Shown here: positions 1 through 44,479 of the stretch, piece by piece
How positions within the stretch are numbered: the stretch's first letter is position 1
How the letters are laid out: every line of letters starts with the position of its first letter
Notes under the pieces: generated by a model
Databases searched by the model: none
Seen by the model: only the letters and a program-made list of their open reading frames with translations
Told to the model about the DNA's origin: nothing
Source of the DNA: Actinomycetota bacterium
GTDB taxonomy: Bacteria > Actinomycetota > Acidimicrobiia > Acidimicrobiales > Ilumatobacteraceae
Direction of reading: 5' to 3'
Assembly (NCBI GenBank): GCA_030645675.1
Contig: JAUSLQ010000116.1
Span: 1-44,479 of the forward strand
Length of the DNA: 44,479 bases
Translations under genes and position numbers: made by a program

Positions 1-1
1 G

Positions 2-892
2 ATGTACGGCGCGGGCGGGGCCGGGAAGCGATGCATGACGTTCACCAGCTCGCCCGGCTTCAGCCTGATGCTGGAGGGCATGTCGTACCTGATCGGCGCC
101 GAGGTGCCGGCCGTCTTCGTCAACATCATGCGTGGCGGGCCCGGGCTGGGGAACATCGCCCCCGCGCAGGCCGACGTCAAGCTCGCCTGCCGCGGCCTCG
201 GCCATGGCAACACCCACGCCATCGTGCTCGCCCCGGCCACACCGCAGGAGATGCTCGACTGCACGATGCTGTCGTTCGAGCTGGCCTTCCAGTACCGCAA
301 CCCGGTGGTCGTCCTCGGCGACGGCTACCTCGGCCAGATGACCGGCAAGGTGCACCTGCCCGACCACATGGTGGTGCCGGGCATCCCCGAGTGGGCCGTC
401 TACGGCGACCGCTCGCACCGCGGCAACCTGATCTGCTCGATCGAGCTGTCCGAGGCCGGCCTCGAGTGCCACAACCAGGACCTCGACGCCAAGTACGCCC
501 GCATGACCGCCGCCGAGCAGCGTGCCGATCTGCACCACTGCGCCGACGCCGACATCGTGCTCGTGGCCTGCAACACCCCGGCCCAGCTGGCCAAGGGTGC
601 GGTGAAGGAGCTGCGCGAGCAGGGCCTGCGGGTGGGCCTGTTCCGCCCGATCACTCTCTGGCCGTTCCCCATCGACGCCCTGCGCGGCGTGCTCGGTGAG
701 GCACGCCACCTCGTGGTGGTCGAGGCCAGCGAAGGCCAACTGGAGGACGAGATGCGCCTGGCCCTCAGCCACGCCGACCTGCACGGCCCGCCGATCTCAC
801 ACGTGCGACGCCAGGGCGGGGTACTTCCATCGCAAGAGGAGATCGTTGCCCACGTGCTCGGCCTGGAAGCCGCCGACGAAGGGGGTCTGTGA
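2..892 (+). CDS. vorB: 2-oxoacid:ferredoxin oxidoreductase alpha subunit, VorB-like (5' partial)
   Basis: The gene enters from the left edge, so its true start is missing; 296 residues are visible. It resembles the alpha subunit of ferredoxin-dependent 2-oxoacid oxidoreductases (VorB/KorA family), which oxidatively decarboxylate 2-oxoacids to acyl-CoA and reduce ferredoxin. The conserved MRGGPGLGN and GLGHGN segments, the tract ending VVLGDGYLGQM and the C-terminal domain with FRPITLWPFP are typical. The last base of its stop codon is the first base of the beta-subunit ATG, so the two are translationally coupled. Valine-type versus 2-oxoglutarate-type substrate cannot be decided here; VorB is the closest match I recognise. 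Confidence 0.85.
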   Translation: MYGAGGAGKRCMTFTSSPGFSLMLEGMSYLIGAEVPAVFVNIMRGGPGLGNIAPAQADVKLACRGLGHGNTHAIVLAPATPQEMLDCTMLSFELAFQYRNPVVVLGDGYLGQMTGKVHLPDHMVVPGIPEWAVYGDRSHRGNLICSIELSEAGLECHNQDLDAKYARMTAAEQRADLHHCADADIVLVACNTPAQLAKGAVKELREQGLRVGLFRPITLWPFPIDALRGVLGEARHLVVVEASEGQLEDEMRLALSHADLHGPPISHVRRQGGVLPSQEEIVAHVLGLEAADEGGL

Positions 893-2328
893 TGCCGATG
901 TCAGTGTTCTACCGCCAGTTCGAACGGCACGACCACGCCACTGGCATCAAGGCGCACTCCACCACCTACTGCCCCGGTTGCGGGCACGGGGTCGCGCAGA
1001 AGTTCCTCGCCGAGGCCATCGACGAGCTGGGCGTGCAGGACCGCACTGTGCTCGTGTCGCCCGTCGGCTGCTCGGTGTTCTCCTACTACTACTTCGACGT
1101 CGGCAACACGCAGGCCGCACACGGCCGGGCGCCGGCGGTGGCCATCGGCCACAAGACCTCCAACCCCGACTCGATCGTGATCTGCTACCAGGGCGACGGC
1201 GACCTGGCCTCGATCGGCCTCGCCGAGATCATCAGCGCCGCCCAGCTGGGCATGCCGATGACCATCATCTTCGTCAACAACGCCATCTACGGGATGACCG
1301 GTGGCCAGATGGCGCCAACCACCCTGATGGGCCAGCCGACCACCACCTCACCCGACGGCCGCACCCCGTTCTCCGGCCAGCCGCTGAAGGTGGCCGAGCT
1401 GATCGCCGGCCTCGATGGCCCGGTGTTCGTCGAGCGGGTGGCGCTGTACGACAACCGCCACCGCACCCACGCCAAGCGCGCCATCAAGAAGGCGCTGGAG
1501 CTGCAGGTGGAAGGCGTCGGCTTCGCGTTCATCGAAGTGCTCGCCGAGTGCCCGACCCATCTCAAGCTCGAACCGGAGGCAGCCGAGGCCTGGGTTCGGG
1601 ACTCGATGGAGCCCGTCTTCCCGCTGGGCGTGAAGAAGGACATCAGCGACACAGCCCGCTTCCCGGCCTTCCCCACGCCCTCGTTCGAACCCGAGCGCGT
1701 GCTGTGGGCGTTGGGCACGACCACCCAACGCGCCGACCGTTATGCCGCTGCCTTCCCGGCCCACCTCGACCCCGACGACGTCAGCCTCAAGCTGGCGGGC
1801 GCCGGCGGCGACGGTGCGCAGACCGCGGCCCTGCTCATCACCAAGGCCGCCATCAACGAAGGCTTCGACTCCACCGACATCCCCAGCTACGGCCCGGAGA
1901 GCCGCGGCGGCACGTCGTACGCGGACGTGCACGTGGCGGCGCGGGAGGTGCTGGCCCCTGCTGCCCCGCTGCCGCATGTGCTGGTGGCGTTCAACGCACC
2001 CAGCCTCACCAAGTTCGGCCCCACCGTGCGCCCCGGTGGCATCGTCATCTACGACAGCTCTGTGGTCGGTGCGGTTCCCGACGGCCTGGCCGAGGGTGTG
2101 CGCGTGATCGCCGTGCCGTTCACGGAAGTGGCCAAGGAGCTCGGCTCGGTGCAGGTGAAGAACGTGGTCGCCCTTGGCGCACTCCAAGGTGCCACCCAGC
2201 TGTTCCCGAAGGAGACGTTCCTCTCGGCGATCCGCTCCTCGCTCGGCGGCAAGCGAGCCCTGGTGGAGCTCAACGAGCACGCCTTCGCCCGCGGCGCCGA
2301 GCTGGCGACAGCGGCGGGCGCGGCCTGA
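892..2328 (+). CDS. 2-oxoacid:ferredoxin oxidoreductase, fused beta (TPP) and gamma subunits
   Basis: This 478-residue protein pairs with the upstream alpha subunit. Residues 20-250 are the thiamine-diphosphate domain: CPGCGHG begins at residue 27, and GDGDLASIG with the following VNNAIYG forms the TPP/Mg site. From about residue 295 the segment beginning LAGAGGDGAQTAALLI is a gamma-type pyruvate ferredoxin oxidoreductase domain with the usual YGPESRGG motif. In many organisms beta and gamma are separate, so this is a fusion. The start is ATG 892 overlapping the alpha stop; GTG 889 and ATG 898 are alternatives. No ferredoxin-like delta subunit follows. Confidence 0.86.
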   Translation: MPMSVFYRQFERHDHATGIKAHSTTYCPGCGHGVAQKFLAEAIDELGVQDRTVLVSPVGCSVFSYYYFDVGNTQAAHGRAPAVAIGHKTSNPDSIVICYQGDGDLASIGLAEIISAAQLGMPMTIIFVNNAIYGMTGGQMAPTTLMGQPTTTSPDGRTPFSGQPLKVAELIAGLDGPVFVERVALYDNRHRTHAKRAIKKALELQVEGVGFAFIEVLAECPTHLKLEPEAAEAWVRDSMEPVFPLGVKKDISDTARFPAFPTPSFEPERVLWALGTTTQRADRYAAAFPAHLDPDDVSLKLAGAGGDGAQTAALLITKAAINEGFDSTDIPSYGPESRGGTSYADVHVAAREVLAPAAPLPHVLVAFNAPSLTKFGPTVRPGGIVIYDSSVVGAVPDGLAEGVRVIAVPFTEVAKELGSVQVKNVVALGALQGATQLFPKETFLSAIRSSLGGKRALVELNEHAFARGAELATAAGAA

Positions 2329-2388
2329 TCGAAAATGCGGCTTCGCGTGTGGAGCCGACCCACATCGCCCGCCGATTAGCGTGCGGGC

Positions 2389-3192
2389 GTGAACGACGGG
2401 CGCCACCTCGCACAGGATGCAGCACTCGAGGCCTTGGCCGACGAGCTGTGGAGGGCACGAAGCGATCGGCGACCGATCGACATCGACGAGCTGAGCGAGC
2501 GACGCGGAAGCGAGTGGTCGATGGCCGACGCGTACCGCGTGCAGGCGATGCTCGTGCAACGGCGCAGCGATCGTGGCGAGCGGCCCATCGGCTGGAAGCT
2601 CGGGTACACGTCGGTGGCGATGCGCCAGCAGATGGGCATCGGCGAGCCCAACTTCGGCCCGCTCACCGACGCGATGCTGGTGGCCGACGGCGGTGTCGTG
2701 CCCGCGACGGCGATCCCACCGCGGGTGGAACCCGAGATCGCCATCCGGCTCGGAGCCGACGTCGATGCATCGGCATCGGCCGCAGCGATCGCGGCGTCGG
2801 TCGACTCGGCGTTCGCCTGCCTCGAGGTGGTCGATTCGGTGTGGTCCGGCTACCGGTTCAGGATCGAGCACAACACTGCCGACGGATCCTCGGCGGCACA
2901 CCTCGTGCTCGGTGGCAGGCTCGACATCTCCGATCCGGCCGACCTGGCGGGCGTCACCGTCAGGCTGCGGCGCAACGGTGACGACGTGGCGTCGGCCTCC
3001 GGCGCCGCGGCGTCGGGTGACCCGCTCGTCGGTGTCTCGTGGCTCGTGCAGCAGCTGGCGGTCAGTGGTCGACGGCTGCGGGCCGGAGAGATCGTTCTCA
3101 CCGGCGGCCTGACTGCGGCAGTGCCGCTCGAGGTGGGCGACCAGGTGGAAGCCGTCTTCGACGGATCTGTCGTCGTCTCCTGCCGCCGGTGA
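2389..3192 (+). CDS. 2-keto-4-pentenoate hydratase / fumarylacetoacetate hydrolase-fold protein
   Basis: The 267-residue product matches the MhpD-like branch of the FAH superfamily. GWKLGYTS corresponds to the conserved Gx(K/R)(I/L)GxTS segment, and VEPEIAIRL holds the E-x-E metal ligands. These enzymes hydrate 2-hydroxypenta-2,4-dienoates or decarboxylate related 2-oxo acids in aromatic catabolism, but no other meta-cleavage genes are adjacent, so the substrate is unknown. The GTG start lies six bases after a TAGCGT box (2377-2382), fitting a leaderless promoter, and the gap from the oxidoreductase is 60 bases. It may therefore be transcribed independently. Confidence 0.82.
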   Translation: MNDGRHLAQDAALEALADELWRARSDRRPIDIDELSERRGSEWSMADAYRVQAMLVQRRSDRGERPIGWKLGYTSVAMRQQMGIGEPNFGPLTDAMLVADGGVVPATAIPPRVEPEIAIRLGADVDASASAAAIAASVDSAFACLEVVDSVWSGYRFRIEHNTADGSSAAHLVLGGRLDISDPADLAGVTVRLRRNGDDVASASGAAASGDPLVGVSWLVQQLAVSGRRLRAGEIVLTGGLTAAVPLEVGDQVEAVFDGSVVVSCRR

Positions 3193-3210
3193 GGCGGTAC
3201 CCAGCTGGCG

Positions 3211-3855
3211 TCACCGCCGCCAGAACAGCAGGTGGGTCACACCGCTGGGGCTGGGCACGGACTCGAGGTGGAAACGATCGAGCAGCTCCTCGTGTGAGCT
3301 CCAAAGGCGTTCCCCTCGGTGGAGCTGGATCGGCGCAACGGCCACGTGCATGGTGTCGACGAGGTCGGCCTCCAGGAACTGACGGATGGTGGCGACGCCA
3401 CCTCCGAGCCGGACGTCTTTCCCGTCGGCGGCGTCCTTGGCCCGCTCCAGTGCCTCGGCAGGTGTTGCATCGAGGAAGTGGAAGGTGGTGTCGGCCAGCG
3501 TGAAGCTGGGCCGAGGGTGGTGGGTGAGCACGAACACGGGCGTGTGGAAGGGCGGGGTGTCGCCCCACCAACCCTGCCAGTCGAGGTTCTCCCAGGGGCC
3601 GCGTTGAGGCCCGAACTTGTTGCGGCCCATGATCTCGGCGCCGATGTTCCGCGCGAAGTCGCGGGTGAAGTAGTCGTCGAGCCCGCGAGACCCGCCGGGC
3701 TCGGCGCGGTTCGGCCAGCTCGCGGTGGCGAATGCCCACGAGGCGAGGTCGGCCGGGTTGGCGTGGCCGAAGGGCGCTTCCAGGCTCTGGCCGGCGCCGG
3801 AGCCGAACCCGTCCATCGAAACGCAGAAGTTCTGCACACGGAGCAACTGGGTCAT
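3211..3855 (-). CDS. Dihydrofolate reductase family protein (RibD C-terminal fold)
   Basis: The 214-residue product has the pattern of the RibD_C/DHFR-like family seen in many actinobacteria: an N-terminal QNFCVSMDGF strand, the IMGRNKFGP segment, PVFVLTHHPRP in mid-protein and GGGVATIRQFLEADLVD near the C-terminus. Such proteins bind NADPH, but true substrates are mostly unknown. A purine-rich GGAAGGA sits seven bases before the ATG. It lies 43 bases downstream of an ArsR-type repressor on the same strand and is presumably controlled with it. A dedicated folA function is unlikely given the length and the divergent N-terminus. Confidence 0.85.
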   Translation of the reverse strand: MTQLLRVQNFCVSMDGFGSGAGQSLEAPFGHANPADLASWAFATASWPNRAEPGGSRGLDDYFTRDFARNIGAEIMGRNKFGPQRGPWENLDWQGWWGDTPPFHTPVFVLTHHPRPSFTLADTTFHFLDATPAEALERAKDAADGKDVRLGGGVATIRQFLEADLVDTMHVAVAPIQLHRGERLWSSHEELLDRFHLESVPSPSGVTHLLFWRR

Positions 3856-3898
3856 TCTGTGGTCCTTCCTGGGTGGGTGCGACGAACCCTGGCGGCCG

Positions 3899-4243
3899 TC
3901 ACGGAGTGTCTGCGGGCGGCGCGAGGCCGATGGTGGCGTAGTGCAGGTGCTGTTCGAGCGAGTCGAGCCGGGCCGTCCATTCGGCTCGATACGGCTCGAG
4001 CCACGCGTCGAGTTCCATCAGCGGTTCCGGGCGGAGTCGGTACAGGCGCCGTTGGGCGTCTCGGCGAACATCCACCAGCCCTGCGTCGCGCAGCACCTTG
4101 AGATGGCGAGACACCCCCGGCTGGTGCATCCCGACCTGCTCCACCAGCTCGCCGACCGACCGCTCGCCGGCTCGGACCGCATCGAGGATGCGACGTCGCG
4201 TGGGCTCGGCGATCGCTTCGAGGACCGAGCTGGCTGCTGGCAT
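3899..4243 (-). CDS. ArsR-family winged-helix repressor
   Basis: This 114-residue protein contains a single ArsR-type winged helix: EPTRRRILDAV, then VGELVEQVGMHQPGVSRHLKVLRDAGLV (recognition region), then the wing and RRLYRLRPEPLMELD. It lacks the metal-binding CxC signature, so it is probably of the SdpR-like type rather than a metal sensor. The ATG is chosen because a TATGAT box at 4250-4255 ends six bases before it, suggesting a leaderless transcript. An AT-rich palindrome just upstream (4263-4276) may be its operator. It probably autoregulates itself and the downstream DHFR-like gene. Confidence 0.87.
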   Translation of the reverse strand: MPAASSVLEAIAEPTRRRILDAVRAGERSVGELVEQVGMHQPGVSRHLKVLRDAGLVDVRRDAQRRLYRLRPEPLMELDAWLEPYRAEWTARLDSLEQHLHYATIGLAPPADTP

Positions 4244-4262
4244 GGCGTCATCATACACACAC

Positions 4263-4276
4263 GCATATATATGTGC
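4263..4276. promoter_or_regulatory. AT-rich palindrome, candidate operator of the ArsR/DHFR pair
   Basis: The sequence CATATATATG (4264-4273) is a perfect 10-base palindrome, and the block reads GCATATATATGTGC. It stands out in strongly G+C-rich surroundings. It lies just upstream of the TATGAT box of the ArsR gene and between two divergent genes, so repressor binding here could control either direction. Confidence 0.5.
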
Positions 4277-4388
4277 AGCGGAATGTTGCCACACCTGGCT
4301 CGGTGCTGAATGCCGGTCGACCGCCAGCCGGCTGCCAGCCGGCTGCCAGACGGACGAGGCGGTGTCGCCGGGCGAGTACCGTTCGGAG

Positions 4389-5303
4389 GTGAGCTTCGAT
4401 GGTGTCCGGGCAACGTTGACGGTGGCGGCGGTGCAGGCCACGCCGGTGTTCCTCGATCGCGCCGCAACGGTCGAGGTGGCGGCGCGTCACGTCGCTTCGG
4501 CGGGTGCCGAGCTGGTCGTGTTCCCGGAGTCGTTCGTGCCGTGCTATCCGGACTGGGTGTGGCGGCGGCCCCCGATGAGCGATGGCGACTGGTACGCGAG
4601 GTTGGTCGCCAACTCGGTGCGTGTAGAGGGCGGCGACCTCGATCCGGTGCGTGATGCGGCGCGCGATGCGGGGGCGTGGGTTGCGCTCGGTGTCACCGAA
4701 CGATCTCGATCGGACTCGCTCTACAACACGGTGGTGTACATCGGGGCCAAGGGCGAGATCGCCGGCCGTCACCGCAAGCTGGTGCCCACCGGCGCCGAAC
4801 GGCTGGTGTGGGCCAACGGCAACGACCATCTGCTGACCGTCGTCGACATCGGCGGCGTGAAGGTCGGTTCGCTGATCTGCTGGGAGAACTACATGCCGCT
4901 CGCTCGGATGGCGATGTACGAGCGCGGAGTCGACGTGCTGCTGGCGCCGACGTGGGACAACAGCGACGAGTGGGTGCCCACCCTTCGCCACATCGCCAAA
5001 GAAGGACAGATCTTCGTCGTCGGTGTGACCGCCTTCCTGCGCGGCAGCGACGTACCTCGCGATCTGGCGGATGCCGATGCGCTGTACGGAGGCGACGACG
5101 ACTTCCTGTCGCGCGGCAACACCGCGATCGTCGCCCCCGGCGGCGAACTGCTGGCCGGGCCGCTGATCGGCGAAGCGGGCGTGGTGTCCGCCGAGTTCGA
5201 TCTGTCACGCATCGCCGCGGGCCGCCGCATGTTCGACCCGACAGGTCACTACGCCCGCCCAGACGTGCTGTCGCTTCGCCAACCAGCCCACGAGGCTCGC
5301 TGA
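4389..5303 (+). CDS. Carbon-nitrogen hydrolase / nitrilase family protein
   Basis: The 304-residue product shows the nitrilase catalytic triad: Glu in VVFPESFVP, Lys in RHRKLVPT and Cys in SLICWENYMP. The LICWEN context and the long insert before the C-terminus resemble true nitrilases or cyanide hydratases more than amidases. The reaction would be hydrolysis of an organic nitrile to acid and ammonia; substrate is not predictable. The GTG start is preceded by TACCGT (4377-4382) with six bases between, the leaderless pattern common here; an in-frame GTG at 4362 is an alternative. A weak hairpin (AGCACG pairing with CGTGCT, 5303-5327) follows the stop. Confidence 0.88.
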   Translation: MSFDGVRATLTVAAVQATPVFLDRAATVEVAARHVASAGAELVVFPESFVPCYPDWVWRRPPMSDGDWYARLVANSVRVEGGDLDPVRDAARDAGAWVALGVTERSRSDSLYNTVVYIGAKGEIAGRHRKLVPTGAERLVWANGNDHLLTVVDIGGVKVGSLICWENYMPLARMAMYERGVDVLLAPTWDNSDEWVPTLRHIAKEGQIFVVGVTAFLRGSDVPRDLADADALYGGDDDFLSRGNTAIVAPGGELLAGPLIGEAGVVSAEFDLSRIAAGRRMFDPTGHYARPDVLSLRQPAHEAR

Positions 5304-5357
5304 GCACGTCTGCCGCCCGAGCGTGCTGAACCCCGACCGGAAGCGTTGGGCCGGTGA

Positions 5358-5996
5358 TCAGCGGTCGAGCGTGTCGGCCAGCTCGCAGAGGAGGTCGATC
5401 CACCACGGCGGGCCGGCGAGCGCCCGCTCGGGCCACGGTGGCGGTGGGCCCTGGAAGTGGTGGATGAGACTTCCGGCCACGTAGTTGGCACCGGGCCCGG
5501 GCAGCGCCGTGCCGTGGTGGTCGATGCGGATCGAGGTGGGCTGCACGTCGATCCGCACGTCGGCCATGATGCTCATCAGGCGTTCGTGGGTGTCGGCGGT
5601 GAGCACCCGAGCGGCCAGCGTCGGTGGGTCCGAACGCACGCTGCGGCCGTTGCGCGGGTCGTACGCTCCCGGAGTCCACGCCGGGTCGCGCACGTCGACC
5701 GCCGACTCGATGATGCCGGTTGCACCGCTGGGGTTGACGCAGCCAACGGTGAGCGTGGTGTGCCACTTCTCGCGACGGTTGCGACTGGAGATGGTGTTGA
5801 GGCCGAAGAGGAATCGCGCGAACCCCGTGCCACCGGTGTCGCCTTCGATCTCGACGGCGACAGGGCGGCCGCGAACGACGCCGTGCGCTCTGATCGAACG
5901 TTCACCGCGCACTTCCTCCGCCAACCCCAGCCGCGAACCCAACATCGCCCACGCCTGCGCCAGCGTTGGCTCCCCGTCGTGGTCGTTGCGTGCCAT
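5358..5996 (-). CDS. Hypothetical protein, 212 aa
   Basis: I do not recognise this family. The protein is soluble-looking, with no signal peptide or membrane segment, and ends in a tryptophan/proline-rich stretch (PPPPWPERALAGPPWWIDLLCELAD). Basic and polar segments alternate with beta-strand-like sequences (VAVEIEGD, TTLTVGCV, VRIDVQPTSIRIDH). The ATG at 5996 is preceded by GGAG five bases upstream, and a TACGAT box lies about 35 bases upstream. Codon usage matches its neighbours, supporting a real gene. It is convergent with the nitrilase. Confidence 0.7.
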   Translation of the reverse strand: MARNDHDGEPTLAQAWAMLGSRLGLAEEVRGERSIRAHGVVRGRPVAVEIEGDTGGTGFARFLFGLNTISSRNRREKWHTTLTVGCVNPSGATGIIESAVDVRDPAWTPGAYDPRNGRSVRSDPPTLAARVLTADTHERLMSIMADVRIDVQPTSIRIDHHGTALPGPGANYVAGSLIHHFQGPPPPWPERALAGPPWWIDLLCELADTLDR

Positions 5997-6135
5997 CGCT
6001 CTCCGCCCCCGTTCCTTCCCCGTCCGTCGGATCGTAGCGGAGGGCCGCCAGGACATCCTTTCGCTGCAGCCGTCTGGACACCGTTCCCTGCACCCGACGA
6101 CAACCCGTTGGCGGCCAGGTGACCGAGTGACCCCA

Positions 6136-6169
6136 GCGCAGGGCAGACCACCCGTGATCTGCCCTGCGC
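6136..6169. terminator. Hairpin downstream of the AAA ATPase gene
   Basis: The 12-base arms GCGCAGGGCAGA (6136-6147) and TCTGCCCTGCGC (6158-6169) pair perfectly around a 10-base loop, eight bases beyond the stop of the minus-strand ATPase gene. There is no T-run, as in many high-G+C intrinsic terminators. Confidence 0.7.
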
Positions 6170-6176
6170 GCCGGTG

Positions 6177-6788
6177 TCAGTCCCAGAGGGTGGGCGCGTA
6201 TGTCACCGGCTGGGGTACGACAGGGCCGGCCGGTGGCGGACCGCAGAGGCGCTCGACCAGACTCGGCCAGTCGAACGAGTCGGTCACCTCCGATGCACAC
6301 AGCTCGACCAGCCGGTCCGCCGGCACGTACTTGGGGATGATCGCGTCGAGGATCTTCTCGATCTCGTTGCGGAACCGCTCGTTGGTGCTGCGCACCCCGT
6401 CGGCCAGAAGTGGGGTGTCGGGCCGGAGCCGCACGTACAGGTCGTAGGTCGTGGTCCAGTGGGCCACGAGCGGTGTGACGGCGAAGGGGTCCTGGCCCTT
6501 GGTGACCCGCAGGAAGTAGGCGAAGTTGTCGATCACGGCTCGGTCCAGCACCAGCACCTCGCCGCGGGTGCGCAGCTCGAGCTCCTCACGTATCTGGGCC
6601 ATGATCACCCACAGCTGCGCCTCCGGCGTCGCCCGCTCGTTCATCCCCAGCGGGCTGAACCGGACCACCTCGCGCCCCACCTCGACGCTGCGGCCGCTGC
6701 GCCCGACGGCACCGGCGAACGAGTGCACCGCGTTGGTCTTGCGGACCGAGTGCGACCCGATGAACGCGATCTTCTTGGCGGCGGGCAT
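6177..6788 (-). CDS. AAA-family ATPase / kinase-like protein with altered Walker A
   Basis: The 203-residue protein starts with a beta-strand and P-loop (IAFIGSHSVRKT, G11 to T18) and later has VLVLDRAVIDNFAYFL, a kinase-like Walker B/lid region. It resembles the AAA_28/NadR-like P-loop proteins that phosphorylate small substrates. The Walker A should read GxxxxGK[ST], but the second glycine is Arg16 and Asn follows the Thr, so nucleotide binding may be impaired or changed. The ATG lies seven bases after TAGCTT (6796-6801), a leaderless-type box. It is a single-gene unit closed by a strong hairpin. Confidence 0.75.
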   Translation of the reverse strand: MPAAKKIAFIGSHSVRKTNAVHSFAGAVGRSGRSVEVGREVVRFSPLGMNERATPEAQLWVIMAQIREELELRTRGEVLVLDRAVIDNFAYFLRVTKGQDPFAVTPLVAHWTTTYDLYVRLRPDTPLLADGVRSTNERFRNEIEKILDAIIPKYVPADRLVELCASEVTDSFDWPSLVERLCGPPPAGPVVPQPVTYAPTLWD

Positions 6789-6946
6789 CCAGCGGAAGCT
6801 AGCGCGCCGGGCCCGCCGGCGGGCGCCCCGCCCGCGCCCCGCCCGTTCGGCGCGGCGTGTCCATCAGGCGGGCCTGCGGGCACCGTCGGTCAGGTCGGTC
6901 GCGGCCTGCGGGCGATCAGCACTGCGGAGGCGCCGGCGAGCGATCG

Positions 6947-7528
6947 TCAGCCGTCGTCGGGCAAGGGCGGCTCGTAGCGGCTGAGGACGTCGGTGGCGAT
7001 CGCTTCGATCACTGCGTCGGTGGCTGCAGGGTCGACCCCCGCCGCGGGGTACAGCTCGAACACGAGCTCCTCGTCGCCGATCAGCACGTGGAGCGTGCCG
7101 TCGGTGCGGACTGCACCGTCGCCGAACCCGTCGACAGGGGCCGCATCGGCCGCGGCCGCTGACTCGCCGAAACCTTCGGAGGGCCCCGCCGCGAGGGAGA
7201 CGATCTTCTCGCCAGCGCCGTCCCTGACGAAGCAGTGGGTGGTGCCGCGGAACACGGCCTCCTCCGATGTCGCGGCCTCGGCTCCGGTCGCTGCGGTGAC
7301 GGCGTCGACGGGGATCATGAGGCACACCCGCGGATAGCCGCGGTTCGTACTCGGGTCGATGGTGGTGGTGCCGGCGTCGTCTGCAGGCCTCGTCGTCGGG
7401 GTGATCGTCGTCGGGGTGATGGGCAGCGGAGCGACTGTCGTCGGGGCGACCGTGTCGTCGGCGCTGCAGCCGTTGGTGGCGGCGACCGCGACGCCCAGCA
7501 GGAGCCAGCACCACTTCGTCCGTGTCAT
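6947..7528 (-). CDS. Putative secreted lipoprotein
   Basis: The 193-residue product has a lipoprotein signal peptide: TRTK, a hydrophobic stretch, then a TNGC lipobox with Cys21. A Thr/Pro-rich linker follows, typical of actinobacterial lipoproteins tethered to the membrane. The remainder contains two Cys (in RVCLMIPVD and THCFVRD) spaced as in DUF3558-like lipoproteins, and a helical C-terminus. Function is unknown; an extracytoplasmic binding role is an inference. TAAGGT (7535-7540) lies six bases before the ATG. The 158-base stretch between its stop and the ATPase start shows no gene. Confidence 0.8.
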   Translation of the reverse strand: MTRTKWCWLLLGVAVAATNGCSADDTVAPTTVAPLPITPTTITPTTRPADDAGTTTIDPSTNRGYPRVCLMIPVDAVTAATGAEAATSEEAVFRGTTHCFVRDGAGEKIVSLAAGPSEGFGESAAAADAAPVDGFGDGAVRTDGTLHVLIGDEELVFELYPAAGVDPAATDAVIEAIATDVLSRYEPPLPDDG

Positions 7529-7664
7529 GCACCGACCTTATGCGACGCAGAACCCACATGACGTCGGGACCCGGACGCTGGATGTCGCTGCCGATCCACC
7601 CTCGAAGTGCCGGTGCGATCGCCGACGGGAACGGGCCCATTTGAGCGGCTGGTACTGTCGAGCG

Positions 7665-8420
7665 ATGGGGTTCTTCCGCAAGCTCGGCAAGGCCATCGAA
7701 GGTGCGGTCGAACTCGCCGACGGCGACTCCTACGGCACCGATGCGCGGGCCGACAAGCCACCTGTCGCGATCCGTACCGATGCCTCGTCGCTCGCCGATC
7801 TGCAGTTGCTGGCGGCCACGTCGAACGGGCGCCTCGGCCGCGCCACGGTCCAGTGGACCGAAGGTGTCTCCGCGGTCGAGGAGGGGAACGCCGATGGGTA
7901 CTGCACCGTGCAGATGGGCGTTCGAGTGCGAGAGCTCGACGGTGGCTTCGGGCCGTGCGTGGCAAAGCGGGTCCTGTTGCCCCGCGACGCGGGTTTGGTG
8001 ATCGGCGCCGGGCTCGAGGTGCCGATCACCCGCGACCCCGCCACCGGTGCCCTCGAGGGCATCGATCGCAAGGCGCTGGTGGAGGAGCTGCGGCCGCTGT
8101 TCGCCGAGGCTCGTGCAGAGGAGGCCGCCCGGCGGTCCGTCGGGCTCGGTGTCGTCGCGACAGCGCTTCGTGAGGGGCTCAACGATCTTCGTCAGCCGGC
8201 AACCGTTCCGGAGCCGTCGGCCACTGTCGAGGGGGTCACCGCCGATCAGTGGCTGCAGGCCCGGCGTGTGCTGGCCGCGGGGCGCATCCCGCCGGCAGTG
8301 CTCGACCGCACCCTCGCCGCGTACAAGATCCCGGCCGGCCGTTGGCCGCAGATCGACGCCGAGTGGTCGGCCCGAGCCGCAGCCGACCCAGCGCTGGCGG
8401 CGCGCCTGGCGAACCTCTGA
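7665..8420 (+). CDS. Hypothetical protein, 251 aa
   Basis: The family is not recognised. The protein starts MGFFRKLGKAIEGAVEL, an amphipathic N-terminal helix, has a middle domain of predicted strands (RATVQWTEGVSAV, CTVQMGVRVREL) and a C-terminal helical part that includes ITADQWLQ-like and WPQIDAEWSARAA segments. There is no signal peptide. The ATG lies exactly six bases after TACTGT (7653-7658), a clear leaderless-type promoter, which fixes the start despite an open frame extending further upstream. It is divergent from the lipoprotein gene and convergent with the DUF1801 gene. Confidence 0.72.
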   Translation: MGFFRKLGKAIEGAVELADGDSYGTDARADKPPVAIRTDASSLADLQLLAATSNGRLGRATVQWTEGVSAVEEGNADGYCTVQMGVRVRELDGGFGPCVAKRVLLPRDAGLVIGAGLEVPITRDPATGALEGIDRKALVEELRPLFAEARAEEAARRSVGLGVVATALREGLNDLRQPATVPEPSATVEGVTADQWLQARRVLAAGRIPPAVLDRTLAAYKIPAGRWPQIDAEWSARAAADPALAARLANL

Positions 8421-8460
8421 GCCGGCCTCACCCGGACCTCAGGCCGCAGACGCCTCAGGT

Positions 8461-8838
8461 TCACCAGCCGGCGCCGGTGGCCTGGTACTCGGCAAGGCGT
8501 GCGGCGATCAGTTGCTGTAGCAGCGCCGTCGGCAGTTCCCTGTCGTACGGCAGCTTGATGAAGCCCTCACCCGCCTCGTAGCCGGCCCCCTCGACCGCAT
8601 CCCGCTGTGCGGCGAACTGGCGAGTGGGGAACCGCAGCGAGCAGTGCGCCTTGTACGACTGCAGCATCAGCAGCCGCACACCGTCCTGCACGAACGCCGG
8701 GTTGTTCCAGTGCAGGGCTTCCATTGCCTTCGGCAGCCCTTTGCGGCACAGTTCGCGCAGCGTCGTCATGTGTGCTGTAGCGGCTGCGGGGAGCTGGGCG
8801 TAGTAGTCGTCGAGGTCGGCGCGCTTGGGTGACGGCAT
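8461..8838 (-). CDS. DUF1801 / YdhG-like protein
   Basis: The 125-residue protein fits the YdhG-like DUF1801 family: an N-terminal YYAQLPAAATAHMTTLRELCRKGLP helix, the EALHWNNPAFVQDGV segment, and YEAGEGFIKLPYDRELPTALLQQLIAARL at the end. Family members are small, cytoplasmic alpha/beta proteins of unknown biochemical role. The start is supported by TACGCT (8845-8850) six bases before the ATG; an upstream in-frame extension is open but lacks any signal. The gene is monocistronic, with a strong hairpin from the preceding operon 87 bases upstream. Confidence 0.82.
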   Translation of the reverse strand: MPSPKRADLDDYYAQLPAAATAHMTTLRELCRKGLPKAMEALHWNNPAFVQDGVRLLMLQSYKAHCSLRFPTRQFAAQRDAVEGAGYEAGEGFIKLPYDRELPTALLQQLIAARLAEYQATGAGW

Positions 8839-8924
8839 GGCCACAGCGTAGGTCGATCGTGGGCGTCGTCGCTCGACATCGGTCTCACCGGCGACCCGCC
8901 ATGTGCGGCTCCCGCCAACGCGCG

Positions 8925-8958
8925 GAATGGGCCCGGCCGTCAACGGCCGGGCCCATTC
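8925..8958. terminator. Strong hairpin terminator of the ABC operon
   Basis: The 16-base arms GAATGGGCCCGGCCGT (8925-8940) and its exact complement (8943-8958) flank a two-base loop. The hairpin lies 18 bases past the stop of the minus-strand permease gene. No T-run follows. Confidence 0.8.
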
Positions 8959-8976
8959 GCAGGCGGGGTAGGGAGC

Positions 8977-9813
8977 TCAGTCGGCGTCGCGGCGGTACAG
9001 CAGCACAGTGCCGGCCAGCACTGCGACGCCTGTGAAACCGGCGAACAAGAACGCATCCTGGGTGCGGCTGAGGGCTGCGGCCAGGGTCTCGGTGGTGTCG
9101 CCGGCGGAGCGGATGGACAGCATGCCGTTGGCGGCGCTGAAGGGCAGGAAGCGGGAGAGGTTTGCCGGCGCCATGCTGCGCACCAGGTTCTCGACCACGA
9201 ACGCCCACACCAGCGCGGTCGACACGGCGGCCGAGCTGTGGCGGATGATCATGCCGACGCCCACTCCCATGACGGCGGCCAGCGAGGTCAGCACCAGGCC
9301 CCAGGCCGCAGCTGTGACCATGCCGTTGGTCTCACCCATCGGCATGCCGCTGGCGACGGCGCTGCCGAACCCGGCGACGATGCCGACGACGCCCATCGCC
9401 AGGCCGAAGCCGGAGGCGACGGTGGCCTTGGCGGCCACGCTGACCCAGCGGGCGGGCTGGGCGGCGATGGCGTTGGCGATGGTGCCGTGCTGCACCTCCG
9501 ACGTGTACATCAGGATCCCGGCGATGACAGCCATCACGGTGGTCAACCACGTGGAGGTCATGAAGCTGTTGGAAACCGTGAACGGCAGGTGTTCGTACGG
9601 GTCGGTCTTGACGAAGGTCGCCAGCACCCACGACATCACCAGGCCGGCAAGGATCGTGAAGCCGAAGATGGCGCGGTTCGAGCGCAGGGAGCGCAGCTTG
9701 ATCCACTCGCTGCGGATGGCGGCCGGGACCGCCGAGAAGTCGTGCTGACGGGTGCGGGAGACGATGCGGGCGGCGGGGCGAACAGCGGTGGGCGGGTACA
9801 GGGTGGTGGTCAT
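8977..9813 (-). CDS. ABC-2 type transporter permease
   Basis: The 278-residue protein has about six hydrophobic segments, beginning NRAIFGFTILAGLVMSWVLA, with further segments around VVGIVAGFGSAVASG, AAWGLVLTSLAAVMGVGVGMII and VSTALVWAFVVENL, ending AFLFAGFTGVAVLAGTVLLYRR. This is the layout of ABC-2 membrane subunits that export drugs, lipids or peptides. The N-terminal 40 residues are cytoplasmic. AAAGGA lies six bases before the ATG. It is the third gene after a small protein and the ATPase on the same strand, so it forms the transmembrane part of that exporter. Confidence 0.86.
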   Translation of the reverse strand: MTTTLYPPTAVRPAARIVSRTRQHDFSAVPAAIRSEWIKLRSLRSNRAIFGFTILAGLVMSWVLATFVKTDPYEHLPFTVSNSFMTSTWLTTVMAVIAGILMYTSEVQHGTIANAIAAQPARWVSVAAKATVASGFGLAMGVVGIVAGFGSAVASGMPMGETNGMVTAAAWGLVLTSLAAVMGVGVGMIIRHSSAAVSTALVWAFVVENLVRSMAPANLSRFLPFSAANGMLSIRSAGDTTETLAAALSRTQDAFLFAGFTGVAVLAGTVLLYRRDAD

Positions 9814-9854
9814 GGCGGGTCCTTTGGGTGAGTGGTGAGTCGTACGAAGTACTG

Positions 9855-9923
9855 GTGGTGAGGCGGTGAGGCGGTCAGACGGTGAGGTGAGGCGGTGAGG
9901 CGGCGGTGAGGCTGTCAGGCGGC
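9855..9923. repeat. GGTGAGGC tandem low-complexity repeat
   Basis: Six or more imperfect copies of GGTGAGGCG fill most of the gap between the ATPase and permease genes and run into the end of the ATPase frame. It separates the two genes by about 100 bases, unlike the tight overlaps elsewhere in this operon. Confidence 0.7.
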
Positions 9924-10811
9924 GGCGAACTCGGCGGTGGCACCGGTCATGTCGAGCAGGATCTCCTCCAGCGAGCGCGACACCTCGGTGATCTCGATCA
10001 CCTGGATGCGATGGTCGAAGGCCAGCTGCGAGACGGTGGCGAGGGTGGTTCCCGTGGCCGTCAGGCGCTCGCCTTCGACGGTGATGGTCACGTCGTGGCG
10101 GGTCAGCAGCCGGGCGAGCTCCGTGCTGTCGGGAGTGCGCACCACCACCCTGCTCTCGCCGCGGGCGAGCGTGGCGGCCACCGGCTCGGCGGCCAGCAAC
10201 CTGCCGCCGCCGACCACGACCAGGTCGTCGGCGAACATCTCCAGCTCGCCGATCAGGCGGCTGGACACGAACACCGTGCCACCAGCGGCAGCGAACTCGC
10301 TGAGCGAGTTGCGCAGCCAGCGGATGCCGTCGGGGTCCAGCCCGTTCGAGGGCTCGTCCAGCAGCAGCACGTCGGGCTCGCCCAGCAGGGCGCCTGCCAG
10401 GGCCAGGCGCTGGCGCATGCCCAGCGAGAAGCCGCCGGCGCGCTGATCGGCGGCGGTGTCGAGGCCGACCTCGTGCAGCACCTCTTCCACCCGGCGGGCG
10501 GGGATGCGGCTGAGCGCGGCCATCGCCTGCAGGTGGTCGCGGGCGGTGCGCCCAGGGTGCATCGCGCCGGCGTCGAGCACCGAGCCGACCACCCGTGTGG
10601 GGTGCTGCAACCGGGTGTAGCTGACGCCGTGGTAGCGCACGTCGCCGTGGTCGGGCCGGGTCAGCCCGACCATCATTCGCATGGTGGTGGACTTGCCGGC
10701 GCCGTTCGGGCCGACGAATCCGGTGACGCGGCCAGGGGCGACGTCGAAGGTCATGTCGTTGACGGCGACGCGGCTGCCGTAACGCTTGGTGAGGGCGGAC
10801 ACGGTGATCAT
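9915..10811 (-). CDS. ABC transporter ATP-binding protein
   Basis: The 298-residue ATPase carries Walker A GPNGAGKST (34-42), a signature-like FSLGMRQRLALA, and Walker B VLLLDEPSNGLDP. The sequence is of the type that energises ABC-2 exporters in actinobacteria. In the minus-strand direction it begins with ATG 10811-10809, which overlaps the preceding 91-residue ORF by four bases (ATGA), so translation is coupled. The C-terminal 90 residues after the ATPase domain (VVVRTPDSTELARLLTRHDVTITVEGERL onward) match the extension of drug/antibiotic-export ATPases. Substrate is not evident. Confidence 0.9.
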   Translation of the reverse strand: MITVSALTKRYGSRVAVNDMTFDVAPGRVTGFVGPNGAGKSTTMRMMVGLTRPDHGDVRYHGVSYTRLQHPTRVVGSVLDAGAMHPGRTARDHLQAMAALSRIPARRVEEVLHEVGLDTAADQRAGGFSLGMRQRLALAGALLGEPDVLLLDEPSNGLDPDGIRWLRNSLSEFAAAGGTVFVSSRLIGELEMFADDLVVVGGGRLLAAEPVAATLARGESRVVVRTPDSTELARLLTRHDVTITVEGERLTATGTTLATVSQLAFDHRIQVIEITEVSRSLEEILLDMTGATAEFAAA

Positions 10812-11083
10812 GGTTGGGTGCTCCGTTCGTGCAGGGTGTGGATGTGGCCGGGAAGCGAGAGCCCCACGGCAGGTCGGTCGACCGAGACGATCGAGATCAG
10901 CTCGACGTTCACCGACGTGAGGTGCGACACCACACCATGGAGGTGGGCTGAGTCGCGCACCACGCCGACGAGGCGGGTGTTGCCGTCGGAGTGGTCGAAG
11001 GTGAAGTCGTCGAGCAGCGGCCGCAGCAGCCGGGCGCTGGCCCTGCCCCTGATGACGATCTCGAAGGTGGTCGGTTCGGACAT
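10808..11083 (-). CDS. Small protein encoded ahead of the ABC exporter
   Basis: This 91-residue protein is not a family I can name. It has an alternating strand-helix pattern (TFEIVIRGRASARLLRPLL, TRLVGVVRD, LHGVVSHLTSVNVELISIVSV) that looks like a small ferredoxin-like/ACT-type fold. Its stop overlaps the ATPase start by four bases. The position suggests a regulator or accessory factor of the exporter. No -10 box with leaderless spacing is clear upstream; the divergent LuxR gene begins 104 bases away, so both may share the intergenic region. Confidence 0.68.
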   Translation of the reverse strand: MSEPTTFEIVIRGRASARLLRPLLDDFTFDHSDGNTRLVGVVRDSAHLHGVVSHLTSVNVELISIVSVDRPAVGLSLPGHIHTLHERSTQP

Positions 11084-11187
11084 GGCCCCACCGTCTCATC
11101 GGGTGGTACGACTGCGCCTCACCCCTGCCCTCATCTCACCCGGGTGATCCCACCACCAGGGTGGGCGGGGTGGCGTATGGTCCCGTC

Positions 11188-13389
11188 GTGACCAGCGACG
11201 CAGAGATCGGGATGGCGGCGACGAAGCTGCGGCCACCGGCGTTGCCCACCCGGCTGGTGGAGCGCAACCGGCTCGACCAGACGCTCGACGACGCCGTCGT
11301 GCGGCACGTGCCGTTGGTGTTGGCCAGCGCCCCCGCGGGGTCGGGGAAGTCGACGATGCTGGCCGCGTGGGCGGCGCGGCGGCCGGGGCAGGTGGCCTGG
11401 CTGCAGGTGGAGGACATCGACTCCGACCCCGCCCGCTTCTGGTCGTCGCTCGTCGCCGCGATCGCGCGCCATCGCCCGCGGGCCGGCGACCACCTGGCGC
11501 CGCTGGTCGTCGGCTCGGCGGGCGACGATCGCGTGATCGTGCCGGCGTTGGTGAACGAGCTGGTCGACGACGACCAGCGCCTGGTCGTGGTGATCGACGA
11601 CTACCACCTGATCAACGATGCCACCGTCCATCGCGGTGTCGAGCGGCTGATCGACCTGTGTCCTCCGCAACTGACGATCGTCGTCTCCACTCGTGTCGAT
11701 CCGCCCTTCCGGCTGGGCCGGATGCGCGTGCGGAACAGGGTCAGCGAGGTGCGTGCACACGATCTGCGTTTTGCCGCCGGCGAGGCAGCGGTGCTCCTCG
11801 GCCCCGCCGGCGAGACGATCACGGCCGGCTCGTTCGACGACCTCTGCGCGCGCACGGAAGGATGGGCCGCGGGCCTGGTGCTGGCCGGCCTCTCGCTGCA
11901 ACGGGCAGCCGAGCCCGACCAGTTCGTGCATGCGTTCAGAGGCGACGACCAGCTGGTGGTCAGCTACTTGGGCGACGAGCTGCTGGCCACGATGGAGCCC
12001 GAGGAGCGCAGGCGAATGTTGGAGACGTCGGTGCTCGACCGGTTCAACGGCCCTCTGGTCGATGCAGTCACCGCCTCGTCGGGCGGGTCGCAGTGGCTGC
12101 TCGAAGCGGCGGCCCGCAACCAGCTGATCGTGCGGCTGGACAGCGCCGGCGAGTGGTTCCGCTATCACCACCTGCTGCGCGACCTGCTGGCGTTGGAGGC
12201 CCTGCGCACCTTCCCCGATGAGCTGGCGGTGCTGCACGGGCGCGCTGCCGGATGGTTCTCGGCGCAGGGCGATCATGGCTCTGCAGTGGGGCACCGGCTG
12301 GCTGCCGGCGACATCGCCGGCGCGATGGCTCTGATGCTCTTCGTCGGCCCCGACCTGCTGGGCAACGGCCAGGTCCGCACGCTGCAACGGCTGCTCGATC
12401 AGATCGGTACTGCGGCCTCCGACGACGCGGTCTGCGCGCTGCTGTGGGGCTGGTGTGAGTATCTCCGTGGTCGCTACGTGGCGGCGCAGCACTGGCTCGA
12501 CAGGTCGCTGTCCCTCCTGCCACCGGAGATCGACCCGATCGTCGCCACGCCGTTGCGCATCAACGTGGCGCTCGGTCGAGGCGACGTGGCGACTGCGCTG
12601 GATGCGGCGCGGATGGTCACGGCGGCCGGCGAGCTGGCCACACGCCCTGCCGAGCTGGCGACGGCCGTCGGCGCGGCCTACGCCTGGGCGGGTCTGGCAA
12701 CCGATGCGCGCGAAGCCCTGGGTGTGGCGGTGGCCAGGGCGACGATCGAACGGCGCTTCACGGCTCACACCATGGCGTTGGTGTCGTTGGCCGTCAACGA
12801 GTTGGAGGCCGGCGACGTGTCCGCTGCGCACGCCGCGGCCGAGGCGGCTCTCTCGACCGCCCACTCCTTCGGCCTCGCCGGCTACCACGGCGTGGCGCCG
12901 GCACTGGCGGTCCGTGCCCGCACCGCGGCCGATGCCGCGCAGGCCGGCGCCGACGCTGCGGACGCGGTGGACCTTGCGCGCCGGGCAACCACCGACCTGG
13001 GTCGGGCGTTCGTGCTGACCACGGCCGGTGACACGCTGCTGGGTCTCGGTGATGATGCCGGCGCAGTGCTGCTGGGCGAGGCCCGCTCGATCATCGATCG
13101 TTGCGTCGACCCGGGCGTGGCCGGGCGAGCGCTGGCACGGGCCGAGTCGCGCCATCGCCTCGCCGCCACGCCGCCGGCACCCCGGACAGCGCTTGTCGAG
13201 CAGCTGACCGATCGAGAGCTCGGGGTGCTGCGCTACCTGCCCAGCCAGCTGTCGCTCCGCGAGATCGCTGCGGAGCTGTTCGTGTCGCTGAACACGGTGA
13301 AGACGCATTGCAGCGCCATCTACCGCAAGCTCGGCGTCACCGACCGCAAGGCGGCGGTGCAAGCAGCCCGCTCGATGAACCTCCTCTGA
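11188..13389 (+). CDS. MalT-like LuxR-family transcriptional regulator with STAND ATPase domain
   Basis: The 733-residue protein has the MalT layout: an N-terminal NTPase with Walker A ASAPAGSGKST near residue 50 and Walker B RLVVVIDDYH; a long helical TPR-like sensor region; and a C-terminal LuxR helix-turn-helix (LTDRELGVLRYLPSQLSLREIAAELFVSLNTVKTHCSAIYRKLGV). Such proteins bind DNA when ATP and an inducer are bound. The GTG start lies six bases after TATGGT (11176-11181), choosing it over upstream frames. It is divergent from the ABC exporter operon and is the obvious candidate for its activator. Confidence 0.92.
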   Translation: MTSDAEIGMAATKLRPPALPTRLVERNRLDQTLDDAVVRHVPLVLASAPAGSGKSTMLAAWAARRPGQVAWLQVEDIDSDPARFWSSLVAAIARHRPRAGDHLAPLVVGSAGDDRVIVPALVNELVDDDQRLVVVIDDYHLINDATVHRGVERLIDLCPPQLTIVVSTRVDPPFRLGRMRVRNRVSEVRAHDLRFAAGEAAVLLGPAGETITAGSFDDLCARTEGWAAGLVLAGLSLQRAAEPDQFVHAFRGDDQLVVSYLGDELLATMEPEERRRMLETSVLDRFNGPLVDAVTASSGGSQWLLEAAARNQLIVRLDSAGEWFRYHHLLRDLLALEALRTFPDELAVLHGRAAGWFSAQGDHGSAVGHRLAAGDIAGAMALMLFVGPDLLGNGQVRTLQRLLDQIGTAASDDAVCALLWGWCEYLRGRYVAAQHWLDRSLSLLPPEIDPIVATPLRINVALGRGDVATALDAARMVTAAGELATRPAELATAVGAAYAWAGLATDAREALGVAVARATIERRFTAHTMALVSLAVNELEAGDVSAAHAAAEAALSTAHSFGLAGYHGVAPALAVRARTAADAAQAGADAADAVDLARRATTDLGRAFVLTTAGDTLLGLGDDAGAVLLGEARSIIDRCVDPGVAGRALARAESRHRLAATPPAPRTALVEQLTDRELGVLRYLPSQLSLREIAAELFVSLNTVKTHCSAIYRKLGVTDRKAAVQAARSMNLL

Positions 13390-13420
13390 GGGCGAGGCGC
13401 GACTGGCCGGCGGGGTGCGG

Positions 13421-14476
13421 TCAGCGGGTCGGGTTGGTGATGGGCGCTGCCGCCGGCACCATGCGGTCGACGGTGACCTTGTCGTCGCTGACACCGGTGA
13501 TGGTGACCTTGCCACCGGCCAGCGTGCCCGTCAGGTCCACGGCGCTGGCCCCAGGGGCGGCGATCGCCGCCAGCTCGACGGTGAGCGAGTCGCCCTCCAC
13601 CCGGCCGCGCCCGACGAAGCCGACCTCACCGGTGGAGCGTGTCACCGTCACCACCAGATCGCCGTCGGCCCCGCGGCCCGCACCGTCGTCGGCCGTCGCC
13701 GGCCGGGTGAGCACGATCCACCGCACGAACGCGGCCCCGGTCGACTCGTTGACACCCATCAGGGTTGCGGCGATCGCCGGGGTCGTGGCCAGTTCAGCGA
13801 GATGCTTTCTCGTGGTCGGTGCCATCACGATGTGCTGACGCGCGCCACACGAGAACGCTCCGACTGCCTTGGCGGCGGGTGGCACCAGGTTCGCCTCGGC
13901 CGCCTTCACCTTCACCCGGCCGGCGACGTCGGCGACATCGATCGCCCGGATCGCGGTCCCGCGTACGGGGCGGCCCAGCACTTCGCCGTCAGCGCCCAGG
14001 CGGGCGGCGGTACCGTCGGCCTTGAACGCGGTCCCAGTGCGATGGGCGAGGAGCCGCGCAGCCGCGGCTGCCCGCCGCTGACCGGGTTCCCACTGTGCTC
14101 GACGGGACCCGTCGAGCAGGCGTTTGACGTCGTTCTTGGTTCCGGTTCGGGCCAGCGCCATGCTGGCCGCGCCGAGCACCTCTCCGTCGTCGCTGCTGTC
14201 GACTGCCGCCCGCAGCGCGCGGAGCGCTGCGGGGGTGGGCGCCGCCGCCAGAGCGGCCGCCGCCCCGGCCCGGACCTGGTTGTCGGCATGGCCGGCCAGG
14301 GCCTTGACGAGGCCGGAAGTGGCCTTCGCCCGGTCGGTGGGCTCGCGCGCACCCGCCGCGTAGTCCGCCAGCAATCCCAGTGCGGCGCCCGGCGTCAGGC
14401 TGGTGGGTTCGCCGGCCAGTGCGCGCAGCGCTCCGTCGACGGTGCGGTCCTTCGGGTCTCCGATGATCACGGACAT
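13421..14476 (-). CDS. HEAT-like repeat protein of unknown function
   Basis: The 351-residue protein begins with about 150 residues of helix pairs resembling HEAT/Armadillo repeats (VDGALRALAGEP, TSGLVKALAGHADNQVRAGAAAALAAAPTPAALRALRAAVDSSDD, GAASMALARTG). A middle region follows, then a C-terminal beta-rich part (DLVVTVTRSTGEVGFVGRGRVEGDSLTVEL; GGKVTITGVSDDKVTVDRMV). No signal peptide or membrane segment is seen. GAGGAG lies seven bases before the ATG. It is the last gene of the operon with the metzincin and the repeat protein, 65 bases after the protease. Confidence 0.7.
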   Translation of the reverse strand: MSVIIGDPKDRTVDGALRALAGEPTSLTPGAALGLLADYAAGAREPTDRAKATSGLVKALAGHADNQVRAGAAAALAAAPTPAALRALRAAVDSSDDGEVLGAASMALARTGTKNDVKRLLDGSRRAQWEPGQRRAAAAARLLAHRTGTAFKADGTAARLGADGEVLGRPVRGTAIRAIDVADVAGRVKVKAAEANLVPPAAKAVGAFSCGARQHIVMAPTTRKHLAELATTPAIAATLMGVNESTGAAFVRWIVLTRPATADDGAGRGADGDLVVTVTRSTGEVGFVGRGRVEGDSLTVELAAIAAPGASAVDLTGTLAGGKVTITGVSDDKVTVDRMVPAAAPITNPTR

Positions 14477-14490
14477 GTTCGTACTCCTCG

Positions 14491-14538
14491 TCTGTCGTGT
14501 CGTGTCGTCTGTCGTGTCGTCTGTCGTGTCGTGTCGTG
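14491..14538. repeat. TGTCG tandem repeat between protease and HEAT-like gene
   Basis: The gap contains nine or so copies of TGTCG/CGTCTG-type units on the plus strand (CGACA on the coding strand). It lies immediately upstream of the ribosome-binding site of the HEAT-like gene, so copy number could alter the spacing between cistrons. It is not a CRISPR array: units are about five bases and unspaced. Confidence 0.75.
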
Positions 14539-14541
14539 CGC

Positions 14542-15210
14542 TCAGCACGCGTTCTTCATCCGGCAGTGGTCGCGCATGTTGTTGGCCTCTGCGCTGCTGA
14601 TCTGGCCGCCGTTGGGAATCGTCGGGTTCATCAGCCGAGTCCCGTTGGTGATGTGGCTGAGACCGAGGTAGTGGCCCATCTCGTGGGCCGCGGCGAAGTC
14701 GGAGGCACCACCGCCCGCGTTCATCTCCACCACGCTGCCGTCCATGCCCTTCGCGTTCTTGTCGCACGGTCCGTCCACTCGAGACAGGCCGGCGGTACCC
14801 CCGATGTACATCCGGACGAAGAACACGTCGAGCGCGTCGTTGGGAACCGTCCACTCGTCGGTGAGGGTCTCTGCCTCGCCGTCGGAGTTGATGACGTCGC
14901 GTCCGTTCGCGTCGGCGGTCGAGACGACCCAGTGCATGACGCGGCCGATGCCCATCGCCACGCCTGCTCCGGCGTACAGCCGGCGAGTCGTGGCAATGGC
15001 GGAGTCGATCTCGACGAGATCGTCGAACGTGAACTGGTCGCTTCCCACGCGAATGCAGTTGACGTGGGTGTGCTTGGCCCCCAGCCGGTTGAGCTCGGTG
15101 CGCAGCGACACCGCCACCCGACGGGTGAGCTGCCCGAGCAGGTCGTGCCGGACCGACATCGCTGACGGTGCGACGCCGATGCACGATGCGCGCTGACGTA
15201 CGGCAACCAT
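14542..15210 (-). CDS. Metzincin-like zinc protease without signal peptide
   Basis: The 222-residue product contains HEMGHYLGLSH (176-186), the HExxHxxGxxH zinc motif with three His ligands and catalytic Glu177, followed by a possible Met-turn at Met194 (RLMNPT). Upstream segments (LGAKHTHVNCIRV, ALDVFFVRMY) resemble extracellular metzincin catalytic cores. A signal peptide is absent: the N-terminus is MVAVRQRASCIG. GGAGG lies nine bases before the ATG. Secretion by another route, or release by lysis, is therefore implied but unproven. It lies five bases after the repeat-protein gene and is probably co-transcribed. Confidence 0.75.
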   Translation of the reverse strand: MVAVRQRASCIGVAPSAMSVRHDLLGQLTRRVAVSLRTELNRLGAKHTHVNCIRVGSDQFTFDDLVEIDSAIATTRRLYAGAGVAMGIGRVMHWVVSTADANGRDVINSDGEAETLTDEWTVPNDALDVFFVRMYIGGTAGLSRVDGPCDKNAKGMDGSVVEMNAGGGASDFAAAHEMGHYLGLSHITNGTRLMNPTIPNGGQISSAEANNMRDHCRMKNAC

Positions 15211-15215
15211 GACGC

Positions 15216-15710
15216 TCAGCCTCCGAGCGCCGTGAGGCGCGTCTCGAGCGCCGCGATCCGGTTCTTCAACGTCACCAGCTCGCTGGCCACGTCGACGGTT
15301 CCGGCGCCGGCCCGGTTCGGGACCAGCAGCTGGCCGGGGACCGAGACGTTGCCGTTGATCGTCACGCCACCCGGATAGTCGTTGGCCCAGTTGAGCGTCA
15401 GCCCGTCGGTGAAGTCGTGCACCAGGGCACGGCGCCACGGCGAGTTGTTCCGGCGGCGGCCGGCGAAGTCGAGGACGAGATCGGCCTGCTTGCACGTCAG
15501 GCGGAAGCCTTCGATGGTCACCCCGTCCGGGTAGTCCGAGGCCCAGTTGAGCGTCAGCCCGTCGTTGAAGTTGTGCACGAACGCTCGCCGGTTGCCGCCC
15601 GTCGCTCGTCGCCGCGACGGCGCGTCGATCACGACGTCCACTGCGGTCGTCTTCAGGAAGTCTCCCTCGATGGTGGTGAGGTTGCCGTCGAGACGAATGT
15701 CGGAATCCAT
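15216..15710 (-). CDS. Duplicated-repeat protein with C-terminal coiled coil
   Basis: The 164-residue protein contains two copies of about 48 residues, each ending with a strongly similar core: RRAFVHNFNDGLTLNWASDY followed by PDGVTIEG, and RRALVHDFTDGLTLNWANDY followed by PGGVTING. A heptad-like tail (VASELVTLKNRIAALETRLTALGG) suggests a trimeric or dimeric coiled coil, as in fibre- or tail-like proteins. There is no signal peptide. A consensus AAGGAGG lies seven bases before ATG 15710, indicating high translation. It is the first gene of the operon with the metzincin and HEAT-like genes. Confidence 0.75.
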   Translation of the reverse strand: MDSDIRLDGNLTTIEGDFLKTTAVDVVIDAPSRRRATGGNRRAFVHNFNDGLTLNWASDYPDGVTIEGFRLTCKQADLVLDFAGRRRNNSPWRRALVHDFTDGLTLNWANDYPGGVTINGNVSVPGQLLVPNRAGAGTVDVASELVTLKNRIAALETRLTALGG

Positions 15711-15956
15711 TGTTCTGCCTCCTTGGGGTGGCCCGGCCAATGAGGTCGTGCAGCCGGTTCTGAACAAGAAAGAGTCCGGCAACCCCGCAGAGATACGACG
15801 TCGTCCGGGAGGAAGCAAATGGCAACTGCCATATGAGGAAGCCATGGATTGAGCCCGGCGGGCCCGCGCCCAGGCTGTCGATTCTGGTCTACGGTGCGTC
15901 GCACGCCGGTGGTTCCACGACCTGCACGACTCCGCCGGCCAGGGAGAGGTTGCGTG

Positions 15957-17621
15957 GTGATCGGAGCTGGCTCCACGTCTAGGTTCGTCGACCGACCACA
16001 GGTTCGCGAGCGCAGCGCGCTGCGTGTGGAACGCCTGGCGAGCTGGATGGCGGCCGCGGCCGGAGCCATCGGGGCCACCGTTCTCGTGGGCTACCTGACA
16101 CGAATCGCGTGGGTCGTGAAGCTGTCGGATCGGCTTCCCCCGATGTACCCAAACGCAGCACTCGGCCTGATCTGTGGAGCCGTGGCCGTGATCGGCGCTC
16201 GCCGGAGCGGGGCGGTCAGGGCCGTGGCCGCGGTCGCCGTGCTCGGCCTCGGAAGCATCGGGATCGTCAGTCTCGGCCTGAACATCACGCGCAGCGAGCG
16301 CACCTGGTTCGAAGGCCTGTTCCCCGACGACTTCGTCGCTCCCACCACGGTTGTCGGCGGGCGGCCGGTACCGGAGACATGCTTGGCGTTCGTGCTGCTG
16401 GCGGTGGCGCTCGGGACGCTCGTGCTGCGCCGTGGAGCGGTGGTCGGCCAGGCCTTCGGCATCGCCGGCGCCGCGGTGGGCCTCTCGGCGGTGTTCGGGT
16501 ACATGATCGGCGTCGATCGCTCGAACCTCGGCGGCCACCTGGTGTACGTGGGCATGGCCCTGCACACCGGTGTCGCCATCGCCCTGCTGGGTGCAGCCGC
16601 GGCGTGCGCCCGCCCGAACGTGGGTGTGATGGCGCAACTGCTCGACGGCGGGATCGCCGGTGGTGTCTCCAGGCGGGTCACGCTGATGGTTGCGGTCGCA
16701 CCGGCACTGCTGCTGGTGGCCGGCGTGGTGCTCGCCCACGCGTTACCCACCGAGGAGCTGTCGCAGTCGGTCTTCTCGGTGCTGCAGGTCGCCGTGCTCA
16801 GTGCCGCCGTGCTGATCCCCACCGCCGTCATCGGCCGCACCGAGCGGCAGTTGCGCGAACGGCTCGACGCGGCACGGCGCAGAGAAGAGCATCGCGGCGA
16901 TGTGGACACGCTGGTCGAGGCGGTCACTGCCGAGATGACCATCACGGCTCCCGACCTGCCCGGCTGGGAGATCGGCATGCGCTACCAACCCGCCACCGGC
17001 CACCTTGCGGGCGACTCGGTGCAGGTGCACACTCGCGACGAACCCCGCCCGGCCACTCTGATCGCGATCGTCGACGTGGCCGGCCACGATGTGTTCTCCG
17101 CAGTCGTCGCCTACGGGCTGCGTGCGCACATCGGTGCGTTGTGGGAGAACGGCGCCGATCTGGCGACGGTGGTGCGCAGTGCCAACGCCAAGCTGGTCCG
17201 GCGGCACACGATCGCGACGGCGGTGCTGATCGTCATCGAACCCGACGCGACATCGGTGGAGGTGGTGAACGCCGGGCACCCGGCGCCGGTCCACCTGCGA
17301 GCCAGGCAGCAGACAGAGTGGACGAGGACGGGCCCGTTGCTGGGCCTCCCCGGCGCCGCCCACGGCATCAACGTGTTCGACATCCTCCCCGACGACCTGA
17401 TCGTGTTCTACACCGACGGCGTCACGGAGGCCCGCGGCCCCGGCGGCCGGCAGCTCGGTGACGAGTTCATCCAGCGCCTGATCACGGCGCGTCAGGCCGA
17501 GCCGGCAGCGACGATCGCCGGAGCGTGCGTGGATGCGGCGATCGAGCACGCACAGTCGCGGTTGAGCGATGACGTGCTGGTGATCGCGGCGCGACGCCTA
17601 CCCAACGGCGCTGGCGGCTGA
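15957..17621 (+). CDS. Membrane-bound SpoIIE/PP2C-type serine phosphatase
   Basis: The 554-residue protein has about eight hydrophobic segments in its first 300 residues, a helical linker (RQLRERLDAARRREEHRGDVDTL), then a SpoIIE phosphatase domain: IAIVDVAGHDVFSAVVAY, VVNAGHPAPVHL, ILPDDLIVFYTDGVTEARG and a final SDDVLVIAARR. These enzymes usually dephosphorylate anti-anti-sigma factors. The first metal motif is unusual: AGDSVQ replaces the common GGDxYD, losing one Asp. GGAGAGG precedes two adjacent GTG codons (15954 and 15957); 15957 has better spacing. It is divergent from the repeat-protein operon. Confidence 0.8.
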   Translation: MIGAGSTSRFVDRPQVRERSALRVERLASWMAAAAGAIGATVLVGYLTRIAWVVKLSDRLPPMYPNAALGLICGAVAVIGARRSGAVRAVAAVAVLGLGSIGIVSLGLNITRSERTWFEGLFPDDFVAPTTVVGGRPVPETCLAFVLLAVALGTLVLRRGAVVGQAFGIAGAAVGLSAVFGYMIGVDRSNLGGHLVYVGMALHTGVAIALLGAAAACARPNVGVMAQLLDGGIAGGVSRRVTLMVAVAPALLLVAGVVLAHALPTEELSQSVFSVLQVAVLSAAVLIPTAVIGRTERQLRERLDAARRREEHRGDVDTLVEAVTAEMTITAPDLPGWEIGMRYQPATGHLAGDSVQVHTRDEPRPATLIAIVDVAGHDVFSAVVAYGLRAHIGALWENGADLATVVRSANAKLVRRHTIATAVLIVIEPDATSVEVVNAGHPAPVHLRARQQTEWTRTGPLLGLPGAAHGINVFDILPDDLIVFYTDGVTEARGPGGRQLGDEFIQRLITARQAEPAATIAGACVDAAIEHAQSRLSDDVLVIAARRLPNGAGG

Positions 17622-17649
17622 CGCTGCGAAGTCGTCGGCCCGGCGCCGG

Positions 17650-18048
17650 TCAGATGACAGGGACGCCGTAGCTGGTCACGCGCGTGCCGCCGACCAGTTC
17701 GCCGGGCTCGCAGCGCACGTCCGCGACGCCCTTGACCTTGCGCACCCCGTTGAGATGGGTGACCGAGTCCGGCCACGACATCGACGCGGTGCGGATCGTG
17801 ACGTTGCCGTCCTCCACCACGACATCGTCGAGGTCGGGGTCGCAACGCAGCACAGGGTCGACCGTGATGGCAGCGCGCACTCGGGCCTCGGTCAACCACG
17901 TCTGAAGATCGAACTTGTCGCGCTGGGCGACCGATCGCCGAGCGAACCTCAGCCAACGGGCGACGTCGCGACGGTTCACCCACAGCGTGGTGCCGATGCC
18001 GGCGAGCCACACCCAGCGGAGGCGGCGGCTGACGAACGTCGGGATCAT
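17650..18048 (-). CDS. BON-domain-like protein with N-terminal membrane segment
   Basis: The 132-residue product begins with RRLRWVWLAGIGTTLWV, one short hydrophobic helix, then a basic stretch and a region (VRAAITVDPVLRCDPDLDDVVVEDGNVTIRTASMSWPDSVTHLNGVRKVKGVADVRCE) that resembles BON domains. These bind phospholipid membranes or other proteins. The ATG at 18048 is preferred because the frame further upstream is rich in Ala/His/Pro and lacks a good start signal. It is convergent with the phosphatase; 28 bases separate the stops. Confidence 0.55.
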   Translation of the reverse strand: MIPTFVSRRLRWVWLAGIGTTLWVNRRDVARWLRFARRSVAQRDKFDLQTWLTEARVRAAITVDPVLRCDPDLDDVVVEDGNVTIRTASMSWPDSVTHLNGVRKVKGVADVRCEPGELVGGTRVTSYGVPVI

Positions 18049-18221
18049 GACGACCGCCTCAGGAACGTGTCGTGCTCGTGTGGCTGCGGGGAGAACGTGA
18101 AGGTCGTCATCAGCACATTGATGCCCGGTGGAGACGCTTCTCAAACGGTCCCCACGGTCGGTTGTCGCGGACGGCAGCGTGTGGCGGTTTCGTCGATCGC
18201 CAGTTCGGGTACCGACGGATC

Positions 18222-18416
18222 ATGACCAACCAAACGGAACACGAAGAGTTCAAGGATCCCGTGCCCGATCGCGAGCCCACGCCCGAGGAGGAGGCAGCCG
18301 CCGAGCGTGCCCGCCGGGGTGTGGACGAAGAGGGCGTCGCCGCAGAGTACGAGCACATGACCGAGCTCGGGGCCGACGTGCGTGGCGAAGGCCAGGTCGA
18401 GCCCGAGCCGAGCTGA
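18222..18416 (+). CDS. Small acidic hypothetical protein, 64 aa
   Basis: The 64-residue protein is strongly acidic (TPEEEAAAERARRGVDEEGVAAEYEHMTELG) and hydrophilic throughout, suggesting intrinsic disorder. The ATG lies six bases after TACCGA (18210-18215), close to the leaderless box used elsewhere. No function is apparent. The 173 bases upstream, between the divergent BON-like and this gene, show no other gene. A strong hairpin follows the stop. Confidence 0.6.
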   Translation: MTNQTEHEEFKDPVPDREPTPEEEAAAERARRGVDEEGVAAEYEHMTELGADVRGEGQVEPEPS

Positions 18417-18426
18417 TGCGAACGTG

Positions 18427-18460
18427 CGACGGCGAGGCGCCGGAGTGCGCCTCGCCGTCG
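18427..18460. terminator. Bidirectional hairpin terminator
   Basis: Perfect 13-base arms CGACGGCGAGGCG (18427-18439) and CGCCTCGCCGTCG (18448-18460) flank an eight-base loop. They lie between the convergent small acidic gene and katG, so they could terminate both. Confidence 0.8.
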
Positions 18461-18515
18461 TCGGCTCGCTCGATGATGGTGGTTGCGGTTGGTCCGCGGG
18501 TTGGTCCGCGGCTGG

Positions 18516-21154
<2,639 letters not shown>

Positions 21155-21161
21155 GGACTGG

Positions 21162-21190
21162 ATGCTATCAACATTTGGACACAGTCCAAA
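21162..21190 (-). promoter_or_regulatory. fur-katG promoter and palindromic operator
   Basis: On the minus strand, TAGCAT (21167-21162) is a -10 box and TTGGAC (21189-21184) is placed 16 bases further upstream as a -35. The palindrome TTTGGAC with GTCCAAA across ACA (21174-21190) covers the -35 and matches the seven-base arms of Fur-type operators. This would give autoregulation of fur and katG. It is separate from the DinB gene end at 21266. Confidence 0.75.
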
Positions 21191-21265
21191 CAACTTCCCG
21201 AGAAGTTGAGCGCTACGCCACGTAGGTCGCGAGGTGTCGGCCGGTGAGAGTCGAGGTCGAGGGCG

Positions 21266-21781
21266 CTAGCGCCGCTCGAGCAGACCCCTGACGTACGCCG
21301 CCTGGCCGCCGTGCTGGATGTCGTCGTCGACGATGCTGACCAGTCGCACTGCCATCGTCACCGGCGGGTCCCACCGCTTGTCGACGATCTTCGCCAGATC
21401 GGTCGCGGTCAGGCCCTGCAGGAACGTGCGCGTGCGTGCGGCGACCGCCTCGTGATAGCCGAGCAGGGCGTCGGGCCCGTCCGGCCGCACGGCGGCTACC
21501 TCCGCCGGACCGTGGCCGTAGCCGTGGTTCTCAGGGTCGGGTTCGAGCCCGAAGCGGGCCGCCCAGCCGTCGGCGGCCCACACCTGCAGGTCGCCTGTCA
21601 GCTCGGCGATGTGCGAGTCCTGCACGCGAGTGAGGTGCCACACCAGCCAGCCGATCGGGTTGCAGCCCGGCTCGGGCGTCACCAGCAGCAGCTCCGGATC
21701 GATGCCGTCGACCGCATCGCGCACGTGCTCGTCCACGCGGCCGAACAGGTCGAGCAGCATGTCCTTCAGCGGGTCGTTCAT
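21266..21781 (-). CDS. DinB / DUF664-like metal-binding protein
   Basis: The 171-residue protein has a DinB-type four-helix bundle: LDLFGRVDEHVRDAVDGI, GCNPIGWLVWHLTRVQDSHIAEL, the YHEAVAARTRTFLQGL helix and IVDDDIQHGGQAAYVRGLLERR. The three-His metal site seems present (WHLTRV, and His in DDDIQHGG). In actinobacteria such proteins act as mycothiol-dependent transferases or are uncharacterised. AGGAGG lies five bases before ATG 21781. An open frame upstream would add a poly-Asp stretch from a hexanucleotide repeat, which I exclude because the internal start has the better signal. Confidence 0.83.
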   Translation of the reverse strand: MNDPLKDMLLDLFGRVDEHVRDAVDGIDPELLLVTPEPGCNPIGWLVWHLTRVQDSHIAELTGDLQVWAADGWAARFGLEPDPENHGYGHGPAEVAAVRPDGPDALLGYHEAVAARTRTFLQGLTATDLAKIVDKRWDPPVTMAVRLVSIVDDDIQHGGQAAYVRGLLERR

Positions 21782-21793
21782 CGCGTCCTCCTG

Positions 21794-21838
<45 letters not shown>

Positions 21839-21981
21839 GACCGGCCGGAACCGGTGCAGCAGTCGTACACCCGCACGGACGGCGGGGCAACGGCCAGTCT
21901 CCAGGAGCGTCCCGCCGCCGAGCAGGGTGCAGGACCTCGGACCCTGGTGATCCGGGCGACAGAAGCGAAGCGTTGCAGGTT

Positions 21982-23172
21982 GTGAGCAGTGATACATCGG
22001 CGCCCGAGCACGCGCCCGAGCAGGTGCCCGTCGGCGTTCGAATGCTCCATCAGGACACGGCTGAACGCCCCTTCATCGTGTTCTGGGAGATCACCAAGGC
22101 GTGCGGTCTCGCCTGCCGGCACTGCCGGGCCAGCGCGGTGCCGCAGCGGCACCCGCTGGAGCTGACCACCGAAGAGGGCATGCGCGTCATCGACGACCTG
22201 GCGGCCCTCGGGTCGCCGCGGCCCATCCTGGTGCTGACCGGCGGCGACCCGTTCGAGCGGGCCGACCTCATCGATCTCGTCCGCCACGCCGACTCGCAGG
22301 GTCTGCCCGTCGCGCTCTCGCCGTCGGTGACCCCGAACCTCACCCGCGAGCGCCTGGCCGCGCTGCACCAGGCGGGTGCCGGCGCGATCTCGCTGTCGCT
22401 GGATGGGGCCCGCCCGGAAACCCACGACGGCATCCGCCGCATCGAAGGCGTTCACCGCGCCACGCTGGTGGCCGCGGCGATGGTGCGCGAGCTCGGGTAC
22501 CGCCTGCAGGTGAACACCACGGTCCACGCCGACAACGTGCACGAGCTGCCCGATCTGCTGGCGTGGCTGATCGACGCCGATGTGTCGCTGTGGAGCGTGT
22601 TCCTGCTGGTGCCCACGGGCCGCGGTGCGGAGCTGGCAGGGCTGACGAGCGACCAGGTGGAAGACGTGTTGCACTGGCTGCACGACATCGGCGAGCTGGT
22701 GCCGGTGAAGACCACCGAAGCGCCTCAGTTCCGCCGCGTGGCGATGCAGCGTGCAGGGGTCGCCGACATCGATGCGCTGTTCCCGCCAGGGCCTTTGCGC
22801 GGGCAACTGCGCCAACGCACCAGTGAGCTCGTACCCGCGTCGCACGCGCTGCGCCACCGTCGCCGCCCGCTCAGCGTCAACGCCGGCCGGGGTGTGGCGT
22901 TCATCGACCATTGCGGCACGATCTACCCCAGCGGGTTCCTGCCGCTGGCCGTCGGGTCCGTCAGGGAACGGCCGTTGTCGGCCTGGTACCGCGACTCGCC
23001 GTTGATGAACGCGCTCCGCGACCCGGACCACTTCACCGGCAAGTGCGCGGTCTGCGAGTTCCGTCGCGTGTGCGGCGGCTCGCGCTCACGTGCGTTCGCC
23101 ACCACCGGCGACCCGTTGGGCGACGATCCTGCCTGCGACTACGTGCCTGCGGGTTGGCTCGGCACACCCTGA
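21982..23172 (+). CDS. Radical SAM/SPASM domain protein (TIGR04053-like)
   Basis: The 396-residue protein has the radical SAM cluster Cys41, Cys45 and Cys48 (CGLACRHC) and a C-terminal Cys-rich SPASM-like region (CGTIYP, GKCAVCEFRRVCGG, PACDY) that binds auxiliary Fe-S clusters. The ERPFIVFWEITKACGLACRHCRAS segment matches the TIGR04053-type family related to haem-biosynthesis radical SAM enzymes. The start is uncertain: GTG 21982 (used), TTG 21973, or ATG 22042. It leads the Rrf2, RIC and truncated haemoglobin genes on the same strand, implying a role in iron-sulphur or haem handling under NO stress. Confidence 0.85.
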   Translation: MSSDTSAPEHAPEQVPVGVRMLHQDTAERPFIVFWEITKACGLACRHCRASAVPQRHPLELTTEEGMRVIDDLAALGSPRPILVLTGGDPFERADLIDLVRHADSQGLPVALSPSVTPNLTRERLAALHQAGAGAISLSLDGARPETHDGIRRIEGVHRATLVAAAMVRELGYRLQVNTTVHADNVHELPDLLAWLIDADVSLWSVFLLVPTGRGAELAGLTSDQVEDVLHWLHDIGELVPVKTTEAPQFRRVAMQRAGVADIDALFPPGPLRGQLRQRTSELVPASHALRHRRRPLSVNAGRGVAFIDHCGTIYPSGFLPLAVGSVRERPLSAWYRDSPLMNALRDPDHFTGKCAVCEFRRVCGGSRSRAFATTGDPLGDDPACDYVPAGWLGTP

Positions 23173-23235
23173 CGAGTCGTGAGCGTGGGCCTTTGGTCCC
23201 TTGCCAGAGCCGGCAGAATCGTGAAGTGTGTCACT

Positions 23236-23640
23236 ATGCGATTGGAGATCACGCGGCGTGCGGAGCTGGCCATCCGCGCGTTGGCGTTCTTGGGTACCGC
23301 TCCGCGCCGCGTGAAGGCATCCGAGCTGGCACGCGAGTTGGGCACGACCGTGGCGTTCGTGCCGCAGATCGTCAGCCCGCTGGTGAAGGCCGGCTGGGTG
23401 CGTTCCGAGCCCGGCCCCAGTGGCGGGTACACGGTGACCGTGGCGCTCGGCGTCGTGAACGTGCTGCAGGTGATCGAGGCGGTCGACGGCATCACCGACT
23501 CCGGGCGCTGTGTGGTGGCCGATCGGCCGTGCAGTGCTGCCGAGCCGTGCGTGCTGCACGTCGCGTGGGCACGAGCCCGAGCCGAGCTGGTGGCCGTGCT
23601 GGGTTCGACGGCTGTGTCGGAGACGTGCGCGGCCGGTTGA
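23236..23640 (+). CDS. Rrf2-family Fe-S cluster regulator (NsrR/IscR-like)
   Basis: The 134-residue protein has the Rrf2 helix-turn-helix with LAIRALAFLG, SELARELGTTVAFVPQIVSPLVKAGWVRSEPGPSGGY and a dimer helix. Three Cys, C92, C99 and C105 (C-x6-C-x5-C), occupy the position of the Fe-S ligands of NsrR and IscR, close to their C-x5-C-x5-C spacing. It therefore likely senses nitric oxide or cluster status. ATG 23236 is chosen because MRLEITRRAELAIR is the typical start. GTGA and TCAC arms (23221-23234) just upstream may be an operator. The RIC gene follows by 55 bases. Confidence 0.9.
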   Translation: MRLEITRRAELAIRALAFLGTAPRRVKASELARELGTTVAFVPQIVSPLVKAGWVRSEPGPSGGYTVTVALGVVNVLQVIEAVDGITDSGRCVVADRPCSAAEPCVLHVAWARARAELVAVLGSTAVSETCAAG

Positions 23641-23695
23641 TGGCAGACGTGAAGGGCTTCGCACCGACCGGTGCGACGCAGACCGAGGAGATGTG

Positions 23696-24418
23696 ATGGC
23701 CGAGATCCAGGTGTCGATGACGTTGGCGGAAGTGGTGGACGCGTACCCGGCGCTGACGCGTGAGTTGGAAGGTCGCGGCCTGGACTACTGCTGCGGCGGC
23801 AAGCGCACGCTCGGCGAGGCGTGCGAGCGGGCCGGGCTGAACGCCGCGCAGGTGGCTGCCGAGCTGGCGGCGGCGATCGTTCCGGCGACACCGGCGGAGT
23901 GGACGACGATGACCGCCGACGTGCTGGTGGACCACCTGGAACACACCCACCACCGCTACCTGTGGGCCGAGCTGCCGCGCATCACGGCGCTGGCGGACAA
24001 GATCGTGTCGGTGCACGGCGAGCACCACCCGGAGCTGGCTGGGATCGCTGCGTGCTACGCGGAGGTGCGTGCCGACCTGGAGCCGCACCTGATGAAGGAA
24101 GAGCGCGTGCTGTTCCCGATGGTGCGCGAGCTGGTGGCCACGGAAGGGTTGCCGTCGTTCCACTGCGGCACGCTGCGCAACCCGATCTCGGTGATGCTGG
24201 CCGAGCACGACGCGGTCGGCGAGCTGCTGGCCAGGTTGCATCGCCTGACCGACGGGTACACACCACCGGCCGACGGGTGTGCCACGTACACAGCGTGCTT
24301 CGCGGCGATGGCCGAGCTGGAGGCCGACACCCACCTGCACATCCACAAGGAGAACAACGTGCTGTTCCCACTGGTGGAGCGTCTGGAAGCCCAGCGGGCG
24401 GCGACGGTGCCGGGTTGA
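23696..24418 (+). CDS. ric: Iron-sulphur cluster repair di-iron protein (RIC/YtfE/ScdA family)
   Basis: The 240-residue product has an N-terminal ScdA domain with DYCCGGKRTLGEAC and a hemerythrin-like domain whose His/Glu ligands appear in LEHTHHRYLW, VHGEHHPEL, LMKEERVLFPMV, EHDAVGE and HIHKENNVLFP. RIC proteins bind a di-iron centre and restore NO- or peroxide-damaged Fe-S clusters. GAGGAG lies five bases before ATG 23696. The TGA stop overlaps a TTG start for the truncated haemoglobin, so the two genes are coupled. Confidence 0.93.
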   Translation: MAEIQVSMTLAEVVDAYPALTRELEGRGLDYCCGGKRTLGEACERAGLNAAQVAAELAAAIVPATPAEWTTMTADVLVDHLEHTHHRYLWAELPRITALADKIVSVHGEHHPELAGIAACYAEVRADLEPHLMKEERVLFPMVRELVATEGLPSFHCGTLRNPISVMLAEHDAVGELLARLHRLTDGYTPPADGCATYTACFAAMAELEADTHLHIHKENNVLFPLVERLEAQRAATVPG

Positions 24419-24876
24419 CGACCGAGCACGGCGGGCACTTCTGCCGCGACCTGGTGAACCGCGACCTGGTGAACCGCGACGACATCGAACGGCTGGTGCG
24501 CGACTTCTACCGGCAGGCGGCGATGGACGATCTGCTGGGCCCGGTGTTCGCCGCCGCCGAGATGAACTGGAATGCACACATCGACACGCTGGTGGCCTTC
24601 TGGGAGTGGCAGCTGCTCGGCCGCCCGGGCTACGGCGGGCAGCCACTGCGCGCCCACGAGCCCGTGCATGCGCGCACTCCGCTGACGCACGCCCACTACG
24701 CACGATGGGTGGAGCTGTTCTGCGACACGGTCGATGGGTTGTTCGCCGGGCCGAACGCCGAGGTGGCCAAGGGGCGCGGTCGAAAGATGGCCGCGGCGAT
24801 GGAACGGTTGCTCGCCGGTGTGTCGGCAGAGGGTGACGTGCCGATCGAGCCGCTGTGGCGCGGTGCAGATCGATAG
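24415..24876 (+). CDS. Group III truncated haemoglobin
   Basis: The 153-residue protein matches group III (TrHbP) haemoglobins: DIERLVRDFYRQAAMDDLLGPVF, NWNAHIDTLVAFWEWQLLG, YGGQPLRAHEPVH, the proximal-His region THAHYARWVELF, and FAGPNAEVAKGRGRKMA. Such proteins bind O2/NO and detoxify NO. The TTG start overlaps the RIC stop (TTGA); an in-frame GTG at 24454 or 24469 would remove the RDLVN duplication and is an alternative. The RDLVN unit is encoded by a 15-base tandem duplication at 24445-24480. Confidence 0.9.
   Translation: MTTEHGGHFCRDLVNRDLVNRDDIERLVRDFYRQAAMDDLLGPVFAAAEMNWNAHIDTLVAFWEWQLLGRPGYGGQPLRAHEPVHARTPLTHAHYARWVELFCDTVDGLFAGPNAEVAKGRGRKMAAAMERLLAGVSAEGDVPIEPLWRGADR
24445..24480. 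repeat. 15-base tandem duplication in the truncated haemoglobin N-terminus
   Basis: CGCGACCTGGTGAAC occurs at 24445-24459 and 24460-24474 and is followed by a partial third copy. It encodes RDLVN twice, near the N-terminus of the haemoglobin gene. Confidence 0.75.
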
Positions 24877-24938
24877 ATCGCGACCTGGACAACGCACGCC
24901 CCGTCGAGGGGCACCAGACTGAGCGGCGACCCTCGAGT

Positions 24939-24963
24939 GCGCCGGCCGGTCAGCAGCCGGCGC
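24939..24963. terminator. Hairpin downstream of the RIC-haemoglobin operon
   Basis: The eight-base arms GCGCCGGC (24939-24946) and GCCGGCGC (24956-24963) flank a nine-base loop, 62 bases past the haemoglobin stop and 29 bases before the next gene. No T-run follows. Confidence 0.5.
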
Positions 24964-24991
24964 CAGCACTTCAGACCGGAGTTGTTCCCAG

Positions 24992-25990
24992 ATGCAGGTA
25001 GCCGGTGTCGTCGACGCGATGCTCGAGGCGCCCGTCGCCCCCAGCTTCACCCGCCTCGGGCCGGCGTTGCGCCGGCGACTGTTCCATTGGCGCGACGTGG
25101 CTTCCTATCGCCTCGACGGGCGAGTGATGGTGGTGACGGGCGCTACTTCCGGCCTGGGTCGCGCCGCTGCCCAGCAGCTGGCCGCCGATGGCGCCACCGT
25201 CGTGATCGTGGGCCGCAACCCGCAGAAGACCGCCGCGGTGGCTGCGGAGCTGCGGGCTGCCACCGGTAACGACGGGGTGGCGTTCGTGGTGGCCGACATG
25301 GGCGATTACGCCTCGGTGCGCGCAGCGGCAGACCAGATCCTGCAGGACCACCCGCGGCTGGACGTGCTGGTGCACAACGCCGGCGCGCTGAGCAACCAGC
25401 GCGTCACCGCTCCCGATGGCACCGAGGCCACCGTCGCCAGCCAGGTGGTGGGCCCGTTCCTGCTGACCTGCCTGCTGCTGGATCGCTTGGTCGCATCGGC
25501 TCCCGCGCGGGTGATCACGATGTCGTCGGGCGGCATGTACTCGGCGGCGCCGACCGTGCGCGGCATACAGATGGACGAAGCCTCGTACAAGGGAGCGAAG
25601 CAGTACGCGCTGGCGAAGCGGGCGCAGGTGACGTTGAACGAGATGTGGGCCGGCCACGTCGATCGCAGCTCGGTGGTGTTCCATTCGCTGCACCCCGGCT
25701 GGGCCGACACGCCCGGTGTGCAGGAGGCGTTGCCCACGTTCCGCAAGGTGGTCGGCCCGCTGCTGCGCGACGCCGCTGGCGGTGCCGACACGATGGTGTG
25801 GCTGGCCGCCGACGACGGCGAGCCGCTGGCCACCACGGGTGGCTTCTGGCTGGACCGCCGCATCCGTCCGATCCACCGTTTGCCCGGCACGCGCACAGCC
25901 GACACGCCCGAGCGCCGACGCCGGCTGTGGGAGTGGGTCAGTGAGCAAGCCGGCTGCAATCCGTTCGACGAAGCGGCGTCGCATGCCTGA
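24992..25990 (+). CDS. Short-chain dehydrogenase/reductase
   Basis: The 332-residue protein has the nucleotide-binding VTGATSGLG, the NAG motif (VLVHNAGAL) and an active-site SSGG-Y-x3-K arrangement (MSSGGMYS, then YALAK). An N-terminal extension of about 45 residues precedes the Rossmann fold. The type resembles retinol/alcohol dehydrogenase-like SDRs that use a lipid or ketone substrate. ATG 24992 has no convincing ribosome site; ATG 25019 (MLEAPVAP) is an alternative start. It overlaps the next gene by eight bases, implying co-transcription with the FAD oxidoreductase. Confidence 0.87.
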   Translation: MQVAGVVDAMLEAPVAPSFTRLGPALRRRLFHWRDVASYRLDGRVMVVTGATSGLGRAAAQQLAADGATVVIVGRNPQKTAAVAAELRAATGNDGVAFVVADMGDYASVRAAADQILQDHPRLDVLVHNAGALSNQRVTAPDGTEATVASQVVGPFLLTCLLLDRLVASAPARVITMSSGGMYSAAPTVRGIQMDEASYKGAKQYALAKRAQVTLNEMWAGHVDRSSVVFHSLHPGWADTPGVQEALPTFRKVVGPLLRDAAGGADTMVWLAADDGEPLATTGGFWLDRRIRPIHRLPGTRTADTPERRRRLWEWVSEQAGCNPFDEAASHA

Positions 25991-27236
25991 CCCCGTGGAC
26001 GTCGTCGTCGTCGGGGCCGGCCTGGCCGGGCTGACGTGCGCGCTCGACCTGGCGGCGGCCGGCGTGGAGTGCCTGGTGCTGGAAGCATCGGACGGCGTGG
26101 GCGGCCGGGTGCGCACGGACGCGGTCGACGGCTTCCTGCTGGACCGCGGCTTTCAGATCCTGCTGACGGCGTATCCCGAGGTGCAGCGCCGGCTGGACGT
26201 CGATGCGCTGCAGCTCGGCCTGTTCGAGCCGGGAGCGGTGATCCGCGCCGGCGGTGGGTTCCACCGGGTGGCCGACCCGCTGCGTCGCCCGCGGCTGCTG
26301 CGCACGACGGTGGCTGCTCCGATCGGTTCGTTCGCCGACAAGGCCCGGCTGGCGCGCCTGGTGCTGGACGTGCGCCTGCACTCCGTGCGCAGCCTGCTGC
26401 AGCGGCCCGACGTGTCGACCGCCGAACGCCTCACCCGGGCCGGGTTCTCCAAGCAGATGATCGAGTCGTTCTGGCGGCCGCTGTTCAGCGGCATCCAGCT
26501 GGACCCGGAGCTGGAGGTGTCCAGCCGGCGGTTCGACACCATCCTGCGCATGCTGGCCGTGGGTGGCACCGGCGTGCCGCGCAACGGCATGGGCGCCATC
26601 CCCGCGCAGCTCGCTGCGGCGCTGCCGGCGGGCACGGTGCGGCTGGGAGCGGCCGTGGCCGCGGTCGACGGCAGCGGAGTGGTCCTGCACGACGGCGAGC
26701 GCATCTCCGCCCGCACCGTGGTGGTGGCCACCGAGGGGCCGGCCGCGCACCGCCTGCTGGGCCGCAGCGTGGCCGACCCTGGCTCGCGTGCCGCAGCCTG
26801 CTGCTGGTTCGCGGCACCCAGCGCGCCGCTGCCTGGGCCGGTGCTGATACTGGACGGCGAGGCCAGCGGGCCGGCGAAGAACCTGGCAGTGATGACCGAG
26901 GTGGCGCCCTCGTACGCGCCTGCGGGCCGTGCGCTGATCGCTGCGGCGATCCCCGGTCCCGACGCGCTGCACCCGACGGTGACGGCACGTGTGCGCGAGC
27001 AGCTGGCCCGTTGGTTCGGATCGGCCACCGGCGACTGGCAGCACCTGCGCACCGACGTCATCCCGCACGGCCAGCCGGCCCAGGCGCCGCCGATGAATCC
27101 GAAGCAGCCGGTGGCGCTGGGCGACGGGAGGTTCGTGTGCGGCGACCACCGCGACACGGCGTCCATCCAGGGAGCGATGTTCAGCGGCGGCCGGACGGCC
27201 ATTGCCGTACTGGCGCACCTGCGCTCGAACCCCTGA
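25983..27236 (+). CDS. FAD-dependent oxidoreductase (amine oxidase / protoporphyrinogen-oxidase-like)
   Basis: The 417-residue protein begins with an FAD Rossmann motif GAGLAG (VVVVGAGLAGLTCALDLAAAGVECLVLEASDGVGGRVRTD), and DGFLLDRGFQILLTAYPE resembles the protoporphyrinogen oxidase/desaturase-like group. A substrate-binding middle region and a terminal GDHRDTASIQGAMFSGGRTA that closes over the flavin are also typical. Its substrate is unknown: a lipid, carotenoid or amine is possible. It overlaps the SDR gene by eight bases. A strong hairpin lies past its stop. Confidence 0.87.
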   Translation: MPDPVDVVVVGAGLAGLTCALDLAAAGVECLVLEASDGVGGRVRTDAVDGFLLDRGFQILLTAYPEVQRRLDVDALQLGLFEPGAVIRAGGGFHRVADPLRRPRLLRTTVAAPIGSFADKARLARLVLDVRLHSVRSLLQRPDVSTAERLTRAGFSKQMIESFWRPLFSGIQLDPELEVSSRRFDTILRMLAVGGTGVPRNGMGAIPAQLAAALPAGTVRLGAAVAAVDGSGVVLHDGERISARTVVVATEGPAAHRLLGRSVADPGSRAAACCWFAAPSAPLPGPVLILDGEASGPAKNLAVMTEVAPSYAPAGRALIAAAIPGPDALHPTVTARVREQLARWFGSATGDWQHLRTDVIPHGQPAQAPPMNPKQPVALGDGRFVCGDHRDTASIQGAMFSGGRTAIAVLAHLRSNP

Positions 27237-27282
27237 CCGTGAGCCCTGACCCGTGAGCCGTGACCCGTGAGCGCTGACCCCT
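27237..27282. repeat. GTGAGCC/CTGACCC tandem low-complexity stretch
   Basis: Imperfect repeats of a GTGAGC-CCTGACCC unit fill the 46 bases between the FAD oxidoreductase stop and the terminator hairpin. I see no gene here. Confidence 0.65.
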
Positions 27283-27314
27283 GACCCGTGACCGCGGTGC
27301 CACGGTCACGGGTC
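27283..27314. terminator. Bidirectional terminator between FAD oxidoreductase and MFS genes
   Basis: GACCCGTGACCG (27283-27294) pairs perfectly with CGGTCACGGGTC (27303-27314) around an eight-base loop. The genes on either side converge. Confidence 0.8.
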
Positions 27315-27321
27315 CGGCGGG

Positions 27322-28593
27322 CTACGCCGACTGCACTGCTGCTGCTGTGGCCGGTGCGGGCTCCACTGCCGGCGCCGGCGCAGATTGCGAGCGACGGCCG
27401 AGCACGGCGACAGCGCACACCAGTGCGGCCAAGCCGCCCAGTGCGAACGGTACCCGTGGCGACGACACCTGGATGACCCAGCCCATCAGCAGGGCGCCGA
27501 TCGGGGTGCTGCCGAACCAGGCCATCTGGTGCAGGCCCATCACGCGGCCCTGCATGCCCGGCTCGGTGGCCTGCTGCAGCACGACCGTGTTCACCGACTG
27601 GAACGAGGCGGAGGCGAAGCCCAGCAGGATGCTGATGGCCACGAACGACCAGTAGTTGGGGGCCACGGACATCGCCAGGAAGGTGCCGGCGAAACCGGCC
27701 AGCACGATGGCCAGCGTGCGCCGTGGGTGCGGCCGCACGCCGGCGATGTAGATGCCGCCGAGGATCGAGCCGATCGCGCTGACGCTCATCACCGTGCCCA
27801 CGGCGGCGGCGCCCCGGTGGAAGCCGAAGTGCACCATCGAGGGGAACGTGGTCTGGAAGTTGTAAGCGATGGTGCCGACGACCACCATCACCAGCAGCGG
27901 GCGGCCGACTTCGGGGTGGGTGCGCACGTAGGCGAACCCTTCGCGCAGGCGGCCCTTGGTGCGGCCCAGCAGCGGGCGGGCGACCAGCTCGCTGGTGCGC
28001 AGCGCCAGCAGCGCACCGAACACCACCACGTACGACACGGCGTTGATGGCGAAGCAGATGTCGACGCCGACGGTGGCGATCAGCAGGCCGGCCAGGGCCG
28101 GGCCGATCAGGCGCGAGACGGAGTTGATGGTGCTGTTGGTGGCGACCGCGCTGGGCAGCAGCTTCGGGCCGACCAGCTGGAACAGGACGGCTTGCATGGC
28201 CGGGCGTTCGACGGCGATGACCAGGCCGAGCAGGAAGGTGAGGGCGTAGATCCACCAGATGGTGACGGTGCCGGTGGCCACGACCAGCCCGAACGCGGCG
28301 GCCAGCACGCCGGAGACGGCGGAGGTGGCGAGCAGCAGGCGGCGGTTGTCGACCTTGTCGGCCAGCAGGCCGGCCGGCGCGCCCAGCAGCAGCATCGGGA
28401 GGAACTGGAGGGCCATGGCCACACCCAGCTGATCGCTGCGGTTGGTGATCTCGATGATCAGCCACGTGACGGCCAGCGATTGCATCCACGAACCGACGCT
28501 GGAGATGGTCTGGCCGATGAAGTAGAGCCGGAAGTTCCGGCTGTCGAACGCCGCGAATCGGCGTGAGGCGCTCGTCGCCTGTTGATCGTTCAT
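27322..28593 (-). CDS. Major facilitator superfamily transporter
   Basis: The 423-residue protein has about 12 hydrophobic segments and the pattern of MFS drug exporters: N-terminal RNFRLYFIGQTISSVGSWMQSLAVTWLIIEI and central loops including ADKVDNRRLLL. The start ATG 28593 lies close to a divergent XRE-cupin gene. The C-terminus is Ala/Pro-rich and low-complexity. Substrate is unknown; efflux of a compound sensed by the XRE regulator is the natural inference. A palindrome covers its upstream region (28599-28614). Confidence 0.9.
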   Translation of the reverse strand: MNDQQATSASRRFAAFDSRNFRLYFIGQTISSVGSWMQSLAVTWLIIEITNRSDQLGVAMALQFLPMLLLGAPAGLLADKVDNRRLLLATSAVSGVLAAAFGLVVATGTVTIWWIYALTFLLGLVIAVERPAMQAVLFQLVGPKLLPSAVATNSTINSVSRLIGPALAGLLIATVGVDICFAINAVSYVVVFGALLALRTSELVARPLLGRTKGRLREGFAYVRTHPEVGRPLLVMVVVGTIAYNFQTTFPSMVHFGFHRGAAAVGTVMSVSAIGSILGGIYIAGVRPHPRRTLAIVLAGFAGTFLAMSVAPNYWSFVAISILLGFASASFQSVNTVVLQQATEPGMQGRVMGLHQMAWFGSTPIGALLMGWVIQVSSPRVPFALGGLAALVCAVAVLGRRSQSAPAPAVEPAPATAAAVQSA

Positions 28594-28598
28594 GCGGA

Positions 28599-28640
28599 GA
28601 AGTTTGACAACTTCGGTGGTGTCTGGCAACGTCGTTTGCC
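28599..28640. promoter_or_regulatory. Divergent MFS/XRE-cupin promoter with palindromes
   Basis: On the plus strand, TTGACA (28604-28609), a 17-base spacer and CAACGT (28627-28632) form a promoter ending eight bases before the XRE ATG. GAAGTT and AACTTC (28599-28614) form a perfect inverted repeat over the -35, and GGCAA with TTGCC (28625-28640) forms another around the -10. The regulator probably binds here and controls both genes. Confidence 0.7.
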
Positions 28641-29234
28641 ATGCAGGCAACACACTCGGCCATCACGTCAGTCGAGGAATCGGTCGACGCGCGGGTGCGG
28701 CGCCGGCTGCGCGAGCTGCGTACCCAGCAGGGGCTGACACTGCAACAGCTCAGCGAGCGCACCCACATCGATGTGTCGATGCTGAGCCGGCTGGAGTCGG
28801 GCAAGCGGCGGCTGGCGCTGGACCACATCGCCGGGCTGGCCGCGGCCCTGGGCGTCAGCGCCGACGACCTGCTGGGCACGCCACCGCAGGTGGACCCGCG
28901 TGTGCGCAGCGAGCCGGTCACCCGCAACGGCCTCACGATGTGGCCGCTGACGAACCGTGCCACGCCGAGCGGGCTGCGCGCGTTCAAGATCCGCATGAGC
29001 GCCAGCCGGCGCAAGCCGCCCACCACCCTGCGCGTGCACGACGGCCACGACTGGATGTACGTGCTGGAGGGCCGCATGCGGTTGCTGCTGGGCGAGCAAG
29101 ACCTGGTGATCGAAGCCGGTGAGGCCGTCGAGTTCAGCAACTGGACACCGCACTGGTTCGGCGCCATCGACGGCCCCGTGGAGCTGATCGCCGTCTTCGG
29201 CAGCCGCGACGAACGAGCCCACCTCCACGAGTGA
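28641..29234 (+). CDS. XRE-family regulator with C-terminal cupin domain
   Basis: The 197-residue product has a helix-turn-helix at about residues 17-75 (RRRLRELRTQQGLTLQQLSERTHIDVSMLSRLESGKRRLALDHIAGLAAALGVSADDLL) and a cupin from about 115 (RKPPTTLRVHDGHDWMYVLEGRMRLLLGEQDLVIEAGEAVEFSNWTPHWFGA). Such proteins usually bind a small molecule or metal with the cupin and repress nearby genes. It is divergent from the MFS gene, and two palindromes lie in the 47 bases between them, so it is likely the repressor of the exporter. Confidence 0.93.
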   Translation: MQATHSAITSVEESVDARVRRRLRELRTQQGLTLQQLSERTHIDVSMLSRLESGKRRLALDHIAGLAAALGVSADDLLGTPPQVDPRVRSEPVTRNGLTMWPLTNRATPSGLRAFKIRMSASRRKPPTTLRVHDGHDWMYVLEGRMRLLLGEQDLVIEAGEAVEFSNWTPHWFGAIDGPVELIAVFGSRDERAHLHE

Positions 29235-29302
29235 CGCGTTTCTGGCACGGCCGTGAGGCGCCCGTGTCGAGGGGTGCCCCCAGCCGCACTAACCTGCGGC
29301 GC

Positions 29303-29869
29303 ATGAGCGCCAACCTTCGTCTGTACACGTCCGCCGTCTACTCCTTCGAGCACGTGTTGAAGACGGCGAAGCCGACAGCGTTCACGCGCAAGGCGCCGTG
29401 CGCTGGTTGGACGGGCAAAGACGTCTACGAGCACGCCGTGGGGAACCTGGCGATGATCAAGAGCTTCGCCGCCACGGGCAAGGGCCCGAAGACCACACCC
29501 AAGCTGGGCGCCGACCCGGTGGGTGCGTGGGTGAAGCTGCGCGACCAGACGCTGGAGGTGCTGGACCACCCGCACGTGCTGGACGCGATCGCCACCGACC
29601 CGTTCGGTCCCGGCTTCGGCTCGATGCCGATGGACGCGCTGGTCGGCTTCATGGCTGCCGACCTGGTGCCGCACGTGTGGGACATGGCGCGCACCGCCAA
29701 GGTGGACGAGCGGCTGGACGCGGCGTTGGTGAAGCACTCGCTGGTCACGTGGAAGAGCCTGCCCGACGAAGTGCTGCGCATGCCGGGGATGATGGCTCCT
29801 GCGGTGAAGCCGGCCGCCGGCGCCGACGCGCAGACCAAGATGCTGAACTTCCTCGGCCGCACCGTCTGA
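29303..29869 (+). CDS. Maleylpyruvate-isomerase / TIGR03086-like protein
   Basis: The 188-residue protein resembles the mycothiol-dependent maleylpyruvate isomerase/TIGR03086 family: KAPCAGWTGKDVYEHAVGNLAMI, a middle helix, then the conserved VGFMAADLVPHVWDMARTAK and AALVKHSLVTWKSLPDEVLR. The typical metal-binding His residues (EHAVGN, PHVWDMAR) are present. Its substrate is unknown. The ATG lies seven bases after TAACCT (29290-29295), a leaderless-type promoter. The following gene starts 26 bases past its stop. Confidence 0.8.
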   Translation: MSANLRLYTSAVYSFEHVLKTAKPTAFTRKAPCAGWTGKDVYEHAVGNLAMIKSFAATGKGPKTTPKLGADPVGAWVKLRDQTLEVLDHPHVLDAIATDPFGPGFGSMPMDALVGFMAADLVPHVWDMARTAKVDERLDAALVKHSLVTWKSLPDEVLRMPGMMAPAVKPAAGADAQTKMLNFLGRTV

Positions 29870-29895
29870 GGCGCAGCGGGTCTACGCTTCTGGCA

Positions 29896-30561
29896 ATGAG
29901 CCGATCTGGGGATGAGCTCGGGGCGATGTACGGCGATGGCGCGCGGTCGCTGCAGGACGAGTTCGACTCGCGCCGGCTCGCGGATCGATTGGTGGAGCTG
30001 ACGCTGCACAACGAGCTGGACGACGGCGACATCGAGTTGGTGCGCGACCAGGCGGCGGTGTGGGTGGCGACGGTGGATGCCGACGGATGGCCGGACGTGT
30101 CGTACAAGGGCGGTGGGCCTGGGTTCGTGCAGGTGGCCAGTCGCACCGAGCTGCGGATGCCGGTCTACAACGGCAACGGCATGTGGCGCACGCTGGGCAA
30201 CATTCGCGACAACGGCCGGGTGGCGCTGCTGTTCGTCGACCAGGCGCGGCCGTGGCGCATGCGGGTGCACGGCCTCGGCACCGTGCTGACCGACCAGGCG
30301 TCGGTGGCCGAGTTCCACGAGGCGGAGGCGGTGTTGCAGGTGAACGTCGCCCGCGTGTTCCCCAACTGCGGCCGTTACATCCACCGCGACGGCGAGCTGT
30401 CGGCGTTCGTGCCACAGCCCGGGCACGACACCCCGGTGCCCGACTGGAAGCGCCTGCCCGTGCTGCGCGAGGTGCTGCCCGAACACGACCCGGCGCGCAC
30501 CGACCACGCCAGCGACGACCACACCAGCGACGACCACACCAGGACCGACACGGCCGGCTGA
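29896..30561 (+). CDS. Pyridoxamine 5'-phosphate oxidase family protein
   Basis: The 221-residue product carries the FMN-binding split barrel of the family: ELVRDQAAVWVATVDADGWPDVSYKGGGPGFVQV, GNIRDNGRVALLFVD, and YIHRDGELSAF. These proteins usually reduce flavins or act as oxidases. The C-terminal end shows a duplicated SDDHT unit encoded by a 15-base tandem repeat at 30511-30540. The ATG lies seven bases after TACGCT (29883-29888). It converges with the AHSA1-domain gene at only six bases. Confidence 0.85.
   Translation: MSRSGDELGAMYGDGARSLQDEFDSRRLADRLVELTLHNELDDGDIELVRDQAAVWVATVDADGWPDVSYKGGGPGFVQVASRTELRMPVYNGNGMWRTLGNIRDNGRVALLFVDQARPWRMRVHGLGTVLTDQASVAEFHEAEAVLQVNVARVFPNCGRYIHRDGELSAFVPQPGHDTPVPDWKRLPVLREVLPEHDPARTDHASDDHTSDDHTRTDTAG
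30511..30540. repeat. 15-base tandem duplication at the PNPOx-like gene end
   Basis: AGCGACGACCACACC occurs twice (30511-30525 and 30526-30540), encoding SDDHT twice in the C-terminal tail. Confidence 0.75.
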
Positions 30562-30567
30562 GGCCGG

Positions 30568-31053
30568 CTACGACATCAGCGCGACCAGCTGGTCGAGGGC
30601 GGCGCCCCAACCATCGTGGAAGCCCATGTCCTTGTGGCGCTGTGCGGCGCCTTCGTCGGCGTGCATGGCGATGGCGCGGTAGTGGGTGCCGCCATCCGGC
30701 GCCGCGGCGATCTCGATGCGCCCGGTGAACGGCAGGTCTTCGGCGCCGTTGCTGGGCGTGGTCGGGCGGAAGTCGGCGCCCATCACGCTGGTGAACACCA
30801 GCAGCCGGTTGGGTTCCACCTGCAGGTAGCAGCCTCTGTTCGGATACTGCTCGCCCTCCGGCGACTCCATGGTGATGCAGTTGCCGCCACCGGGGCGCAG
30901 GTCGATCTCGGCCTTGGCGGTCTTCCACGGTGCCGGCGTGAACCACTGCACGATCAGCTCGGGCTGGGTCCATGCGGCCCACACCTTCTCGGGGGCGACG
31001 GGCACGGTGCGCTCCAGCACGAGGTCGAGCTGAGGGTTCGGGGTGTAGGTCAT
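30568..31053 (-). CDS. SRPBCC / AHSA1-domain protein
   Basis: The 161-residue protein has the typical AHSA1 pattern LVLERTVPVAPEKVWAAWTQPELIVQWFTP, GEQYPNRGCYLQVEPNRLLVFTS, and HADEGAAQRHKDMGFHDGWGAALDQL. These form a START-like hydrophobic cavity and are commonly paired with ArsR-type regulators. The ATG overlaps the ArsR stop by four bases (ATGA at 31050-31053), so the two are translationally coupled. Its exact ligand is unknown. Confidence 0.87.
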   Translation of the reverse strand: MTYTPNPQLDLVLERTVPVAPEKVWAAWTQPELIVQWFTPAPWKTAKAEIDLRPGGGNCITMESPEGEQYPNRGCYLQVEPNRLLVFTSVMGADFRPTTPSNGAEDLPFTGRIEIAAAPDGGTHYRAIAMHADEGAAQRHKDMGFHDGWGAALDQLVALMS

Positions 31054-31430
31054 CGGGGTTCCTGTTCGGGGTCGGGTTGTGGTTCGGGTGATGGTTCGGG
31101 TGATGGTTCGGGTGGCGGCTCGGTGAGCAGTTGGTCCAGCTGGTCGAGCCGCCGATGCCAGTGGTTGCGGTGGGTGCCGAGCCACGTGGTCGCCGTGCCC
31201 AGCGCGCCTGGAGCGAGCTGGAAGGTGCGGGTGCGGCCGGCCTTGTGCGAGGTGACGATGCCGGCGGCCTCCAGCACGGCAAGGTGCTGCATGAACGACG
31301 GCAGTGCCATCTCGAACGGCCGGGCGAGCTCCGTGGCGCTGGCCGGCCCGATGCTGAGCCGTTCGACGACGGCGAGGCGGGTGGGGTCGGCGAGTGCCTT
31401 GAAGATCGCTGCAAGTTCGGTCTGGACCAA
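31050..31430 (-). CDS. ArsR-family regulator coupled to AHSA1 gene
   Basis: The 126-residue protein shows LAAIFKALADPTRLAVVERL, LARPFEMALPSFMQHLAVLEAAGIVTSHKAGRTRTFQL, the winged helix of the SdpR-like group without metal-binding Cys. The C-terminus is a PEPS-type repeat. No ATG is well placed; TTG 31430 gives the family-like start, and an upstream TTG at 31478 is possible but would put a palindromic operator inside the coding region. It precedes the AHSA1 gene with a four-base overlap. Confidence 0.85.
   Translation of the reverse strand: MVQTELAAIFKALADPTRLAVVERLSIGPASATELARPFEMALPSFMQHLAVLEAAGIVTSHKAGRTRTFQLAPGALGTATTWLGTHRNHWHRRLDQLDQLLTEPPPEPSPEPSPEPQPDPEQEPR
31081..31114. repeat. 12-base tandem repeat at the ArsR gene end
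   Basis: GGTTCGGGTGAT occurs at 31081-31092 and 31093-31104 and partly again to 31114. On the coding strand it encodes repeated EPSP-type residues in the ArsR C-terminal tail. Confidence 0.75.
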
Positions 31431-31434
31431 TTGG

Positions 31435-31462
31435 TTAGGTATATGCCTAAGTATCGCGATAC
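31435..31462. promoter_or_regulatory. Two palindromes upstream of ArsR/AHSA1 and aldo/keto reductase genes
   Basis: TTAGG and CCTAA (31435-31450) flank TATATG to form a 16-base near-perfect palindrome, and GTATCGCGATAC (31451-31462) is a perfect 12-base palindrome directly beside it. Both are A+T-richer than their surroundings and lie between the divergent ArsR and aldo/keto reductase genes, so they are the probable ArsR operator. Confidence 0.75.
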
Positions 31463-31531
31463 GACCGCCGCGTGTCAAGCGCGAACTTCGCGTCGTGCAC
31501 AGCCGCTGATCCGTGGGCCTAGTGTCGGGCC

Positions 31532-32473
31532 ATGGAACTCCGCGCGCTGGGGGCGCTGCAGGTGTCGGCGGTCGGGCTGGGGTGCAACAACTTCGGCATG
31601 CGCATCGACGTCGAGCAGACCGCGATGGTGGTCGACGCGGCCATCGAGGCAGGCATCAACTACTTCGACACGGCGGAGAGCTACGGGCAGGGCCGGTCGG
31701 AAGAGATGCTGGGCAGCGCGCTGCGTGGCCGGCGCGAGCAGGTGCTCATCGCCACCAAGTGGGGGCACACGATCAGCCTGGCCGACGGCGAACGTGGTGG
31801 CGAGCCGGCGCAGGTTCGCCGCCGGCTGGAGGCCAGCCTTGCTCGCCTGGGCACCGGCTACATCGACCACTTCCAGCTGCACCGGCCCGACCCGCTGACC
31901 CCGCCGGAGGAGACGTTGGGTTGCCTGGAGGAGTTGCGGGCGGAGGGCAAGATCCGCGAGATCGGCTGCACCCACTTCACCGCCGACGAGCTGGTCGGCT
32001 CGCACGACGCGGCGGTGGCCAAGGGTGTGCACCCGTACGCGTCGATCCAGAACCATTACAGCCTGCTGACCCGGGCGCCGGAGACCGATGGGGTGTTCGC
32101 CGCCTGCGAGCGGCTGGGCGTGGCGTTCGTGCCGTACTTCCCGCTGGAGGCCGGCCTGCTGACCGGCAAGTACAGGGCCGGCGCCGGCCTGCCCTCGGGG
32201 TCGCGGCTGGAGGCCTGGGGCAGCCGGGCCACGGCGTTCATCGACGACGCGAAGCTGGCCGTGGTCGAGCGCCTCATCGCGTGGTGTGCACTGCGGGGGC
32301 ACTCGCTGCTCGACCTGGCGCTCAGCTGGCAGACGTCGAACCCGTTGGTGGCGTCGGTGATCGCGGGAGCGACCTCGCCCGAGCAGGTGCGGGCCAACGT
32401 GGCCGCCGCCGGGTGGGCGTTGAGCGCAGACGAGCGGGTCGAGGTGCACGGGCTGCTTATTCAGGACGGCTGA
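31532..32473 (+). CDS. Aldo/keto reductase
   Basis: The 313-residue protein has the AKR catalytic tetrad: Asp46 and Tyr51 in NYFDTAESYGQG, Lys in IATKWGH, and His in FQLHRPDPL. The Ser/Arg NADPH-binding region appears near the C-terminus (SVIAGATSPEQVRANVAAA). It reduces aldehydes or ketones with NADPH; the physiological substrate is unknown. The ATG lies six bases after TAGTGT (31520-31525). It is divergent from the ArsR gene and could be part of that regulon. Confidence 0.92.
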   Translation: MELRALGALQVSAVGLGCNNFGMRIDVEQTAMVVDAAIEAGINYFDTAESYGQGRSEEMLGSALRGRREQVLIATKWGHTISLADGERGGEPAQVRRRLEASLARLGTGYIDHFQLHRPDPLTPPEETLGCLEELRAEGKIREIGCTHFTADELVGSHDAAVAKGVHPYASIQNHYSLLTRAPETDGVFAACERLGVAFVPYFPLEAGLLTGKYRAGAGLPSGSRLEAWGSRATAFIDDAKLAVVERLIAWCALRGHSLLDLALSWQTSNPLVASVIAGATSPEQVRANVAAAGWALSADERVEVHGLLIQDG

Positions 32474-32499
32474 CGCCGAGCGCGCGCGAGACTTTGCCG

Positions 32500-33537
32500 G
32501 TGAGCTTCGAGATGGTCCCCATCGGCACCGTGCACAACGAACGCACGGACGCCACCGACGACGACTGGGATCGCGTGAACAGCGTGATCCGGCTGGACCC
32601 GGCCGTGCTCGGCGATGATGCCACGGCCGGCCTGCGGGCGTTCTCGCACATCGAGGTCGTGTACGTGTTCGATCGGGTGGCGCCCGAGGGGGTGGTGCGC
32701 GGCAGCCGTGTGCCCCGTGGCAACCCGGCGTGGCCGGAAGTCGGCATCCTCGCCCAGCGGGCGAAGAACCGCCCGAACCGGCTGGGCACCACCGTGTGCG
32801 AACTGATGGCCGTGCGGCCGGGCGGCGTGGTGGAGGTGCGCGGGCTCGACGCCATCGACGGCACGCCCGTACTGGACATCAAGCCGTACATGGCCGAGTT
32901 CGGGCCCCGCGGAGATGTCATCCAGCCGGCGTGGAGCCACGAGCTGATGGCCGGCTACTGGACGCTGCAGGCCGACGAGTCGGTGACTGCCTTCGACCCC
33001 GACCGCTCGCTGGCCGAGGTGCTGCGCTCGCCCGCCGACCACGGCCGGCTGGCGCTGATCGTGCGCCGTCCGGCCGTTGACGAACGCGAGGTGGTGCCGT
33101 CGGGCGAGCTGCACCTGGAGGTGGGCCTGGTGGGCGACAACTGGCTGGCCCGTGGCAGCCGCGGCACGGCCGACGGCCGGGCCGACCCCGAGGCGCAGCT
33201 GAACATCATGAACGCGCGGTGCGCCCACGCGGTGGCCGGCGGCGACGAGCGGATGCCGCTGGCCGGCGACCAGCTGTTCGTCGACCTCGACCTGTCGCCG
33301 GAGAACCTGCCCGCCGGAACCCGGTTGCAGATCGGCACCGCCGTGATCGAGGTGACGGCGTCGCCGCACACCGGGTGTGCGAAGTTCACCCGCCGGTTCG
33401 GGCTGGCCGCACACCGCTGGATCAACGGCAAAGTGGGCAAGCAGTACCGCCTGCGCGGCATCTGCGCCAAGGTGGTGGTGGCAGGCACCGTCACGACCGG
33501 CGACGAGATCGTGAAGGTGGTACCGGCCGCGGGTTGA
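32500..33537 (+). CDS. Fusion of TsaA/TrmO-like domain and MOSC domain
   Basis: The 345-residue product joins two domains. Residues 1-150 match the TsaA/UPF0066 family (IGTVHNERTDA, PRGNPAWPEVGILAQRAKNRPNRLG, TPVLDIKPYMAEFGPRGDV), which includes the tRNA t6A37 methyltransferase TrmO and its SAM-binding region. Residues 190-345 resemble a MOSC domain (EVGLVGDNWLARGS, QLNIMNARCAHAVAG, GCAKFTRRFG), a sulphur- or molybdenum-cofactor-related fold. GTG 32500 is chosen with ATG 32512 as an alternative. It follows the aldo/keto reductase by 26 bases. Confidence 0.82.
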   Translation: MSFEMVPIGTVHNERTDATDDDWDRVNSVIRLDPAVLGDDATAGLRAFSHIEVVYVFDRVAPEGVVRGSRVPRGNPAWPEVGILAQRAKNRPNRLGTTVCELMAVRPGGVVEVRGLDAIDGTPVLDIKPYMAEFGPRGDVIQPAWSHELMAGYWTLQADESVTAFDPDRSLAEVLRSPADHGRLALIVRRPAVDEREVVPSGELHLEVGLVGDNWLARGSRGTADGRADPEAQLNIMNARCAHAVAGGDERMPLAGDQLFVDLDLSPENLPAGTRLQIGTAVIEVTASPHTGCAKFTRRFGLAAHRWINGKVGKQYRLRGICAKVVVAGTVTTGDEIVKVVPAAG

Positions 33538-33556
33538 TGTGGGTCTTTGGTCCACA

Positions 33557-33584
33557 TTGACATTCGTCGATGAATGACTAGATT
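33557..33584 (+). promoter_or_regulatory. arsM promoter with palindromic operator in its spacer
   Basis: TTGACA (33557-33562), a 16-base spacer and TAGATT (33579-33584) form a good promoter. The 16-base sequence CATTCGTCGATGAATG (33561-33576) is a near-perfect palindrome (one mismatched pair) that fills the spacer, as in ArsR-type regulation. The nearest ArsR gene is 2 kb away, so the cognate regulator may be outside this window. Confidence 0.7.
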
Positions 33585-33622
33585 GATGGTTGTCGAAGCG
33601 TTGACGACGAAAGGGGCGCCCG

Positions 33623-34456
33623 ATGACCACCAAAGCCGAACAGATCCGCTCGCAGGTCCGCGATCACTACGGGGCGGCCGCCCGGCAGGTGGCAGAGGGT
33701 TCGTGCAACTGCTGCACGCCCGGCCCCAACCCGCTCGACACGACGGATTCCTTCGGAGTGGGCCAGTACGCCGAGCACCAGTTGGCCGACTTGCCGGCCT
33801 TCGCCGCGGCGGCGTCGCTGGGCTGTGGCAACCCGACGATGCTGGCGAACATGGAGGCCGGGCAGCGCGTGCTCGACCTCGGGTCGGGTGGCGGGATCGA
33901 CGTGCTGCTGTCGGCCAAGCGAGTCGGCCCCACCGGGTTCGTGTACGGGCTGGACATGACGCCCGAGATGGTCGCCCTCGCCCGTCGCAACATCGCCGAA
34001 GCAGGAGTGGAGAACACGGAGATCCTGGAGGGCACGTTGGAAGACGTCCCGCTGCCCGATGGTTCGGTCGATGTCGTCATCTCCAACTGCGTCATCAACC
34101 TGTCGCCCGACAAGGGCCAGGCGCTGGCCGAGGCGTTCCGCGTGCTGCGGCCCGGCGGGCTGTTCGCAGTGTCCGATGTGGTGCTGTCGCGGCCGCTGCC
34201 GCCGGTTGCCCACGAGCTGCTGGGGTTGTGGGCGGGATGTGTCGCCGGTGCGCTGACCACCGACGAGTACCAGGCGATGCTGACCGAGGCTGGCTTCACC
34301 GACATCGAGATCGTGCCCACTCTGGTGCACGACCGTGCCGCTGTGGCGGCCATCGCTGCCAGCTTCGACACGTCGGGCCTCACCGACCCCGAAGCGCTGC
34401 TCGACGACGTGGCCGGCGCGGTGATGAACGCCTTCGTGCGAGCCCGCCGCCCCTGA
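33623..34456 (+). CDS. arsM: Arsenite S-adenosylmethionine methyltransferase
   Basis: The 277-residue protein has the bacterial ArsM layout: SCNCC near residues 27-31, SAM motif VLDLGSGGGIDVLL, the ISNCVINLSPDK segment and the GCVAGALTTDEY loop, whose Cys bind arsenite. It methylates As(III) with SAM, producing volatile or less toxic forms. AAAGGGG lies six bases before the ATG. The transcript starts near 33591 from a promoter with a palindrome, suggesting As-responsive control. No arsenite permease or reductase is adjacent. Confidence 0.92.
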   Translation: MTTKAEQIRSQVRDHYGAAARQVAEGSCNCCTPGPNPLDTTDSFGVGQYAEHQLADLPAFAAAASLGCGNPTMLANMEAGQRVLDLGSGGGIDVLLSAKRVGPTGFVYGLDMTPEMVALARRNIAEAGVENTEILEGTLEDVPLPDGSVDVVISNCVINLSPDKGQALAEAFRVLRPGGLFAVSDVVLSRPLPPVAHELLGLWAGCVAGALTTDEYQAMLTEAGFTDIEIVPTLVHDRAAVAAIAASFDTSGLTDPEALLDDVAGAVMNAFVRARRP

Positions 34457-34804
34457 CGGCCACCGGCGGGGGTGGAGATGACGCGGAAGCTGCCGGTTCG
34501 ACGAAGACGGAGGCATCGTCCACATGGGCGAACCCGACATGGAAACCAGGCGGGGTGCCGAACTGCTGCGAGCGGTGCTGCCGCAGGCGGGCTGAGGCGC
34601 GCGTCGCGTCTTCTGAAGCCGAGCACGCGGTGTGCCCGCCGCGGGTGCGCCTGATGGAGCTGGTGCCGCGGCTGTCTGCGGACGACGACCTCTCCCACTT
34701 CTGTTGCGGCTCGATGTGTTGCTGCCTGAGCATCGCTCGGGTCGGAAGGGCCACCGTGGGCGCCCAACGCAGGTCGACCTGGGTTGACCCGCACGTCGCT
34801 TCCC
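34457..34804. other. Gap of 348 bases without a clear gene
   Basis: No frame here has a believable start, ribosome site and family match. The plus strand has one 23-codon ORF (34524-34595, starting MGEPDMETRRG) with no strong start signal. An overlapping frame contains clustered Cys (CCERCC and FCCGSMCCC), but it continues into the 3' end of the heliorhodopsin gene and is probably chance. I find nothing else reportable here. Confidence 0.6.
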
Positions 34805-35590
34805 TCAGATCAGGACGTTGGCGAAGACCTGCCAGGCGAGCAGGGACTTCGCGATCAGGCTGAGGTAGGTGTACACCCGTTCGCCGAAGAGGTAGTTCGC
34901 CCAGCGGCCGCTGGCCCGGTACTGCAGCAGCTGGGTGATCGCGAAGCAGTTGAAGAAGACGAACAGCGACACGAAGATGCCGTACACGAACGTGGGCACG
35001 TCGGAGCCGGCGCCGATCAGGTAGACGACGATCGCGGCCCACGGCACCACGCCGGCGACGCAGCCGAAGCCGAACGGTGTCCACGACACCTTCCGGCCTG
35101 GTTCGTTGGTGGTCTCCATCAGCCAGCCGAACAGGATCATCGAGGCGTTGATGCCGAACAGCGCGATCAGCGCGGCGATGTCCGTGATGCCGGTCACCCC
35201 GGCGATGATCACGATCATCAGCGACGCCGAGAGCGAGTACTCGGTCCAGCGGAACCGGTTGCGGTGGTGCTCGAGCTCGCGCATGTGGCGGGCATGGCCC
35301 CACGGTGAGGCGACGAACGCGTGCGCTGCCGCCGAGATGATCTCGAACGCAGCAATGGCCCAGCCGAGCCGATACGAGAACAGCAGGTCGATCGTGGCCG
35401 GCCCCTCGGGCTGCCCGGGCGGCCCATTGGCGAACACTCCCGTCACCGGCAGCGACAGCGAGTTCGACAGTGCGATCATCAGCGCCGCCTGCACCGCGTG
35501 CACGACTGCCATCGTCGCGTTCAGGCGCCGCAGCGATCGCCGGTCGCGGTCGTCGATGGGCTGGTGGGCCTCGACCTTGATGTCCTGCAC
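34805..35590 (-). CDS. Heliorhodopsin
   Basis: The 261-residue protein has seven hydrophobic segments and is a member of the heliorhodopsin family, light-absorbing retinal proteins unlike type-1 rhodopsins with an inverted membrane topology. The retinal-binding Lys is K248 in LIAKSLLAWQVF, and the putative Schiff-base counterion is E117 in RWTEYSLSAS; the conserved GERVYTYLSLIAK region and FGFGCVAGVVPWAAIVVYLIGAG match the family. GGAGG lies seven bases before the GTG start, chosen over upstream frames. No retinal-synthesis gene is visible here. Its role (sensor or enzyme regulator) is unknown. Confidence 0.93.
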   Translation of the reverse strand: MQDIKVEAHQPIDDRDRRSLRRLNATMAVVHAVQAALMIALSNSLSLPVTGVFANGPPGQPEGPATIDLLFSYRLGWAIAAFEIISAAAHAFVASPWGHARHMRELEHHRNRFRWTEYSLSASLMIVIIAGVTGITDIAALIALFGINASMILFGWLMETTNEPGRKVSWTPFGFGCVAGVVPWAAIVVYLIGAGSDVPTFVYGIFVSLFVFFNCFAITQLLQYRASGRWANYLFGERVYTYLSLIAKSLLAWQVFANVLI

Positions 35591-35665
35591 GCTGTGCCCT
35601 CCATTGCCGATGCGCCGGTTGCCGACGCCCTCGCCCAATCTGACATGACGACCCGAGGGCTGCTG

Positions 35666-35694
35666 TGTCGAGCCAAGAGTTCCCGACAAGTTCC
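35666..35694 (-). promoter_or_regulatory. Candidate ECF-sigma promoter of the heliorhodopsin gene
   Basis: On the minus strand, GGAACTT (35694-35688) is followed after 16 bases by TCGACA (35671-35666). The -35 matches the GGAAC core of extracytoplasmic-function sigma promoters; the -10 and spacing are consistent with sigma-E-like ones. A second GGGAACT lies eleven bases further downstream (35684-35677). The distance to the GTG start is about 75 bases. The match is suggestive rather than strong. Confidence 0.4.
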
Positions 35695-35765
35695 CCGCGA
35701 CACATCAGTGCTTGGAGACGGCCACCTCGCTCAGCTGAGCTGCATAGGACTGGATCCTCAGCCTC

Positions 35766-36848
35766 ATGACTAGTCTCGGGCGCATCAAGCGGCTTCGGGT
35801 GGACAGATCTTGCTGGGACTGGAGCGGGTGCCCCTCGCTCTATCGGTCCTCGAAACCGACGACCCCGGTTCGCCACTCACGGATCTCGTTGGCGGTGCAC
35901 CTCGGCCTGTTCCTGCTCACCGCAGGGTGGCTCGTGCTACGCGCCGCCGACACGGACTGGCGGTCGGGAACGCGGCTGGCGTTGGCGCTGAGCTCGGCCT
36001 GGCTGATCGCCGGCCCGTCGTTGGTGGTCGTGTGGGAGGCCAGGCTCCAGCGGCTCCAGCAATCGCTGGTGAACAGTGGAGAGTTCGACCGCGACGTGGT
36101 TCTCAGGGTCCAGACCGAGACCCGCCGATTCCTGCCGGTCTCGTGGGTGCTCGTGACGATCCCCGTCGCCCTGGTCACGGCTGCGTTCCTCGCAGGCGGG
36201 CCGTTCCTGACCGACGAGGTGGGGTTGGCGCCGTCCGGCATCGAACACTGGCTTGCTTGCGGCGTCTTGGCGACGGGCGGCCTCGCAGCTGGGTACGGGG
36301 TCTCCGCCGCTGTGCGAACGATCGTCTTCGCCCGCGCCCTGGCCCGCGAGCGGGGCCGCTTCTTCCCATACGCCGGAGTTCCTTCGCAGATGGCTCGCTC
36401 GCTGGCCGACTTCAGCTTCTCCAGTGCCTTCATCTACGGGCTTGGCGGGTCCGTGCTGCTGCCCGGGCTCACCGCCGCCACGTCGGGCACCGTCGGCATC
36501 GCCCGTGTCGTGCTCGTCATCGCCGTGGTGCTCATCGTCGGCTGCACCGCGGGTTTGCTGGCCGTGCCCGCCTTCTTCCTCGCTCGCCATCACAGCGACG
36601 AACGCGACACGTACCTGGGCGACCTTGCCGCGGAGATCGACGAGCTGGCATCGCGTGCTGCCGGTCGGTCGGCCGACTTCACCGAGGCCGAGTACCGCCG
36701 CCTGCGAGCGCTGCTCGACCTGCGCAGTCACGTCGTGCAGCAGTCGATCGGCCTGCCGTCGGTGGAGATGGTCAAGCGCATACCGCTCGCCGTGCTCGTG
36801 CCGGTCGCCTCCACCGCCGCCGGCTGGCTCGCAGTCATCGTCAGGTAG
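35766..36848 (+). CDS. Membrane protein of unknown function
   Basis: The 360-residue product has five to six hydrophobic segments: LAVHLGLFLLTAGWLVLRA, RLALALSSAWLIAGPSLVVVWEA, PVSWVLVTIPVALVTAAFLAG, WLACGVLATGGLAAGYGVSAAV, IYGLGGSVLLPGLTAATSG and ARVVLVIAVVLIVGCTAGLLAVPAFFLA, plus a C-terminal one (LAVLVPVASTAAGWLAVIV). A soluble charged helix lies between the last two. I do not recognise the family. The ATG at 35766 is the first available, but its N-terminal residues look atypical and GTG 35802 or later is possible. It is divergent from the heliorhodopsin gene. Confidence 0.65.
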   Translation: MTSLGRIKRLRVDRSCWDWSGCPSLYRSSKPTTPVRHSRISLAVHLGLFLLTAGWLVLRAADTDWRSGTRLALALSSAWLIAGPSLVVVWEARLQRLQQSLVNSGEFDRDVVLRVQTETRRFLPVSWVLVTIPVALVTAAFLAGGPFLTDEVGLAPSGIEHWLACGVLATGGLAAGYGVSAAVRTIVFARALARERGRFFPYAGVPSQMARSLADFSFSSAFIYGLGGSVLLPGLTAATSGTVGIARVVLVIAVVLIVGCTAGLLAVPAFFLARHHSDERDTYLGDLAAEIDELASRAAGRSADFTEAEYRRLRALLDLRSHVVQQSIGLPSVEMVKRIPLAVLVPVASTAAGWLAVIVR

Positions 36849-36936
36849 CGAGGGGGCCGTCGTTGCTCATCGCCTCCGCAACGGATGCCCGCAACACGGT
36901 GGGCGTGCAGCTGCCTCAACAGCCGTTACCCACCAC

Positions 36937-37003
36937 GCGGTGACAACTCCGGTTGCCCACCCCCGCAACCGTGGTTGTCGTGCCGCTGGAACGAGTACCC
37001 CAG
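36937..37003 (+). ncRNA. Two-hairpin structured element, copy A (candidate RNA or REP-like)
   Basis: Hairpin 1 has GACAAC (36942-36947) pairing with GTTGTC (36974-36979) and, inside a 3x3 internal loop, GGTTG (36951-36955) pairing with CAACC (36966-36970) around a 10-base loop. GCGG (36937-36940) pairs with CCGC (36983-36986). Six bases after hairpin 1, CTGG (36986-36989) and CCAG (37000-37003) close a second 10-base loop AACGAGTACC. Copy B at 41847-41911 has identical geometry. It lies in the 218-base space between convergent membrane-protein genes; the rest of that space shows no gene. Confidence 0.45.
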
Positions 37004-37066
37004 GTCCTCGGTGCTGCTCGGCCGGCGCAGGTTCGCCCGGCCCCGAAGCGCCCGACGCGTCGTGAG

Positions 37067-37711
37067 TCAGCCCAGGCCGGTCGACGCCACCACCACGATC
37101 GCGGCCAGCACCACCACGAGGGCGATCAGCGCGTACTTCGACCGACGCGACATGCGAGCGCTGTCGCGCTGGGCGGCAAATGTGAAGCGTGTGGCCGCGA
37201 TGATCGTGGCGTAGACCGCGAGCATCAGCGCGAACCCGGCGGCGGCCTGGAGCGACCACCCGAACGAGTCGACGAGCGTGCTGCCCACGAGCAGCACCGG
37301 CGCGGCCGCCACCAGCGACCACACGAGGCGAGTGATGCGGTGCCACTCCGTGCGCGAGAGCGCCAGCCCGCCACCGACAACGGTTGGCATCATCTGCCCG
37401 CCCGCCGCCACGAAGAGCGGCAGCATCGTGATCACCCCGAGGGTGCGCACGATCGTCAGCTTCCACCGCCGCCGAGGCCGGCGGCGCGCGACAGCGACGA
37501 TCGACTGCCCGAGACCGAAGACCGTGAACCCGCCGACGATGAAGATCGTGCCCGACCACGTGAATTCGGGGTCGTCCGAGATCAGCCGCATCCACAGCCG
37601 GGCGATGATGCCGAGCGCGCATCCCGCCACCGCGCCGAGCGCCAACGTCGCAAGCGCGCGCCACCATGAACGAGCAAGCATCTCGGTGGGTGCTATCGCG
37701 AGGTCGGTCAT
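37067..37711 (-). CDS. Membrane protein of unknown function
   Basis: The 214-residue protein has about six hydrophobic segments (LATLALGAVAGCALGIIA, SGTIFIVGGFTVFGLGQSIVAVA, TLGVITMLPLFVAAGGQMMP, LVWSLVAAAPVLLVGSTLV, GFALMLAVYATIIAAT, YALIALVVVLAAIVVVAST). The conserved Arg-rich loop after segment two is cytoplasmic. I do not recognise the family. GGAG lies seven bases before ATG 37711; GTG 37714 precedes it. It is convergent with the upstream membrane protein and has the structured element A downstream of its stop. Confidence 0.75.
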   Translation of the reverse strand: MTDLAIAPTEMLARSWWRALATLALGAVAGCALGIIARLWMRLISDDPEFTWSGTIFIVGGFTVFGLGQSIVAVARRRPRRRWKLTIVRTLGVITMLPLFVAAGGQMMPTVVGGGLALSRTEWHRITRLVWSLVAAAPVLLVGSTLVDSFGWSLQAAAGFALMLAVYATIIAATRFTFAAQRDSARMSRRSKYALIALVVVLAAIVVVASTGLG

Positions 37712-37788
37712 CACGGGGCTCCGATCCGGAGGTGGCGAGGTGCGTCCTCCTGACAGACGCCCGCCGAGCCCGGCCGGGTGACACGCCG

Positions 37789-37805
37789 CGCCCGAAGCCC
37801 GGGCG
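37789..37805. terminator. Hairpin downstream of the CBM48 gene
   Basis: CGCCCG (37789-37794) pairs with CGGGCG (37800-37805) around a five-base loop, nine bases past the minus-strand CBM48 gene stop. There is no T-run. Confidence 0.45.
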
Positions 37806-37813
37806 GGCCACCG

Positions 37814-38107
37814 TCAGACGTGGACGACCGAGTTCTCCACGGAGTGCTCGTCGATCTCCAGTTCGTCGGCGGCGGGGTCGCAGAACCACACGCCGTCCTC
37901 GGCCAGGTACTTGAAGCGGTAGCTGCCGGCGGGCAGCTCCAACGTCACGCTGCGCGTGCCGTTGCTGCGCTTCTTCAGGGGATGGGCCAACGGGTCCCAG
38001 TCGTTGAAGTCACCGACCACCGACGTGGCCACCACAGCCTCGTCGAGCGGCAGGGCGAAAGTGACCTTCACGGTCGAGCCAGTGTTGGGTAGGGAGCGCT
38101 TGAGCAC
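37814..38107 (-). CDS. Isoamylase early-set / CBM48 domain protein
   Basis: The 97-residue protein is a single CBM48-type (AMPK-glycogen-binding-like) domain: VKVTFALPLDEAVVATSVVGDFNDWDPLAHPLKKRSNGTRSVTLELPAGSYRFKYLAEDGVWFCDPAADELE. GDFNDW and YRFKYL are diagnostic. These single domains probably bind glycogen or another glucan. A consensus AAGGAGG is five bases before GTG 38107, so high expression is likely. It lies alone between a membrane protein and the dehydrogenase operon; no glycogen enzyme is adjacent. Confidence 0.9.
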   Translation of the reverse strand: MLKRSLPNTGSTVKVTFALPLDEAVVATSVVGDFNDWDPLAHPLKKRSNGTRSVTLELPAGSYRFKYLAEDGVWFCDPAADELEIDEHSVENSVVHV

Positions 38108-38225
38108 AACTTCCTCCTTCGTCGCGAGATGTCGAGACACGGCAACTGTACGAAGCGGGGGCGGCCCCATGTGAGCGATTCGGGCCTGCGCACCCGATCG
38201 TCGACTGCTGTTCACCTGGCCGTCA

Positions 38226-38267
38226 TCGGCCGGTTCACTCGGCAGGTTCGCTCGGCCGGTTCACTCG
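38226..38267. repeat. Direct repeats at the end of the E2 gene
   Basis: TCGGCCGGTTCACTCG occurs at 38226-38241 and 38252-38267, with a related unit between. The second copy contains the stop codon of the dihydrolipoamide acyltransferase gene. Confidence 0.75.
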
Positions 38268-39433
38268 TCGATGAACAGCAGCGCCGGGGTTTCCAGCAGC
38301 GCCTTGATCCGCTGCACGAACACCGCCGCGTCCCACCCGTCGACGATGCGGTGATCGAAGCTGGACGACAGGTTGCACATCAGGCGCGGCTGGAACGCAC
38401 CATCCGCCCACACGGGCCTGGTCTCCAGCTTGTTGACACCAACGATCGCGACCTCGGGCTGGTTGATGATCGGCGTCGTGACCAGCCCGCCCAGCGCACC
38501 CAGGGACGTGATGGTGATCGTGGAGCCGCCCAGCTCCTGCAGCGTGGCCGTGCCCTCGCGGGCGGCGGTGGCGACGCGGTTGATCTCCTCGGCCAGGCCC
38601 CACAGGCCGCGCGCCTCGGCATGGTGCACCACCGGGACCATCAGCCCGTCGGGCGTCTGGGTGGCGATGCCCACGTGCACCCCGTCGAACAGCGACACGG
38701 TGCGGGTGGTGGCGTCGAAGTGCGCGTTCAAGCGCGGTTGCTCGCCACACGCGATCACGATCGCGCGCATCACGAACGGCAGCATCGTCAGCCGCACGCC
38801 GCTGGTGTGGCCGCGCTCGTTCAGCTGCGCCCGCAGCCGCTCGAGCTCTGTGGCGTCCACCGCGTCGACGTACGTGATGTGCGGGATCTCGGTCCACGCG
38901 CTGGTCAGGTGTTCGGCGATTCGCCGGCGCAGGCCGCGCACGGGCTCGGTGTGCGGGGCCTCGGCACCCGCAGTCCGTGTGGCCGCCGGCCGGCTGTGGC
39001 CGCCGGTCAGCAGTCGGTCGAGGTCGGCGTGCACCACACGGCCGTCGGGGCCGCTGCCGGCGATGCCTGCCAGGTCGATGCCCAACGCCTTCGCCCGCGC
39101 CCGCACGGCCGGGGCGGCAGTGGGGCGCGGCCCCCCGGGTGCCGGCACCGGCGGTGGGGCGGTGGCGACGGTCGGCGGGGCCGGGGCGTCGCCGCCGGTC
39201 TCGATGCCGACGAACTCGCCGCCCACGGCCAAAGTGTCGCCGGGCTCGCCGTGCAGGAACGCGATCACGCCGGCCACCGGCGCGGAGATCTCCACGGTCG
39301 CCTTGTCGGTCATCACCTCTGCCAGCACCGACTGGGTGGTCACCGTGTCGCCGACGCCGACGTGCCACGAGATCAGCTCGGCCTCGGCCACGCCCTCGCC
39401 CACGTCAGGCAGCTTCACCCCGAACACGCTCAT
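38261..39433 (-). CDS. bkdC: Dihydrolipoamide acyltransferase (E2) of a 2-oxoacid dehydrogenase complex
   Basis: The 390-residue E2 has one lipoyl domain (lipoyl Lys44 in VMTDKATVEI), a Pro/Ala-rich hinge, a peripheral-subunit binding domain (AVRARAKALGIDLAGIAGSGPDGRVVHADLDRLL) and an acyltransferase core with the active-site SFDHRIVDG. It takes acyl groups from E1 to CoA. Gene order and the single lipoyl domain suggest a branched-chain 2-oxoacid type. It overlaps the E1-beta stop by four bases (ATGA). Its end runs into a direct repeat. No E3 (dihydrolipoamide dehydrogenase) is visible here. Confidence 0.93.
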   Translation of the reverse strand: MSVFGVKLPDVGEGVAEAELISWHVGVGDTVTTQSVLAEVMTDKATVEISAPVAGVIAFLHGEPGDTLAVGGEFVGIETGGDAPAPPTVATAPPPVPAPGGPRPTAAPAVRARAKALGIDLAGIAGSGPDGRVVHADLDRLLTGGHSRPAATRTAGAEAPHTEPVRGLRRRIAEHLTSAWTEIPHITYVDAVDATELERLRAQLNERGHTSGVRLTMLPFVMRAIVIACGEQPRLNAHFDATTRTVSLFDGVHVGIATQTPDGLMVPVVHHAEARGLWGLAEEINRVATAAREGTATLQELGGSTITITSLGALGGLVTTPIINQPEVAIVGVNKLETRPVWADGAFQPRLMCNLSSSFDHRIVDGWDAAVFVQRIKALLETPALLFIDE

Positions 39434-40443
39434 GCCGACAGCACCTCCCTCATCGCCCGGCCCACGCGGCCCGGCCCAGGGAAGTACGACCACTCGTGCG
39501 CGTGCGGGTACGGAGTGTCGAACCCGCACACGCGGGTGATCGGCGCCTCGAGGTGGTGGAAGCAGCGCTCTTGCACCGTGGCACTGAGCTCGGCTCCGAA
39601 GCCAGAGGTGAGCGTCGCCTCGTGCACGATCAGGCAGCGGCCGGTCTTCAGCACCGAGGCGACGATCGTGTCGACGTCGAGCGGCACCAACGTGCGCAGG
39701 TCGATGATCTCCGCGTCGACGCCCTGCTCCTCTGCCGCAGCCTGAGCCACGTGCACCGCCGTGCCGTAGGCCAGCACCGTCAGCTCATTGCCCTCGCGAT
39801 GCACCCGCGCCGTGCCCAGCTCGATCGTGTAGTAGCCCTCGGGCACCTCGCCCAACGGGTGCTTCGACCACGGCACGATCGGCCGCTCGTGGTGGCCGTC
39901 GAACGGGCCGTTGTACACCCGCTTGGGCTCCAGGAAGATCACAGGGTCGTCGTCGGCGATCGCCGCCAGCAGCAGGCCTTTCGCGTCGTACGGGTTCGAC
40001 ACCACGACGGTCTTCAAGCCGGCCACGTGCGTGAACAGCGCCTCCGGGCTCTGCGAGTGGGTCTGCCCGCCGTAGATGCCACCGCCGGTGGGCATGCGCA
40101 CGACGAGCGGTGCCGTGAAGTCGCCGGCCGACCGGTGCCGCAGTCGTGCCGCCTCCGACACGATCTGGTCGTACGCGGGATACATGTAGTCGGCGAACTG
40201 GATCTCCACGCACGGCCGCAACCCGTACGCCGCCATGCCAACCGCGACCCCGACGATGCCGGCCTCGCTGATCGGTGTGTCGAAGCAGCGTTGCGGACCG
40301 AAGCGCTGCTGCAGCCCCTGCGTGCAGCGGAACACGCCGCCGAAGTAGCCCACGTCTTCGCCGAACACCACCACCCGGTCGTCGCGTTCCATCGCCACCG
40401 CGTGTGCATCGCGGATGGCTTCGATCATCGTCATCGCCGGCAT
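39430..40443 (-). CDS. bkdB: 2-oxoacid dehydrogenase E1 beta subunit
   Basis: The 337-residue protein is an E1-beta: RVVVFGEDVGYFGGVFRCTQGLQQRFG, DTPISEAGIVGVAVGMAAYGLRPCVEIQFADYMYPAYDQIVSEAA, and the C-terminal HEATLTSGFGAELSATVQ are characteristic. It binds TPP with E1-alpha at the subunit interface and catalyses decarboxylation of branched-chain 2-oxoacids in this class. The ATG lies one base past the E1-alpha stop, with GGTGGAG seven bases before it. The stop overlaps the E2 start by four bases, so translation is tightly coupled. Confidence 0.95.
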   Translation of the reverse strand: MPAMTMIEAIRDAHAVAMERDDRVVVFGEDVGYFGGVFRCTQGLQQRFGPQRCFDTPISEAGIVGVAVGMAAYGLRPCVEIQFADYMYPAYDQIVSEAARLRHRSAGDFTAPLVVRMPTGGGIYGGQTHSQSPEALFTHVAGLKTVVVSNPYDAKGLLLAAIADDDPVIFLEPKRVYNGPFDGHHERPIVPWSKHPLGEVPEGYYTIELGTARVHREGNELTVLAYGTAVHVAQAAAEEQGVDAEIIDLRTLVPLDVDTIVASVLKTGRCLIVHEATLTSGFGAELSATVQERCFHHLEAPITRVCGFDTPYPHAHEWSYFPGPGRVGRAMREVLSA

Positions 40444-40444
40444 G

Positions 40445-41743
40445 TCAGGGCTCCACCTGTTCGCGCTGCTCGCGCAGGTGCCGTGGCATCGTGGCGTACA
40501 CGTCGTCGAACATCGTGCGCGGGCTGCTGACGTTGCCGCTCTTCATCGAGCCCTGCGAGTCGGCCTCCTCGAACGTGGTGTCGACCAGTGCCGCCACCTC
40601 GGCCATCAGCGCTGTGTGTCGTTCGTCGTCCCACTCGCCGATCACGGTGAGGTGGCGGGCCAGCCGCTCGATGGGGTCGCCCAGCGGAAACCCGGCCACG
40701 TCGTCGGCCGGCCGGTACGCCGACGGGTCGTCGGACGTGGAGTGCGCGCCCACCCGCAACGTGACCCACTCGATCAGCGTCGGTCCCATGTTGGCCCGCG
40801 CCCGCTGCACCGCCCACTGCGACGCGGCGTACACCGCGAGGTAGTCGTTGCCGTCGACGCGCAGCGCAGGGATGCTGAAGCCGAAGCCGCGATCGGCGAA
40901 CGTGGCCGACGCGCCGCGGGCGAACTCCTCCGGGGTGGAGATGGCCCAGTGGTTGTTGACGATGTTGAGGATCACCGGCGCCTGGTACGTGGACGCGAAC
41001 ACGAGGGCGGCGTGGAAGTCGCTCTCGGCCGACGCGCCCTCGCCGATCCATGCCGACGCGATGGCCGTGCCGCCACGCAACGCCGAGGCCATCGCCCAGC
41101 CGACCGCCTGCACGTACTGGGTGGCCAGGTTGCCGGAGATGGAGAAGAACCCGTGCGACTTCGACGAGTACATCACGGGCAGCTGCCGGCCGTGCAACGG
41201 ATCGTGCTCGTTGGACAGCACCTGGTTCATCATGTCGATCAGTGGGTAGCCGGCGGCGATCAGCAAGCCCTGCTGGCGGTACGTGGGGAAGTGCATGTCG
41301 CCCGGCTGCAGCGCCCTTTGCTGTGCGCAGGCGATGGCTTCCTCGCCCAGGCACTGCATGTAGAACGAGATCTTCCCCTGACGGTGCGCGCGCAACAGGC
41401 GGGCATCGAAGCTGCGCACCAGCAGCATGTCGCGCAGCCCGGCGCGCATCTGCTCCGCGGACAGCTCGGGCACCCACGGGCCCACGGCCTGGCCGTCGTC
41501 GTCGATCACGCGCACCAGCTGCTTGCGCATCAGGGCGATGCGTTCCACCTTCTCGTCCAGCTCGGGCTTGCGCATCTCGCCGGCCGGGCTGAGGTGGCGC
41601 AGGATGCGGCCGGCCGGGCTGGTGCTGCGCACCGGCTCGGGGATGCGCAGCCGCAACGCCTCGGCGGGGGTGGGGGCGGTTGCGGTCGGGGCCGGGGCCG
41701 GGGCCGGGGCCGGGCCGGAGTGCTCGGGAGGGTCGCTCGCCAT
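40445..41743 (-). CDS. bkdA: 2-oxoacid dehydrogenase E1 alpha subunit
   Basis: The 432-residue protein is E1-alpha: GKISFYMQCLGEEAIACAQQRAL, TYRQQGLLIAAGYPL, SSKSHGFFSISGNLATQ, IGEGASAESDFHAALVFASTYQAPVILNIVNNHWAIST and VGAHSTSDDPSAYR, the TPP site and phosphorylation-loop region of the branched-chain type. The N-terminal 50 residues are an Ala/Pro-rich extension including a (GGGGCC)4 repeat-encoded PAPAPAPA. The ATG lies six bases after AACCTT (41750-41755), a leaderless-like box. It is the first gene of the E1-alpha, E1-beta, E2 operon. Confidence 0.94.
   Translation of the reverse strand: MASDPPEHSGPAPAPAPAPTATAPTPAEALRLRIPEPVRSTSPAGRILRHLSPAGEMRKPELDEKVERIALMRKQLVRVIDDDGQAVGPWVPELSAEQMRAGLRDMLLVRSFDARLLRAHRQGKISFYMQCLGEEAIACAQQRALQPGDMHFPTYRQQGLLIAAGYPLIDMMNQVLSNEHDPLHGRQLPVMYSSKSHGFFSISGNLATQYVQAVGWAMASALRGGTAIASAWIGEGASAESDFHAALVFASTYQAPVILNIVNNHWAISTPEEFARGASATFADRGFGFSIPALRVDGNDYLAVYAASQWAVQRARANMGPTLIEWVTLRVGAHSTSDDPSAYRPADDVAGFPLGDPIERLARHLTVIGEWDDERHTALMAEVAALVDTTFEEADSQGSMKSGNVSSPRTMFDDVYATMPRHLREQREQVEP
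41688..41711. repeat. Hexanucleotide repeat (GGGGCC)4 in the E1-alpha 5' end
   Basis: Four perfect GGGGCC units (41688-41711) followed by a partial one encode alternating Pro-Ala at the N-terminus of E1-alpha. Confidence 0.85.
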
Positions 41744-41846
41744 TGCCGCAAGGTTCCCACCCTCAGGGCCGAAGTCAAGGGGTGAGGGCAGGTTTCTGGT
41801 GCCGTGCCGGCGGGTCGACGGGCACGCCACCTGTTGTCTCCGCGAA

Positions 41847-41911
41847 GGCGGTAACGCTGGTTGTCATACCCCGCAACCGCAGTTGTCGCCCTGCTGGAAG
41901 GAGGACCCCGG
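41847..41911 (+). ncRNA. Two-hairpin structured element, copy B (candidate RNA or REP-like)
   Basis: Outer stem GGCGGTAAC (41847-41855) pairs with GTTGTCGCC (41882-41890) using two G-U-type wobbles; inner stem GGTTG (41859-41863) pairs with CAACC (41874-41878) around the loop TCATACCCCG. CTGG (41894-41897) and CCGG (41908-41911) close a 10-base loop AAGGAGGACC. Internal-loop sizes, loop sizes and the six-base linker equal copy A. The wobbles fit only a plus-strand RNA. It lies between the divergent E1-alpha and small-ORF promoters. Confidence 0.45.
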
Positions 41912-41941
41912 GTGCCCCCGCCGCCAGCCGCCCGAGCAGGG

Positions 41942-42003
41942 TTGACAAAGTGACATCACTGTGACATCATAATGATGTCACCGAAAGGAGCCGATGATGT
42001 CAC
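41942..42003. promoter_or_regulatory. Promoter and clustered operator half-sites of the RHH/DUF4097 operon
   Basis: Four copies of the nine-base half-site GTGACATCA occur: direct at 41950-41958 and 41961-41969, inverted (TGATGTCAC) at 41973-41981 and 41995-42003. The second and third face each other across TAA, a perfect inverted repeat. TTGACA (41942-41947) is a -35 with CATCAT 17 bases further. Such paired repeats are typical of ribbon-helix-helix or PadR-type binding sites. Confidence 0.7.
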
Positions 42004-42122
42004 CGTTCCAGACCAACCTCGATCTGATGCACGTCATGCAGGCCGATCGTGCCCGGCGCTTGCGTCAGGTCAGCCGCCTGCGCCGCGACCGGTCCGTCCC
42101 GTACGACGAGCGCCGGAGCTGA
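41994..42122 (+). CDS. Small basic protein, 42 aa
   Basis: A 42-codon ORF begins with two ATGs (41994 and 41997) after AAAGGAG, three or six bases upstream, and ends with TGA two bases before the next gene. Its product is basic and Arg-rich (MQADRARRLRQVSRLRRDRSVPYDERRS), with an amphipathic middle helix. It has no recognised domain. Strong ribosome site and tight spacing to the RHH gene support translation. Its role could be a small regulator in the same operon. Confidence 0.65.
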   Translation: MMSPFQTNLDLMHVMQADRARRLRQVSRLRRDRSVPYDERRS

Positions 42123-42124
42123 CG

Positions 42125-42577
42125 ATGCAGTTGCAGCCCGTCATCAATGCGGTCCAGGCGGCGCTGGCCGCCCAGGGCCCGCTCGCCGGCGGCGACCTGG
42201 CCGTCGAGGAAGCGCTCGACCACCTGGCTCGGGCGCTCGCCCCTGCCATCCGTCAGGCCGCGATGGACCTTGCCGAGCAGGCCGCCTGCGAGGTACGCGC
42301 CCAGCTGCCCGACCGCCTGGTCGACCTGGTGCTGGCCGACGGCGACCCGTCGCTGCGCATCACCGAGGCGCCACCGGCGGCCGAGCCCGCCTCGACCGAA
42401 GACCTCGACGCGCGCATCACCCTGCGCGTGCCGCCGTCGCTGAAGTCGCTGATCGAGGACGCCGCCGAAACTGCCGGCGCCTCGGTCAACGGCTGGGTGC
42501 TCGATGCGCTGTCCAAGCGCGCACGCAAGTCCGCCGGCACCCACGGCTTCACCACCACTCACAGCTTCGACCTGTAG
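42125..42577 (+). CDS. HicB-like / ribbon-helix-helix DNA-binding protein
   Basis: The 150-residue protein has an acidic-helical N-terminal region (VQAALAAQGPLAGGDLAVEEALDHLARALAPAIRQAAMDLAEQAACEVRAQLPDRLVDLVL) and a C-terminal ribbon-helix-helix (DARITLRVPPSLKSLIEDAAETAGASVNGWVLDALSKRARK), as in HicB-type antitoxins. No HicA-like toxin is adjacent, so toxin-antitoxin function is doubtful. It likely binds the upstream repeats and autoregulates the operon with the DUF4097 gene. The ATG is two bases past the small ORF stop. Confidence 0.8.
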   Translation: MQLQPVINAVQAALAAQGPLAGGDLAVEEALDHLARALAPAIRQAAMDLAEQAACEVRAQLPDRLVDLVLADGDPSLRITEAPPAAEPASTEDLDARITLRVPPSLKSLIEDAAETAGASVNGWVLDALSKRARKSAGTHGFTTTHSFDL

Positions 42578-42585
42578 GAAGACAC

Positions 42586-43356
42586 ATGATCCGTCACGAG
42601 CACTGGTCCGTGGGCGAGCACCCCAGCCTCGATGTGGGCGTGCCCGTCGGCACCGTGGAGGTGCGCACGGGCGACGCAGGTGCGGTGCACCTGTCGCTGG
42701 AGTCCGCCGTCGCCGACGACTTCGAGCTGTCGGCCGTCGGCGATCACATCACCGTCCGCCACCCGTCGCGTTGGTCGTTGCGCGGTCGTAGCTGCCGGCT
42801 GGTGGTCACCGTTCCCAGCGGCACCGACGTCACCATCGACTCCGCCTCCGCCGAGGTGCGGCTGGCCGGCAGCCTGGGTAGCGTGCGCGTGCGCACCGCG
42901 TCGGGCGACATCGAGATCGATGCGTCCCGGCGGTGCGAGGTGACCACCGCCTCGGGCGACATCTCCTGCGGCACCGTCGACGGCGATGCCACCATCACGT
43001 CGATCTCCGGCGATTGCTCGGTGCGGGGTGTCGGCGGCCGGATGGAGGCCACGCTCACCTCCGGCGACCTGCGGGTGGATCACTGCGCGGGCGACCTGGC
43101 GGTGGTGTCCACCAGCGGCTCGGCCCGCATCGGCCACTGCGGTGGTGCGGAGGTCTCGCTGCGCTCGTTGTCGGGCGACGTGCGGGTGGGCCTGCCCAGC
43201 GGCATCCGTGTCGACGCCGACATCTCCACGCTCAGCGGCAAGGCGACCCTGCCCCCACCGGCCCCCACCGGCCAGCCGCTGGCCACCGACCGCCGGCCCG
43301 TGCGGCTGCGCCTGAAGACCGTCTCGGGCGACATCCGCGTCGAACGCTCGTCCTGA
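42586..43356 (+). CDS. DUF4097-family beta-strand repeat protein
   Basis: The 256-residue protein consists of repeated beta strands with SGDI/SGDL turns (TASGDIEID, TASGDISCG, SISGDCSV, TSGDLRVDH, LSGDVRVGL, VSGDIRVERSS), forming a beta-helix-like adhesin or membrane-stress protein fold (DUF4097/DUF4098). No signal peptide is visible. AGGAAGA lies 5 bases before the ATG. It is eight bases past the RHH gene and belongs to that operon. Function is unknown. Confidence 0.88.
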   Translation: MIRHEHWSVGEHPSLDVGVPVGTVEVRTGDAGAVHLSLESAVADDFELSAVGDHITVRHPSRWSLRGRSCRLVVTVPSGTDVTIDSASAEVRLAGSLGSVRVRTASGDIEIDASRRCEVTTASGDISCGTVDGDATITSISGDCSVRGVGGRMEATLTSGDLRVDHCAGDLAVVSTSGSARIGHCGGAEVSLRSLSGDVRVGLPSGIRVDADISTLSGKATLPPPAPTGQPLATDRRPVRLRLKTVSGDIRVERSS

Positions 43357-43394
43357 CCGCCTTCCGCGTCGCACCCACCTGTCAGGCTGACCGC

Positions 43395-44479
43395 GTGAAC
43401 ACCGAACCCACCCACACGGCTGCGACGCAGCACCTCGGGCAGGTGCTGCAGCGCCTCGCCGGTGAAGGCGCCGTTCCGCGCGACGATCAGGCGCAGGCGG
43501 TGCACGCCATCATCCAGCCGGCGGCGCGCGTGCTGGTGGTGCAGGCGACGGGGTGGGGCAAGTCGGCCGTCTACTGGGCTGCCACATCGGCCCTGCGTGC
43601 AGGCGGTGCCGGCCCCACGCTGGTCGTGTCGCCGCTGCTGGCGCTGATGCGCGATCAAGTGACGGCGGCGACGCGGGCCGGCCTGCGGGCTGCCACCGTG
43701 AACAGCACCAACCTCGATGAGTGGGACCCCATCTTCCAGGCGCTCGACGACGATCGGCTCGATGTGCTGCTGGTGTCGCCCGAGCGGCTGGGCAACCCGC
43801 GTTTCGCCGCGCGGCTCGACGAGCTGATGGCACGTGTGGGTCTGGTGGTGATCGACGAGGCGCACTGCATCAGCGACTGGGGGTTCGACTTCCGGCCCGA
43901 CTACCAGCGGCTGGCGCGAGCGCTGCTGTCCACCCCCACCGCCTCGGTGCTGGCCACCACCGCCACCGCCAACCAGCGGGTCACCGCCGATGTCGAGGCC
44001 CAGCTGGGCTCCGGCACGGTCACCTTCCGCGGCACGCTGGCCCGTACATCGCTCACCCTGTCGGTGGTGTCGGGCCTGTCGCCGCTCGAGCGCTACGCAT
44101 GGGTGGCCGACGCACTCGACAGCCTGCCCGGCTCGGGCATCGTCTACGTGCTGACAGTGGCCGAGGCCGAGCGCCTCGCCGGGTTCCTCAACACGTGCGG
44201 CCACCAGGTGGCCGCGTACACGGGTCAGATGGAAGCCGAGGCCCGGGTGCAGGTGGAAGAGCTGCTGCGCGCCAACCAGGTGAAGGCGGTGGTGGCCACC
44301 TCGGCGCTGGGCATGGGCTACGACAAGCCCGACCTGGGCTTCTGCCTGCACGTGGGCTCGCCCGCCACACCGGTCGCGTACTACCAGCAGATCGGTCGCG
44401 CCGGCCGTGCCGTGGCGCGGGCCGACGCCGTGCTGCTGTCCGCTCAAGCCGACGAGCGCATCTGGGAGTACTTCGCCAC
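43395..44479 (+). CDS. recQ: RecQ-family ATP-dependent DNA helicase (3' partial)
   Basis: The gene runs to the right edge without a stop; about 361 codons are visible. Helicase motifs are in order: PRDDQAQAV near residue 28, Walker A ATGWGKSAV (Lys56), motif II VIDEAHCISDWGFDFRPDY, motif III ATTATAN, motif V ATSALGMGYDKPDL and motif VI QIGRAGRA. RecQ helicases unwind 3'-5' DNA in recombination and replication repair. It starts with GTG, six bases after CAGGCT (43383-43388). The C-terminal RQC and HRDC regions, if present, are outside the window. Confidence 0.93.
   Translation, partial: MNTEPTHTAATQHLGQVLQRLAGEGAVPRDDQAQAVHAIIQPAARVLVVQATGWGKSAVYWAATSALRAGGAGPTLVVSPLLALMRDQVTAATRAGLRAATVNSTNLDEWDPIFQALDDDRLDVLLVSPERLGNPRFAARLDELMARVGLVVIDEAHCISDWGFDFRPDYQRLARALLSTPTASVLATTATANQRVTADVEAQLGSGTVTFRGTLARTSLTLSVVSGLSPLERYAWVADALDSLPGSGIVYVLTVAEAERLAGFLNTCGHQVAAYTGQMEAEARVQVEELLRANQVKAVVATSALGMGYDKPDLGFCLHVGSPATPVAYYQQIGRAGRAVARADAVLLSAQADERIWEYFA

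Follow-up and report, generated by a model that had tools for sequence, protein, structure and literature searches.

The window analysed here, a stretch of 44,479 nucleotides, contains two copies (A and B) of a nested palindrome which probably belongs to a low-copy REP/REPIN-like family of intergenic repeats in the Ilumatobacteraceae. In total about 35 copies were identified in eight genomes of this one family. Each copy is best described as an inverted pair of putative half-units GACAAC-N3-4-GTTG, the following TC being kept in some, and the pair would fold into a single hairpin about 44 nt long, on whose flanks an outward box, [CG]GAAnnAnnnACC, is often present. No described repeat family for Ilumatobacter, Acidimicrobiia or Ilumatobacteraceae was found among the open-licence PMC titles listed. 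The present family would extend REPIN-like repeats to the Ilumatobacteraceae.

Copy A (36939-36982, plus strand, 44 nt) consists of GGTGACAAC, CGGTTGC, a loop of 8 nt, GCAACCG and GTTGTCGTG, giving an inner stem of 7 bp, and is followed by the outer box GCTGGAACGAGTACCCCAGG (36983-37005, plus strand). Copy B (41847-41890, plus strand, 44 nt) is followed by the outer box GCTGGAAGGAGGACCCCGGG (41891-41913, plus strand); on its opposite flank GAGACAACAGG is read outward on the minus strand (41830-41846), a sequence which, by eye, is also present at an equal spacing in copy C75a of the same genome. The letters, the coordinates and both copies were as given in the original prediction. A and B have the nested-hairpin geometry in common and are 77% identical over 61 nt (E 1.2e-6 when all 4.09 Mb of the genome were searched). 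Over the coordinates first given, copy A folded better than all of 200 shuffles (z -4.16) but copy B did not stand out (z -0.43, with 57 of 200 shuffles folding equally well or better), so that the suggested comparison with shuffled sequences came out in favor of A only and B counts only via its relatives. The corresponding z values were -3.75 and 0.01 with flanks included, and -1.97 and 0.09 for the other strand.

A BLAST search with each copy revealed three further copies of the hairpin in the same genome, which is 80% complete; contig C75 has two of them and C260 has one. A covariance model of these five copies returned them with E values of 1e-9 to 1e-12, which partly reflect the use of these very copies to build the model, and nothing else convincing in this genome (two other places had E values of 0.3 and 5.6). 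With this model 5 of 15 genomes of the genus, the own genome included, were matched at E 0.1 or better, G002 and G013 by one weak match each. The geometry in the relatives is mostly fixed as GACAAC-N3-GGTTG-N10-CAACC-N3-GTTGTC. A wider model (R2) matched 27 of 200 genomes of the family at E 0.05, with clear copies in G000, G006, G014, G012, G010 and G041 (Ilumatobacter coccineum, a closed genome). Among the weak single matches the letters were read for G042, G177, G092 and G003; those in G042 and G092 were unlike members, and the one in G177 keeps only the outer arms. A third model (R3), run with stricter filters on a sample of 397 genomes of the order with few members of the genus, matched four at E 0.001 (G000, G041, G003 and G004), all of which are of the own genus or G041. 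The copies are distributed as five in the own genome, about 13 in G006, seven in G014, five in G041, two in G012 and one each in G010, G003 and G004.

An exact-pattern scan of 84,980 species genomes, which may omit records of the own genome, found only two genomes of the same genus and one contig labelled Akkermansia. The strict pattern was found in none of the viral contigs, and no plasmid or phage record matching copy A was found. A pattern extending into the outer box, applied to 41 genomes with the own genome among them, was matched by A and B only. Two pattern matches were not used further: L003, with three mismatches, is coding and was set aside, and the strict match at 6468-6505 of L076, the contig labelled Akkermansia muciniphila, is perhaps due to chance or to a mis-binned contig.

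Base changes within the arms were analyzed over 27 aligned copies, in which 89% of the cells are paired and both partners have changed in 13 of 18 pairs. The covariation score was 0.350 compared to 0.161 in shuffles, and was reached by none of 500 shuffles, a count that is not a probability because the aligned rows are kin; the covariation was lost when the partner columns were slid. The alignments (A4 and A5) omit G014_C25 and G002 (L063), which have a shifted register; A5 also omits the second copies in C36 and C144 of G006, together with C267, C310 and G041_b2, while the single copies of G003 and G004 are absent from every model. The columns first regarded as an internal loop were among the most covarying and pair in the relatives. 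The hairpin itself was borne out by the geometry common to A and B, by the further copies in related genomes and by the covariation, both of the latter having been proposed as checks. Restricted to the five own copies, the test gave no significant covariation (its score was reached by 112 of 500 shuffles), and the proof of covariation thus rests on the relatives. Template-switch correction of palindromes could also yield such changes without selection.

Chance likeness of two GC-rich hairpins, to which the poor folding of B and the result for the own copies alone could be ascribed, is scarcely credible, since it is refuted by the independent copies in other genomes together with the covariation over 27 copies; the E values of the own copies also speak against it, with the reservation given above.

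The changes between A and B had been described as staying paired through G-U wobbles and taken to suggest a structured RNA or a REP-like mobile element. The wobbles exist, but family-wide the departures from pairing comprise 24 G.U and 26 A.C pairs in the 27 copies, and wobbles alone do not prove RNA, the two kinds being equal overall. No family-wide strand preference was seen in these departures. Within genomes they are one-sided, at 11:1 in the own genome and 2:19 in G006, and 26 of 31 unique departure events lie on the majority strand of their own genome (p 0.002). This one-sidedness hints at one folding strand within a genome, the orientation between genomes being insecure.

The lack of a family-wide strand preference would also suit a pair of operators, i.e. 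two GACAAC-N4-GTTGTC dyads in tandem, with a spacing of about 21 bp, to which a protein binds as duplex DNA, and either half may by itself amount to a full dyad in the copies of I. coccineum (GACAACCTGGGTTGTC-5 nt-GACAACCCAGGTTGTC). This explanation is improbable, for the letters between the half-sites vary, yet those of one half stay complementary to those of the other (columns 10-12 with 33-35), which duplex binding does not need, and the inner TC/GA is lost in most copies. Few sites are found in divergent promoter regions, and the scanned neighbouring genes had no function in common, the lhr locus described below excepted.

The original prediction included a second hairpin, CTGG/CCAG, after the first. 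With the geometry of A its four pairs are all formed in only 3 of 27 copies (A, B and C75b), the comparison rate for such pairing being 2.8% over all positions of the window, and a conserved second stem is rejected; the two-hairpin anatomy is unsupported. These positions are better read as the outward sequence box [CG]GAAnnAnnnACC. Of 38 flanks, 16 have the motif [CG]GAA within 12 nt and 12 have a longer form with ACC, the means at greater distances being 7% (maximum 16%) and 4% (maximum 5%), respectively; this enrichment is descriptive only as the motif was picked after viewing the sequences. The 19 copies used here include only two from G006, where flanks are shared, and G014_C33a was left out as a paralogue of G014_C1. 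The box was found 3' of the hairpin more often than 5' of it (in 11 and 5 of 19 copies, respectively), the copies having been partly oriented by the box itself. One copy in G012 has GGCCGGAACCAAGTACCCCAGG at the position of the outer box of copy A, and GGAAC-n-nAGTACCCCAGG is common to A and one G012 copy.

The genes on either side of copy A are convergent, with stops 90 and 84 nt away. A heliorhodopsin gene (34805-35689, minus strand; Pfam PF18761, E 1.8e-93; NCBIfam HeR) lies two genes away. Copy B lies upstream of two divergently oriented genes, one of which, at a distance of 103 nt, is the E1-alpha gene of a 2-oxoacid dehydrogenase operon. Close to it, at 41942-41981, a sigma-70-like promoter (TTGACA-17-CATCAT) overlaps with both a direct repeat, GTGACATCA, and the palindrome GTGACATCA-TAA-TGATGTCAC, possibly an operator of the following gene, which has a HicB/TacA1-like stretch.

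According to a crude codon-based caller none of 28 checked copies is inside a called gene; 12 are between tandem, 11 between convergent and three between divergent genes, and two were unclassified. This set of 28 includes G041_b2 and G014_C25, in place of which the 28 copies examined below for tags and T runs include G006_C120 and G006_C267. With a retrained caller the 24 copies in longer loci were 13 tandem, eight convergent and three divergent, and the remaining gaps of 80 bp or more in these loci were 23 tandem, four convergent and 21 divergent. Copies were thus fewer in divergent gaps (Fisher, p 0.009) and more frequent in convergent ones (p 0.015), where the background gaps are not random, being from loci chosen for their copies, and the figures predate the correction that two of the three divergent copies really follow a small plus-strand gene missed by the caller.

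No hairpin of this kind was found beside the orthologues of the right neighbour of A in four genus genomes, nor beside those of the E1-alpha gene next to B (its left neighbour) in three, at loci confirmed at 66-85% identity. The other neighbouring genes differ there too, so that none of these loci is a clean empty site, and neither a site of that kind nor a target duplication was seen. The description of the element as REP-like is supported by its dispersed, intergenic and palindromic copies and its absence from these orthologous loci, a distribution which may reflect movement. An R2 match of 13.1 bits upstream of the G006 E1-alpha orthologue has many broken pairs and was dismissed as chance; another of 10.7 bits, in L136, lies past the opposite end of the gene. 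Other, unrelated inverted repeats were revealed at the orthologous loci by a generic hairpin scan.

One location is shared between species. In G014, G012 and G006 a hairpin separates the lhr helicase gene from a small HTH-like gene, at distances of 51, 16 and 78 nt, respectively, past the stop of the small gene, whose products are 51-61% identical; the HTH label is based on Pfam matches below the cut-off, and NCBIfam gave no match. The loop is longer in the G006 hairpin. Three stem pairs differ fully, in both partners, between G014 and G012 (CTTC/GAAG compared to GATG/CATC).

Retention at this locus, the fully compensated pairs, the placement of most copies past gene stops and the one-sided departures within genomes would all be expected of a selected, cis-acting RNA hairpin at gene ends, such as a terminator lacking a U tract or a 3' stabiliser, which is not mobile. 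This explanation is unlikely. No run of four T was found within 15 nt on either side of the hairpin in any of 28 copies, and no terminator-like site was found at A or B. In addition B lies in a divergent promoter region, orthologous genes elsewhere are without the hairpin, GACAAC and GGTTG are conserved beyond the needs of a terminator, and family-wide G.U equals A.C.

The REP/REPIN-like reading was compared with known systems. PMC12306157 defines REPs as extragenic, palindromic and short with a common consensus (14-40 nt for E. coli), and the present repeats are likewise extragenic (28 of 28 outside genes, with the crude caller), palindromic stem-loops, and short, with a core of about 44 nt and 27 copies that could be aligned to a consensus. 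REPs usually exceed 100 copies per genome according to PMC2817692, a number not reached in the own genome and closed G041 (five each) or in G006 (about 13). A GT(A/G)G or CGTC tag did not abut the hairpin in 26 of 28 copies; it abuts in two and lies within 8 nt in five. No RAYT gene flanked by the repeat, the REP/RAYT (REPtron) arrangement, was found in the six genomes tested. A Y1 transposase (RAYT domain, PF01797) was not detected in five genus genomes, two of which are only 78-80% complete. G041 has five PF01797 matches, four over the cut-off, which are flanked by other palindromes, and the best R2 match there was 9.4 bits. Mobilisation by a RAYT is consequently unsupported, five of the six genomes having no Y1 match and the G041 loci carrying other palindromes. 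The family is REPIN-like but is not assigned to the superfamilies of tagged REPs and RAYTs, the tag being absent in 26 of 28 copies and no RAYT being linked. The Y1 loci of G041 (L130-L134) have other strong palindromes nearby, e.g. CGGACGGTTTGTCTCTGAGACAAACCGTCCG in L131, and are perhaps true REP/RAYT sets.

As in the REPINs described in PMC3116915, where REP doublets form hairpins and compensatory changes are common, two inverted half-units form one long, intergenic hairpin with compensatory arm changes. Compared to these REPINs, the family has very few copies, few nucleotides between the half-units, no GTAG-type head and no Y1/RAYT match in the five genus genomes. According to PMC3733652, REPs are mainly found between unidirectional and convergent genes, and CGTC-tagged REPs lack a dedicated transposase; the present repeats are similar as short intergenic palindromes with a gene-end preference and no dedicated transposase, but are without the CGTC tag. 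The term Actinobacteria is absent from the main text of that paper. Rfam gave no match in the window at the gathering score, consistent with the statement that no named family fits, and permissive scanning of both element regions returned only sub-threshold, unrelated eukaryotic or viral families. Integron attC sites have the consensus RYYYAAC/GTTRRRY, which GACAAC/GTTGTC does not fit by eye, and this assignment was rejected.

IS110-family transposase genes were found near two of the seven G014 copies, with stops 222 and 225 bp from the hairpin (L147, 3811-4797; L151, 2124-3307). Their proteins are 33% identical over 141 aa, and one is split over two frames. The stretches downstream of both genes contain, by eye, a similar CCTTGACA..AGG block. 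On this basis the repeats might be ends or remnants of IS110-family elements, or of their guide RNA, but this is very improbable. A tblastn search with both proteins matched no other copy locus examined (flanks mostly 1.5-3.5 kb or more, less at contig ends), and the locus of a 130-bp paralogue of one of the two copies had no transposase match. IS110 is the family most represented among REP-associated IS elements according to PMC1525189, and docking beside the repeat, as described there for REPs, explains the two cases equally well; they are tentatively read as such docking. The likeness to IS110-targeted REPs is limited to these two copies in one relative, where the stops are 222-225 bp off and the hairpins are intact.

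Mobility, transcription and function of the repeat are inferred. As a REP/REPIN-like repeat it would spread as passive DNA by means of some enzyme, with copies settling mostly beyond gene ends, where a transcribed hairpin might give a 3'-end RNA structure. That a copy has been retained beside lhr in three species could reflect function instead of passive spread. It is possible, though unlikely, that this is an orphan REPIN-like family which is moved by an enzyme other than a RAYT and of which some copies, e.g. that by lhr, which compensating changes would have kept in three species, have been domesticated as RNA or ssDNA hairpins. The family offers a small system for asking what moves REPs without a RAYT, and its copy at the lhr locus of three species provides a natural test of whether such hairpins acquire a function. 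With the alignments and coordinates, the family can be searched for elsewhere.

Longer dispersed versions resemble bacterial MITEs. The G006 copies are embedded in a mosaic repeat of about 250-400 bp, and two G014 copies are alike over 130 bp at 84%; compared to MITEs, terminal inverted repeats and target duplications were not established here, and the core is about 44 nt. The G006 repeat is present at loci L061, L068, L071-L073, L110, L111, L113 and L115. L110 and L115 have two hairpins each, about 280 bp apart, and several G006 loci contain tandem units like CATCCGAGTGCCAGCCGAC. In G041 a stretch of 2 kb (L154, 2490-4620) with hardly any called gene has two hairpin copies and internal direct repeats.
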